Part shown: positions 1 to 64,000 of the stretch, piece by piece
How positions within the stretch are numbered: the first letter of the stretch is position 1
Layout: each line of letters begins with the position of its first letter
Assembly (NCBI GenBank): GCA_001466705.2
Contig: LATX02000254.1
Span: forward strand, 122,736-186,735
Length of the DNA stretch: 64,000 bases
Reading direction: 5' to 3'
DNA from: Moniliophthora roreri
Taxonomy: Eukaryota; Basidiomycota; Agaricomycetes; Agaricales; Marasmiaceae
The notes under the pieces: generated by a model
What the model was told of the DNA's origin: nothing
Database searches by the model: none
Seen by the model: the letters and a program-made list of their open reading frames with translations, nothing else
Made by a program: the position numbers and the translations under genes

Positions 1-1757
1 CCATTCTATCGGATGCTGTCGTATGTCTTTGGACAAAGTCAGAAAATTCAAGACACTGGCAATGTACCACGACACAATATCAGATAGAGGCACTCACATG
101 CAACTCATATACGCGCAGTAATTGAGTTCATTTAACACAAGTCCTGAATTAAGCCTTGCTTAATACTTGACTTGTGCCCTCTTCCTGGCTCTAAGGCATA
201 CATAGTGAAAGAACATTCAGGCCTTCTGGCACTGCAAGCCTTGTCGAACTTTCACTCAATTCAACATTTTTCATATGAGAGGATTTATGACTCACCTCCC
301 AATTGTTCCGAATAGCGCAGATTCCAAAATGGCCGGAATGAGAAATGACAGGTGCATTTTCGGCATCCGTATGGGCTTGCGGGCATGCCGAAAAAGCCGG
401 GTTCTCGTTGATTTTTGCATTACCACCTTCAAGTGGAGCTTAGGCCTTAGGCCTTAGGCCCCGACGTTGGACCTTCTTCATAGTCAAATAGTGGAGACAT
501 CAGCGATGTGTATCATCCCAAAACTAGGCATAACAAACAGGAATCATCACTGCTAAGTAAGGCTCACTAAAACGTATCCACTCAGATCAACGGGAATGGT
601 ACGGCTCTTGGTTGGGAGCAGCAGAAGCAAGTTGCGTAAAGGGAAGGGTAAATGCGAACCGAGGCTACCATGTCGCAGAGAACGGGCGTTTCAAGAGTTT
701 GGATTAGAGATGGTGGACCTGAACAGTCGCGAAAGTTGATAATGGGAGATGTTGAAAGGCACCCAATCATGACGAGCACAAGGGGATTTGAAGCTGCGAT
801 TGGCTGACGAATTGAGAGAAAAACTGCGAATGCTGGCTATGAGCTAATACCGCACGTATTCCTGCCAACCACGAAGACTATGAGCTTGCGATGCCTCGTC
901 GGTCAAGTAAAGATGATGAGCAGCGAGAAACCCTGGGTCGGTCCACGTGCGTCATTTCTTCTTTCGGGTTCTTCGGGATTTCCTTCCCCCTGCCCCATCG
1001 CCTGCCCAAGGCTTGCCCGTCCATCACTCCGTACGCTTTCAAACAGCTAAGTGTATATACGCCATTTTAGGCAAATGTGCAGTCTTATCTTCTCCGTTGA
1101 AGCTCTCCTTCGTGGTATAACGGTTGTCTTTCCGCAAACACGCCCAACGCGGAAAACAAAATTTTTCCCTTGGTTGTTCTGTCATCTTTTCTTTGTTTAT
1201 CATTCTTTCTGCTAGGTACCGAAGCTGATGGCTACGCCCTGCACCTCAAGGGTATCAACGCAAACCGGCTGAAGTCCCGAAAAAAACGAAGAGAATAGCT
1301 TCGCCAAAGGTACGCCCCCGGGCCTCATCCACTCAAAACGCGAAAAACAACTATGAGACAGACAGGCATAGAGACTTGACAGAGACAGAGACATACTACA
1401 CCTGCATCTGAAAGCACTGAAACCCAAGGGTCAGGCATTTAAATGAGATCCTAACAACTGTGCCCATGTCTGGCCGTGTCCAAAGTGGCACTTCACTGCA
1501 AATGGATTCAATGTGTTATAAGGGCAACGCAAAGGCGTCGCTTCCTGATTCTTGGTTCTCGGTGCTTCTAGACACAAAAAATTATGACTTTTATAGGGCA
1601 ACACCAGTCAGAATACAAGTACAAGTGGCACATAGATGCTGAGTCGTTCGTTACTGTACATGGATTTTTTTCTTTTTCACTAGCTACTACTTGTTAAGTA
1701 GTTTGGTCAAAAAGGTGGTGATTTCCGCAGATCGGGAAAGAAAGCACCATTAGTCCA

Positions 1758-3163
1758 TCATTGGGCCCCGCCCGCTGCGTACCCAACCATCTGGTTAACC
1801 CTTAAATGCATACCCACTTCCACGTCCACTTCCTGGTCGTTGTCATCATACGTTTTGAACTTGACACCTGCCTTTTGCTGGAAAATGAGCGTATGGGTCG
1901 ACCCACCAAAATGAAACAATCCAAGCTTATCGCCCCGTTGGACTCGATCCCCTTCTTTGACCTTTTTCTCGCAAGTAGACACCTCTACCATACCCACGGC
2001 AATAAAACACATCAGATCGATGTTGGGGTCGTCAGCTTGGATATAGATCAACATTCGGGTGGCGTTCATCGCTAGCCAAGGTTGAGAACGGATCAGGGCA
2101 CCGCGTGGATCGTGATGTTCGAGTTCGGGATCATTGACAGGAGCACCATCGTCCGGTAGAGTAGCGTAGTATGTCCCGGGTACAAGGACAACCTTCTTGA
2201 CGACACCATCCACGGGAGCGTGCCAATGGTGGTAGTCCTGCGGACCCAAAAATGCCTGATACACTGTACCGCCGACGAAGCGTTCATAAAGTTCGTCGCG
2301 GTTCAACATATCATAAAGCGAGTACTTCTGGAATTTCAGCCAGAAAAGGTCGTGCGCTTGGACGTTGTACGCAATACGGAACACCTTGGACTCGCATGCG
2401 TTGGTCACGACAAAGTTCTGGGGTGGCCCTGTAATTGGGCGGGCATGTGGCTGAACATCGCGCGTAAAGAAAGCGTCCCAGGAGGTATATCCGCGGTTAA
2501 CGGCATTTGGATCGGGACAAACATAGGTATCGTTGAATACACCTCGACCTTCGCTCTGCAGGAGGTCCAATCCAGCTTGACAGAACCAGCCCACTTCTGT
2601 GTTCGTGAGCGTCCTGATGGAATCGGGTGTAGTGAGGTAGCGGCCCCAGCAATCCAATAAAGCTTTCATAGCAGTATTGAATTCTGGTTTACGGAAGAGG
2701 TCGTAGCCTGCGGAGGTGTTGCTGAGGAGGTCGAGGACAACGTAGAGGGGAACGCCGACGGGTTGGGGATCCTCTGTAGCAGTAGTATGAAATCCGGGAG
2801 GCGAGGTAACGATGTTGTCGATCATGAAGATGAGCTGATCAAAGCTATCGATCTGAGCCAAAGTCAGTTATGAGAAAACGTTTCTGAAATATTCAGCGTG
2901 CTTACTTTGCTCCCCAACGTTTTGGCCTGGAGGATCATCTGGCCGAAAAGATCCAACATTACGGGGTCGTTCTTGATTGCTTTCTGAAATTCCTCAACAC
3001 AAGGGTTAAGGCTATAATCTGCACCCCTGCGCATTTTATCCGCTGCAAGCCGGATATGCTTTTCGATGAAGTCGTCGGTTACAGCAGGACTTGTAGGGAG
3101 CCATCCACCGTATCCGACGGGTGTCACGTCTGTCCCATAGTATTGAAGTGATCGAGGAGGCAT
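1758..3163 (-). CDS. phosphatidylserine-decarboxylase-like / PsiD-like decarboxylase, copy 1
   Basis: Soluble PSD-family enzyme of the fungal type that includes the tryptophan decarboxylase PsiD. The family cleaves itself at a Gly-Ser bond and uses the resulting pyruvoyl group to remove CO2. Exon 1 is 2906-3163 and exon 2 is 1758-2852, with a 53-nt GT-AG intron between, giving 450 aa, close to PsiD length. The N-terminal helical part (about 1-150) carries the fungal PSD-associated domain around NDPVMLDLFGQM. The catalytic domain shows DYHHWHAP (about 292-299) and the self-cleavage motif FGGST (about 401-405). I see no signal peptide or membrane segment, so it is probably cytosolic, and the substrate cannot be told from sequence. 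I chose the Met of MPPRSLQ because the upstream in-frame Met lies inside a 5'UTR intron. It is paired with copy 2 about 5.25 kb away. Confidence 0.88.
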
Positions 3164-3166
3164 TGT

Positions 3167-3213
3167 CTGGCAACAGGTCAATAGCTAGAAATACTGCTAC
3201 AGAGATGACTCAC
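3167..3213 (-). other. 5'UTR intron of decarboxylase copy 1
   Basis: On the minus strand a GTGAGT donor and a TTGCCAG acceptor enclose 47 nt ending 3 nt before the ACA-ATG start context. Copy 2 has an intron of the same length in the same place. This rules out the upstream in-frame Met as the start codon. Confidence 0.65.
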
Positions 3214-3270
3214 TGATTTTGCGAGATGACAGAGAGGTTATGCAGCATCCAGAGAGAAACAAACCCTGCT

Positions 3271-3276
3271 CTTATA
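3271..3276 (-). promoter_or_regulatory. TATA-like box of decarboxylase copy 1
   Basis: TATAAG on the minus strand, about 108 nt upstream of the start codon and beyond the 5'UTR intron. Copy 2 has TATAAA at the equivalent place. Confidence 0.45.
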
Positions 3277-5179
3277 GCGGCAGGTGGAGACGTGTTTGTC
3301 ATTGTCACCCGGACTAGGGCTCCACAGGAGAATGAGGGGTAGTCTGCAGAGGTACCCGAGCAGAAACCGCATGTCTTCTCAGAAGTTCAAGGAAGCATTC
3401 TTATGAGAGCTTGTGGTCTTCATCGTAGGGCGAAACTCACCATAAAAGGGTACACCAACGACTAATTCTCCGCCACGGGGGTGCAAATGCGGAGATTTCA
3501 AAGGCTGCACGCCACCCTGAATTCAACCACCACCCTTTGCCCTGAATCTGTAATCACCGCAACAAATTGAACCAACTTGGCGGTCCAGTGCGAATAATCT
3601 GGGTCTGCTTCTATTGCTCCTTTGACTGAACCTTCACCTTCAGAAAAGGAAGTGTCACCGCACGTTGCAGGGTCGGGAGGACGTGGAGCTCTATCCCAGT
3701 GAGAAGTATCTGATGAATTACGGTAGCACCCCCCAATATTCCATCGGATGCTGTCCTATGCCTTCGCATAAAGTCAGAACGTTTAATACACTGGCAATGT
3801 ACCATGACGCGGTATCAAATAGAGGTACTCACATGCAACTCATGTACGCGCAGCGACTGAGTTCATTTCAGAAAAGTTCTGACCTACACCCTACTCACTT
3901 GTGCCCTCTCCCTAGCTCCGGGACATACATAGCGTTAGGAAATAACCAAAAATATTCAGGCTTTCCACTGCAAACCTCGTCGAATTTTCTCGAATCGAAA
4001 CTTTTCGTATATGAGAAGACTTTGGTAACATGAAAACCACCTCGTGCAGATTCCACAATGGCCGGAATAAGAGCAAAGCGGGTTGAAAATGCTGTGGGTA
4101 ATGGTATCTCGGTACCCATATGGGCTTGCGGGCATGCTGAAAAAGCCAGTTTCGCTGATTTTTGCGTTACCACCCTAGGCCTCAGGTTCCATATCGTTGG
4201 ACCTCCTTCATAGTCAAATAGTGGAGAGATCAGCGATATTGAAAGTAGCATGCAGACTTTTTCGCTCCGCTTCAGTCTAGCTCCGTCCGATCTTCACTCG
4301 GCTTAAAGAAATATATACGTGAATTGGCTGCCAGTTTCACAGGGTTCACTGGGGAAGCTCGTTGGGCAGTACACGTTGTGATCTTTAGCGTGTGTCATCT
4401 CGAGACTAGGCATAACAAGCAGGAATGTTCACTGCTAAGCAAGGCTCCCGAAAACGTATCCACTCGGATCAGCGATTTCTATCGAGGGCATTGACGAGAA
4501 TGAATTTAGGTACGGCTCTTGGTTGGAAGCAGCAGAAGCGAGTCGCGTAAAGGGGAGGAGTAAATGCGAACCGAGACTACCGTGTCGCAGAGGACAGGTG
4601 TTTTGAGGTTCTAGATCAGAGATAGTGGAGATAAGTAGTCGCGAAAGTTGATAGAGAGACACTCGAGTATGATGGCGAGAACGATGGGACTTGGAGCTTG
4701 GAGCTGGGATTGGTTGGTGAATTGAGAGAAAAACTACGAGTGCCGCTGGCTGTGAGCTAAATTCCAGGTTCCTCGTAGGAGAAGACATAAATTTCAAATT
4801 TAGATGCACCTCTATCCGAGCGTGTCGATGGTGCTTCAAGTGTTGAAGATGGAGGAGCGCAAGAAACCAGGAGAAACTCTACGTTGGTCCACGTGCGTCA
4901 GTCCACGTGCGCCATTCGTGCTCGGGTCCGGCTCCTCGCTTCGCTTCCCCTCTCCCTACCCCAATCTCGCCCATCCATTATTCCTGTCGGATGTCGGTCG
5001 AAATTCGCCTCCTTGAACTTCGCGAGCGAATAGTTTACCGGGAGTACTCCAAACGCGTAGTGGCACCGCTGTCTCTCTTCGCACCCTTGCAAACCTCAAG
5101 GTCAACCAATTAGACCAACTTTTCAGGTGTGTACTCACCTTGTCAGTCCCGTTCTCTAGCTCATTCTCTCTACAGAACA

Positions 5180-6407
5180 ATGCTCGACCTCAAGTGGACC
5201 GCATTGATACTTCATAGCATCCCTTTCCTCCAGCGGTACTTTTCCTTGGACCAGAAGAACCCAACCGACTGCCTCAATTACAACTCATTCGACGATCTTA
5301 TCTCATGTTTCGACACCTTTACCGTCACTAAGGCTTATTACACCCCAGAAACATATGCCAAAGCTCAACCTACTAATGCCGAACTTGATGCGTGGAAGGA
5401 AATAACCCATCTGCTTCTTGACGTTGGCAGGGACGGGGACTGTACATCCATTGTCGTTCCAGAAGTCCTTGCAGATTCATACACCGTCTCCCCATTTGAC
5501 CATTACTGCGTCCTACACGAAATCCAGGCCAACGAGGATGGAGTATACGCGAAAGGCTGGGGCCTGATGGTCGTTCCAAGCAATCTATCTTCAACCGCAT
5601 TACCCAGTGTACACATCAGCTCACCCCATCCATTATTCGATTACACCTCTCAACAATCCGCAGCCGTTTTCGCTGGTACCGGTGCCAAGAGTTTGTTGAT
5701 TTCAGGAAGGATCAGGTCGGCATTGTTCAACCAGACGGACTGTATACATCCGAGTAGTAATACGACAATATATTACAAGACGGATCCAGCGCACGATGTT
5801 GTACGTTTCGTTCTCTTCCCTTTACATTCTGTCTTGGACTAATAGCGCTTCCTATGTCAGAACGAACCATTCGTCGTCGCTCTCAAAGAAATCTACCACT
5901 GGCAGCATGCTCAAGCGGGAGGATGTCCTCCAGAAACATGCGCTTTCATTCAAATGCACGGAAAAGCTACTACTACGTGTCCTAGAGATCAGGTGTTCCT
6001 TTCTTCTGGGCTTTGTACGCACTCTTCCTCTGTACGCGCCCACTTACACCCACTCATGTGTCGCAAATATAGCCCGGTCTGCCTCCTCCGTAGAATGGTA
6101 CACCTCACCAAGCCACGAGCACCTCCCTATCCGGCGTCTCCAACGAAACCTCCGCACTGCCTTTCCTACGTGGAATATCTCTCTTCCATCAGATTCGGAA
6201 TGTAGTCTAACAGCGACTACGAATGTCTTTGGGAGATATGTGAATGGTATTGCGGAAGGAGAGGTTTGTGTGAAAGGAGCGACGGCGAAGAGTGCGACTG
6301 GGGAGTTTGTACATGTTGAGCAAGCGCCTGTGGCTACGAGTGAGGAGTCGTATGAAGCTTGGGTTGAGGCAGTAAGGGAGGCGTTTGGAGGATACGCCGT
6401 GATGTGA
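5180..6407 (+). CDS. conserved agaricomycete protein of unknown function, probably secreted
   Basis: Three exons (5180-5800, 5861-6014, 6073-6407) joined by 60-nt and 58-nt GT-AG introns give 369 aa. The first ~25 residues are hydrophobic after a short start, compatible with a signal peptide or anchor, and several Cys and N-x-S/T sites fit a secretory protein. Recognisable stretches are FAGTGAKSLLISGRIR, YYKTDPAHD, CAFIQMHGK and a C-terminal ATGEFVHVEQAPVA. I know this pattern only from uncharacterised agaricomycete proteins and assign no activity. The start lies in an ACAATG context right after a likely 5'UTR acceptor. A stretch near residues 280-295 is read in a different frame from its duplicate, which suggests two compensating indels. 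It lies between the two decarboxylase copies and points away from copy 1. Confidence 0.7.
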
Positions 6408-7014
6408 TTTGGGGCTGTTGCTCTTGACTTGTGAATATGAAGGTGTAACTCGGATTATACTGTGTATCACGATGTTCGTAGTACTAGGACGTCGATTAGT
6501 GTGATGGTATGAGGCCTGGGTGTCTTTTCAACGACTATTTTAGCACGTGCCTCTGTGGTCTTAGGTGCCTAATTCAAATTTTCTCTTCGCATTGGGGTGG
6601 TCCTAAGGGAGGCCTAAGCAGTGTTGCTTTACCTGCCGCACAGGGATCTTCATTGCAGTGTCATACTGGTCCAAGTCCCCCCTTCCGTCTTTGTCCGCAT
6701 CCGAAAGCACCAAAATTCACGGGGTCAGGGATTCAAAGTGAAATTCTAACGTCCGGAAACGGTAATTTGCTGCAAGTACGCTTGATATGTCGAAAGACGT
6801 TGCTTCTGAATCTTGGTCCCTGGCTCTCGACGTTTTCTGACAACAATTTTGATTCTTTTCAGAGTAATTTTCGCGGTCGGAATACAAACACAGGTGACAC
6901 ATGGATACGGAGTCAATTCGTTACTGTACATGGGTTTTTCTTTTAACTAGCTACTACTTATCGGTAAAGACTTGGAAACCCCCGCAGGCCAAGAAAGGAA
7001 GCACTATTAGTCCA

Positions 7015-8417
7015 TCACTGGGTCCCGCCTGCTGCGTACCCAACCATCTGGTTAACCTTTAAATGCATACCCACTTCCACGTCCACTTCCTGGCCCTTGT
7101 CATCATACGTTTTGAACCTGACACCGGCCTTCTGTTGGAAAATGAGCGTATGGGTCGACCCACCAAAATGAAACATTCCGAGCTGATCGCCCCGATGGAG
7201 TCGGTCCCCTTCCTTGACCGTTTTCTCGCAAGTAGACACCTCTACCATACCCACGGCAATAAAGCACATCAGACCAATGTTGGGGTCGTCAGCTTCGATA
7301 AAGAACAACATTCGGGTGGCGTTCATCGTTAGCCAAGGTTGAGAACGGATCAGGGCACCGCGTGGATCGTGGTGTTCGAGTTCGGGATCATTGACGGGAG
7401 CACCATCGTCCGGTAGAGCAGCGTAGTATGTCCCAGGTACAAGGACAACCTTCTTGACAACGCCATCCACGGGAGCGTGCCAACGGTGGTAGTCCTGCGG
7501 ACTCAAAAATGCCTGATACACTGTACCGCCGACAAAGTATCCACAAAGTTCGTCGCGGTTCAACATATCATAAAGCGAGTACTTCTGGAATTTCAGCCAG
7601 AAAAGGTCGTGCTCTTGGACGTCGTACGCGATACGGAACACCTTGGACTCGCATGCGTTGGTCATGACAGAGCTCTGGGGTGGCCCTCCAATTGGACGGG
7701 CATGTGGCTGAACCTCGCGTGTAAAGAACGCGTCCCAGGAATCATATCCGCGGTTAACGGCCTTTGGGTCGGGACAAACATAAGTATCGTTGAATACACC
7801 TCGACCTTCGCTCTGGAGGAGGATCAACGCAGTTTCAGAGAACCAGCCCCCCTCTGTGTTCGTGAGCGTCCTGTTGGAAGCGGGTGTAGTGAGGTAGCGG
7901 CCCCAGCAATCCAATAAAGCTTTCATAGCAGTATTAAATTCTGGTTTACGGAAGAGGTCGTAGCCTGCGGCGGTGTTGCTGAGGAGGTCGAGGATAACGT
8001 AGAGGGGAACACCGATAGGCTGGGGATCCTCTTTAGTAGTGCTATGAAATCCGGGAGGCGAGGCAACGATGTTGTCGATTATGAGAACGAGCTGATCAAA
8101 GCTCTCGATCTGAGCCAAGGCCAATTATGAGAAAACGTCCCTCGAATATTCATCATGCTTACCTTGCTCCCCAACGTTTTGGCCTGGAGGATCATCTGGC
8201 CGAAAAGATCCAACATTACGGGGTCGTTCTTGATTGCTTGCTGAAAAGCCTCAACACAAGGGCTAAGGCTATAATCTGGAACCTTGCTCATTTTATCCGC
8301 CGCGAGCCGGATATGCTTTTCGATGAAGTCGTCGATTATGGCGGGACTTGTAGGGATCCATCCACCGTATCCGGCGGGTGGCACGTCTGTTACATATTGA
8401 AGTGATTGAGGAGGCAT
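7015..8417 (-). CDS. phosphatidylserine-decarboxylase-like / PsiD-like decarboxylase, copy 2
   Basis: Duplicate of the gene at 1758-3163, with exon 1 at 8163-8417 and exon 2 at 7015-8109, a 53-nt intron in the same position, and 449 aa. The catalytic features are kept: DYHRWHAP and the self-processing motif FGGST near residues 400-404. Differences from copy 1 are scattered substitutions with no frameshift or stop, so both copies look functional. The first exon is the most divergent part (for example PPAGYGGWIPT against TPVGYGGWLPT). The start is the Met of MPPQSLQ, just downstream of a 47-nt 5'UTR intron. The plus-strand secreted-protein gene of the same unit lies about 600 bp beyond its 3' end and converges with it. 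Substrate unknown. Confidence 0.88.
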
Positions 8418-8420
8418 CGT

Positions 8421-8467
8421 CTGGCAACAGATCAATAGTCAGAAATGTTGCTACAGAGATAACTCAC
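8421..8467 (-). other. 5'UTR intron of decarboxylase copy 2
   Basis: GTGAGT donor and TTGCCAG acceptor on the minus strand, 47 nt, ending 3 nt before the start codon. Position and length match copy 1. Confidence 0.65.
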
Positions 8468-8469
8468 TG

Positions 8470-10407
8470 ATTGTGCGAGATGACAGATAGGTTATGTGAA
8501 ATATAGAGAGGAACAGGTCCTGCCTTTATAGCCGGAGGCGGAGAAACGTTCGTCACTATCACTGGGACTGGAACTCCATAACAGAACGAAGAGTTATCTG
8601 CAGAGGTACCCGAGCAGCATGCCTTCTCAGAAGTTCAAGGAAGCATTCACTTCTGAATCTTATGAGAGCTTATGGGTCTTGATCGTAGGGCGAGACTCAC
8701 CATAAAAAGCACCCAAGAGGCCGATTATTCGCGCAAGGTGGGGTAGATTCGTCTGGTATTGAGCGTTCGAAGCGTGTCATCTGAATTTAGCTACTAACCC
8801 TTGCCCTGAATCTGTTCTCCCCATAATGCATTGAACTATCTTGGCAGTCCAGTACAAGTATCCATCGCTCTTTTGACTAAAGCTTCGCCTAGTGGGTTGG
8901 TGGATACCTCATTGCTCCGCGTCACAGAAGATGCGGTCATAGGCCAATTGTCGCAAAGAAAAGGAAGTGCGTAGGGAGTATCACCGCACGTTCCATAGCG
9001 TACCAGTATTCGGAATTCCAGTGAGAAGCATCCGACGGATTAGGGCGGTGCTAGTATCCACCTTTCATTTCCTAGGCCTTCGGACAAAGTCAGGAAGTTT
9101 AAGATGAAAGTTACTGGTACGTCCATAAAATGAACGCAATATCAGATGGTGTCACTCACATAAAGGCAGCAATTATGCTCATTCGACCGATAATCTAGGC
9201 TCCGCTCACTTGACCTGCGTCCCTTCCTAGCTCCGAGTCATAGATGTATTGCGAAGTAACCATAATCTTTTTACCTTCCATTACTTCCTCGACTTTTCAT
9301 TCGATTCTGAGTCAACCAAATCAGCAATCTTCATACGCGAGAAGTCTGATGAAGACTTTTGGTAACTCACTTTTAGGGTTCAGGAGCCCTCTCCCAATTT
9401 TCGTGAGTCGTATAGCCGGAATCGAGGAGAAAACAGCCACAGGGAGAAATTAATCCTATGGCACTCGACGACAGCGCTTCTGTAGCTTGCTGCCGGCCTC
9501 TCGACGCCTAGAAGCGTCTTGGGTATATCGAGCCGGAGACACGTTCGTCGATTTGGATTATTGGTATCTGAGCTGCTGACCCGAAGGTGCCTAAGAGGAG
9601 CTAGTAACCTCTTCCCAGTGCTACTTTAAGCTTCGCATATCTTGGGACTTTCCATCGATAGAAATACTGCGTCACTAAAGGAGATCCAGACCCACAGAAG
9701 CCTTTTGGGATTGGGAGTAGCTAAGGTGGTAGTAGCCTTCTGTACACGGTTGAGTTAGTCTTTGTTGCAAGCCAAAGATGGGAAGATTTGAACAATAACG
9801 TATATATCTTTTTTGACCTCGTGCTTCAATGTCGACGGCATTGGCGGAAACTGGACCTGGACAGTCGTAAAAAATTGCTCGAGTTGAGAGTGGGAGAATA
9901 AAATCCACCTTGGCCACTAAAATATGACAAGGACGACGAGAGCACCATTGCTAAGTAGGATTGTAGTTGAATCGGAATTGGTTCGGCGATTGAGAGGAAG
10001 TGATCATCATTAGCCGTAAGCAGATTATAGGTTCCTCTCTAGAAGGACGGCCTTCAAGTTCGAATGCATCCGGGGCGTGTTGATGGTGCTTCAAGCTTCA
10101 AGTGTTGAAGATGATTGAGCGCGAGAGGCCTGCAAAGTCCGACTCGGGTTCACGTGTTACGATGTGCGTCACATTATCCCAGACCAGTGACCGCTGTCTC
10201 GAGTCCTTGCTTCCCCTCTTCCTCTCCATCGCCTGCCTATTCATCATTCCTGTCGGATGTCGGTCGAAACTCGCCTCATATTTCAACTATCGCAAGTGCT
10301 CCAAATGCATAATTTTTCTTCGTACCTTTGCAGGCCCGTTGGACCAACCCTTCAGGTGTGTGCTCACTTTGTCACCTCGTTCTCTAGCTCATTCTCTCTA
10401 CAGAACA
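8470..10407. other. intergenic, duplicated upstream block
   Basis: This holds the promoter side of decarboxylase copy 2 and the block homologous to 1-1000 and 3740-5100. I see no supportable gene; the short open frames are not conserved between the units. Confidence 0.6.
8525..8530 (-). promoter_or_regulatory. TATA box of decarboxylase copy 2
   Basis: TATAAA on the minus strand, about 108 nt upstream of the start codon and outside the 5'UTR intron. It is conserved in place with the TATAAG of copy 1. Confidence 0.5.
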
Positions 10408-11600
10408 ATGTTGGACTTCAAATGGACCGCATCGATGTTTCATAGTATCCCTTTCCTCCAGCAGCATTTTTCCTTGGACCAGAAGGACCCGATCGACTAT
10501 CTTATCCGATAACCTCATCTCGTGTTTCGGCACTTATACTGTCACTAAAGCTTATTATACCCCGAAAACATACGCCTAAGCTCAGCCTACCAATGCCGAA
10601 CTCAACGCGTGAAAGGAAATAGCCCACTCGCTTCTTGACGTTGGCAGGGACCGAGACTGTACGTGAAGTGTCGTTCCAGACGTTCTTGCCAATTCATATG
10701 GTACTACCTCCTCATTTAGCCATTACTGCATCCTACACGAAACCAGGCCAACGAGAATGGAGTGTGGGTTAAAAGCTGGGGGTTGATGGTCGTTCCAAGC
10801 AACCCATCTTCAACCGCGTTACCCAGTGTACACATCAGCTCACCCCGTCCATTATACGATTACACCTCTCGACAATCCGTAGCCGTCTCAGTTGGTACCG
10901 GTGCCAAAAGTTTGCTAATATCAGGGAGGATCATATCGGCATTATTCAACCAGACGGACTTTATACATCCGAGTAGTAATACGATAATGTATTACAAGAC
11001 GGATCCGGCGCACGATGCTGTACGTTTCCTTGACTTTTCTTTGTGGCACTTCCTATTTCAGAACGAACCATTCGTCAACGCTCTCAAAGAAATTTACCAC
11101 TGGCAGCATGCTCAAGCGGGAGGATGTCCTTCAGAAACATGCGCTTTCATTCAAATGCATGGAAAAGCCATTACTACGTGTCCTAGAGATCAGATGTTCT
11201 TTTCTTCTGGACTTGGTACACACTCTTCCTCTTTGCACGCCCACTTACACCCACTCATGTGTTGCAAATGCAGCCCGGTCCGCCTCCTCGGTGGAATGGT
11301 ACACCTCATCAAGTCACGAGTACCTCCCCATCCGGTGTCTCCAATGAAACCTCCCGTACTGCCTTTCCTACGTGGAATATCTCTCTTCCGCCAGACTCGG
11401 AATGTAGTCTAACAGCGACTACGAATGTCTTTGGGAGACATGTGAATAGTATTGCGGAAGGAGAGGTTTGTGTGAAAGGAGCGGGGGCGAAGATTGCGAC
11501 TGGGGAGTTTGTACATGTTGAGCAAGCACCTGTGGCTACGAGCGAGGAGTCGTATGAAGCTTGGATTGAGGCGGTAAGAGAGACGTTTGGAACGGTGTAA
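10408..11600 (+). pseudogene. broken copy of the secreted unknown protein
   Basis: Duplicate of 5180-6407. The start context and first ~35 codons are kept, then a deletion removes about 25 nt relative to the intact copy and brings in TAA at 10510-10512. Further in-frame stops at equivalent positions are TAA at 10577-10579 and TGA at 10610-10612 (a Trp codon in the intact copy). Later parts remain similar, including the intron sites near 11030 and 11220, but the last exon is in a different frame from its upstream part. The C-terminal block (about 11340-11600) stays open and well conserved. I infer recent loss of function. Confidence 0.8.
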
Positions 11601-12329
11601 TCTGGGGAATGGGCAAGTGGTAGTTACTTTTAAGTTGTTGTGTGAATGTGTGATTTTGCGTACCGCGATATTCACAGAATTAGGATGTTAATTATTATAA
11701 TATAATAATATAAGGCCTTTCAACGAGGAACGTGGTACTTAGGTTTTGTCGAAGCCTTGGAGGCAAGCACGTGGCTTTTTGTCTTTTTCACCTGAATCGG
11801 CCTTGCGCGCCTAACCAGGTTTTCTCTCAGCCGCTATAGCTTCGATATATCGCAAACGAAGAACATTTCAAGCTCCCCGTCTTCTATGGGGTCCTCACCG
11901 TCAATAATGAGTGGGAAATGGAAAGGATCAGGCTCAGGGAGCAGAGTCTCCACACACGTCGGAATTGGAGTGAGTCTCTCTGCTCAACGCTCATCCTATA
12001 GTAGGGCATCTCACCATCTTCTCTACCAGATTAAGACTCATGATTCGTGATTCTGATGCTTTAATACAAGACTAAAACGTTGACCATGACCATGGCACCT
12101 CGCATCTGATACCTTTGACTATTCGTCTCTTCCGTGTTTCCGAACTCGCGTTGGCGTTGGAAGTGCGGCGATCAGTAATCCAACCCACTCAAGATCCACT
12201 CAAGATCCACTCAAGACCCACTCATTGCCGTGCTTTGTGCTCTCTCTGTCCGCGGAAAAGTCTCATATAAGGGATGAATCGTTACCTTTGTGGTCGCTGT
12301 CTTCACAGTCAATTCAAATTCGATTCACA
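11601..12329. other. intergenic, end of duplication
   Basis: Similarity to the upstream units fades near 11.7 kb. The rest is the promoter region of the nitroreductase-like gene. No other gene seen. Confidence 0.5.
12186..12223. repeat. 11-bp tandem repeat upstream of nitroreductase-like gene
   Basis: Three to four imperfect copies of CACTCAAGATC, about 110-145 nt upstream of the start codon of the next gene. It may be a regulatory repeat or chance slippage. Confidence 0.5.
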
Positions 12330-13433
12330 ATGGCAATCTTAGAATCTGCAAACCTTCACGATACCGGTACGCTCCTATCTTCTCATTATCTCTTATAGCT
12401 ACTAACACTCCATGCACATCTTTGTCCTAGCAGCCATCACGGTCGTGAAAAAGACACATACCAATGGCAACACCTCTGAAACTGAAAGGCAAATCCAAAC
12501 CGCGATTAACATCAACTTCATCGACGCCCTCATGAAAACGCGCTACTCCTGTCGGTATTACCTCCCCAACCCCGTTCCAAAACATATCGTCGAAGAAATC
12601 ATCGACGCTGCGAGGTTCGCCCCGAGTGGGAATAACATGCAGTATATGTCTTTTTCTCTCTGCTCCATCAAGGAACTGACTCCCTGATGCTATCCAGACC
12701 ATGGCACAAAGTCTACTGTCTCGCCGGTCCTACCAAAGACGCAGTCTGCAAAGCTATACTCAGCGCGCATACCCAAGACCCCACCAAACATCAGAGCCAA
12801 TACCGCTACAACCCCGCACCAGACGTTCTGCCAGATATCTACGCAGAGCGGCGGTCAGACTCTGGGAAGGTGTATTATGGTTCTCTGGGTATCCCCAAGG
12901 AGGACAAAGAGGGTAGAGCGATGGCTTCGGATAGGAATTAGTATGTCGTGTTCGACTACTTTTCGGGGTATTTCCAATACTGATTACGATCCAGTGAGTT
13001 CTATGGCGCACCTGTAGCGTTCGTGTTTACGATTCACAAGGATTTGACTCAAGGTTCGTTGAGCCGTGCTGTTCCCTGCTGCCTCTTCTTGGGTCATGCT
13101 GACAGGAACACGAACAGGATCCTGGTTAGATGTAGGCTACTTCATCCAAAGCATCCATATAGCCTCCGCTGCTCGTGGCCTGGGGAGTATTAGCCAGGTT
13201 CGTTCTCTTCATTTTCATCTCCATTTTCAGTCCTGAATTGCTAAATACCTCGTGAACAGGAAAGCATCTCCCAATATCACACCATCTTTCGGCAATATCT
13301 TCCCGTCTCGGACGACGAAATTGTCGTGTTGGGTATGGCGATGGGATATCCCGATCTCGACAAGGTGAATAAATATGTTGCGAGACAGCCGAAGCGGGAG
13401 GTTTGGGAAATCGTCGACTTCCATGGGTTTTAA
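12330..13433 (+). CDS. nitroreductase-family oxidoreductase
   Basis: FMN-dependent nitroreductase fold; the family reduces nitro groups, quinones or related substrates with NAD(P)H. Six exons (12330-12366, 12431-12641, 12698-12940, 12995-13053, 13118-13197, 13260-13433) with introns of 54-64 nt join in frame to 267 aa. The N-terminal flavin-binding signature is plain: TRYSCRYYLPNPVP, then ARFAPSGNNMQPWHKVY, which spans the second intron. The C-terminal half has IQSIHIASAARGLGSISQES and VLGMAMGYPD, typical of the dimer interface and phosphate-binding loop. The start is an ACAATG site, and exon 1 codes only twelve residues plus one base. It lies between the duplicated cluster and a secreted-protein gene with no sign of shared function. 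Confidence 0.9.
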
Positions 13434-14224
13434 TTAGGACCTGGGTACCTTTTCGTGTTTGTATATTGGTGACGCAACCATTCATTAGTATGTCTGCTTG
13501 GCTTCGCCAGATTATTGAATGACTGACTCGGCTAGGTGTAGTGACAGTTCACCTGTCGTAGATACTAATTCATACCAATCTAGCACATCAGCGGTTAGCA
13601 CGCAATTACATAGCGGATCACGGTTATGGTGACTTGTACAGCCTGGTAGCCGTAGAGGTGAAGGTTTTACAGGAAAGGGTGCGGTGTACGATCACCGCGC
13701 GCCAAGGATCATGTGACTTTCACTGGGGTCGAGATAAGAAGGAATCTCATGCGATATTAGGTGATATTGGTCGTTATAACTTGAGTCGCAGGACACAGAA
13801 AGTGACATTGGTATGGGTGCCTCACTTGAAGTAGATGTCGACGCGATCTCGCAGTATGGAAACTCGTCTAAATCTGGAACCTACATGATCAATGTCAAAT
13901 GAGCAACCTGGTATCGGCAAGCGGCCAACGATGGCTGTTCAGGCATCCAAACTCGTCTCCTCGAAGCTTGCATTCGGCTTCCGGCTAGCGTTAGCTGTAC
14001 TCTCAATTTGCTTGCACCATGCGCTAACAGGCCTCTACGCCGACACGAACTCCAATTCTTCACCCTCATAATCTAATGGCAAATTCGGGACTCACATTGT
14101 GTTTCAGCCTCCCATTCAATTTTTGTGATTAGCAGTTCCGCTCTCTGTTCTAGATTATCTGGGTAGGAGGAAAAAGAGGAAAAACGGCACGAAGAGGTGT
14201 TTCAACACTGGACCTGTGTCGGGC
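13434..14224. other. intergenic
   Basis: Between the nitroreductase-like gene and the TATA box of the next gene. Short open frames on both strands show no family signature or splice support. Nothing recognised. Confidence 0.5.
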
Positions 14225-14230
14225 TATAAA
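14225..14230 (+). promoter_or_regulatory. TATA box
   Basis: TATAAA 47 nt upstream of the start codon of the small secreted-protein gene, a normal spacing for a short-leader fungal promoter. Confidence 0.6.
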
Positions 14231-14276
14231 AGCATCGGATAGTCAACCTGGACTTTACACAAACCCACCAGCCACA

Positions 14277-15030
14277 ATGCAGTCTTGGCGCTCAGTCTCG
14301 CTCTTGTCCGTCTTGTTCCTCCTCTTTGCGCAGCTCGTTTCTGCTCTTCCCAACCCAGGCGCCCGAGAGCTCGAGGCTCGTGTTGCCGATCCCGAACCTG
14401 CTGTCGATGCTATCGACGTCAAAGCACGTGGCTGGGATGATAACGACTGGGATGACTACGACTGGAATGACAATGTATGGGACGTTATCGTCAATGTTCA
14501 AACCAGGATCTCTATTGAGGTTGATGCTATCAGTAAGTGCATCTTCCAGTTTGCAACATATTTTCAACTATTATCTAACTCAAACGTGGTACAGAGCAGT
14601 ACGAGAACCCCACTTATGATGATTGCTCCAAGCACATCGAGAGAATCCGAAGATACATCTCGCGTATTCACAAGACCATTGAGGTGAAACATGATTCTGG
14701 CATTAACGAGTATGATATCTTTGGGCACGACTCTGAAGAGATCCGTGTTCGAGTCGTTGCCATCATCAATGTGCGTCTCTCTTTTTCCAAAAACCCTTCT
14801 TTTCCGCTACTTACATCGTGCTTTATTAGATCATCACAGACTTGGTCAACCATTTCTACAGCATCGGGATCTCCGTCTACGTCTCCATCCTGGTGGATTT
14901 GCTCAACGACGTTGGCGTTTGGTTGCAGTTGTCCACTCGTGTCGTGGTGGGGCTTTCGGCCTCGCTTTCGACTAGTATCAATTCGTTCTTGGGTGTGTCG
15001 TCTGGGTTGGGAGTGTCGATTTCGTTGTAA
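14277..15030 (+). CDS. small secreted protein, Asp/Trp-rich N-terminus, unknown function
   Basis: Three exons (14277-14532, 14595-14770, 14830-15030) with 62-nt and 59-nt introns give 210 aa. The first ~23 residues are a clear signal peptide (a leucine/phenylalanine-rich core ending VSALP). Then comes an acidic, tryptophan-rich stretch WDDNDWDDYDWNDNVWD at about 58-74, a charged segment with ERIRRYISRIHKTIE, and a long hydrophobic C-terminal part (ISVYVSILVDLL, then a serine/leucine-rich tail) that may be amphipathic or membrane-associated. There are only one or two cysteines, unlike typical small cysteine-rich effectors. I recognise no family. The strong TATA box and signal peptide make it a credible expressed gene. 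Confidence 0.75.
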
Positions 15031-15383
15031 AGACAAGGGCGTGCTTGTAGCGGCATGCTAAGGACGTTTACGCCAATTTTCATTTTCTATTCTATATAAA
15101 AGCAAAAAAAAAGAATGTAGTCCGTCAGTGTTTGTTAATAAAATCGTGTGTCCGTTGTGTGTCACCATCCAATGCACCACTAAGGTCTCGCGGTAAATAG
15201 CAGCTAAGGAAACGGGGAAGACTTGACCAAGGTAGTAACCTCGTAAGAGATAACGATCACCGTTATGATGTCATCATTTCCTTCACGTCAAGGCCGAAAA
15301 ACAAAAATTTTAATGTACCTCCCGTTGATAAACATAATTGAGAGAATTGTCCAGGACTGACAGAGAATCCATACTCCAAATAC

Positions 15384-15762
15384 AATGTTCAGTGGACTTG
15401 GTCTCAAGAAATCTCTGAATCAGCAGCTCCAACTTCCAAGCTTCAAAGCTGTCTCGCTCATTGATGGGTAGTAATCGAGAACCAAGTCATTAGACGCCCG
15501 TCATGTTGACCTCACTTTATCTCCCACAGTGACAACGTCCAACAAACCTCTCTGACCCTCTTCCACACCAGTACCCCCTTTTGTCCTCATTTTCTCGGTC
15601 TCGGAATATTGTCGCTCTGAGCACCATTGATCGGTCTTCAAGCCTCCGAGCAGTGGTCGAATGCGATTCTCCCGACTGATACTTCCTCTGACACGAGAAA
15701 GTTGTTCGTATTCGATATGGAATTGGAAAGCTGCTCATTTCGCTAGAGCTCTGGGTACATGG
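15384..15762 (+). pseudogene. degraded coding fragment
   Basis: An ATG at 15384 opens MFSGLGLKKSLNQQLQ, continuing to a possible donor near 15467. After a possible acceptor near 15529 coding-like text resumes (NVQQTSLTLFHT, then IVALSTIDRSSSLRAVVE), but in changed frames with stops, followed by DTRKLFVFDMELE in yet another frame. Codon-like composition over about 380 nt with frame changes suggests a dead gene. I cannot name the family. Confidence 0.35.
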
Positions 15763-15784
15763 GTGAGTCTTAAAATTTTTTGCC

Positions 15785-17640
15785 TTGAACGAGAAAAAGT
15801 CTAATTTTTCCGCATTGCTGTATAGTCGTTTTATGAACGCCATTTTGCACGATTTGTTTCGCTATTTGTTCCGAATTCAGGGATCTCGTGTCACTCGCTT
15901 TTTTTTATTGTTGGGACTAAGCACGGTATGTTTTCTGCTTCTACCGACTGTTTACCGAGTGCTCAAAGTCGTACATAGGGAGCGGAAGCTACCTTTTTAC
16001 CCATGATACGATTTCTCCCTCGACCTATACATCCAAGATTGACGTGTTCCTCGACATTAGAGATGCCATATTCAGTCTTCTAGGCCCCATTACACGCTCA
16101 GTGTCAAATATCTCCCATTCACCACACGGAAAAACTGCTCGGCTCTCTGCAGAATGCCCATTTACCAACTTCAACTCTTCTATCCCAGCACCCACTGAGC
16201 CATTCACTACTTTCCGAGTCACCTCTGGATGCGGCGTTCGCAGGTTACTGCAACGAACTTGACGGTGACACGCCATCAGCTGGTCCGTCCCGTCCAACGT
16301 AAACGGTGACCAAAGGGCAAAAGGGCATGCGAGATATCCTTACACAATCATCGTGCAGCTACGATTCCCCAATCTTGCACAGAAATGGAACCAGATGCGC
16401 TCGCCGTATGCCCAACGCCTCATCATCTACCTAACATACACCAAGAAAGAGGCCATAGAAACACGTTCAAAAGTACCTCGATCGGTTTATTCGTCTGCAC
16501 TTCATACCAATGCCACACTGTTTCCTTTTCTTCCGCCTTCACAGAGAGAGAGGCCGCGCGAATGTCAAGCGACGTATACCGGTACCTGACCGGTACCAAT
16601 GCAGGAGACAATACCATTTAAAATTAACGCCGCCGCCGCTCCTGGTGCTGCATGACCAGAGCGGATCTCGGAGTCGGAACGGGGAGTTGGAGAAGAAGGG
16701 TCTTGACGGAGGACAATGACATCGACTCGGACTCAGTTCAACTCAGACTGACAGACAGGTTCCAAATTTGAATATCGCCACTTCAAACCCCCTTCCCTTC
16801 CCTCTCTTCTTGTGTACCTCCGCTTCCTTCGTGTGGTAGCGCAATGATATTTTGGGGTCGATGATTAGGACAAGGGGTAGTTGCGAGGTCTTTGATAGTG
16901 AATGGTTCACCTCCCGTCAATAATACAAAGTGTCAACGAGGAGACCGAAGTAGGGTCTACACTCCGTTCGAGCAATTCTTCACGTCGGAGAATCCTGGAT
17001 CCGTTTCTGATTCGGGGGATCGTTTTCCTCAGATTCTGATCTCGAATACCCAAGAAGCGGTAGCGGCTACACGGGAGAACGCTCTATCAGTAGCTTTTCA
17101 GCCTTCCGATCAAGGAATGTTGGGTTGGAGATGATATCAAAGTCGCGAGATGAGAGTGATCCCACGGGCACGAGCAAGAGCGCAAACATGAACACGGAGC
17201 ACGGACGTGAAAGGCCCATTGAAGATACCGATTACACCTAAAGCGGCTTCCTGGGAGAACGAGGGAGAGTTGGTGATACCGTGCTGGACACGCTGATGTA
17301 GCGAGGGTATATGATCCTAGGGCAAAAGTCCAATTAGGTGTCTAGCAGTATAGAGTAGTTGTGGTGAGCTACTGTAGGAACTTGTAATGAGTACTTCATT
17401 TCTGCGTTGAATTCCCGCAACGAGCTGGCAGCATATCTAAGTTATTGTATTCATACAGCTGGGCGGTGTCTGGTAGACGATTGAGATCGAGTTGTTAGAG
17501 ACCGGTCGCACTCGAGAGCTGCATAGAAAACATTCATTCATGTTGCGTGTCTACATTCTTTCTAAACATGCAAGGAATACATGGTTTGTACGCTATTAAT
17601 ACAACAAACAACAATTTTCACTTCTTTCTTCCTTCGCAGC
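15785..17640. other. no intact gene; relic of a dispersed local sequence family
   Basis: About 15,900-16,130 resembles segments near 30.0, 32.6 and 54.1 kb (shared reading FSLLG...S..S.IFHS), in the opposite orientation, so it is a relic of the degraded family that fills 25-32 and 49-56 kb. The rest, to 17,640, shows short open frames with no support. Confidence 0.4.
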
Positions 17641-17641
17641 C

Positions 17642-20600
17642 CTAAGCAAATGCACTCAATACCTCTCTAACCTTCTCCCCTTCCTCCTCTTCCTCGAGAA
17701 ACACCACCTCTACCTGCCCTTCACTTACACTCTCCTTAATCCGCCTCAACATCTTCTCGTTCCTGCTAAGCACCGCCGCCGTATCCGAGTCCTTGCATTG
17801 AACCAGTACAGGCAAAATTGCGTTCCCCCGACTAACATTGTTGGGCAATACGAGGAAACTATCTGTGTTTGGTATAATTCGGAGGGCGTAACGTTCTCCC
17901 AGACTATACCAGTACCTGTAAGTACAACGCAACGCGGCGCAAAGTAAAAGGGATCTTGCCTGTCAAAGATATGATTCTGCGCCTCCGCAGCTTGCCTCCT
18001 CGCCCATCCGTCTGAACCATCAAACTTCCATGCTACCGACGCTTCGCCATTCTCGATAACATATGACGAGGGTGTACGTTCTGTGAACTGTCGGGTATTA
18101 AGAAACATATCCATCAGCACACCTCTGCCTACAAAAACCCAGAAACACACACGTACATAATTCAAGATTTCCAAACACGCATTCCTCCACTTTCTCAATC
18201 CCTCTTCATCGGCTGCTGGTCCTGAAAACGTTTGTTCCCATTCCTCTGCACCGGCTTTTCGAACAAAGCAACCGTTCTCAGCTACGATACCCACGTTCGC
18301 GGGTAATGATGAAAGGGCTTTGAAGGAGCTCCTCGGATGACCTGAGAGAATGTACACCTCTACCCCGTTTCCTACCAGCTGGTGAAGCAGATCGATGGCA
18401 GCGTTTTCGTCGGGGGCAGTGGGTGATGAAGGTACCAGGCCACCTTCCCAGTCTACGAAAACCATTCTCGGTTTCTTTTTAGGGTTGAAGGTAGTCAGGG
18501 AACCGAAACCTGAGGTATTGGAGACGGTGGAAGGAGATGAACCTGAGCGGAGACACCGGTTCAGGAATCCGATAACGAACGTCTGTGCAGTTTGTTTCTC
18601 GACGGCTTTGTTGAGGTCTCTCCAGCGTTCACTGTAAGAAGTACCATGTCAGCTAGGCCGAAAGAGAGAGGAGAGAACAGGGACAAAGACACAAGAAAGA
18701 GCCAGCGACGACAAAGAAAGATAGAACAAGACAAGAGAAAGCAGCGAATGAAGCGCAGACTCACGACGCCTCCTCTCTTCCCATAATCAGCGCCTTCCAG
18801 ATCGCCTCACTCGTCCGTCGGATGTCCCAAGGGTTGATTGGCAGACATGAGCGGAAGCCCGCGGCTGAATACGTGTATGAGCCTGTGAACTGTATATTTC
18901 ACCTCATCAGCCCTCTTGATTCCTTCACGAAGGAATTATAGCGTACCTCCGACAAGATCAATACACCTTCTCTCCCTGCTTGTTCCTCACACTTGCCCTC
19001 CTGCATGACGACAAATTCGTGTGTACGGAGCGCCATACCCTCACGGAGAGAGGTGACGAGGAATGCATCTGCTACGGTTAGCAGGGCGAGGTATTGGCTG
19101 AACGAGACGTCCTGCGTGTGGAGGAATACGACGGGCTGTCGTGGGAGGTTCGGGATTCATCATTCGTGTTCGATATTGGGTATTCAATGTCAATGTTGCC
19201 GTTCATTCGATCGCAGTCGTGGTTCGTAACGTATAGTTCACGTAGTTGTGGGATTTCGCGTTCGTCGAGTTGTGGGTACCGGTTTGAAGTTCGGATATTT
19301 GAGGGAGCAGCAGAAGTAATAAGAACAAAAGTCATCAGCCCAAACTCCAACCCAAAACAGACAAACGTACCTGATACGTCAATGTACTAAACCTCGAATT
19401 AATATGCGACACCGTCGTCAGAATCTCATCTTGGATTCCAGGTTCGGCGGTTTCGGATGACGAGGAAGATGGAAGGGCGATTTGGATCAAGACGACCTGA
19501 GAATGAGAACGGGTTAGCCTTCGGGATTGGCGTCGCATAAAAAGAGAGAAAGAGAAAGGCACGGCAGATGCCAGTGCCAACTAAGCAAAAAAGAAAACGC
19601 GCACCTTACCAACCCACTCACTCCTCTCCTCCAAAAACCTCTCAAATGCCCGCATCTTCTGCCTTACGCCTTGTATTTCGTCCAACTTGTCTCGGCCGAC
19701 GATCAATTTCATATCCTTATACCTGTCGCTCTCGTTAGCCTCTTGTGTGGGTAGAGGTATGGGAAGGAAAGGAGACGTACCGTTGATGAAGTAAATCAAC
19801 CCATTCATCCACTTCTTTTTCGTTTTTACGGGATTTGAGCTGGTTCACGTCGATACCTATCAGTGGGTTTAGGTGTTAGCTAGCCTCGAAGAGACGGGAG
19901 ACGAGAGAAAGAAAGATAACGTGTAACGTGGCGAGCGAGCGCGAGCGTTAATGGATATGGGTAAGCCCCGGTAGATAAACAAACGAACGGAAGCCAAGAA
20001 AGGGAGAAAGAGACGTAGACGTACCCATAGGAAATACCCCAACATCCACAAACCTTCCTTTCCCGTGTTCACCTGTAGTTCCAGCGATAGATGCGGCGGA
20101 TTTGGCGGAGCTCAGTTCTTCTTCTTGCGGAGTTTGGGCTCTCTTTTCGTCTTCTTGTCCGTTTTCCGTAGCGGTGGGGACGGAGGAAGAGAGCTGGATA
20201 CCTCGTGGCAGCGCTTCGACAGACAAGATCCGAGAACACGTTTGCCGGAAATGCCTGGCGTAGTTGGCTGTTTGGAAGCCTACGAGGTCAGCTGCGGAGG
20301 CGTCAGCATCATAGTCGTGATTGGGATAGAGATAGAAAGGCAGTAAAGGGCACGTACCACCCAACATCCCCCTCAATAACGCACTCCTCACGCTTAAACA
20401 CCTGAAAATCTCGCTACTCGGGAATGCGACATGTAAGAAGAAACCAATCTTGATATTCTCCATTTCTCCAAGGAGATTCCGCAGTAAGAGCGGTAACAGC
20501 ATGAGGTGGTAGTCGTTCACCCATATGACATCGCCTGGCTTGACGATAGCCGCAATCTTCTGAGCAAAGAGGCGGTTGACGGCCAGATACTGTTTGTATG

Positions 20601-21740
20601 ACGCCGATTCGTAGAACAATTTCGTTCTCGGGGCGTCTGGTACGGCGTAGTGTAGTGCAGGCCATAGGACCTACTCACCGTTAGCATCCGCGTTGGGGGA
20701 AAAAAGGAAGAGTGAGAGCGTACTTTGTGGCAGAATTCATCATAACACCCCTCAAAATCATCATCGTTCACCCAAACAGCCTCTGAACCCTCAGCTCTAA
20801 GCTTTTCTTCGACGTTAGCCTGCAAGGTATCGCTGAACCCGTCGGTTGAAGCGCCTAATGTGCCAACCCATAATCGGTCCAATGACGGTGTAGAATCAAG
20901 GGCGTTTTTGAGGCCGCCGTTACAGTGGGGATTGGATTCGAAATAGAACTTTTCGTCTTCGTATTCGTCTTCTTTAGCTCTAGTGGTCTCAGCATCGGAA
21001 TCATGATGTTCGGAATCATGGGGTAAAGAAGATGGTGATCGGTGGGCTTTGGACTTTGAGCTGGATTTAGATTGAGATCTCGGCCGTGTACGCGACGTGT
21101 TTCGTTGTAACCTGCGGGAATAAGAGCGGTGCATGTGCACTTCTGATGCATTTGGTGCTGGGGTTTTCCGCTCGCGAGTTTCTTGGGGGTACAATTGTTT
21201 GGAATCGGAATCAGATTTGGGTTGGTATTGTTTTGGAACGTTGAGTGTAGACGTCGCCCGACTGAACCCAGGCATCGAGCTAGCATTCATACCACTCAGA
21301 CCACCTGTAACCCCGACCCCTCGATTGATCCCAGGCGTCCTAGCTGCTGGTGGTGCCGTTCCTGTACTCGTCTGACGATCTCGCATGTCCTCTACAATAG
21401 ATTTGAGAGGTGTAGGCTTGCTCAATGCCAATCCAGGTGTGGACGCAGCGAGGTTTGGATTTGGATTAAGAAGAGAAGGTGTTCCGGGTGTAAGGGGTGT
21501 TTGAATAGTTGTTGATGAATGTGCGGGACGAGGATGGGATACAATGGGTGGTTTGGAGATGTCTGTTTGGAGTTTGAGAGTGACTTGGTCGCAGATATTA
21601 TTGGACGGTGTCACTGGTTCCGATTCGGATATTTCGGGTGAAGAAGAGTAGTAGTCATAGTCATCGGGTGAACCGAGGATGACAGTATGTGGGAGGAAGA
21701 GTGAGGCGATAATTATTCGATTTGAGGGATGATTGGCCAT
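17642..21740 (-). CDS. trehalose-synthase-complex regulatory subunit (Tps3/Tsl1-like)
   Basis: Long protein (roughly 900 aa) with a low-complexity Ser/Thr/Pro-rich N-terminal third, a GT20 trehalose-6-phosphate-synthase-like domain and a C-terminal trehalose-phosphatase-like domain. Start MANHPSNRIIIASLFLP at 21740. Early exons are 20724-21740, 20358-20670 and 20025-20291, and the C-terminal exons include 18157-18631, 17960-18087 and 17642-17903. The synthase part has VIWVNDYHLMLLPLL, IGFFLHVAFPSSEIFR and ADLVGFQTANYARHF. In the phosphatase part the HAD motif expected as DYDGT reads DWEGG, so the second acid and the Thr are changed. By analogy with yeast Tps3/Tsl1 I infer a regulatory rather than catalytic role. 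The intron at 17904-17959 uses a GC donor. Exon structure at about 19,080-19,400 is unclear. Confidence 0.85.
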
Positions 21741-21917
21741 GGTGGTGGTAGAGTGGAAAGACGTCGAATTGGATTTTATAGGTGATGTGATGGATTTTCC
21801 TTGGAAAACGGGATGGATGTCGTCGTGCAAGTCGTCGATTATGCGTCACTCTCGGATACGAATAGATAAGATAACATCAGAGTGATCATCAACGCACTTC
21901 AGCCCGGAGCATCCAGT

Positions 21918-22001
21918 GGCCTGATGGTCTAGTAGTATGATTCTCGCTTTGGGTTAATAAATTAATGCGAGAGGTCCTGGGTTCAATTCCCAGTCAGGCC
22001 C
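21918..22001 (+). tRNA. tRNA-Pro(TGG) with a 12-nt intron
   Basis: The acceptor stem pairs GGCCTGA with TCAGGCC. The T arm GGTTCAATTCC is standard. The anticodon stem CTCGC/GCGAG encloses TTTGGG-intron-T, giving anticodon TGG with a 12-nt A/T-only intron after position 37. The mature length is about 72 nt. It lies head-to-head with the trehalose-complex gene, 177 nt from its start codon, and the AT-rich microexon-gene copy follows downstream. Similarity to the duplicate at 56,485-56,714 ends at its first nucleotides. Confidence 0.92.
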
Positions 22002-22461
22002 TTCAAAGTGCTCGGTGCATAGGATGCTTTTGGTACCATGCCTAATTATTACCTAGGGCATCAGGAAATCAACAGATTGCTCTTCATTTTCCACCACTTT
22101 CCCAACTTTTCACTGGATTAAAACAGTATTTCCTGTGCATTAGAGCACTATCAGGACAATTTTTAGTGGCTCACTTTCAGGGGTCTGGAATCCTCCTCCC
22201 CACTTTCCACTTTGCCAGACTTTTTCATTAAGAATCACAGACCACAGGAGCCCACATGATAGCTAACAAAAATTGGTGTGATATAGCTTTATTCCATGAC
22301 CAGAATTGAGAGTGGAAGTGGGCAAAAGTGAGTGGAAAGTGCCATGAGGAAATTCTGATGGGCCTAGTGAGTCACTTGCTAGCCTTGTAACATTTTACTG
22401 ACAGTGTGTATTGAGTCAAGCATTGCAAGTGTAAGAGTTCTATACAACAGGGCTTTATACA
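22002..22461. other. AT-rich spacer after the tRNA
   Basis: Base composition shifts to AT-rich directly after the tRNA gene. No gene seen; this is the 3' flank of the minus-strand microexon gene. Confidence 0.5.
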
Positions 22462-24496
22462 TTATACTCTGGCAGAACTGGGTAGAGAAGCAGATGAACT
22501 ATATGGTGTTTTGAATGAGTTTTTCAAGAAAAATAGAAGGTATGTATTGAGACATGGAAAGTTGAATAAATAGAGAGTGAAATTGTTGAATATCATGGTG
22601 GTTTGTAAATGGCTTTGGATCACAAGAGATAGCTTTATAGATAGAAAAAATGACACCAGACAATGTGGGGAGGCTGTAGTATCCATATGGCAGAGAATGT
22701 CTATGGAAAGAAATTGAAGGCCATTTTTCCTAGCAAGACCCCAAACAATGACAGCTAGTTGAATTTGTACATCAGGATGGTTATAATAATAAACCTATGA
22801 TGATATATACCTTGCAGAGTATGGCTGGTTTCACATTGTAATATTTCAAGATAGGGATTGAGAACATTGTCCATGTTCTGCATTCTGCTTGGCCTGCACC
22901 AAGAGTCAGAACAAGCAAAGAATCATTAGCAATAGGAGTCAGAATCAAGTCCAGGACAGTCAGCATGGATCTGTTGTGACACACTGTGGAAACATGCACA
23001 AGCTGAGAGTCAGAATCAAGTCCAGGACAGTCGGCATGGATCTGCTGTGACACTCTGTGTGGAAACACGCACTGGCTGAGAGTCAGAATCAAGTCCAGGA
23101 CAGTCAGCATGGATCTGTTGTGACACTCTGTGGAAACACACACACTCTGAGAGTCAGAATCAAGTCCAGGACAGTCAGCATGGATCTGTTGTGACACTCT
23201 GTGGAAACACACACCTTCTGATAGTTAGAATCAATTCCAGTACAGTCAGTGGGGCTCTATTGTCACACTCTGTAGGAGCACTCAACTGCCTATGCAGAAA
23301 AAGCTGTTAAGCTCTATTTAAAGCATATAGAATTTTGCAATACCTGCTTTATGTGAATATTTTGCAAGATATTCATGTTCTTGCCTTGCATGTTGTTACT
23401 GCTGACTTCAATATTGTTTTGGTCCTCTTCAAATGCCTGAAGTCTTCCAACACAATTTGGGTTACAACTGCAAGAACTTTAGCAAAGAATACTTCTAATC
23501 ACATTCACTAGAACCCACTAATCTCTTGCCACATTCAGTCCTGGCTGTTAGTTACTATTCCAAGTCTTGCAAACTGGGCATTCATAGCCAACAATGTGGC
23601 TCTTCTCCTGCCAGAGGATGACACTCATCACAATCTTTGTCCCTGGCCCCACTCTTGCCCACTGTTCCTTCTCACTCCCAAGCATGACAACTTGTCTGCC
23701 CTCATCAATAGACAGACTATACTAACCTTGTTGCACAAATTCAAGTAGCATGCCACTAATTTTCTTGTCTCCATCTTCTCTTGGGTATTGGAATAACAAC
23801 TTCAGAAAATCTCCAATAGACTAGAATGAATTATGTCAGTTCTATAAGTGTAAGATCTAGTGTTTAAATATTCACATACCTTTTGGTTTGGTTTAATTTC
23901 AGGAGGAAATAGTATGCTTTGACCTGTTGGATCAATAATGATAACTGTGATTCCCATTGTAAGTTCACAAACCTCTCACAGTCAGTATAACACTTACTAG
24001 TGCTGAGGCCATATTATTGAAGATGCTCCCTATAATTTTAACTCTTGATGTACGTGCAAACATTGTTGGGCCATAGAAATGGATTTCATTCATTGTGTTA
24101 TTTGGGTCCTGAGAGACAAAAGTAAGGGTTGTTGAGAGTTTCTTGTAGTAATAAAATATGAACATACCTCAGGTTGTGGGTGTCTTCCAGTCTTTCCAGT
24201 CTTAGAAGTTAAAGGTTGTCCTCTATAATGTCTCTGGCCAGCTGGCAATCTAAGATCAAAGTGAGTTTTTAGTAGAGCTAAAAATGACTATAAATACACA
24301 TAGGGTGGGTGAGCCCTGTGACAAATGGCAAGAGCCTTGCCTTTGGAACCCTTGGAGGGCAATCTAATGAAAAAGTAAGTTTTTAGCAGTGCCATAAATG
24401 AGTATAAATGTACACATATGGGTGTGCCCTGCCACGAATAGCAAGGCCCTTGCCTTTGGAACCCTTGGACTTCTCTATCAGTACTTTGGGGCTCAT
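22462..24496 (-). pseudogene. microexon gene, short copy (five one-codon exons)
   Basis: Minus-strand multi-exon gene, homologous to 41,011-48,202. Exon 1 starts at 24496 (MSPKVLIEKSKGSKGKG). An exon at 23998-24108 has the agaricomycete motif IIGSIFNNM. The next contains IIIDPTGQSILFPPEI, then a domain with LSIDEGRQV, PGTKIVMSVI and YECPVCKTWN, then CNPNCVGRLQAFEE ending HIKQ. Next come five 3-nt exons (GCA, AAG, AGT, CCA, CTT) between introns of about 68-70 nt. The next exon is NMDNVLNPYLEILQ, and a final exon (AVIVWGLARKNGLQ onward) runs to TAA at 22462. TAG at 23722-23724 and TAA at 23548-23550 interrupt the domain exon, so this copy is probably dead. Family function unknown. Confidence 0.55.
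23000..23289 (-). repeat. five-triplet intron/microexon array
   Basis: Plus-strand triplets AAG 23000-23002, TGG 23073-23075, ACT 23144-23146, CTT 23215-23217 and TGC 23287-23289 are 71-73 nt apart. Each sits between a minus-strand YAG acceptor and a GTG- or GTT-type donor (GTGCAT, GTGCGT, GTGTGT, GTTGAG). Each intron-like unit carries a GCTGAC or CTTAAC branch-type motif. Confidence 0.75.
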
Positions 24497-24499
24497 GTT

Positions 24500-27400
24500 T
24501 TGAATTTAGGATGAAGAGTGTCTTGACAGCAGTGGTGCAGAAATTGGGGGTTGGGAACAAGGTTGAGAGAGATTTGACGACAGGATAGGGAACGCCTGTT
24601 GAATGGGGCCACGAGTTGGCCTTGTGTTTGCCTTGTGGTGGTGGACCTTATTTGCAAAGTTGCCATTCCATCTGTCACATCAAATCCAAACATTGCTTTT
24701 AGACTGAGAACATGTCAATAATTTGTCCAGATTGTATTGATTGGAATGGCCTATTTCATGCCAGTGATTGTACATTCAGAGTTTGGGGACACAAACCAGC
24801 ATGTAGCATGTTGAACAGATGACTTACGGCTAGTTCTATTGTAATAGACATGATAGCCTAAAAGGAAACAAGCAGCATAGCCCGAGCGGGACGGCAACGA
24901 TCAGGGTCTCTCAGGATCTCTGATCTGCTCTGAGCCCTCTAGTCAAATGAGCCAAGCAGTGTGCAGATATCTTGATTTTAACGAGCTGTTGGGCAGCAAG
25001 GGAACCGAACCATCGAGTTTTGATGGCGTCAACTCTCTTTTACCTAACCGTCACCACGAGATCTGTCGCTGGCTCATCAGCATTTCTTTTCATGTTCTCA
25101 GCCGTACAGTATCCGGTCCAGAACGACGTCGGAGCAGGTTGCCTGATTGTAAGTATCCGCCTTCCACCGTTCCTTGAAACTAACCATTTTTTTTTCTCGA
25201 AGCTTATCACCACGATGACCCCCAGATTCTTTTATCACGTTCAAGGACCAAAGCGAAACCTAAAGCGAGAACAGACCCACAGCACCGGCCGTTGTTACTG
25301 GAGCCACTTGTCTGAGGAGTTGGGCCTTTGTCCCGGTATGTTTATTCGGATTTGGCTATCACGCTAACATTAACACTAATTATTTTCCTTTCTACGTAGC
25401 CAGCTCCGTCTCTCATCCCAGAAAGACAACTATCACACTCAAATCGAACGTGTTGGAGTGTGTTGGTTGGTCATTGGAACAACGTAAATATCTCGTTTCT
25501 GCATTTTAGTCCTCGAAACCGACAATATTTCTTTTCTTCCAGATATCCAGCTTATCAGAAGGTTCACCTTTAAGTCAAGACACTGAAGAGTAATCGGATT
25601 GAATAGCCATGGCAACGAAGCAGAGAGGGAATAAAGAGAACGAGGTATCGGTAGAAGTGTGCTACATGTTATCCTTTCTCCCTTGAAGTTCACCACCACG
25701 ATGATTACAGATTTGTGTATCACGCTCAAGAACCAAAACGCAAACGCCTACATGTACCTTCCCCCACATCCAAATCACCTCTCCGAGTCACTCCTTCGCT
25801 GAAACCATAACCGCGCTTTTACTCGTTCACATGGCTGTTCATTCCGAGACCGGGAGGTCGGACTGGTACCACCTATCCTGGCTGTAATGCAGTCCCTCCT
25901 ACACCTTTCGCCCGATTGTGCATCTCGGGTCGCGTTCAAAGAAGGATCCCGCAATTAGAATCACGAACCTCCAGTTCTCGCCAAGATGGGAACACAGTGA
26001 GGGCGACTGGATAATAGCAAATCACTTTTTCGGAAGACAGCGAAGGAAATAGCTTTGGCAGTGTTCTTTGCACCTTTCTCAAGGCCTAGGGCCCTACCTC
26101 GTGCACTCGCTTTTGGAGGTCTCGAGAGTCGTTTTCGCAGGGAAGAGCGAGGGGTGATCCTGTAATTATTTTGGACGTAGACCATGGAACAGGAGCGGGA
26201 ATGGCGCTTGGAGAAGCATATGCTTGGTTTCTGGTGTCGAGCAGGGTCAATGCAGCTCGCTAGCGAGTTTTCGCCCGACTCGTCTGACCGAACCCATCGA
26301 TATAGCAGGAATAACACTTGAAGCTTGGGCGGTTGATTGTCCCTGGCTGCAGTCAAGGTTCGGCGGTGATATGGGAGCAACGTAAGAAAAGGGTATGTCA
26401 TGTCTTCATATCAGTTCTATTTCATCTAATGATAATTATTCCCAGATACAGCTCACAGTATGAAACGAAACCAGCACATCCTTCCCTGCCGCGCGTCTCG
26501 CTTTCACGGTCCACGTCGAAATCCAACATCATGCTATGAAGCAAGTACGAACCGAGCGCCCTAGGGTCGCCCCATCCCCTTGAATAACAGGTGGTATGAT
26601 ACACCATCAGGTGAGGACTTACAACCCTTTTCTTCCGGAACTTGCGAATTGATCATCTTTCCGCAGCAATAACGCCATGATCTGTTTCGTACCAGACAAA
26701 GTGGCTTACGATGCATGAAGTGGCACACATGAACCCACGAGGATAACATCAAGGTTTCAACGTGTCTCTTGGCACCTTTTCGAGCTCGAGCAATCTCGCA
26801 CATGTAGTATCACGGTGGTTGGACCAGGTCAGGATGGAGGAAGAACAACGGACAGCGGACAAGGCTTGGGCTAGGGCATCAAGGGAGCGATGTGAACCGA
26901 ACAGCACTTTTTTCATTTCATCCGACGTTGCTGGATCCTTGCTACCCTGACAGCTGTGCATCCTTTAATTACCGTTCCTATCATACATCCGTAGGTCTCT
27001 AATAGTATCGCGCTCGCAATGTCAAGATCCGTATGATGAAGAAAGTATAGTTCTGATATCAGAATCTCCATAAACGCTGGCTCAACTGGTAGCAGTACCG
27101 CGTAAACGAGAAATCTAGATATTACTCGAAGCACCGGTTCCGAGAGTTTAGACATAGGTAGTACTCGTTTAGCCTTCGAGGAAGCTCCACCACCTGCGCT
27201 CCTCACTGCAGCTGCTTTGATCTTCGACAAGGTTTCCTTCGCTTCCCCAACGGAGGTAATGGTGCCAATAAGACTGCTTATCCTGAACCCGGCCCTGTAC
27301 CCTCGATACCTTCGCCGGAGGCAACTTCCAATTCGTTTGCGTGCTCGTGTATCGTTCTCGCCTTCCAACGTGGATAATGGCTCCAAACTTGACATTGCTG

Positions 27401-30400
27401 AGCTTCTTTCCATGTAAGGTCCGATCAAGAGGCCGCTCTAGCAAAACTGTTCTCCCATGCCCTTCTGTCCAACCCTCGGGTGCTCAGAATCTAAAGTCGA
27501 GGATTGAACCGTCGATCCTGATACAGGGAGGAGGTAGTAATTAGACGGGTTGCGTTGTAGCTAACGGCATAGGCGGATGCGCAGCTGATGGACAGTTCGC
27601 ATTCTCATTGGATGGCCCAGGCTAATGATATGTCTCTTGTAAAACCGTGAAACCCCGCAGACGGTTCGTTTTGAGCTGGTTCGGAATCCGGTGTTGTGTA
27701 TAGCTCAACGAGTACCGGTAAGGAGACCGTTGATGTAGGTGAACGTGTAGAACACCTGCAGAGAACCGGGAAGTGGTTCGTCTGCTGATTGAGATTGAGC
27801 ATGCGGAATTCGTCGGAGGCCTTGTCGGTACTGGATGTACAGGATCGAAGAAAGGGATGAATGTTGTGCAGGAATTATTGCTCTGCTACCTACGTGCGAC
27901 TGTGAGCACCCGGTATATAATAAGAAGGATAGTAACATCAGATCCCTGAATTGAGGATAAAATGGGACGGAAAGCGAAAACGATTCGTTCAAAGTGACGT
28001 TCATATGTACAACGTGCAGGAAGTTTTTCTTGGCAACAGACGCAGTGGGGGCGAGGATGTGCCAGGGATGATTAGAGAGAGGACAAGGAATGTGTTCTTG
28101 TGTGAAGAGGATGGGTTGGGGAGATTAATGATAGTACTCGAAGAAGCCTTTGGTTTCGAGGATTTCGAGGGTTTGGTGCAGGTGTCAGCACTCGCTTAGT
28201 CTCGAAAGAAACTCCATCTCCCATGCCGGCGCCCTTCACAACAGTCTTCTACACAATCGGCGCACAACCGGCGCAGCATCTTCAACGGAGGCAATGATGC
28301 ATGTGCCAAAGTATTGTATGGTGTCTTCGCTGGAGGTGTCTTCCGCGTTCATGTAGGTGTTCGCGTTCGTGCTCGTGCGTCTCTCTTATCTTCCAACTTC
28401 GGTACCATCCTCCAACCCGACATTCCTGAGCTTCCTTCCTTGCAAGGTCCAATTGAGAGGTAGCTTTAGCAAATACGACCCGCCTCTTTCCCAGCCCTTG
28501 AGCATTCGGTATCAGCGAGATGGACCATCAATTCCGGAATAGGAACTGATAATGCAGACCAATCGGTGCGAAACGAAGAAACATTATCGTTCGCCTTCAA
28601 TCTCGTATGTCTCTTGATCTAGACTGGGAACGAGATATATATCGATCTCCTCGTCGACGCCTTGTCTCGCCAATCGTTATTGGTGGGTGTTGAAGGATAC
28701 ATCACCCAAGGCCTCTACCCTAGCCGTCAACGTCGACCTGAGTGTCGCGCTTGCGTTACTACCTGAACCAGGCAGATGTGCACGAGGCTCTGGCATCGAA
28801 GCATGAGAGTCGATGTCGATGTTCCCTGACTCCTTTCGCCGCCTCTGTCTTCTATCCCTTCTACAGCGCTAAAGCCCAAACCGAAGTCCATAATACGCTC
28901 GTCTCCAAATGGGCGCATCGCTATCCAAGGTCTCAAGACCTACGTAGTGGCAAGAACAACGATTTTCTCTGCCCCTGATTATTCTGTATACGCATGACCC
29001 TTCCTTTATTCGAGCTGGAACTGGTAGGCAGATGGATGGCTTCGGTATAAGGTGGCGGCTGATACTTATGTCGACGGAAAGGAAGGTTCAGGGCACTCGT
29101 GGATGTGTTTCCCAGGTTTCTTGGGCGGTGGCGGTGTTGATTAAGGAGATGAGAGGTCAGCGGAAGGACGTTAGCAAAGGATGCACCATTGAAGGGTCAA
29201 AAGGTGACATTGGACTATCCCTTGCCCTAATCATCGCATGCTGCCCGAACCAGCTAGAGATGTTATCCACCGATGGAACCTCGAATCCATATCCATAACC
29301 TCCATCTCCAACTAGCCCAGGATTCAAAGGCCTACGCGACGGCAAGAGTGCGAAGCGCTGCCTAGCTGTTTCGTCTGTAACATCTTCCAAAACGGCGTCA
29401 CCTCCCGCACGTTGCAGCTTGTTGCAATCGCGTGGTCTTTGTGAGGCCTGTTCCTGATGGGCAGACGAGTGGCGTTGGTATGAGGTATTGGCGGAAAGGA
29501 CTGGCATGGGCGTGTGACAAGTCTCAATTCTGGGTGTCTTTGGTGTTTATCAAGGAGATGAGGGGTTGGCGGAAGGAGTGGCGGCACGGGTGTGGCGACG
29601 ACGTTTGGTGTTCGGTTCCATCAGTGGATCATTGGGGAACCACAGTTGGATGGTGACTCGACAAGGATATCTCGCATGCTCGTTTGACTTTGTGTCACTG
29701 TTCGCGCTGGATGGACCAGAAATGTCTCCCTCAGGGTAGTTGTCCGGTTGGCCTTGTAAACCCCGCCGACATTTCGTTCAAAAACCGGTATTGTTTATGG
29801 CTCAGCGGGTGCTGGAAAGGAGGAGCTGAAGTAGGTGAATGGGGAGGAAACCTGCAGAGAACCGGGGAAGACGTCGGTGTACTGAATGGAAGATATCTGA
29901 GACTGAGGGTGTGGTGAAACCGAGCAGGTTGAACATGATATCATCAATCATGCGGCAGGCGTCAAAGATCGCGTCGATAGTTGATTTATGGGGTTGAAGG
30001 AGTTTGAGTTTGTGGAAAAAGGTTGGCTCTGCTCCCCCTGTGTACGACTGTGAGGAATTCGGTAAATAATCAATAGGAATAAAAGACTTGCTTTGGCTTT
30101 GGTTCAGATCAAACAGAGCTCTAAATTCAGAGTAGGAAATCGATGGATGGCGAAACGACAATCCGTCTCCAAATACGGGAAACTTCGTTGTGCTATCCAG
30201 CAGGCGAATGCATTTCTGCTATTTGCCCTCCCGAGCCCATGATGTGATATTTAGGAGGGACCCAGACCGTAGGATGTTAAAATAAACTCAAGGGAAATTG
30301 AGGAATGCGCTGTTGTGTTTTTGAGTGAACGAAGGGTTAGGGCGATGGTGGTAGACAAGAGACGGGCGTCTAGCGAGTTGCAATTCAACCTCGATCACTT

Positions 30401-32680
30401 ATGAGCCAATCTTTTACGATGCTACATTGTGAAGCTCGAGACTGTTGAGTCTGTATTCTTTTTTTGCAGTTCTTGAATCTCATTCCACAGAGCACCTCGC
30501 TCGTTCGCAACTCGTCGGTGCTTTTCTTCGCCGGAGGTGCTTACGAGGACATGCGTTTTTTCTGGTACGCTCATTAGTTATTTTGCTAATGCACACCGAC
30601 ACTGACTGTTTATTTCCCCAAAAACTGACGATGCCTTTCTTTCTCCAGACGTCCAGCTCATGGGAACGTCTACCTGGAAATCAAGACGCTGAAGGTTTAT
30701 CAGGCTAGGGTCACGGTAACAAATTAGAGAAAGGTATGTTACACGTCGCCGTCAAGCCTCATTTTCCTTCAACATAAATCAGGCTCACCGCCACTGCCAG
30801 GATGTCCCCAGATCCTTCTATCATGTTTGAAAAAAAAAAAAAAACCTACAAGCAACAAAATCCGTACCTCCACTACCCTTGCTTTTGAATCGAAATCCCC
30901 AACAAATCCCCTCTCCACATCAATTCTTCACTGAAACCGTAGCCGTACCCACGAAATACCGTTCGCTTCTGACTCCGAACTGATACCACCTACCCCAACT
31001 GCAACCCACTCCCTCTCTCCCTCCGTCATCCCCTTTCGCACTCCACGAAACGTCGCAATCCTGCATCTGTGGGCGGACGAAGGATCCAGCTGATGAAACT
31101 ACGACACCTCAGATTCTCGTGGAGATGGGAGCGATCAGACAACCTGTAGGAAGACGATGAAGGAAGCGTCTTCAGCGAGATTTTCTTCGGCCCTTCTAAG
31201 ACCTCCACAGTCTGTTCCGCATACCCGATACAGCACCCACTTCAAAAGTCCAGAGAGTCGTGTTTAAGAAGTGGCGTAAGGGTGGAACTGCAGGTGGTGT
31301 TTCTGCAATATTTCGGACCCAGGCCGCGGAATGAGAAGGGGAAGGATGGTTTCGAAGAAGAACAGGCTTCGTTTCTGGTGCCGGGCAAAGGAGATGGGGC
31401 AATTTGCTTTCGTCGGACCTGTCTAGGGTGGCTCGCCGCTCACCAGACGTATTAGTAACATCCGAAGCATGTACAACTGCGACAATTTGGAGGTGGCTTG
31501 GACACCGGGTTTTTTTTTTCGGCCACTGTCAGGGTTCGGTAGAAGGTATACTAGGTCTTCGTATCGGCTCTACTTCATCTACTGACCACTGTTCTTAGAT
31601 ATCGCGCACTTGTATATCCTTCCTCACCGCACATACCGCTTCCAGAGCTCATAGTCATCATGCCTCCCGTTACCCCCTATGGAGATGGAAACCTTAATCA
31701 AAGACCCCAAAGTCGCTACATACTATCGAACAATACCTAATCTTCCACAAGGTGAGAACTTATGACCATTTTTCTGCGAAACTGGTGAACTGACTGTCTG
31801 TACAGGAACCGTATTTAAAGCTAAACGAATTTTATTCCCATATCATTCAACTCGAGTAGAGAATGCGGGGTAATTCGGCTCAAGCTTTCGCCAGCCCCGT
31901 CTAGGACGATCCAATACCCACCAAACATATCGAAACAGAGGGAATCATAATCGAAGCATACGCGGCTGCGACGACTTGGAGTTTAGGCTTGGGCACTTGG
32001 TTTGTCCTTGGCTGCTGTCAGGGCTTGGCGGAGCGACGGAAGAATGTATGTTAGGCCTTCATATTAGCCGTATTTCATCTAATGACAGATATAGCTCGCC
32101 GTATGGAATGAAACCCGCACATTTATCCTCGTTGCGCATCTCGCTTCCAAGATTCACGTTTGAAGGATACACCATCGTAGACTTGGTACTGACCCTCGCA
32201 CTAATCGTCGATCCGAGTATTATACTTGCGCTACAGGTGCGCGAACTTGAAGCACAAGCATCTCGTCCGAGTCAATACTGTCTTTTGGCCAACTCTTCTA
32301 ATCTCCTTCCGGTGGATGGGCCGAGGGAAAGAAGGCCCAAGGGTATTTGGTGATGTGTAGTGGATGGGGCGTTGGGAGTACGGCGAGACTAGCATTCGAT
32401 TTTGTCCCTGTATGATTATTTTACGCTGACTGGGTAGCGATACCTCGTAGAATCCTGCAAACGCCTCAACCAACGAGTGCTGGAAAGCAATTGCAGAGGT
32501 CTGTGAATGAGGAGAGCTTTTGCACGGAACTGGGAAGTCATTCGTGTACTGAATGGGAGAAATCCGCGGCCAAGCAGGAGATAGAGCCCAAGAGACTAAA
32601 CATGATAATTATGACCATGCGAAAGACGTCGAGTGTCGTGTCGATAGCGGAGGTATAGCGCCAAAGCCATCTGTACAAAA
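24500..32680. other. degraded block 1: repeated relics, no intact gene
   Basis: The first part (about 24,500-25,400) is the promoter side of the short microexon gene and matches 48,240-49,100. Beyond it, two alternating relic types recur. One, near 25.4-26.9 and 30.4-31.9 kb, shares CTCATGGGAACGTCTACCTG-like text. The other, near 27.0-28.2, 28.2-30.2 and 32.1-32.65 kb, reads on the minus strand as coding-like but broken (for example PLPGSLQVFYTF, GDGGYGYGFEV, FSLLG). Open pieces rarely exceed 150 codons and frames shift often. The same series recurs in the same order at 48.5-56.45 kb. I recognise no family; it is best described as a decayed, locally duplicated gene cluster. Confidence 0.5.
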
Positions 32681-32689
32681 TTTTTTCTT

Positions 32690-34031
32690 CTGCTCCTTCC
32701 TCGAGAAACACCATCTCCACCCGCCCTTCACTTACACTCTCATTAATCCGCCTCAACATCTTCTCGTTCCTGCTAAGCACCGCCGCCATATCCGAGTCTT
32801 TGCACTGAACCAGTAAAGGCAAAATTGCATTCCCCCGACTAACGTTGTTGGGCAATACGAGGAAGCTATCTGTATTTGGTATGATTCGGAGGGCGTAACG
32901 TTCTCCCAGGCTATATCAGTACCTGTAAGTACAACGCACGCCAGACAAAGTAAAAGGGATCTTGCCTATCAAAGATATGATTCTGTGCCTCCGCAGCTTG
33001 CCTCCTCGCCCATCCATCTGAACCATCAAACTTCCATGCTACCGACGCTTCGCCATTCTCGATAACATATGATGAGGGTGTACGTTCCGTGAACTGTCGG
33101 GTATTAAGAAACACATCCATCAGCACAACTCTGCCTACAAAAACTTAGAAACGCACACGTACATAATTCAAGATTTGCAAACACGTATTCCTCCACTTTC
33201 TCAGTCCCTCTTCATCGGCTGCTGGTCCTGAAAACATTTGTTCCCATTCCTCTGCACCGGCTCTTTGAACGAAGCGACCGTTCTCAGCTACGATACCGAC
33301 GCTCGCGGGTAATGATGAAAGGGCTTTGAAGGAGCTCCTCGGATGACCTGAGAGAATGTACACTTCTACCCCATTCCCTATCAGCTGGTGAAGCAGATCG
33401 ATGGCAGCGTTTTCATCGGAGGCAGTGGGCGATGAAGGTACCAGGCCACCTTCCCAATCTACGAAAACCATTCTCGGTTTCTTTTTGGGGTTGAAAGTAG
33501 TCAGGGAACCGAAGCCTGAAGTATTGGAGACGGTGGAAGGAGATGAACCTGAGCGGAGACACCGGTTCAGGAATCCGATAACGAACGTCTGTGCAGTTTG
33601 TTTCTCGACGGCTTTGTTGAGATCTCTCCAGCGCTCACTGTAAGAAGTACCATGTCAGCTAGGCCGAAAGAGAGAGGAGAGAACAGGGACAAAGGCACAA
33701 GAAAGAGCCAGCGACGACAAAGAAAGATAGAACAAGACACGAGAAAGCAGCGAATGAAGCGCAGACTCACGACGCCTCCTCTCTTCCCATAATCAGCGCC
33801 TTCCAGATCGCCTCACTCGTCCGTCGGATGTCCCAAGGGTTGATTGGCAAACATGAGCGGAAGCCCGCGGCTGAATACGTGTATGAGCCTGTGAACTGTG
33901 TATTTCACCTTATCAGCCCTCTTGATTCCTTCACGAAGGAATTATAGCGTACCTCCGACAAGATCAATACACCTTCTCTTCCTGCTTGTTCCTTACACTT
34001 GCCCTCCTGCATGACGACAAATTCGTGTGTA
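32690..34031 (-). pseudogene. truncated second copy of the trehalose-complex gene (3' part)
   Basis: Nearly identical to 17,680-19,025, covering the phosphatase-like domain and the end of the synthase-like domain with the same introns. The C-terminal tail is replaced by unrelated sequence below 32,690. At 34,031 the match stops abruptly within the exon reading THEFVVMQEGK, where AT-rich element DNA begins. Both ends are missing, so no intact product is possible. The degenerate DWEGG motif is shared with the full copy, so it predates the duplication. Confidence 0.85.
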
Positions 34032-34059
34032 ATTAGAAAAAAATCCAAATAAATAACAA

Positions 34060-35175
34060 AATTCACTTGCTGCATGTATTGAGCCTGAACACCCTCAACT
34101 CTTCATGATTTACTGACATATCGACCCTGGGATCAAGCAGAGAGCATTGGCATTGCTGAGGGATAGTTGGGATATTGATAATATTGGCATTGCCCTTGGC
34201 ACTGACTGGTTGAGCATCTACTGCTGGTGAGACAAGTATGTTACTCACAGCCATGTTCAACCCTGCACTGTCACTGCAGGATGCCCAAGGATCCTTCCCC
34301 CAGCAGTTGCAGATGAGCTTACCCAATTAATCACCAAATTCCCCAGCATTTACCTTGATGAAATGGTCACCTGGTCACCTGGCAGTGACTCATGACCTTC
34401 CCATCTCTCTTTCAGCACTTTGTCGTACACTGCAAGATCTCTCTTTGGACAGGAAGGTGTTGGGGAGAACTGTTGCTTAGCAGGATGAGGGTCTCAGGAA
34501 CAAGTGGATGGACTTTGTGCTCCAGATGTTCACTCCAGACCAGCTGGTCTTCCTTGATGAGTCAAGCAAAGATGGGTGCACTATTTGATGGAAATTTAGT
34601 AGAGTGTCACATGGGCAGTGGGCTGTAGAGGTTCAGCACTATGACAGAGGTGAACAGTACAGTATTCTGCCTGCATTGTCTCTGAATGGGTACATAGCAT
34701 TGTGGGTTGTTGAGGACTCAGTTGACAGAGGAGTTTTATGATTTTGTTATCAGGAACATAGTATGTCAGTGGGGCTTTTTCTATGCAAACACTCTGCTGA
34801 TATCTTGGTCTATAGCTACCCAAAATGTCACTGTATCCAGGGCCTCAGAGTGTTATGATTCTTGACAACTGTAATATCCACAAAAGTGAAGCTCTTCCAG
34901 AGGCTGTTGAAGCATTTGAGGCTGTTCTTCTATTCTTACCAGCATATTCCCCTGACTTCAATCCAATTGAAAAGAGCTTTAGTGCCAGTATGTTATGCCT
35001 TTGCTGGATGACCATGCAACTGACAAGTCTTGTAGTAAAGAGCTACCTTTAGTATTATTTCTGAGAGCTCCAGAACAGTGAGTTTCTGGAAATAGCTCTT
35101 CTTGAAGCATGCATGGCAGCTGTTATGCTGGAAAACACATGGGGCTGGTTCAAAAACAGTGGATATATTCATTAA
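34060..35175 (+). pseudogene. dead Tc1/mariner (IS630-type) transposase
   Basis: Plus-strand DDE transposase remnants in order: helix-turn-helix-like start, KWMDFVLQMFTPDQLVFLDESSKDG (first catalytic Asp region), HYDRGEQYSILPALSLNGY, VMILDNCNIHKSEA (second Asp) and FLPAYSPDFNPIEKSFSA (third acid), ending WFKNSGYIH before a stop near 35,173. The frame is broken by several stops and indels, for example after FLDESSKDGCTI. It abuts the truncated trehalose-gene copy, so it may mark the event that broke it, but I found no clear terminal inverted repeats. Confidence 0.75.
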
Positions 35176-35261
35176 ACATTATATTGCTGTATATTATGAA
35201 GATAATGAGCAGAGTTATGACTATTTTATTTATGTTTTTCTTAAGACTATTTGCAATACTT

Positions 35262-38200
35262 CTCAGTGAATCTTCTCCAGTGAACTGGTTTAACCTTTGC
35301 CTTCTTCCAGTCTTCATCATCAATATACTTGAGCTTGTTCCCAGTATGGAAACCAGCATCCTTGAAGCATTTGGAGATACCTGTATCACTGAGCCCTGCA
35401 TCCTTGCACCACTTATATATGTCAATTGGGTTTGCATTCTTCTCTAGACTGATAATAGGAGGACTTGATGAGCATTGCTTGAATGACTTTGTGGGGGTTT
35501 GCAGCTATGCTATATGTGGGTATGGCATTCCCATATAAGGAGCAGAGTAGTATGGATGATAGGAAGATGCTGTAGGTGTGACAGAGGGCATTCCCAGATA
35601 TGCAACTGGATATCCAGAACACATTGGAGCTTCTGGGAGAGGGGCAGCAGAAGGGGCAGCAGGAGTAGGCATTGGAGTGGGCATTGGAGCAGACATTGGA
35701 GCAGACATAGGTGCCACATCTTTAATAGCTTGGTTCTGCTTGAAGAATACACTGCCTAATGGTGGCATCTGATAATCTGTCTCATTATGCCACTGGATCT
35801 CATCAGACTATGATAGTAAGTGTACTAAGAGAGAAATGCACTACTGCTTGAGCCCATATCTTACACCAATTGTCATCCAGCTCAAAATGCCAATTCCAAG
35901 TATGGTAGTAATAGCAATGTATCTTCTTATGGGTAGGACACTAGCTGATTTTATACATCATGTGAAGTTTGTCAACAATAGATTTCAACTTTTCATTGAG
36001 ATTCCTCTGTACATGTCATCAGATTTGGTAAATGGCAGCAAAAGAAATCACATACAAAATTGCCAATTAGTGATTCAAGACTAGTAGGTGGAGAGTTCTC
36101 TGCAGGAGCAGGTGGAACATAGTCTGCTGCCCAAGGCTACCATCACACAAAATGTCAAAAGGCACTAACAGGTTACTGGCAGCTAAAACACCAGAAACTC
36201 ACCAGTGCCTGGTAATAGGTAGATATATCTATAATGGAACTGTAATATAACTTGACTTGATCAGTGATAGAGGTTATAACAACCATGTGACTTGTACTCA
36301 CTGGTTTTGTATAGGATATAACCCCCTTATAACTGGTTATAGGTGGTTATGAGCAGTTATAGAGGGTGTCTTGGGTTTTTGGTGTCAGGACTGTTCTTAG
36401 AGGTCTGGATGTGTTTCCATGGGATTAACATGAGGTATGTGGAGTCATGTACAGGAAGTTGGGGAGGAAACTGTTGTTGTTGTGACTCTAAGGAATAATG
36501 TTTGGGTGACATGTCATCACATGAGTGAAGACCCCTGCAATCATTTGTTTATTTTGCTCAATGATTTTCAATCTCCACTGTTTCCTTCTTTCCTTCATAC
36601 CACCACTATTACCATCCTTCCCCTATCTCTGTCACTCCCTCATCATCCTCTTGCCGTCATCATCGTCCCCTCATCGTCATCCCCTCATCGTCATCATCCC
36701 CTCACCAACATTGTCCCCTCTTCAACATTGTCCCCTCATGTTAGGACTATGCAAGAGGAGAGGGAACAAGGACACATATGGCTGAACAGTAAGGAGAATA
36801 CTGTATGAAGATCACCATACAGAAGAGGAGGGTTCGCTGAGGCTATTGGCAACAGTACTACTGAACTACAGAAAACTCAGCCAAGATGAAGAGTCTCTGC
36901 ATGAGTGATGATGAGAGCAAGTAGAGATGAGTAGAGCATAGAACAACGTTAATTTTCCACTTAGGGTATATTGGTAGAATACAGTAGTTTATATCTACTG
37001 GAAGAGAATACAACGTGGAGAATGTATGTAGTCCATGAGGACAATGACCAAGATGTCACTACAAGAAAACGTGTTGTAAGATGTACAATGGTGGAGATTA
37101 ATAGAACATGTAGGTTATGATGAAGGAGACCCATAAGCATGTCTTGTACAGGTTATGGCTGAGCTGAGTCGTATGAGCATAACACCTTATCAACATTATC
37201 CCCTCATTATCATTGTCCCCTTCTCAACACTGTCCTCTTGTTGACAATAATGCAGTGAAACCCTTTCTGGATCCATAGTTGCAGAGTCTGGGTATAATTG
37301 GTGTGTTTTGCTGGCTGTTGTTGCACAAGCCTTCATTGACCATCTACATCCAGTTATCTCAGAACTGATCAACCCCATTGAACACAAGCCCTTGAAGATT
37401 CCAAGTATCCTGTACTAAGTGAGTGACATGTCTCAGCTATGGGTGAGACTTATTTACAAGTTATATATGCACATATAGATACAGTTTTACCCAATTCAAT
37501 TTACATAAAGAGATGACGGGTGTAAATCTCAGTCTCTGCCTTTGAACTCTGTGTGAGTGGGTAAGCTAAAGGTCCACAAGTGAAGCTTGTTCATATTTTT
37601 GCATAAGTTTGTAAATAGTATAAAACCATGGTTTCATTTGTGATATCTGTGTTGACATTGTCCTTTCAGAATACATTTTGTAACTCAAGATTCTGCCTCT
37701 GAGATCATTGGTATGCTGAGTAGTCAGACACTGGGTTTACATACTTGTTTGGATGTACATAGATAGATAGATGCCAATATACTTTTGAATTTAATTTGCA
37801 ATTTCTAATGCTAGAGCAACAGCTAAGGTGTAGTGCATATCTGCAGTGGTCTGCTCACACTGCCAATAACTGGTAATGGGTGGTTATAGAGAGTTATGAC
37901 ACTACTAATTGGTGATAACTACCCTAACTGGCCTTAACCACCCAAACCAGCCTTAACCACCATCACCTGCCATAACGACCTTAACTGGTTATGATTGTTT
38001 GCTAACCCACCAAGAGCCCCATTTACTAGTCATGTCAAATCACAGACTTCATAACAAGTTGGTGGAGGGTCACAACAAATCATAAGTAACATAACCACCC
38101 CTCCTCCCCCCTCTCTTTGCCATAACCTCCATAACTGGGGATCTCTAGGTATATGGGGGTGTTCACGAGTCTTGGGTGTTATTCCTTAGTCATGTCAACT

Positions 38201-39194
38201 TGCCATTTTATGCAATAACAATCCCTATAGGTTAGAGAAAGCTTTATATAAGGAAGGAGAAAACACTTACTGGAAGTTGGGTATTAGGCTTGAGCAGTTG
38301 GCTCATGGTAATCATAACCTTGCATTGAGCCTTCTTGTCACAATTCATAGCCTTTATGTCATCTGTCATTAACTTGAAGCCAGCTTCATCTACAATTGGA
38401 AGCTCTGCACCTGTCTTTTGTCTCTTAGAGACAGTTGACTTCCCATTCTTTGTGAACAACCAGATCATTGATGGAATGACAAGATTCTTGGCACTGCAAT
38501 GTACCATGTTTGCACACATCTTGAGAAAATCCTGATATGTATCAGTATTGGTCAAGGTGTGAGGACCAAAGAGATGAGAATCTCTTATAATAACCTTTGA
38601 AGCACTATGCCTAGACTTGGCTGGCTCCTTCAGCTCCCCAAGAACTTCTACATATAACCTGATGCAGAAGCTCTCTTGCTCCACCTCTTCTTTCTCTGCA
38701 GTCTTCTGTGGTCACTCACAAGGACACTTTATGGCAGCATGAGTGCTTGGAGTGAGGCTGGAGGGCTTCTGAGCATTTTGACAAGCTAACAGTCATGCTT
38801 CAGCCTTGTCCATAACATGACAGTAAAGTGCCTCACCAAATGGATTGGGCTGCTCCTCATCACTAGAAATTTCAAATATGTCTGCATCTGGATCTGGGCC
38901 TGGCTTCTCACTGATAGCACACATGTGCTTATAGAAATTAGAGCCAGGTTAGAGGGGTGATGAGATTGAGTGGATATGTTTAGTAGACTTTCCACTAGGG
39001 GTCTAGAACAGAGGAGCAAGCTCATATTCATTAGCTTGATTCTGTATACAGTCAAATTCAGCAAATAACTCATTTGTTCTGGGACTGAAAGTGATGGAGT
39101 TAATATCATTTGATGCCAAAGGTGGAGATGAGTCAATATTGATGACAGGTTGACTGTTTCTTGCTGGGATTTTGATTGTAAATGAGCCTGCCAT
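35262..39194 (-). pseudogene. element-linked gene of unknown function, split and decayed
   Basis: The N-terminal part starts at 39194 (MAGSFTIKIPARNSQPVIN) and continues through broken pieces with an acidic stretch (FEISSDEEQPNPFG) to a longer open segment at 38244-38684 with HSASKVIIRDSHLFGP. A second part at 35505-35768 is a Pro/Met/Ala-rich linker (APMSAPMPTPMPTPA), and 35262-35450 encodes a charged C-terminal domain (NPIDIYKWCKDAGLSD, KVKPVHWRRFTEKYCK, stop). About 2 kb of low-complexity DNA lies between the parts. I know such proteins only as uncharacterised, repeated agaricomycete genes. That both parts belong to one gene is inference. Confidence 0.4.
36230..38180. repeat. low-complexity region
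   Basis: GGTTAT-type motifs cluster at about 36,300-36,365 and their reverse form (ATAACC/TTAACC) at about 37,860-38,130. A C/T-rich CATCATCCCCTCATCG-like minisatellite lies at about 36,590-36,745. No supportable gene; short open frames here are repeat artefacts. Confidence 0.5.
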
Positions 39195-40600
39195 TCATAT
39201 CAGCATGATAGCAGTCTATTTGAAGCTGATATGCATGAGGAGCCTCTGGTTCTGGCAGCTTTTTGTGGAGCTTAGAAGATGATTCTAGTTTGTGCAGATT
39301 GAACAGATTTCACAGTCAAAAATACTTTCCTGACATACTGGGTGGCATTAGAGAGCATTCTGAATAATTTAGAGTAGAGCACAACAAATGAAAACAGGTG
39401 GAAGTGGTGTATATAGCAAGAATGGCCTTTAATGGATTATTTTCATTTATTCGGATTTTTCTCTACTTTTACACACCACTTTTCACATGTGTCACAAGGA
39501 TTTCACAAACTGCTGTAGAGCCCAGGCTTGCTTCTGGAGATTCAATCCAACTTCAATTAGTCTTAACCTTACTCTCTGCTCCTTAAGCACTTTAATATTT
39601 ATTTCTTGATGTACAATACATCTCAAGTCATTTTCATTTAGCTGTAACAGGTACAACTATGTTTGATTCATCCTGCTGGAAAGAGACTGGCTACTTCAAA
39701 ATTAGCATCTACTAAAGGCCCACTATAAGAGAAAGGGAGTTCCAGCATACTAGTTACTTAGAGCTGTAGGTTCTAATACCTTTAAGTAACTATTGAGGGC
39801 CAGTTACATTAAGATTGATGTCTATATAGTTTTATATGCAACCCAAATGGATTATTGGCAATAGTCAATATTAGTGCAGCAGGACTAGTTTGAAGTTCTA
39901 ATACATTCTATTAAATAGCTATATACAAGCTTATCCCTCACTATATAGCCCAATGTACTAATATACTATAGAGTACTAAAGTATTTTGAAGTGCTTGATA
40001 TTAGCATTGAATCTCTGGGGGCAAGCCTAGGCTTCAGATAATGTTATTAGGCACAGGCTCAGGAAAAAATTTTGCAATTCTACAAAATTCTTGACTCTGC
40101 TGTAAGAAAAAATATAATATATTTATCACACTATATAGAGTATCCCAAAGTACTTATCTACTATTCTACTTGTTGCTATATCTCAGAAGAGGCTATTCTC
40201 TTTGAGCCTTCTATTCTTTTCATTGCTTAAATATAGTACATATAATATAGATAATAACTACTCTATTATGCAGTTTAATCTCTATTGGAGGTAAAAGGAA
40301 GTCTACAAAGCATACTCTTGCTGTAATGGGGTTGACAGATATGTTGCATGCCAGAATCATATAACCTGATCCAGCTAGTACTCCACTAGTGTGACCTTAT
40401 GCTGCTCAATAGCCTACTAGCACTTGGTATTAGCTTAAAAAAAGCACATATTCAATTTAAATAAACTACTATATGTGATCTATTGCCTGCAAATGTTTAG
40501 TGGCTAGAAAAAACTTCAGAGACTTATGTATTAGATTATTTAGTGTCTTTTAGAATCTCAAGGCCAAACCTCTGGAAACAGGTTCTGGAAGGCTTTTTGG
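39195..40600. other. AT-rich, nothing recognised
   Basis: Very AT-rich sequence with no long open frame and no family signature on either strand. It may be old element DNA degraded beyond recognition. Confidence 0.5.
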
Positions 40601-41010
40601 TAATTATAAAGGCCTGATCATCTGGTAATAGCAGAAATATGAAAGGTTAAACAAATAGAGGGTGAAAATGTTGAACATAGTAGTAGTTCATTGTAAATAG
40701 AAGAAAGGCATATAAGGTAATATGCAGAAGCTACAGTACCCATATAGCATACAATGTCTATAGAGAGAAATTGAAGGTTGTACTGTCTAATAGCAAATCT
40801 CCAAATATAAACAGCTAGTTAAATTTGTACATTAGAATAATTATAAACAATAAGATATAAAATGTTATACACCTTGCAGAATGCATCTAGTTTGATGCTG
40901 TGAGATTCCCAGACAGGAATTGAGACCCCTGCCTATGTTTTTCTGTGGCCTACACCAAGAGTCAGAATAGTGAGTAGAGCTTTACTATTATAGACTCTAG
41001 AGATACCTAC
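40600..41010 (-). other. decayed 3' exons of the long microexon gene
   Basis: Aligns with the last two exons and introns of the short copy (22,462-22,990), but the reading frames are broken. The penultimate exon lacks the short copy's in-frame reading, and the final exon meets a stop early (about FNFSL then TAG). If the TAA triplet at 41011-41013 is used as a terminal codon, this region would be untranslated. Confidence 0.5.
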
Positions 41011-44000
41011 TTACTAGAAGTTAGAATTAAGCTCAAGATAGTTAGTAAGAGTCTATTGTCATATACTGCAGAGACACTCACTTGCTGAGGGTTAGAATAA
41101 AGTCAAAGATAGTTAATGGGGCTCTATTGTCACAAATTGTAGTAACACCTACATGCTAAAAGTCAGATTCAAGTCCAGAACAGTTAGTAGAGCTTTGTTG
41201 TCACACATTGCAGGAATACTCACTTGCTAAAGGTCATAAACAATTCCAGGACATTTAGAAGGGCTCTATTGTCACATATTGTGGAAAACTTACAAACTGA
41301 AAATCAGAATCAAGTTTAAAATAGTCAGTAGCTCTATTGTTATATATTGTAAAAGCACTCACAAGCTAGAAGTCAGAATCAATTTCAGAACATAAGTAGG
41401 GCTCTATTTGTCACACATAGTGAGAATACTTACTTGCTGCAAGTAAGAAGTAAGTCCAGTACAGTCAGAAGGGCTCTATTATTATAGATTGTAGGAATGC
41501 TCACTTGCTGAGAGACAGAATCAGGTCCAGTGCAGTTAGTAGAGCTCTATTGCTACAACATTGAGAGAATGCTCACAAACTGAAAGTCAGAATTAGGTTT
41601 AGAATAGTCAGTAGAGCTCTATTGACACAGATTATAGAAAAACTTACTTGCTAAGAGTTGGAATCAAGTTCAAAGCAGTCCAGTCAATAGAGCTCTATTG
41701 ACACAGATTGCAGAAATACTTACTGCCTAAGATTGAAAATCAAGTTTAGACCAGTTGGTAGGTTTCCATTACTACAGACTGTAAGAATACTTACTGCCTG
41801 AAAGCCAGAACCAAGTCCAGAACAGTTAGTTGAAATCTATTATCACAGATTGTAGAAACACTTACAAACTAAAAGTTGAAGTTAAGTTCAGGAAAGTCAG
41901 TAGAGCTTCATTGTTACAGATTGAAGGAGCACCTACAAGCTAGAAGTCAAAATCAAGTCCAGAACAGTCAGAAGGGTGCTATTGCCACATATTGTAGGAA
42001 TGCTCACTGTCTGAAAGTCAGAATAAAGTCCAGAACAGTTGGTCAGGCTCTATTGTTGCATATTGTAAGAATGCTTACAAACTGAAAGTCAGAAGGAAGT
42101 CCAGAACAGTCAGTTGGCTTTATTGCTACAGACTGCAGGAATACTCACTTGCTAAAAGTTATAAAAAAAGTCCAGCATAGTCAGTAGAACTCTATTGTTA
42201 TGGATTGTGAAAATACTTACTGCCTGAGAGACAGTCAAGTTCAGAACAGTCAGTAGAGCTCTATTATCACACATTGTGAGAATACTCACATGCTAAGAGT
42301 CAGAATAAAGAGCAGTCAGCATGGCTCCATTGTCACACATTGTAGAAATACTTACAATCTAGAAGTTAGATCCAGTAGATTTAGTAAAGCTCTATTGCTA
42401 CAGATTATAAGAAGACTCACTTGCTGAGAATTGGAATCATGTTCAGAATAGTCAGTAGAGTTCAATTGTCACAAGTTGTAGTAATACTTACTGCCTTAAA
42501 GTTGAAATCAGGTTCAGGACAGTCAGCAGAGTTCTACCACCATATAAGAATGCTCACATGCTAAGAGTAAGAATTAAGGACAGTTAGTGTGCCTCTATTG
42601 TTACATATTGTAGAAACACTTACAACCTAAAAATCAGAACCAGCACTTTCAGTAAAGTTCTATTGCTACAGATTGCAGAAATACTCACTTGCTGAACATT
42701 AGAATTATATTCAGAGTAGTTAGTAGAGTTCCATTGTTACAAATTGTAAGATTACTCACTGCCTAAAAGTCAGAAGTAATTCCAGCACAGTTGGTATAGC
42801 TCCATTATCATAGATTATAGGAATACTTACAACCTAAGAATCAAGTCCAGCACAGTTAGTAGAGCTCTGTCACACATTGTAGGAATACTCACATGCTATG
42901 AGTTATAATCAAGTTTAAAACAGTCAGTGGCTTCATTATCACACATTATAGAAATACTAACAGGCTAAGTCAGAATCAAGTCCAGAACAGTTAGTAGAGC
43001 TTTATTGTCACATAGTATGAGAATACTTACTTGCTAGAAGTCAGAACCAAGTTCAGAACAGTTAGCAGGGCTCTATTATTATAAATTGTAGGAATACTTA
43101 CTGCCTGAAAGTTAAAATTAAGTTCAGAATAGTTAGTAGAGCTTTATTTTTACAAATTGTAACACTCACTTGCTAAGGGTCAGAGTCAAGTTTAAAAGAG
43201 TCAGTAGGGCGCTATAGTCACATATTGTAGAAATACATACTGCCTGAAAGTTAGAATCAAGCCCAATACAGTCAGTAAAGCTCTATTGTCATGCATTATA
43301 GAAACACTTGCTGCCTAAGAGTTAGAATCAAGTTTAAAACAATCAGAAGAGCACTATTATTATGCATTGTGAAAACACTCACTACCTGAGAGTCAGAATC
43401 AAGCCCAGCACAATCAGTAGAGCTCTACTGTCACAAATTGCAAGAATACTCACATGCTGAGAGTCAGAATCAAGTCCAGCCCAGTCAGTAGGACTCTATT
43501 GTTACAGATTATAGAAACACTTACTGCCTGAGAGTCAGAATCAAGTCAAGCATAGTTAGTAAGGCTCTACTGTCACACATTGTTGGAATACTGACAAGCT
43601 AAGAATCAGAATAAAGCACAGTCAGAGGCACTCCATTATTACAGACTGTGGAAACACTCACATGCTAAGTGTTAGAAATAAATTCAGCATAATTAGTAGA
43701 GTTCTGTTGCCACAGATTGTAGAAACACTTACTGCCTAAGCATTAGAATCAAGTTCAAGACAGTTACTAGAGCCCTATATTCATATATTTTGAGACCACT
43801 CACTGCCTAAGAGCCAGAACAAAGTGCAGAAAATTCAGTAGGATTCTGTTGTCACATATTGTAGAAACACTCACTGCCTAAAAGTCAGAATCAAGTTCAG
43901 AACAGTCAGTAGAGATCTATTGTTTCATATCATCAGAAAACTTACTTGCTAGAAGTCATAAAGATAAAGAAGTTCAGCAAGTCAGTAGGACTACATCATC

Positions 44001-47000
44001 ACAGATTGTAGAAAAACTCACTGCCTATGAATTAGAATAGAGCCCAGAACAGTTAGTAAGGCTCCATTATCACATATTGTGGGAACACTTACTGTCTGAA
44101 AGTTAGAATAAAGTCCAGCACAGTCAGTAAGGCTCTATTATCACAATTGTGGAAATACTCACAATCTAGAAGTCAGAATTAAGTCCAGCACAGTTATTAA
44201 AGCTCTACTGCCACAGATTGTAGGAACACCTACTGCCTGAGAGTCAGAATCAAGCCCAGCACAATCAGCAGAGCTTTTCTGTTACTATTTGTGAGAACAC
44301 TCACCTCCTAAGGGTTGGAATCAAGTCCAGAACAGTTAGTAGTACTCTACTGTGACACTTAGTAGAAATACTTACAAACTAAGCATAAGTAAGTTCAGAA
44401 TGGTCAGTAGGGCTCTATTGACATACTTTATAGGAGCACTCACTGTCTAAAAGTCAGAACCAAGTCAAAGATAGTTAGTAGGCTCCATAGTGAGAGATTG
44501 TAGAAACACTTACTGGCTAAGGATTAGAATTAAGTCCAGCTCAGTCAGTAGAGCTTTATTGTCACAAATTGAGAGAACACTCACTTGCTGGGGGTCAGAA
44601 TCAAGTACAGGATAGTGAGTAGAGGTCTATTGTTGCAGATTGTAAGACTACTTACTGCCTGAAAGTCAAAATCAAATTCAGAACAGTTAGTAGAGCTCTA
44701 TTGTTATATACTATGGAAATAGTTACTTGCTGAGAGTTAGAAGTGAGTTCAGAATAGCCAGTAGAGCTTTACTGTTACAGATTGTAAGACTACTCACTTC
44801 CTGAAAGTTGGAATTAAGTCCAGCATAGTTAGTGAAGCTCCATTGCCACAGATTGTGAAAACACTCACTACCTAAGAGTCAGGGTTAAGCCCAGCAGTCA
44901 GTGGAGTTCTATTATTAGAAATTATAAGAATACTCACTACCTAATAGTTAGAATCAAGTTCAATACAGTTAGTAAGCTCCATTGTCATAACTTATAGGAA
45001 TACTCACATGCTAAGGGCCACAATCAAGTCCAGAGCAGTTAGTAGAGCTCTTTTATCACACATTATGGGAGCACTTACTTGCTGAAAGTCAGAAGTGATT
45101 CCAGAACAATTAGTAGAGCTCTATTGTCACAGATTGTGAGACTACTTACAAACTAAGAGTCAGAATCAAGTCCATAACAGTCAGTGGGGCTCTGCAGTTA
45201 TAGATATGTGAATGCTAACATGCTAATAGTCAGAACCAAGTCCAGAATAGTCAGAAGAGCTCCATAGTCATACATTGCAGAAACACTCACTGCCTAAGAG
45301 TTAGAATTATGTACAAGACAATCAGTAGAGCTCCATTGTTATATATTGTAAGAATACTTACTGCCTGAAAGTCAGAATTGATTCCAGCACAGTTAGTAGG
45401 GCTCTATTGTCACAGATTGTAAGACTACCCACTGCCTGAGAGTTAGAATCAAGTTTAAAACAGTTAGTGAGACTCTATTAGAGATTATAGGAACACTTAC
45501 TTGCTAAATGTCACAAATGAATCCAGAACAGTCAGTAGGGTTATATTACCACAGATTATAGCAATACTTACTGCCTAGAAATCAAAATCAAGTCCAGTAC
45601 AGTTAGTAGAACTCTATTGTCACACATTGTAGGAACACTTACTGCCTAAAAGTCAAAATCATGTCCAGAACAGTCAGTGGAGCTCTACACATTGTGAGAA
45701 TACTTACATGCTAAGAGTTAGAATTAAGTTAAAACAATTAGTAGAGTTCTCTTGTTACAAATTATAGAGATACTCACTGTCTAGAAGTCAGAAGCAAGTA
45801 CAGTATAGTCAGTAGGATTCTATTATCACAGACTATAGAAACTGACTTGCTGAGAGTCAGAAGCAAGTTCAAGACAGTTAGTAGAGCTCTATTATTACAG
45901 ATTGTAGAGACACTCACAACCTAAGAGTTGGAATTAGGTCCAGAACAGTTAGTAGAGCTTCATTGGCACATGTTGTGGGAATATTTACAAGCTGAGAGCC
46001 AGAGTCAGGTCTAGCAAAATCAGTAGAGCTCTATTGCCACAGATTGTAAGAATGCTTACTGCCTAGAAGTTGGAATCAAGTCCAGCACAGTCAATAGGAC
46101 TTGACTGTCACATATTGTAGGATTACTTACAAGCTGGAAGTCAGAATCAAGTCCAGCACAGTCAGTAGAGGTCTATTGTGACAGATTATGAGAACACTTA
46201 CTGGCTGAGGATTAGAATCAAGTCCAGCTCAGTCAGTAACAATTTGTTGTTATAAATTGCAGGAACACTTACATGCTGAGAATTAGAAGCAAATCCAGCA
46301 CTGTCAGTAGAGTTCTATTGTCACAGATTATGCAACACTCACTTGCTAAAAGTTGAAATCAAGTTCAGAACAGTCAGTAGGGCTCTACTATTACACATTT
46401 CTGGAATACTCACATGCTAACAGTCAGGAGCAAGTTCAGGTTAGTTATTGAGGCTCTATTGTTACAGATTATAAGAACACTCACTGCCTAAGAGTCAGAA
46501 CAAAGCTCAGAATGGTCAGTAGGGTTCAATTGTAACATATTGTGAAAATACTCACCTCCTGAGAGTTAGAGTCAGATTCAGCACAGTCAGTAAGCTCTGT
46601 TGTTACAGATTGTGGGAACACTTACAAGCTGGGAGTCAGAATCAAGTCCATTACAATCAGTAGAGCTCTATTGCTACAGATTGTGGGAACACTTACTGGC
46701 TGAGAGTCAGGGATCAACTTCAGAACAGTTAGTGGAGCTTCATTGTCACACATTGTAAGAATACTTACTTGCTATAAATCATAAACAAGTTTAGCATAGT
46801 GAATGAGACTCTATTGTCACATATCATGGAAACACTCACTGGCTGAAAGTGGAAATAATGTCCAGCAGTCAGTAGGGCTCTATTATCACAGGTTGTGGGA
46901 CCACTCACTGCCTAAAGGTCAGAACCAAATCCAGCACAGTCAGTAAGGCTCCATTGTCACATATTATAGAAACACCTACTTGCTAAGAGTCAGAACCAAG

Positions 47001-47050
47001 ACCAGGACAGTCAGTAGTAGTTTATCTGCAATTGATATACACTCAACTGT
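41011..47050 (-). repeat. array of about 86 intron-like repeats separated by 3-nt exons
   Basis: By eye, 87 triplets occur about 70 bp apart. Each repeat, read on the minus strand, runs GTRAGT donor, about 30 nt, TACTAAC or TACTGAC, about 27 nt, CTCAG or CTTAG, then exactly three nucleotides before the next donor. Triplet counts (coding strand): GCA 23, CAA 19, CAT 11, TTT 6, CTT 6, ACA 5, CCA 4, GTT 3, GTA 3, ATT 2, GAG 2, GAA 1, CCT 1, and one TAA as the last. A few donors deviate: GC donor near 43,311, GTTAGT near 42,951, GTCAGT near 43,590. The first triplet (ACA, 47048-47050) follows a 56-nt intron after exon 6. Confidence 0.85.
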
Positions 47051-48202
47051 CTAGTTGTTGAAAAAGTAGTCAAGACCTGTTTTAGCAATATACAACTTTG
47101 CATTACCTGCATTATGTGAAGATTTCGCAATATATTTATATTTCTACCATTGTTTTGCCTGTCATTGCTGCTGGCTCCACTATGATCTTGGGCCCCCTCC
47201 TCAAATGCTTGAAACCTCCCCAGGCATTCTGGATTACAACTGTGACAATCTTAGTAAGGAAAAACCACTGATCACAATAACCAGAACCTACCAATCCCCT
47301 GCCATACTTAATTCTAGTCCCTGACTACCATTCCAGGTCTGACAAATGGGACATTCATAACCAACAAAGTCTCCCCTCTTCTTCTGCTGTAGGATGACAC
47401 TCATCACAATCTTTGTCCCAGGCACTACTCTTGCCCATTGTTCCTCCCCACTCCCAAGCATGGTAACTTGTCTACCCTCATCAATAGACAGGCTATACTG
47501 ACCTTCTCTGACAAATTCAAGTAATATGTCACTGACTGCCTCCTTTCGGTGGTGGAGTAACAGCTCCAGATATCCCCTAACAGACTGAACCAAATTATAG
47601 GATTCATTATTATGAATGTCATGTAAAGTATTGAACTATCTACATACCTCTAACCCTACTGGTATTTCAGCAGGAAACAAAAAGCTTCGACCTGCTGCAT
47701 CAATAATAGTGAGTGCAGGAGCAACAGGTGGCCCTGAGGTTCAAACATTGAAGCATGAGACTTTGAAGCCATGATAATAGAAACCCAACTCACCAGTGAT
47801 GACTTGGAGGTTGCCCCATACATTATTGAACTGTCCACCCATGATAGTGAATCCTGAATTCCCTTGAAACATTGCTAAGGCATGGTGCTGGTGTAGTAAA
47901 TTGTCAGATTTATTGGGGTCCTGGGAGGTAGGAGCAGAGCAGGTTATTGGGAGGGTTATTGGGAGGGTTGCTTGCTTTGGGTAGGGTGTCGGATTAATTC
48001 AAGGCCAACATACCTCAGGCCATGAACTTAATGTATTCAATGGGGTAGACATTGGTGAGGCAGAAAACCTGGTGAAAAAGGTTAGTTTTAGGCAGTAATG
48101 CAAGTGACTAAGAACGCACACATCGGGGAGAGGTACCTTGCGAAGAACAGCAATGACTCTGCCCTTGAGACTCTTGAAGTGATCTGCGAGTTTGAAACCC
48201 AT
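41011..48202 (-). CDS. microexon gene, long copy (about 86 one-codon exons)
   Basis: Minus-strand gene. Exon 1 is about 48137-48202 (MGFKLADHFKSLKGRVIA). Exon 3, 47794-47920, has FTIMGGQFNNVWGN, and exon 4, 47648-47733, has ALTIIDAAGRSFLFPAEI. Exon 5, 47292-47584, carries a ubiquitin-like-looking domain with LSIDEGRQVTML, VVPGTKIVMSVI and YECPICQTWN. Exon 6, 47107-47239, has CCNPECLGRFQAFEE and ends LHIMQ in phase 0. Exons 3-6 join in frame with GT-AG introns. From 47,050 downward the coding strand alternates intron units and single codons to TAA at 41011-41013. Exons 1 and 2 do not join in frame with canonical sites by my reading. The ubiquitin-like/zinc-ribbon resemblance comes from remembered agaricomycete proteins; function unknown. 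Confidence 0.5.
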
Positions 48203-51200
48203 ATTTTGCATCTAGAATGAGACGTGTTTCGTTCAATGGTGACGGTAAGTGAAGAAGAATGTCAAGGGAATAATGCGGAGTAGCTGCTCAACGCCCACGA
48301 ATCAGCCTTGCATTTGCTTTGTGCCGAGCCTCAAGGATTCCCATTTACAGGATCAGTTATCGATGTGTTTTGATTCGTTGCCAAATTACTGGTTCGGGTT
48401 AGCTTACCCCGACGCGAATATCTCACGCTCAGATGAGGGTCGTGCTTCGAAGAAGCCATGAATCTGGGTACAGCCAAATGTGAAATTAATCAGGAAGATT
48501 GAGGGCTAGTCCCACTGTAATGGACATGAAAACCTAAGTATCCCTCAAGACTGTGCCTCTAGAGTGTCCAACATTGATCGATTGATCTTCAGAACTCTGT
48601 CGGGCAGCGATCACTCGCTGAAATTGGAGTTGATTGAATCCCGGAACTGACATCCCGTCTGTTGGCCTTTGGCCGCGCCATTACCCAAACCATCACTACG
48701 AAATCCGACTCTAGCTCATCAACGTCGCTCTCAGTCTTGCCCTGGTCTTATTTTAGTCATGATCTCATAAAGGTGATATTCATAATGTCGGAACCCGTTG
48801 GTTATTACTGGGACAGCGTAGGTGTCCCGTGTCTACAACCCTATCCCAAAACCGACGATGCCTTTCTTTCTTTAAATATCCAGCGCACGAGAGGATTCAC
48901 TTCAGAAGCCAAGATGCTCGAAGCTGCTGAGGGTCGAGCTGGTACTGCCCACTCTGTTTGCGACACTCTCCCTCTATCGCTTCCTTTCGCATGCTTCCAT
49001 TTTCGGATGATTCTCAAACTGCAACTAAAGCTACGACGAGCTACCCCGTGAAAGTGGGACGATATCCAATAGTGGAAGCGGCCAAACTACCTTCCAGGAA
49101 GACAGTAACTTTGGCGGTGCACTCTACACTATCCTCGAATCACGCACCCGATTCAACGTGTACTTCCTTAGCCCCAGAGAACCATGTCTTCAAGGAAGAG
49201 TAACGGCGGAATTGCAGATGGTGCTCCTTCGAAATTTCGGATACGGACCGCCGAACGGGAATGGCGTTTGACTAGGTTTCGTTTCTGGTGTCGTTCAGCT
49301 CGAGCAGGAGAGGCGGGGCAATTTGGTCAGCAACCCTGCGCCAGGCTCACCTAGGGCGACCCAGTCGACACCCACGGGATCTATCGGAACTGAATCACAT
49401 TCCAACCATGTGCAGCTGGAGGTCAGGCTTGGGTGACTGCTGTCGAGGTTTGGCAGTTATATGGGGAGGACGGGGGAAAGATGTCAAAAAAAGGTATTCC
49501 ATATCTTCGTATTGTTCTATTCCACCTACTGACGACTATTCTCAGATACAGCGCACTTTACGAAATCCGTACATTATGAATACTACGCATTCTCCGTCCC
49601 CGTTACTGGTCCATATCCAAAACCTGCTATCTCGCCTCCTTTCCCTTCATGAAGAAGGGAATTCTAACCGAAGGTCTCCAAAGTCGCGAACAACGCCCAA
49701 TATACCTAAGGTAAGAACCTATGCCATTTCTTTGCGAAAATGGTAAGCTGACTGCCTTTCCCGCAGTGATAACGCCATGACCTGTCACTTTGAGCAATAA
49801 ACCACTTACCAGGGCAAGTGACTCATGATGTATGAGGCGGTGCCTATAAATTGCATGTCACTTGGCGCACCCGTCGATCACGCACCAATCTCGCGAGGCA
49901 CACAGCACATGAAATCAATACTTCGTGTACAAGACGCGGTGCGGTGACTATCCTTTAGGACAGTTATTCCAGAAATGGGCCGTTGGCGTCGTGTTGTGGT
50001 GACTCGAACACTGCAAGCAAATCAGGACAGAGAAGGGGTGGCAGAGTGGGCCTGGACACGAAGGGAGCAATGTGAACCGAACAGCAGGGTTTTATCGATC
50101 GTTCTCTTTCTCGTTTCACCTCAAGTTTCTGATATCGATCTTCTTTTCTATATTGTCTCCTTCCTCCATGCCATAACCATCACTTCTCGAATCATACATC
50201 TCGGGGCTAAAGGCAATGGGGTGTCGGTAGAGGTATGTTACATGTTACCGTTTATTTCCTTCAACGTAGATCTTGCTCGGAGCTCACTATCAGGATGATC
50301 CCTATATCATGTTCAAGGACCAAATAGAAAATGCACCGGTTCGACCGAGAACTGTACCTCTACTAATTTCGCCTTCGCGGAACGGAAATGGTGTTTGGAG
50401 AAGAACATTTTGAGTCCTGGTATTGCTCAGCTCTGGCAAAGCAACCTAGTCCATACTTATCGGGGCAGTAGGAAGAATATTCGAAGCATATGCAGCTGCG
50501 GCGGTTTGGAGATCAGGACTCTTGGTCATGCTGTCAAGATTCGGTGGTGATATGTCGAGACTCGAGAAGGTGTACCCCGGTCTTCGACTCGGTTCCATTT
50601 CACCTCCTGATAGCTGTCCCTACACGATATAGGTACTCGTACCAAACTTCTCGCCGATGCAGATGACACATCCTACGGCGATGAAGACACTGAGCAGGTC
50701 AGGATAAAGGAAGAACAGCGGAATGGGCTCAGGCTAGGGCATCAAGAGAGCAATGTGACCCGAACAGCAGTTCTTTCATTTCATCCCCCATTGCTGCATT
50801 CTTGTTACCCTCACAGCTGTTTTCGGTTATATTACATCCTTTAATTACGGTTCCCTGTACATCTGTAGGTAGAGTATCGCGCTCAATGTCAAGGTCCCTG
50901 TGATAAGAAAATATAAACCTGATCTCCGTCAACGCTGGCTTAACAGGTAGCAGTACCGCGTAAACAAGGAATTCATGTACATAATCGCTTTTGCTGTAGT
51001 AGTTCGTGTCGGCCTCAGTGATGATAGTACTCGAAGAAGCACTGGTTCCGAGAGTAAAGACTTAGATAGGACTGGTTTAGCCTCCGAGGAAGCTCCACCA
51101 CCCGCACTACAACTGCTTCGGTCTTTTGCAGAATCGGCGCATACAACGCAGCTTCTTCAAGTTTCCTTCGCTTTCTCAACGGAGGTAATAGTACCAGCCA

Positions 51201-54200
51201 AACCATTTATCCTGAACCCGGTCATGTACCCTCGATATCCTCGCCGGAGGCACCTTTCACGCTCGTTTTCGTTTTCATGATTGCGTTCGTGCTCGCGTAT
51301 CGCTCCCGCCTTCCAACATGAATAACAGCTCCAGGCTTGACATCGCTGAGCTTCTTTCCATGCAAGGTCTAATCGAGAGGCTGCTCTAGCAAAATTGTTC
51401 TCCCATACGACCATGACCGCTTCTGTCCAATCCTCGGGTGCTCAGAATCTGAAGTCGAGGAATCAATCATCGATCCCGATACAGAAAGGAGGTAGTAGTC
51501 GGACGGGTGGCGTTATTGCTAACGGCGTAGGCGGATGTGCAGCCGAGGGATGGGAATCATGTGGTGTTGACGTGCGTGGGTGGAGATGTTGGCTAGTTGG
51601 TAGAGGGACGCGTTGGTACGGGTTCGGTTCTGTCTTCCGGGGTTGAGTAGGGAATCACAGTTGCTCGGTGACCGGGTATGGACGGTTCACATTATCATCG
51701 TTATCGTTGGATGGCCTAGGCTAATGATATATCCCATGCAAGATTGCGACCTCGTAGAAAGCCGCAGACGCTTCGTTTGGTTTGGAATCCGGTGTTGTGT
51801 ATAGCCCAACGAGTACCGGTAAGGAGACGAGGTAGGTGAATGGGAAGAACATCTGCAGAGAACCGGGAAGTAGTTTGTTTGCTGACTGAGCCCGAGCATG
51901 CGATGAAAATTGAGCACAGTATCTCCAAGCATGCGGAAAATGTCGAGGGTCGTGTCGGTACTGGATCGAAAAAAGGGATGAATGGTGTGTAAGAATCATT
52001 GGCTCTGCTACCTACGTGCGATTGTGAGCACCCGGTACATAATAAAAAGGATTAGAGGTCGTACTTTGGTTACAATGAAGGATGATGACATCAGATCCCG
52101 AATTCAGAGGAAAATGGACAAATAGCGAAACGCTTCACTCAATATGATGTGCAGGAATTAAAAAGACGCGGTGGTGCTTAGTAGAGGCGGGGGTGTATTA
52201 GAGAGGATTAAAGAGAGGACAAGGAATGCTGTGTTCAGGAAGGATTGGGGAGACCAATGGTAGTACTCAAGAAAGCCTCTGGTTTCGATGGTTTGGTGCA
52301 GGTGTCAGCACTCGTTGAGGCTCCATCTCCCATGCCGGCACCCTTCGTATACACAATCGGCGCACGTGCCTAAGCACTATACGGTATCTTCGCTGGAGGT
52401 GTCTTCCGCGTTCATGTAGGTGTTCGCGTTTCGTGCTCATGTATCTCTTATCTTCCAACTTCGGTACCACCTCCAACCCGGCATTCCTGAGCTTCCTTCC
52501 TTGCAAGGTCCGATTGAGAGGTAGCTTTAGCGAATACGACCCGCCTCTTTCCCAGCCCTTGAGCATTCGGTAGCGCGAGATGGACCATCAATTCCGGAAT
52601 AGGAGCTGATGATGCAGGCCAATCGGTGCGAAACGAAGAAACATTATCATTCGTCTTCAATCTCGTATGTCTCGTGATCTAGACTGGGAACGAGATATAT
52701 TGATCTCCTCGTCGACGCCTCGTCTCACCAATCGTTATTGGTAGGTGATGAGGGATACATCATCCAAGACTCTGCCCTAGCTGTCAACCTGAGTATCGTG
52801 CTTGCGTTACTACCTGAACTAGGCAGATGCGCACGAGGCCCTAGCATTGAAGCATGAGTGTCGATGTCGATGTTCCCTGACTCCTTTCGTCTCTTCTCTC
52901 TTCTGTCCCTTCTACAGCGCCAAAACCCAAACCGAAATCCATATTACGCTCGTCTCCAAATGGGCACATCGCTATCCAAGATCTAAAGGCCTACGTGGTG
53001 GCAAGAACAATGACTCTCTCTGTCCCTGATCATTCTGTATACGCATGACCTTTCCTTTATTCCAAGCTGGTACTGGTAGGCAGACGGGTGGCATTGGTAC
53101 AAGGTGGCGGCCGATACTTATGGAGAGGGAAAGGAAGGCCAAGTGTACTCGTGGATGCGTTTCCCTGGTTCCTTGGGCGGATGCGGTGTTTGTTAAGGAG
53201 ATGAGGGGTTATAGCCGAAGGATGTTAGCAAAGGATACACCACCGAAGGACCAAAAGGTGACATTGCACTATCCCTTGCCCCAATCGTCGCATGCTGCCC
53301 GAACCAGCTAGAGATAGGTCGATGTCGCTGTCAACCGATGAAATCTTGAATCCATATCCATAACCTCCATCTCCAACTAGCCCGAGATTCAAAGGCCTAC
53401 GTGACGGCAAGAGTGCGAAGCCGCTGCCAAGCTGTTTCGTCTGCGGCATCTTCCAATAGAGCATCACCTCCCGCGCGCTACAGCTCGTTGTAATCGCATG
53501 GTCTTTGCGAGGTCTGTTCCTGATAGGCAGGCGAGAGGCGCTGGTATAAGGTATTCACGGAAAGGACTGGCATGGGCGTGTGTCGAGTCTCATTTTTGGA
53601 TGTCATATTTGGTGTTTTATCGAGGAGATGAGGGGTTGGTGGAAAGATGTGGTGGTACGACGTTAGTGATCAGTTCCGTCTCTGCATGATCGGGGAATCC
53701 CAGTTGCATAGTGACTCGATAAGGATATCTCGTATACCCGTTCGCCTTTCTGCCACCGTTCGCGTTGGGTAGACCAGCGATGTCTCCCTCAGGGTAGTTG
53801 TATGGCCTTGTAAACCCCGCAGACACCTCGTCATGAGTTGGTTCAGAAATTGGTGTCGTTTATGGATCAGCGGATGCTGGAAGGGTGCTGAAGTAGGTGA
53901 ACGGGGAGAACACCAGAGAACCGGGAAGCCGTTCGTGTGCTGAGTGGAAGATGTCTGACACTAAGGGCGCGGTGAGATCGACTGAAACGGAATATCTTCA
54001 ATCATGCGGTAGGCGTCAGGGATTGCGTCGATAGTGGATTTATGGGGTCAAAGGAGAATTCGTCTGTGTAAAAAGGTCGGCTCGGCTCCCTGTATACGAC
54101 TGTGAGCAGTCGGTAGATAATCAAAGGGAATATAGGACTTACTTTGGCTTTGGTTAAATGAACGAGAGCTCTGAATGGCGAAACGACAATCCGTCCGAGA

Positions 54201-56480
54201 CGACGCCCGTAAATTGCTGTATAACGTGCGGAAATAAGACCCTTTTCCCCAAAGAAAAAGGCACCAAAACCCACCCATCACATCCAAGGTCCAACAAAAC
54301 GACAGGTTGAGCCTCCAAGACACGCCCTCCAAATACGCAAACCCCGTCGTGCTATTCAGCGGTGCGAATGCATTTCTGCTATTTGCCCTCCCGAGCCCAT
54401 AATGAACGACCCAGACCGGAGGATGTTGAAATGAAATCAAGGGAAGACGAGAATGCGATGTTGTGTTTTTGGATGAACAAAGGGTTAGGGCGATGGTGGT
54501 AGACTCAAGAGGCATAAAAGAGACGGGCGTCTAGCGAGTTGCAATTCACCTATGAGCCAATCTTTTACGATTCTACATTTTGAAGCCTGAGACTGTTGAG
54601 TCTGTAGTATGTACTCTTTTTTTCTTTCTACGGTTCCTGAAATCTCATTCCACAGAGCACCTTGCTCGTTCGCAATTCGTCGGTACTTTTCTTCGCCGAA
54701 AGTGCTTACAAGGACATGCGTTTTTTCTTGGTACGCTCATTGTTTATTTTGGTAATGCACGCTGGTACTGATTGTTTATTTCCCTACAAACTGACGATAC
54801 CTTATGCCCAACTCATGGGAATATCTACCTGGAAATCAAGACGCTGAAGGTTTATCAGGCTAGGGTCATGGCATCGAACTAGAGAAAGGTATGTTACACG
54901 CTGCCGTCAAGCCTCATTTTTCTTCAACATAAATCAGGCTCGAGACTCACTGCCAGGATGTTCCCAGATCCTTCTATCATGTTTGAAAAGAAAAACACCT
55001 ACAAGCAACGAAACCCGTACCTCCACTACCCTTGCTTTTGAATCGAAATCCCCAACAAATCCCCTCTCCACATCATTTCTTCGCTGAAACCGTAACCGTA
55101 CCCACGAAATACCGTTCGCTTCTGACTCCGAACTGATACCACCTACCCCAATTGCAACACACTCCCTCTCTCCCTCCGTCATCCCCTTTCGCACTCCACG
55201 AAACGTCGCAATCCTGCATCTGTGGGCGGACAAAGGATCCCGCTAATGAAACCACAACACCCCGGGAGCGACCAGGCAACTTGCAGGAAGATGATGAAGG
55301 AAGCGTCTCTGGCGAGATTTCTTCGGCATTTCTAAAATCGCCACAGTCTGTTCCGCACACCCGATACAGCACCCACTTCAAAAGTCCAGAGAGTCGTATT
55401 TACGAAGTAGCGTAAGGGTGGAATTGTAGGTGGTGTTTCTGCAATATTTCGGACCCAGACTGCGGAACGAGAAGGGGAACGATGTTTGGAAGAAGATCAC
55501 GTTTCGGTTCTGGTGCTGGGCAGAGGAGATGAGGCAGTTTGCTTTCGTCAGACCTGTCTAGGGTGGCTCGGCGCTCACCGGACCAGTAACGTTCGAAGCA
55601 TGTACAGCTGCGACAATTTGGAAATGACTTGGACACCTGGGTTTTTCCTCGGCCACTGTCAGGGTTCGGTAGAAGGTATGCTAGGTCTTCGTATCGGTTC
55701 CACTTCACTACCCAGCCATCTTTTGTTACCCGTATTACGCCCGTATATGGCCGTCAACTTGACGGCTATTTACGGGCCTCCCCGTCCAGTACCCGTACCG
55801 TATGGGTGATCTCCCAAGTCTCTATACGGTTACGGTACGGGACCCGTCTTACGGTACCCGTCAACCGTACTATGTACGGTGACGGTTCGCAGCCCTACCC
55901 AAAATCCCAATACCTTCGAACAGCATCAAGGTGAGAACCTACAGCTGATCGTCTGCGGAACTTGTCTTTTGATTGACTGTATCTCTTCACAGCAATAACG
56001 CTATAATCTGTCGTCCTGGGCGATAAAGCGGACAGGACGCATGAGGCGGCGTACACGAACCCACGAGGACAGCATCGAAGTTTCAACGTGTCCCATTCGA
56101 TCGGACACTTCTTTCGATGCTAGGAAGTTTCGCCCATCCAGTTCTACGATGACTAGAACATTGTAAACGGGTGGATCTTGGGCTAGGGCGCGAAGAGAGC
56201 AATCAAGTACTTCCCATCTCACATCGCTGATATCCATTCATAACTACTTTCAGTCATACTGGATCCTGTTAATCACCATCTCCTATATCATTACATGCAT
56301 CCGTAGGAACTAGTGCGATGAATGATCCTAACACCAAAAATCTTTGTACATTATCGGAAAACATTGTAAGATCCCTGCTCAACGAGTAGCAGTACCGCAT
56401 AAACGAGAAGTCCGTGTGGTTGCTTTAGCCGTAATGGTACATGTATCGGCCTTGATACTCGAAGAAGCACCGGTGTCGAG
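48203..56480. other. degraded block 2: second copy of the relic series, no intact gene
   Basis: Parallels 24,500-32,680 in the same orientation. About 48,240-49,100 matches 24,600-25,400, and 52.3-54.5 kb matches 28.2-30.4 kb closely (for example the run around 52,700-53,450 against 28,620-29,400). Also 54.55-55.70 kb matches 30.4-31.58 kb. Frames are broken as in block 1, with independent indels, so the two blocks decayed separately or before duplication. The longest open pieces (about 150 codons at 54,048-54,515 and 49,288-49,746) show no family signature. Confidence 0.5.
55727..55897. mobile_element. palindrome-rich, ACGGTACCCG-type MITE-like insert
   Basis: About 170 bp rich in mutually complementary words (CCCGTA, TACGGG, ACGGTACCCG, CCGTCAA/TTGACGG), sharply different from its surroundings. 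The equivalent place in block 1 (about 31,590-31,740) lacks it, so it looks like an insertion after duplication. It ends near GGTTCGCAGCCC. I could not define clean terminal repeats or a target duplication. Confidence 0.5.
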
Positions 56481-56484
56481 GCCT

Positions 56485-56714
56485 TGTGGGAGGAAGAGTG
56501 AGGCGATAATTATTCGATTTGAGGGATGATTGGCCATGGTGGTGGTAGAGTGGAAAGACATCAAATTGGATTTTATAGGTGATGTGATGGAATTTCCTGG
56601 AAAACGGAATGGATGTCGTCGTGCAAGTCGTAGATTATGCGTCATTCTCGGATACGAATAGATAAGATAACATCAGAGTGATCATCAACGCATTTCAGCC
56701 GAGAGCATCCAGTG
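56485..56714 (-). pseudogene. 5' tip of the trehalose-complex gene (third fragment)
   Basis: Matches 21,688-21,918 with about 230 bp and few changes: the start codon, the first 17 codons (to IIIASLFLP), the 5' leader and the spacer up to the tRNA gene. The match stops at the tRNA's first nucleotides and, on the other side, runs into unrelated sequence. The rest of the gene is absent. Confidence 0.85.
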
Positions 56715-59099
56715 CAGTGTTGGGAGGCCAGCGCCGAGGCCGTTACAGCTATTCCCGCTACCTATGGTAGTGGGTCTAGATAGCAAAAGTCATGTGCTTA
56801 ATCAGCATTTGTAAGAAAATTTCATGATTTGTCAGCTCTGGTCTGTCCCCACGTTGGGCGCTAGAGTGGTAGTGCCCACTGCTCATCTAGTGCCGCATAT
56901 TTTTGAGGGTCGTGGAACTAGTAGTAACAGAAACAGGACTAAGATTCAAATAAGGGTACACCTATCTGAGCACATAGAGGTAGCGAGCGCTGCCGGAACG
57001 GCCCTTACCCCCTGATTATTCCAATAATTGTAGGCACTCTCAAAAAAAAAAGTTTAGATGAGTCAGTGTTCCCACATGCCCTAACAGGGTATCATTTGCA
57101 TGGCAAGTGGATCCTTTACAGCAACTGTATGGTACCCTGTTAGGGTGTGTGGGAATGCTGACTCATCTAAACTTTTTTTTTGAGAGTGCCTACGATTATT
57201 GGAATAGCTGTAAGGCCAGGTCAGCAGTTTTGCAGAATTCCAGTGGAATTCCACTAGGTTGCTGAAAGCGGACTGGCCTGTGCCTGGCATTATGTCAGAG
57301 ATTTCAATTCTGAGTTATAAGGGCTGGCCACTTACGAGGCAATTATCAGTGGTGACAAGACAGGCACTGGCAGATAATGAGATTATCAGACTGGCAGCAT
57401 CTGATAAGGTGATTATCAGTCAACTGCCTCTGTGACCTTTTTTTTGTGAACCACCAATCCTGTCCAATTCCACATTATGACCTAGCTAAAGGCAACATTT
57501 GTAGTCTAAAAGGCTAGATAATTATAGAAAACTGTACTTAGAAGGAAAATAGCAGCAGAGAAGTGAGTTTCAATTCAGCTCTATATATCTTGAGAATACC
57601 TTTTGTTCATGATTGCACACATAGCTAGTGATATATTGCTATTTTGTTTTGTATTGGTGATTTATTTTATCTGAAATATTCTCAATGAAGTAGAGCTGTG
57701 ATGGTGGATAAAGACCTGATCGTCACAGCTGTGTCTGGCATGACCAGGTGAACCACCTCCTAGCTGCTGTCAGGTCTATGGATGACTCAACAAAACAGGA
57801 GGAGACCCAGGGTGGCAGTTGGGCAAATGGCCAAAAGGGGAGATGGAGAGAGGTACCCAGCTTGGAATCAAAGGCAATGAAAATTCTTGTGTGATTGAGG
57901 AGTGGAGGGAAAAAAGAGAAAATCTTTGACATGATCGACAACAACACAATGTAGAAAGTAGCAGTAGACAAAAAAAGTGTGAAAGACGAAAGGTACTCTG
58001 AGGTGTGTTGACACAGCTCACGTGTGAGACTTGCGAGACAGAATGGAGAAACTCATATACATGTGAAGTGCGGAAGAAGAATTGAAGATGAAATAAAAAA
58101 AAAGATGAAAACTCACAATAGCTTCAACAGTTGGGATGGTTGGGATGGGATTTCTGCTGCTGGAATGGGGGATATGAATAAGAAAGGTGAAGAGAAAGCA
58201 AGCTTTGTTTGAGCCTCATGGTTGGGGAAAGACTGAGGTGCCCAGAGGAGTTCACATGGATATGCAAGCAGGTGCTAGTGATGGGTCTTGATTTTTCACC
58301 TCTGCATCTCTCCATGTCTTTTTCTTTTCCTTTTCTTTTCTATTTCCCATTGATTCTGAGCCCAGAAGCTGCTTCCTGCCAGAAAAAGATGCATCCATCA
58401 CATGTCTGGCCCCAAGTGCATCTGGCAAATCAAGAAGATGGTTGACAATTGTACACAGATTCAAGGTGTGTGGATTCTTCTCCTTCCCATCCTTGCCTCT
58501 ATACTAATATGCTGGCAGCACACCTGCATGCTTCTACAACATGATAAACTGCTCAACATCATGCAACTCTATGCTATAAAGGTCAACATCCCACATGTAT
58601 TGACATTGGTCCTCTTAGACACCAGCTGGCCCTGTCTTGCAATCATTGTCTCAGTCCCAGTCAAATGCACACATCAGACCCATTCACCTCTGAAACCCAC
58701 TGCCTTCATATTGTCTTTGGCCCTGGGGCTGTGATATGTATGTGTACATTCTAGACATTACTGCATTTGACTCAGACAGGGATTTCATTTCCAGAATATA
58801 AAAGAACAGTTAATACACGATGTCAATAACATGCCAAACCTTCTTGACCCCTCCTCTCACCCATGCCACTCTTTTCCCAATCTCTTTGTGCTGCAATGGA
58901 TGTGGACTCTGGCCATGACACTGACATCTCCATAGCACTGCCATCACCTCATGAATAGCTCCATCATCAGAGCAGCCCCAAGTGGCAGCTATATCACCTA
59001 GTTTACTATTGAAGCAACTGTCTGTCAATGACTTAGTGCTGGTGAACAGCATTACTTTATGGTTTATAGGTCTTAGTTGCTTGATAGGCACTGAATATT
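56715..59099. other. no intact gene; element debris
   Basis: Apart from the MITE at 57,019-57,204 this holds short GATTATCAG-type repeats near 57,340-57,420, palindromic words near 57,230-57,250, and moderately long open frames on both strands (57.7-58.0 and 58.4-58.7 kb) with no recognisable family. Words flanking the MITE are inverted copies (GTTACAGCTATTCC near 56,750 and GGAATAGCTGTAA near 57,201), so the MITE may lie inside an older inverted-repeat element. Confidence 0.45.
57019..57204. mobile_element. MITE, Tc1/mariner-type hairpin with TA target duplication
   Basis: 186 bp with terminal inverted repeats of about 73 bp that match nearly perfectly: the left arm opens TTCCAATAATTGTAGGCAC and the right arm closes GTGCCTACGATTATTGGAA. 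The central loop is about 36 nt. TA dinucleotides sit directly outside both ends (57017-57018 and 57205-57206), as expected for Tc1/mariner-type insertion. It carries no coding sequence. Confidence 0.85.
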
Positions 59100-61715
59100 C
59101 GAAACTGAGCATTGACTTTGCAGAGGAAGCCAATGATAATCTGGAGAGTGAGCAAGAAACCATTCCAGTGCTCCCCAGTATAGCCAATGCAGATAGTGAT
59201 GAAGAAGAGGATGGAGGTGAACCACAAATGAAAAGGTATGGTAATTCATAATATATAATTGTTCTTACACTTACTATTGACCTTATAGCAATACTTCTGC
59301 TGAAGCATTGACCAATGACAACACAAATATCACATCCACCTCTGCTGCTGGTGCTGCCCAAGTCAGAATAGCTGGTGGCAAGGTGAAAACAAAGACACCT
59401 GCAGTGATTGGCAAGTATAAGGATGTGGTGAAAGAGTACTCAAAAGGTGTTACTCCTGGAACAGTCTGTGAATATGAAGTGTAAGTGTCTCCTTGGCTCT
59501 TTTCTTTATGTGAACTCATGCTACCTGCATAGTTTAATGAAACAGCTTGTCACCTTCCTTGTCCAGCATGAGTTCATCAAACCTGATGAAGACTTTTTCA
59601 GCAGTACACCACATGAAGATGCTGCATATATAATTGTCACTTGGATTATGAATAGGTATTTTCATTGACTCATTCGCTTGTAGAAATCTTGTACTGATGT
59701 TGACATGTAGCTGCAATGCTATCAATCTTGATGGAACTATCAAGCCTGATGCTGAGTATTGATGAACCTTCAACCATGCACAGAAGATGTGTGCTGCTGC
59801 TACTTTTGGTTTCAGATGAGTGCATGGACTTGGAAATACACCTTGGAGTTGAAGTGAAGTGACAGGCAAGATCGTTGGAAATCCCTCAGTATCACAGCAA
59901 GTCTCATTGTATATGGTCAGTCTCCATTGGTGCAAGGTAAGAGGCAGATATAATTTTGTCAATTCCTCACTGATCTCACTTAGGTTCATGCTAGCACTAT
60001 GTATGAGGTGTTCTTTTAATGCTATTAATACAAAGGAAATACACTCAGAATACTGCTATATATTTGCTTCCAGACAACACTCAGAAAATTCTATTAGTTT
60101 CAAGTTATCATCACATAGTGAAAACAGCAAGCATACTCTGGATTTTAATTTCCAGAAGAGTCAGTGTTTTTTGATTATTTTATAATAATGAAGTTATAGA
60201 ATTATTCTTTAATTTTCTAATTACAAATATACTAAATTTTCTGCCTTATAAAATAGTGAGAAAACATTTAGAAAACAAATATAAGATTTTGAATTTTATA
60301 TTAAAGGAAACATGTTAAATACAAAAGGAAAACTAAATGAAAACTATCTAAGAACTGCTTTAAAATATAGTGTTTTCATATAATTTTCCTACTATTTTCC
60401 TAGTGTTTTCCTAGTGTTTTCTCTGACTTTCCCACAATAGAAAATGTGGAATTTTTATCTTATCTTATCAGCATTTTCTGAGGATCTTCAACTAGAGAAA
60501 ATTTAATGTTTTCTCAGTATGGAAATTATTCTAATATATTGTATTATCTTTTAATTCTCAGAATTTGAAAATTCCATATCTTTTGCTGCTGAANAATTCA
60601 GTATTCTCCAGGCATATTCTCATCAAGAGGACACAATTGAAATTTAGAATTTATATATGGTTTTATAAAAATTCTCTTTGCAAGAAGATCAAGTGTTTTC
60701 TCAATGAGAAAATCATGTTAAAAGAACACCTCATACATAGTGTAGGGAAAATGACACTACAAGTGCACAGGCAATTAGTCATGTAAGTTTTTAATGCTGA
60801 TAAGTGTCTATAGTTGCTAATCATTTCACAGAAAACCCTTTGTGACCTTTACAACTATAACACGCACCCAGACAGGTGGACTATTAAGCCCTTGGAGCAA
60901 GTTCCACATCACAAGAAGACAAAGTGATGGAGTGGTGTAAAGTTTCACTGGCTGATGCACCTGGCATATTGCATTGCATTCCTCTGCTTGCTATGGATTG
61001 ATGGGGTTCTTAACATTCAGTTTTACGAGTTGTAGATAGTTGAGGTGCCAGTTGGTAAGAATGGAGAGAAGACTGAGAAGATGCTCAAAGTCACACTGCT
61101 GTTTAGAAAGACAAATCAATTTGGCAGTATGTATATATATTGTTCCTTCTTCAACTTACTTAATCTTTTACAGGTATTCAGCCATTTTACCTGAAGCTTA
61201 TGCCAGACAAGCTTCGATATCTGTGTGCTTACCAAGCATATGCTGAGTGGATTAAGTGTTGTCAGGAGACAGATGGGTTTGTGTTCTGGGGAGTGTTAAA
61301 AGCAGATCACATCTCCAAAACCAACAAGCTGATGGTGAGTACTTTATTTCTAGGTAATGGGTCTTCTTACATATAACATGATGCACAGATGTCACAAAAG
61401 TTCCTTGAAGCCTTTCACCAGAACCTCCTCAACATTAATATTGACGTGGCTCCATATGGCACACATTCTTTTTATCGCAGTGGCACTCAATGGCTTCATC
61501 TCTATTATTGTTGGCCACTCAAGATCATTTGTGAATGGGGTGGTTGGAGTACTGACTTCTCCAATGTTACTATCATGAAATACCTTCATTCTTGGAACGA
61601 CAACCCTATGCTCCCTCGTGAACAGCTTTTTAACCTTAAGAAGAGGCTGACAGTGACATGTAATATGTGCAGTAGAAGCTGTGATTGCTGGGGATTAAAT
61701 AGATGTGATCTATAG
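59100..61715 (+). pseudogene. dead Crypton-type tyrosine recombinase
   Basis: Plus-strand remnants in family order: N-terminal IGKYKDVVKEYSKG and EDAAYIIVTWIMNR, CNAINLDGTIKPDAEY, AQKMCAAATFGF, GNPSVSQQVSLYMVSL; then, after the CACTA insertion, AYCIAFLCLLWIDGVL, GIQPFYLKLMPDKLRY, APYGTHSFYRSGTQWL and ICEWGGWSTDFSNVTIMKYL. The box-II His and Arg (GTHSFYRSG) and the nucleophile Tyr (IMKYL) remain. The first Arg box, expected as LLRID, reads LLWID. Many stops and several introns or indels break it. This matches basidiomycete Crypton recombinases, DNA elements that move by tyrosine recombinase. Confidence 0.75.
59995..60742. mobile_element. non-autonomous CACTA-type transposon
   Basis: 748 bp bounded by perfect 25-bp terminal inverted repeats: 59995-60019 begins CACTATGTATGAGGTG and 60718-60742 ends CACCTCATACATAGTG. 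CACTA/TAGTG ends plus a 3-bp flanking duplication (TAG on both sides) fit the CACTA superfamily. The interior is AT-rich with subterminal TTTTCCTAGTGTTTTC-like words and no transposase. It sits inside the dead Crypton recombinase and so is younger. One ambiguous base (N) lies at 60594. Confidence 0.88.
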
Positions 61716-62098
61716 TAGTAAATAGCTGTTATTCCAAATGATAATAAGGAAATTGAATCTATGGTGCATCTTGAATCCTCTAAGAGGATTCATTGAGTGT
61801 TGATATCCTTTTTTTAGAAATTATAAGACACATGTGTCACACTGCACAAGAGGAGTAATAAACAAAGTAAGTACTCTTATTTTCTTGCCTCAATTCTGTA
61901 CTTTGATGTTATTCCAGTACTGCTCTCCTACTATCTTTGTCAACATGCCCATTTTACTTGAAACACTAACTATTGTTTGATGTATCATTTCTGCACTGAA
62001 TATAACTATGAATTTCCCACACCCCAATATGAATCAGGAGACAGATCACAAGTAGTTTGAAAGGAGATAAGGAGCTGAACATATCTTTCACCTGAACA
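61716..62098. other. short spacer, nothing recognised
   Basis: AT-rich sequence between the Crypton remnant and the nuclease-like remnant. No gene or repeat identified. Confidence 0.5.
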
Positions 62099-64000
62099 AT
62101 GGGTGTCTCTGGTCTTTGGGTAAGATAAACACTAATTGTACTGCTCACATGTTGATGCTCTTTTACAGTCTGAACTTTGGTCAAGCTGCCAAATTCTTTT
62201 ATTACTTTTTCTTGCCACCATTGAGGGGTATTAATGCAGAGAGTTACACACCTTTATCATTGGAGTTGATACGCCATACATCAATTATCTCTATGCCTTG
62301 CTATTCTGCTGATATGTCTCAAAAAGTATGTTACTAGATTTCTTGAGAGCTATAACTATGAACTGCAGCCTTCTCCATTCCTCCCTCACTGCTTTGCATC
62401 TTCTATTCTACCAGCTATGCTATTTCCTTGAATTACCCATCACACCAATTTTCTTCTTTGATGGACTGAATTGTCCTGAATTCAAGTGTCAAACCCAAGT
62501 CAAGCCTGAGGTTATGTGATACTATGAAAATGCCAAGGTCCTCATAAAGAGGTTTGGATTTGAAGTGTACCAGGTGAGTGTTGGCAAACAGGTTATCTGA
62601 AGGCTCTCTGAAGTATTCTTTGGAGTCCTGGTGAGGCAGAAGCAGACCTCACTGCATTCAATGCTCATGGAATCATCAACTGCATTCTCAGTGACAATGT
62701 GGATACTTTTCTTTTTGGTGCTCAATGCATCATCTGTATGAGAAAGTATGTTAGTTTTTAAGACTAAGCCAATGCATGCTCAGTTTTACTGTGATTTAGA
62801 CCAGATCCTTGGAAGAATGATGTGTTCATCTTCAGTGCTGTTGCTATTGAGAATGATAATCAGCTGGGTCTTGACCATGATGGCTTCATACTTGCCACCC
62901 TTGTCTCTGGTGGTGACTATCATAGAAGTTTGAAGGGGGCAGGTATTTCAACAGGAGTTGCTCTAGCTCATTGTAGATATGGAAGAACAGTTGTTGAGAT
63001 CTTTTCACAGTATGAGGGGCAGGAACTTGAGGTGAAGCTAGAGCTATGGCAAGAGTGTGTCTGAACAGAGCTCTGTATAAATGCTTCTGGATTCCTCTCA
63101 TGGTGTCACCCTAATGTCATCCAATATGTTGATAACTCTTTCCCCAACTGTGAAGCTCTCTCTTTCTACTTGAACCAAATCACCTCATTCTCTACTGGCT
63201 CACCTCCTGACACCACCTACTGGGGACCACACAACCTATGCATCAATATGCTTGCAAAGTTCTGCCACAGGAATCTCTGGAGAGATCGGAAAGAGCTTTT
63301 TCAACAGCTTTCAAAACATCTGTGGCCTGCAGTTGCCTTCTGTCAATTTAGCTCAGTGAGTATATTTGCCTCAGCATGACTATAGATCCAACTCACTATT
63401 CCAATACCTCCCACAGTGTGCACCTGTATATGATGCCAAGTTTCATAGCATCATAACCTTGGGATGCTCAGCACAAGTCACCAAGGTCTACTCAGGCTGG
63501 TATACATATTCCAAGTTGGAAAGATATCCACACTCCAGTTGAATGTCTTGCTATTGCATTAGTGTCAAGCTTCACATCTTTGCTCAACTAGCTGGAGTTG
63601 ACCTTAACGGTCTTCAGCCTGATGAGCACTTTATTGTTGATGAAGCTAAAGTATGGGTGCCTAAAGAGATTCTCAGCATCAGTGTGCTGTGTTTGCTTGA
63701 CTTTGGAATCAATAACACTTTATCTGATGCTCAGCTTGCACAAAGGTTTGTTCTACACTTATTCAATTCAGGCCTGTAGCTAACATCATTACTTAGAAGG
63801 CTAGCTGCAACTATTGCACACATTCTGATGGTACTAGAACCAATTCAAATCCCAATTGCAGTTTTGAATGATAATGACATCACAAGTGTGGTTACAACAC
63901 TAGAACCAGGTCAAATCTCTGTTGGGGCACTTGATATTGACAGGGGTGGGCCTAAAGATATAGAGATGGAGATGATTACCAAGTCTGAGGAGGAGGAGGA
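62099..64000 (+). pseudogene. dead XPG/GEN1-like structure-specific nuclease gene (partial)
   Basis: Starts MGVSGLW at about 62099, followed directly by a GTAAGA donor, as in Rad2/XPG proteins, whose N-terminal Met-Gly-Val sits in the active site. Next come a degraded N-nuclease part, PIFFFDGLNCPEFK, and the XPG-I core GEAEADLTAFNAHGI with LSDNVDTFLFGA. Then ENDNQLGLDHDGFILATLVSGGDYH and GAGISTGVALAHC (helix-hairpin-helix region), and a C-terminal part with TTYWGPHNLCINMLAKF and, from about 63,570, FAQLAGVDLNGLQPDEHF. Stops (for example after QVKPE near 62,517 and after WQECV at about 63,062) and frame changes show decay. The family cuts flaps or Holliday junctions. The window ends before the 3' end. 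Confidence 0.75.

What the first reader, a model, noticed from the sequence alone, without database searches (positions are those of the whole stretch)
41011..47050. About 86 tandem intron-like repeats separated by single-codon exons
Seen directly: on the minus strand every repeat of about 70 bp carries a complete set of spliceosomal signals (GTRAGT, TACTRAC, YAG), and exactly three nucleotides separate each acceptor from the next donor. The upstream coding exon (47107-47239) ends in phase 0, so every triplet would be a whole codon. If spliced in full, about 86 residues would be encoded by about 86 exons over 6 kb. I know of no described gene with such an array. Alternatives: the array is skipped as one long intron, spliced recursively or combinatorially to give variable linkers, or is an untranscribed minisatellite born from an intron.
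Basis: partly seen in the sequence, partly recalled or inferred. Interest (0 to 1): 0.96.

Follow-up and report, generated by a model that had tools for sequence, protein, structure and literature searches.

The report
Gene with introns between every codon
In the cacao fungus Moniliophthora roreri one gene runs into 86 look-alike intron-like repeats with exactly three bases between each and the next, and those triplets are predicted to be spliced together, codon by codon, into an 86-residue protein tail; 14 sister gene copies carry such arrays or their remnants, mostly with other triplets, which would be a gene layout that my searches found described nowhere.

Summary
On the minus strand 86 repeats (59-73 bp) separate 87 triplets at 47050-41011. 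Independently scanned donor and acceptor profiles lie 3 nt apart in 417 of 425 pairs over 14 genomic regions, 75 of 75 in this array. Six upstream exons plus the triplets give one open frame of 334 codons; its stop, TAA, is the last triplet. The host is Moniliophthora roreri by protein matches and contig lengths. The gene is one of 15 array-bearing copies of a ULD_2/zinc-ribbon family. Arrays spell different codon strings between related introns. Of 485 triplets 4 are stops, about 17 expected; 3 of the 4 stand last or next to last. Joined, one sister array reads FANAWDAVPSIARYAAKLGRLPPPPAPL, 21 of 28 residues as in an uninterrupted glycosyltransferase gene, third bases mostly changed. A solitary copy of the intron interrupts a dehydrogenase gene in frame. 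I read these as likely spliceosomal introns around single-codon exons that encode a fast-changing tail; recombination inside arrays would keep the frame. No RNA was examined, so splicing is inferred. Nine literature searches listed no precedent.

The parts
48120..48202 (-). exon 1 of the predicted gene (ATG at 48202)
   Evidence: annotated proteins P0001 and P0004 begin alike; splice borders checked
48014..48068 (-). exon 2
47794..47887 (-). exon 3 (MFQGNSGFTIMGGQFNNV region)
47648..47733 (-). exon 4, start of the ULD_2 domain
   Evidence: Pfam PF22893 over residues 33-121 of the query, E 1e-6
47292..47584 (-). exon 5, rest of ULD_2 and first CxxC (YECPIC)
   Evidence: 'zinc ribbon' is my reading of the cysteine pattern, not a database hit
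47107..47239 (-). exon 6, second cysteine pair (CCNPECLGRFQAFEE...NLHIMQ), ends in phase 0
   Evidence: conserved among the paralogues aligned
47051..47106 (-). intron between exon 6 and the first single-codon exon
   Evidence: GTAATG...CTAG, 56 nt
41011..47050 (-). array: 87 predicted single-codon exons (ACA first, TAA last) separated by 86 related repeats of 59-73 nt
41011..41013 (-). last triplet of the array, TAA, the only in-frame stop of the joined frame
40691..40967 (-). stretch downstream of the array that resembles the one downstream of the second array (71% over 277 nt); probably 3' exons and introns
22936..23273 (-). second, short array (4.7 repeats by TRF; triplets AAG AGT CCA CTT parsed) behind a paralogue with stops in its domain

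Best explanation
The array is likely a run of 86 spliceosomal introns that separates 87 single-codon exons, predicted to be removed one after another so that the triplets join in phase 0 into an 86-residue C-terminal tail, ended by TAA, of a ubiquitin-like-domain protein. Shown by sequence: the exact 3-nt spacing, the open frame, the splice signals, the sister arrays with other codon strings, the terminal stops, the resemblance of one joined string to a real protein segment, the solitary intron copy in another gene, and the abrupt breakpoints between arrays. Inferred: that the introns are spliced in the cell, in what order and how completely, that the tail is made, and what it does. Because each exon is one whole codon, any donor joined to any later acceptor, and any unequal crossover between two introns, would keep the frame. 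I therefore infer that the layout lets the tail change length and sequence quickly without frameshifts, by recombination and possibly by exon skipping.
For: Spacing of 3 nt in 417 of 425 independently scored pairs and in 485 of 490 junctions of a corrected parse of 21 array segments, whose scoring favours 3 nt. One frame of 248 + 86 codons to a terminal TAA. Four stops in 485 triplets against 16.6-17.7 expected from position-wise composition; 3 of the 4 last or next to last. Internal controls: TGA:TGG 2:16 against NGA:NGG 34:11, p 3e-6; TAR:TAY 2:7 against NAR:NAY 135:61, p 0.007 (units are related, so p values are optimistic). Joined triplets of array C93a resemble part of an uninterrupted 840-residue frame on C1 that has a Glyco_transf_8 domain: genome-wide E 8.3e-5, 37.7 bits, 21 of 28 residues identical over 28 single codons spread across 1.9 kb, with third bases equal in only 7 of the 21; 1000 shuffled orders reach at most 23.9 bits against the same frame and the best hit in 359,000 control residues is 21.6 bits. 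Main array: donor G 100%, T 98%, +5 G 97%, branch A 98%, AG 100%; rest of intron on average 80%, triplet 50%. A solitary 66-nt copy splits a dehydrogenase gene, and without it the frame reads ...SKGLNGSALAVD....
Against: No transcript or peptide was examined. The parse admits only AG acceptors and GT, GC or AT donors, so its GT/AG counts (464 GT, 2 GC, 469 AG of 469) are partly by construction. Single intron positions can be as variable as the triplet (main array: maximum entropy 1.90 against a triplet mean of 1.41). Exceptions: one internal TAG and one AT donor (C115a), two AT donors (C113), 1-nt junctions (C113, C108c, C12), a 5-nt one (C78b), and lost signals or odd introns in C113, C34, C108b, C93b and C111a. 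For the C93a match, my own estimate from the 37.7 bits over six frames is E about 0.04, weaker than the tool's figure; the same motif also resembles a lectin repeat in the PDB at 9 bits per repeat; the C93b tail has no match. Residue order: the helix test gave p 0.013, 0.017 and 0.053 in the three longest arrays, nothing in six shorter ones, and the main array's strongest periodicity is not helical (164 degrees). The frame of the downstream exon is not decisive. No relative outside M. roreri was found. Six of 15 copies have broken domains.
Confidence: 0.8

Rival explanations
1. The array is spliced combinatorially: donors and acceptors pair at random, giving a population of in-frame tails of different length rather than one full tail. 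(Overlaps with the best explanation; it differs in completeness.)
For: Donors and acceptors of the 86 repeats follow one consensus and any pairing keeps the frame. Human UBC is reported to splice stochastically over a tandem array of dual sites (abstract of PMC10809524).
Against: Codon strings with few stops, and stops placed at array ends, suggest that the whole string is read at least sometimes. Short introns would favour nearest neighbours; that point is from general knowledge.
Confidence: 0.35
2. The array is skipped as one long intron, or lies untranslated; the repeats are an intron-derived minisatellite.
For: The annotated proteins returned stop before or at the array or run into repeat sequence; no RNA evidence exists here; several arrays are damaged or cut by insertions.
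Against: Splice signals kept in each unit of the main array; stop depletion and terminal stops; the joined C93a string that resembles a protein; constant 3-nt spacing.
Confidence: 0.1
3. The triplets are random spacers left by a mobile element that inserts head to tail, with no coding role.
For: Intron copies within arrays are about equally distant whatever their spacing, and triplets are not significantly linked to intron sequence in 5 of 7 arrays tested.
Against: The three triplet positions differ strongly in composition (third base C about 1%) and stops are depleted; 15 of 21 array segments sit directly behind the same gene family.
Confidence: 0.04

Closest known systems
Micro-exon genes (MEG) of Schistosoma mansoni
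   Same: Genes with many very short exons and a variable protein (abstract and introduction of PMC10526429).
   Different: MEG exons are given as 3-81 bp (abstract; 6-81 in the introduction) with introns of 0.1-5 kb; here the array exons are 3 nt each, the introns 59-73 nt and related to one another, and the host is a fungus.
Introners / introner-like elements
   Same: Near-identical introns in many positions; one solitary copy in an unrelated gene.
   Different: [quoted passage not shown] here nearly all listed copies lie in tandem behind one gene family, with one codon between copies.
Human UBC tandem dual-specific splice sites
   Same: A tandem array of splice sites in a repeat gene that gives a variable number of units (abstract of PMC10809524).
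   Different: There the units are whole ubiquitin monomers; here the exon is one codon and the repeat is the intron.
Single-nucleotide exon of Fusarium CYP621A
   Same: An ultra-short exon in a fungal gene, with splicing confirmed in public reads (abstract of PMC12940212).
   Different: One such exon in a conserved enzyme, not dozens in a row.
3-bp micro-exon of Drosophila homothorax
   Same: A single-codon exon that is spliced (PMC7392893; listing and start of abstract only).
   Different: A lone, alternatively used micro-exon.

Membership tests
U2-type spliceosomal intron | GT donor, AG acceptor, branch-site motif at a fixed distance | tested here: met
   main array: 85 of 86 GT plus 1 GC, AG throughout the unbroken chain, CTRAY in 71 of 86, 56 of them at 28 nt
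U2-type spliceosomal intron | removed from transcripts | not testable with these tools
   no RNA data held; indirect support from the solitary copy in the dehydrogenase gene
Micro-exon gene (MEG) | many consecutive very short exons | tested here: met
   87 consecutive 3-nt exons predicted; not shown by RNA
Micro-exon gene (MEG) | long introns (0.1-5 kb) | tested here: not met
   array introns are 59-73 nt
Micro-exon gene (MEG) | secreted protein with signal peptide | not tested
   no signal-peptide predictor was run
Introner | near-identical introns at many positions | tested here: met
   290 matches to one 68-nt copy, about 150 of them listed
Introner | dispersal into unrelated genes | tested here: inconclusive
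   one solitary copy (C100) and one two-unit copy (C117) outside the arrays; the list was cut, so others may exist
Introner | target site duplication or terminal inverted repeats | tested here: inconclusive
   none seen by eye at the C100 copy; not tested systematically
ULD_2 (PF22893) proteins | Pfam model above its cut-off | tested here: met
   29.3 bits against 24.5
Non-coding minisatellite | no constraint on triplet content or splice signals | tested here: not met

The most novel reading that the evidence does not exclude
A codon-by-codon split gene family: copies of one short intron came to stand between all codons of the tails of some 15 gene copies, independently of the codons themselves. 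The intron arrays now serve as a recombination platform that rewrites the encoded tail at single-codon resolution without breaking the frame, and one such tail spells a segment of a glycogenin-like protein. It would be a eukaryotic way of making hypervariable protein ends.
Probability: 0.5. Interest if true: 0.97.

Novelty: categorically new. Interest (0 to 1): 0.94.

Why it matters
If spliced, this is a gene of 93 coding exons in which 87 in a row are single codons, far from what is usually thought spliceable. It would test how the spliceosome handles neighbouring introns with almost no exon between them, why gene finders miss such genes, and how introns multiply. It would also offer a way to diversify a protein tail by recombination that cannot shift the frame. 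The codons change while closely related introns stay, so intron gain and protein change can be told apart within one gene family.

Tried and rejected
Tandem duplication of codon plus intron followed by slow drift: not enough as the sole origin, since introns 1.5-3% apart already have codons differing at 0.59-0.64 of sites, near the plateau of 0.68 (122 pairs). At zero intron divergence (64 pairs) the difference is 0.24-0.27, so duplication with codons also occurs. Codon and intron similarity are linked on both sides in 1 of 7 arrays (C93a), on one side in a second (C12, p 0.01), and not significantly in the other five (C115b p 0.058 on one side). Divergence between introns changes little with distance in the 8 arrays examined (a slight rise in C115a, an irregular course in C108b).

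Codon duplication by a 3-bp target-site mechanism: neighbouring identical codons are 62 against a shuffled mean of 45 (sd 6), but the two other longest arrays, WIN_a and C93b, show fewer than shuffled; not adopted.

A comparison of similar introns with and without similar neighbours gave codon differences of 0.50 and 0.59 and did not separate the models. Intronless copies of the joined triplets of WIN_a and C93a were not found in the genome; the tool warns that an empty answer shows nothing. A search for relatives of the C93b tail in the protein collection scored nothing, as no candidate shared three words with it, and none was found in the own genome. Profile searches gave only M. roreri (7 of 7). 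The frame of the last exon was not decisive. Pfam hits of the tails are weak and below cut-off (main tail: DUF5945 E 0.0011, apolipoprotein E 0.0024); NCBIfam gave none.

Literature: nine searches in the held library. Several lists were cut (for example 20 of 9,897 papers), and I judged by titles and starts of abstracts. Subscription papers and preprints are not held.
Full report
What is there. On the minus strand the window carries a gene whose exons 48202-48120, 48068-48014, 47887-47794, 47733-47648, 47584-47292 and 47239-47107 join to 248 codons without a stop. Part of it is annotated in public records as a ubiquitin-like domain protein of Moniliophthora roreri; Pfam gives ULD_2 at 29.3 bits against a cut-off of 24.5. 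After a 56-nt intron the array starts: triplet, repeat, triplet, repeat, for 87 triplets and 86 repeats, ending with TAA at 41013. One junction uses a GC donor and another an AAG acceptor. Joined, the array adds 86 codons and then the stop. The name of the organism rests on protein matches and on equal contig lengths of the own genome and of records with WG66 locus tags.

Chance. Acceptor and donor profiles built on the main array were scanned separately over the window and 13 further regions. Of 425 acceptor/donor pairs at distances of -6 to 40 nt, 417 are at 3 nt; in the window 78 of 78, of which 75 lie in the main array. A full parse, which favours 3 nt in its scoring and admits only AG acceptors and GT, GC or AT donors, gives 485 of 490 junctions at 3 nt in 21 array segments after two corrections by eye and one added triplet. 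The five others are four of 1 nt (one of them an N) and one of 5 nt. Beyond these, units with lost signals or odd introns occur in C113, C34, C108b, C93b and C111a.

A family. DNA searches of the own genome find arrays on contigs C153 (this one and 22.9-23.3 kb of the window), C111, C21, C105, C115, C113, C108 (three), C12, C34, C93 (two) and C78 (two), and a two-unit piece on C117. A protein search finds 17 copies or fragments of the domain; by position, 15 have an array directly behind them, the exceptions being a tandem copy on C34 and a fragment on C111. Those 15 make 15 of the 21 parsed segments; C111b-d, C105b, C115b and C12 have no domain copy directly in front. Nine of the 15 aligned domain regions are free of stops, and 13 of 15 keep a length divisible by three up to the array. 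C115a and C115b are one array split by a 7,056-bp insertion whose ends are direct repeats (373 bp aligned, 98.9% alike); the five bases ACTCT are repeated at its sides.

The triplets behave like codons. Among 485 triplets there are four stops: TAA last in the main array, TGA last in C108b, TGA next to last in C93b, and one internal TAG in the split array C115a. Position-wise composition predicts 16.6 (per array) to 17.7 (pooled) stops. TGG stands where TGA would be expected from the other NGA:NGG ratios (2:16 against 34:11), and TAY where TAR would be (2:7 against 135:61). The units are related by descent, so the p values (3e-6, 0.007) are guides. The arrays spell different strings, for example QAPQPLEAHQ... 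in the window, KPNEPKMTPEMTDE... in C93a, and ...FRWENALLEQLRLFLQQEQPREELRELIARPERELQRFKRRWGL in C93b.

A joined string that resembles a protein. The joined C93a triplets match, at a genome-wide E of 8.3e-5, one place on contig C1 inside an uninterrupted frame of 840 residues. That frame has a Glyco_transf_8 domain at 55.3 bits and looks, from memory, like glycogenin. The array's FANAWDAVPSIARYAAKLGRLPPPPAPL and the gene's FANAWDTVPSIQRYASKLSQPPPPPQPL agree in 21 of 28 residues. In the array these 28 codons lie over C93:330585-332487. Third bases agree in only 7 of the 21 shared residues, so the likeness is in the protein rather than in the DNA. Controls: 1000 shuffled orders of the string reach at most 23.9 bits against this frame, the real one 37.7; the best hit in 359,000 residues of other fetched DNA is 21.6 bits. 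Cautions: a plain estimate from 37.7 bits over all six frames is E about 0.04; the same motif resembles a lectin repeat at 9 bits per copy; of two tails searched genome-wide as protein, C93a matched and C93b did not. I raised the confidence from 0.75 to 0.8 for this.

Residue order. In the three longest arrays the order is more helix-like than shuffled (p 0.013, 0.017, 0.053, uncorrected); six shorter ones show nothing. The main array also shows a strand-like period (p 0.019) and its spectrum peaks at 164 degrees, so this is weak evidence for order, not for a helix.

The repeats behave like introns. In the main array the donor G is 100% conserved, T 98%, position +5 97%, the branch A 98%, and AG 100%, while the rest of the repeat averages 80% and the triplet 50%; C93a gives 90% for the rest and 46% for the triplet, C93b 71% and 48%. 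Some positions outside the known signals are as conserved, and some are as variable as the triplet. A 66-nt copy stands alone in a dehydrogenase-like gene on C100. With it removed, the frame continues ...ASDASKGLNGSALAVDNAWSTI and ends. All 25 PDB matches listed for the spliced C-terminus are by name short-chain dehydrogenases, reductases or related oxidoreductases, with weak E-values of 0.26-0.88. The Pfam stretch that spans the junction belongs to a whole-protein score of 24.2 bits against a cut-off of 27. A diverged relative on C97 is continuous there, with a five-residue gap just past the junction (46% identity).

Introns and codons have separate histories. Pairs of introns only 1.5-3% apart have flanking codons that differ at 0.59-0.64 of sites (122 pairs), close to the plateau of 0.68; identical introns (64 pairs) still differ at 0.24-0.27 (450 of 469 introns used). 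C21 holds five copies identical to the 68-nt query, behind the triplets GTT, CAA, CGA, GTT and TTT. Divergence between introns depends little on their distance in the array, as if the copies in an array came from one source at about one time. Duplication of blocks with their codons also occurs, in C93a above all.

Recombination. C12 and C108c, and C111b, C21 and C105a among themselves, share an identical 3' flank (0 of 897 bases) and the last four to seven exons of the array, with introns identical or nearly so. All earlier triplets compared then differ (8 of 8, 9 of 9, 3 of 3 and 6 of 6), and introns there differ at 2 to 15 bases. C111a and C21 are 1% apart over 900 bases upstream but differ in four of the first five triplets. 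I read this as exchange between arrays within the arrays; rapid change of codons in place is not excluded. Because every exon is one codon, exchange would keep the frame.

Mechanism. I infer stepwise removal of neighbouring introns, since one 3-nt exon can hardly bind the machinery of both neighbours at once (general knowledge). Any skipping would be in frame. Splicing itself, its order and completeness, and the tail's role are untested. The annotated proteins returned stop before or at the array or include pieces of repeats, which is what gene finders with a minimum exon length would do.

Literature. Nine searches of the held library listed no paper on such an array. I read abstracts of PMC10809524 and PMC12940212, the abstract and introduction of PMC10526429, and passages of PMC9860276; PMC7392893 only in a listing. 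Lists were partly cut and reach is limited to open-licence papers.

Noticed in passing
window 22900-24620 (-): A second gene of the same family with stops in its domain and a remnant array of four parsed triplets; it is 95% identical to a copy on C78 over 1.6 kb.
   Followed up: partly
L032 (C1:1988283-1990805): Uninterrupted frame with a Glyco_transf_8 domain (glycogenin-like from memory) that holds a segment resembling the joined triplets of array C93a.
   Followed up: partly
L027 2436-2501 (-), C100:671934-672001: Solitary copy of the array intron inside a dehydrogenase-like gene, in frame.
   Followed up: yes
L014-L015, C115:91136-98191: A 7,056-bp LTR-type element (end repeats 98.9% alike) inserted within one intron of an array, with ACTCT repeated at its sides.
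   Followed up: partly
L028 2524-2658 (+), C117:265023-265157: Two array units with one triplet (AAT) between them, without a domain copy recognised beside them.
   Followed up: no
L013, C105:458.2-460.0 kb region: The array end and 3' flank occur twice in a row, 99.9% identical over 1,752 bp, with an N at the start of the second; a very young duplication or an assembly effect.
   Followed up: no
window 24244-24469: Two tandem copies of a 113-bp unit near the start of the second family gene.
   Followed up: no
window 20500-20760 (-): Frame with the motif VWVNDYHLM, which from memory looks like trehalose-phosphate synthase.
   Followed up: no
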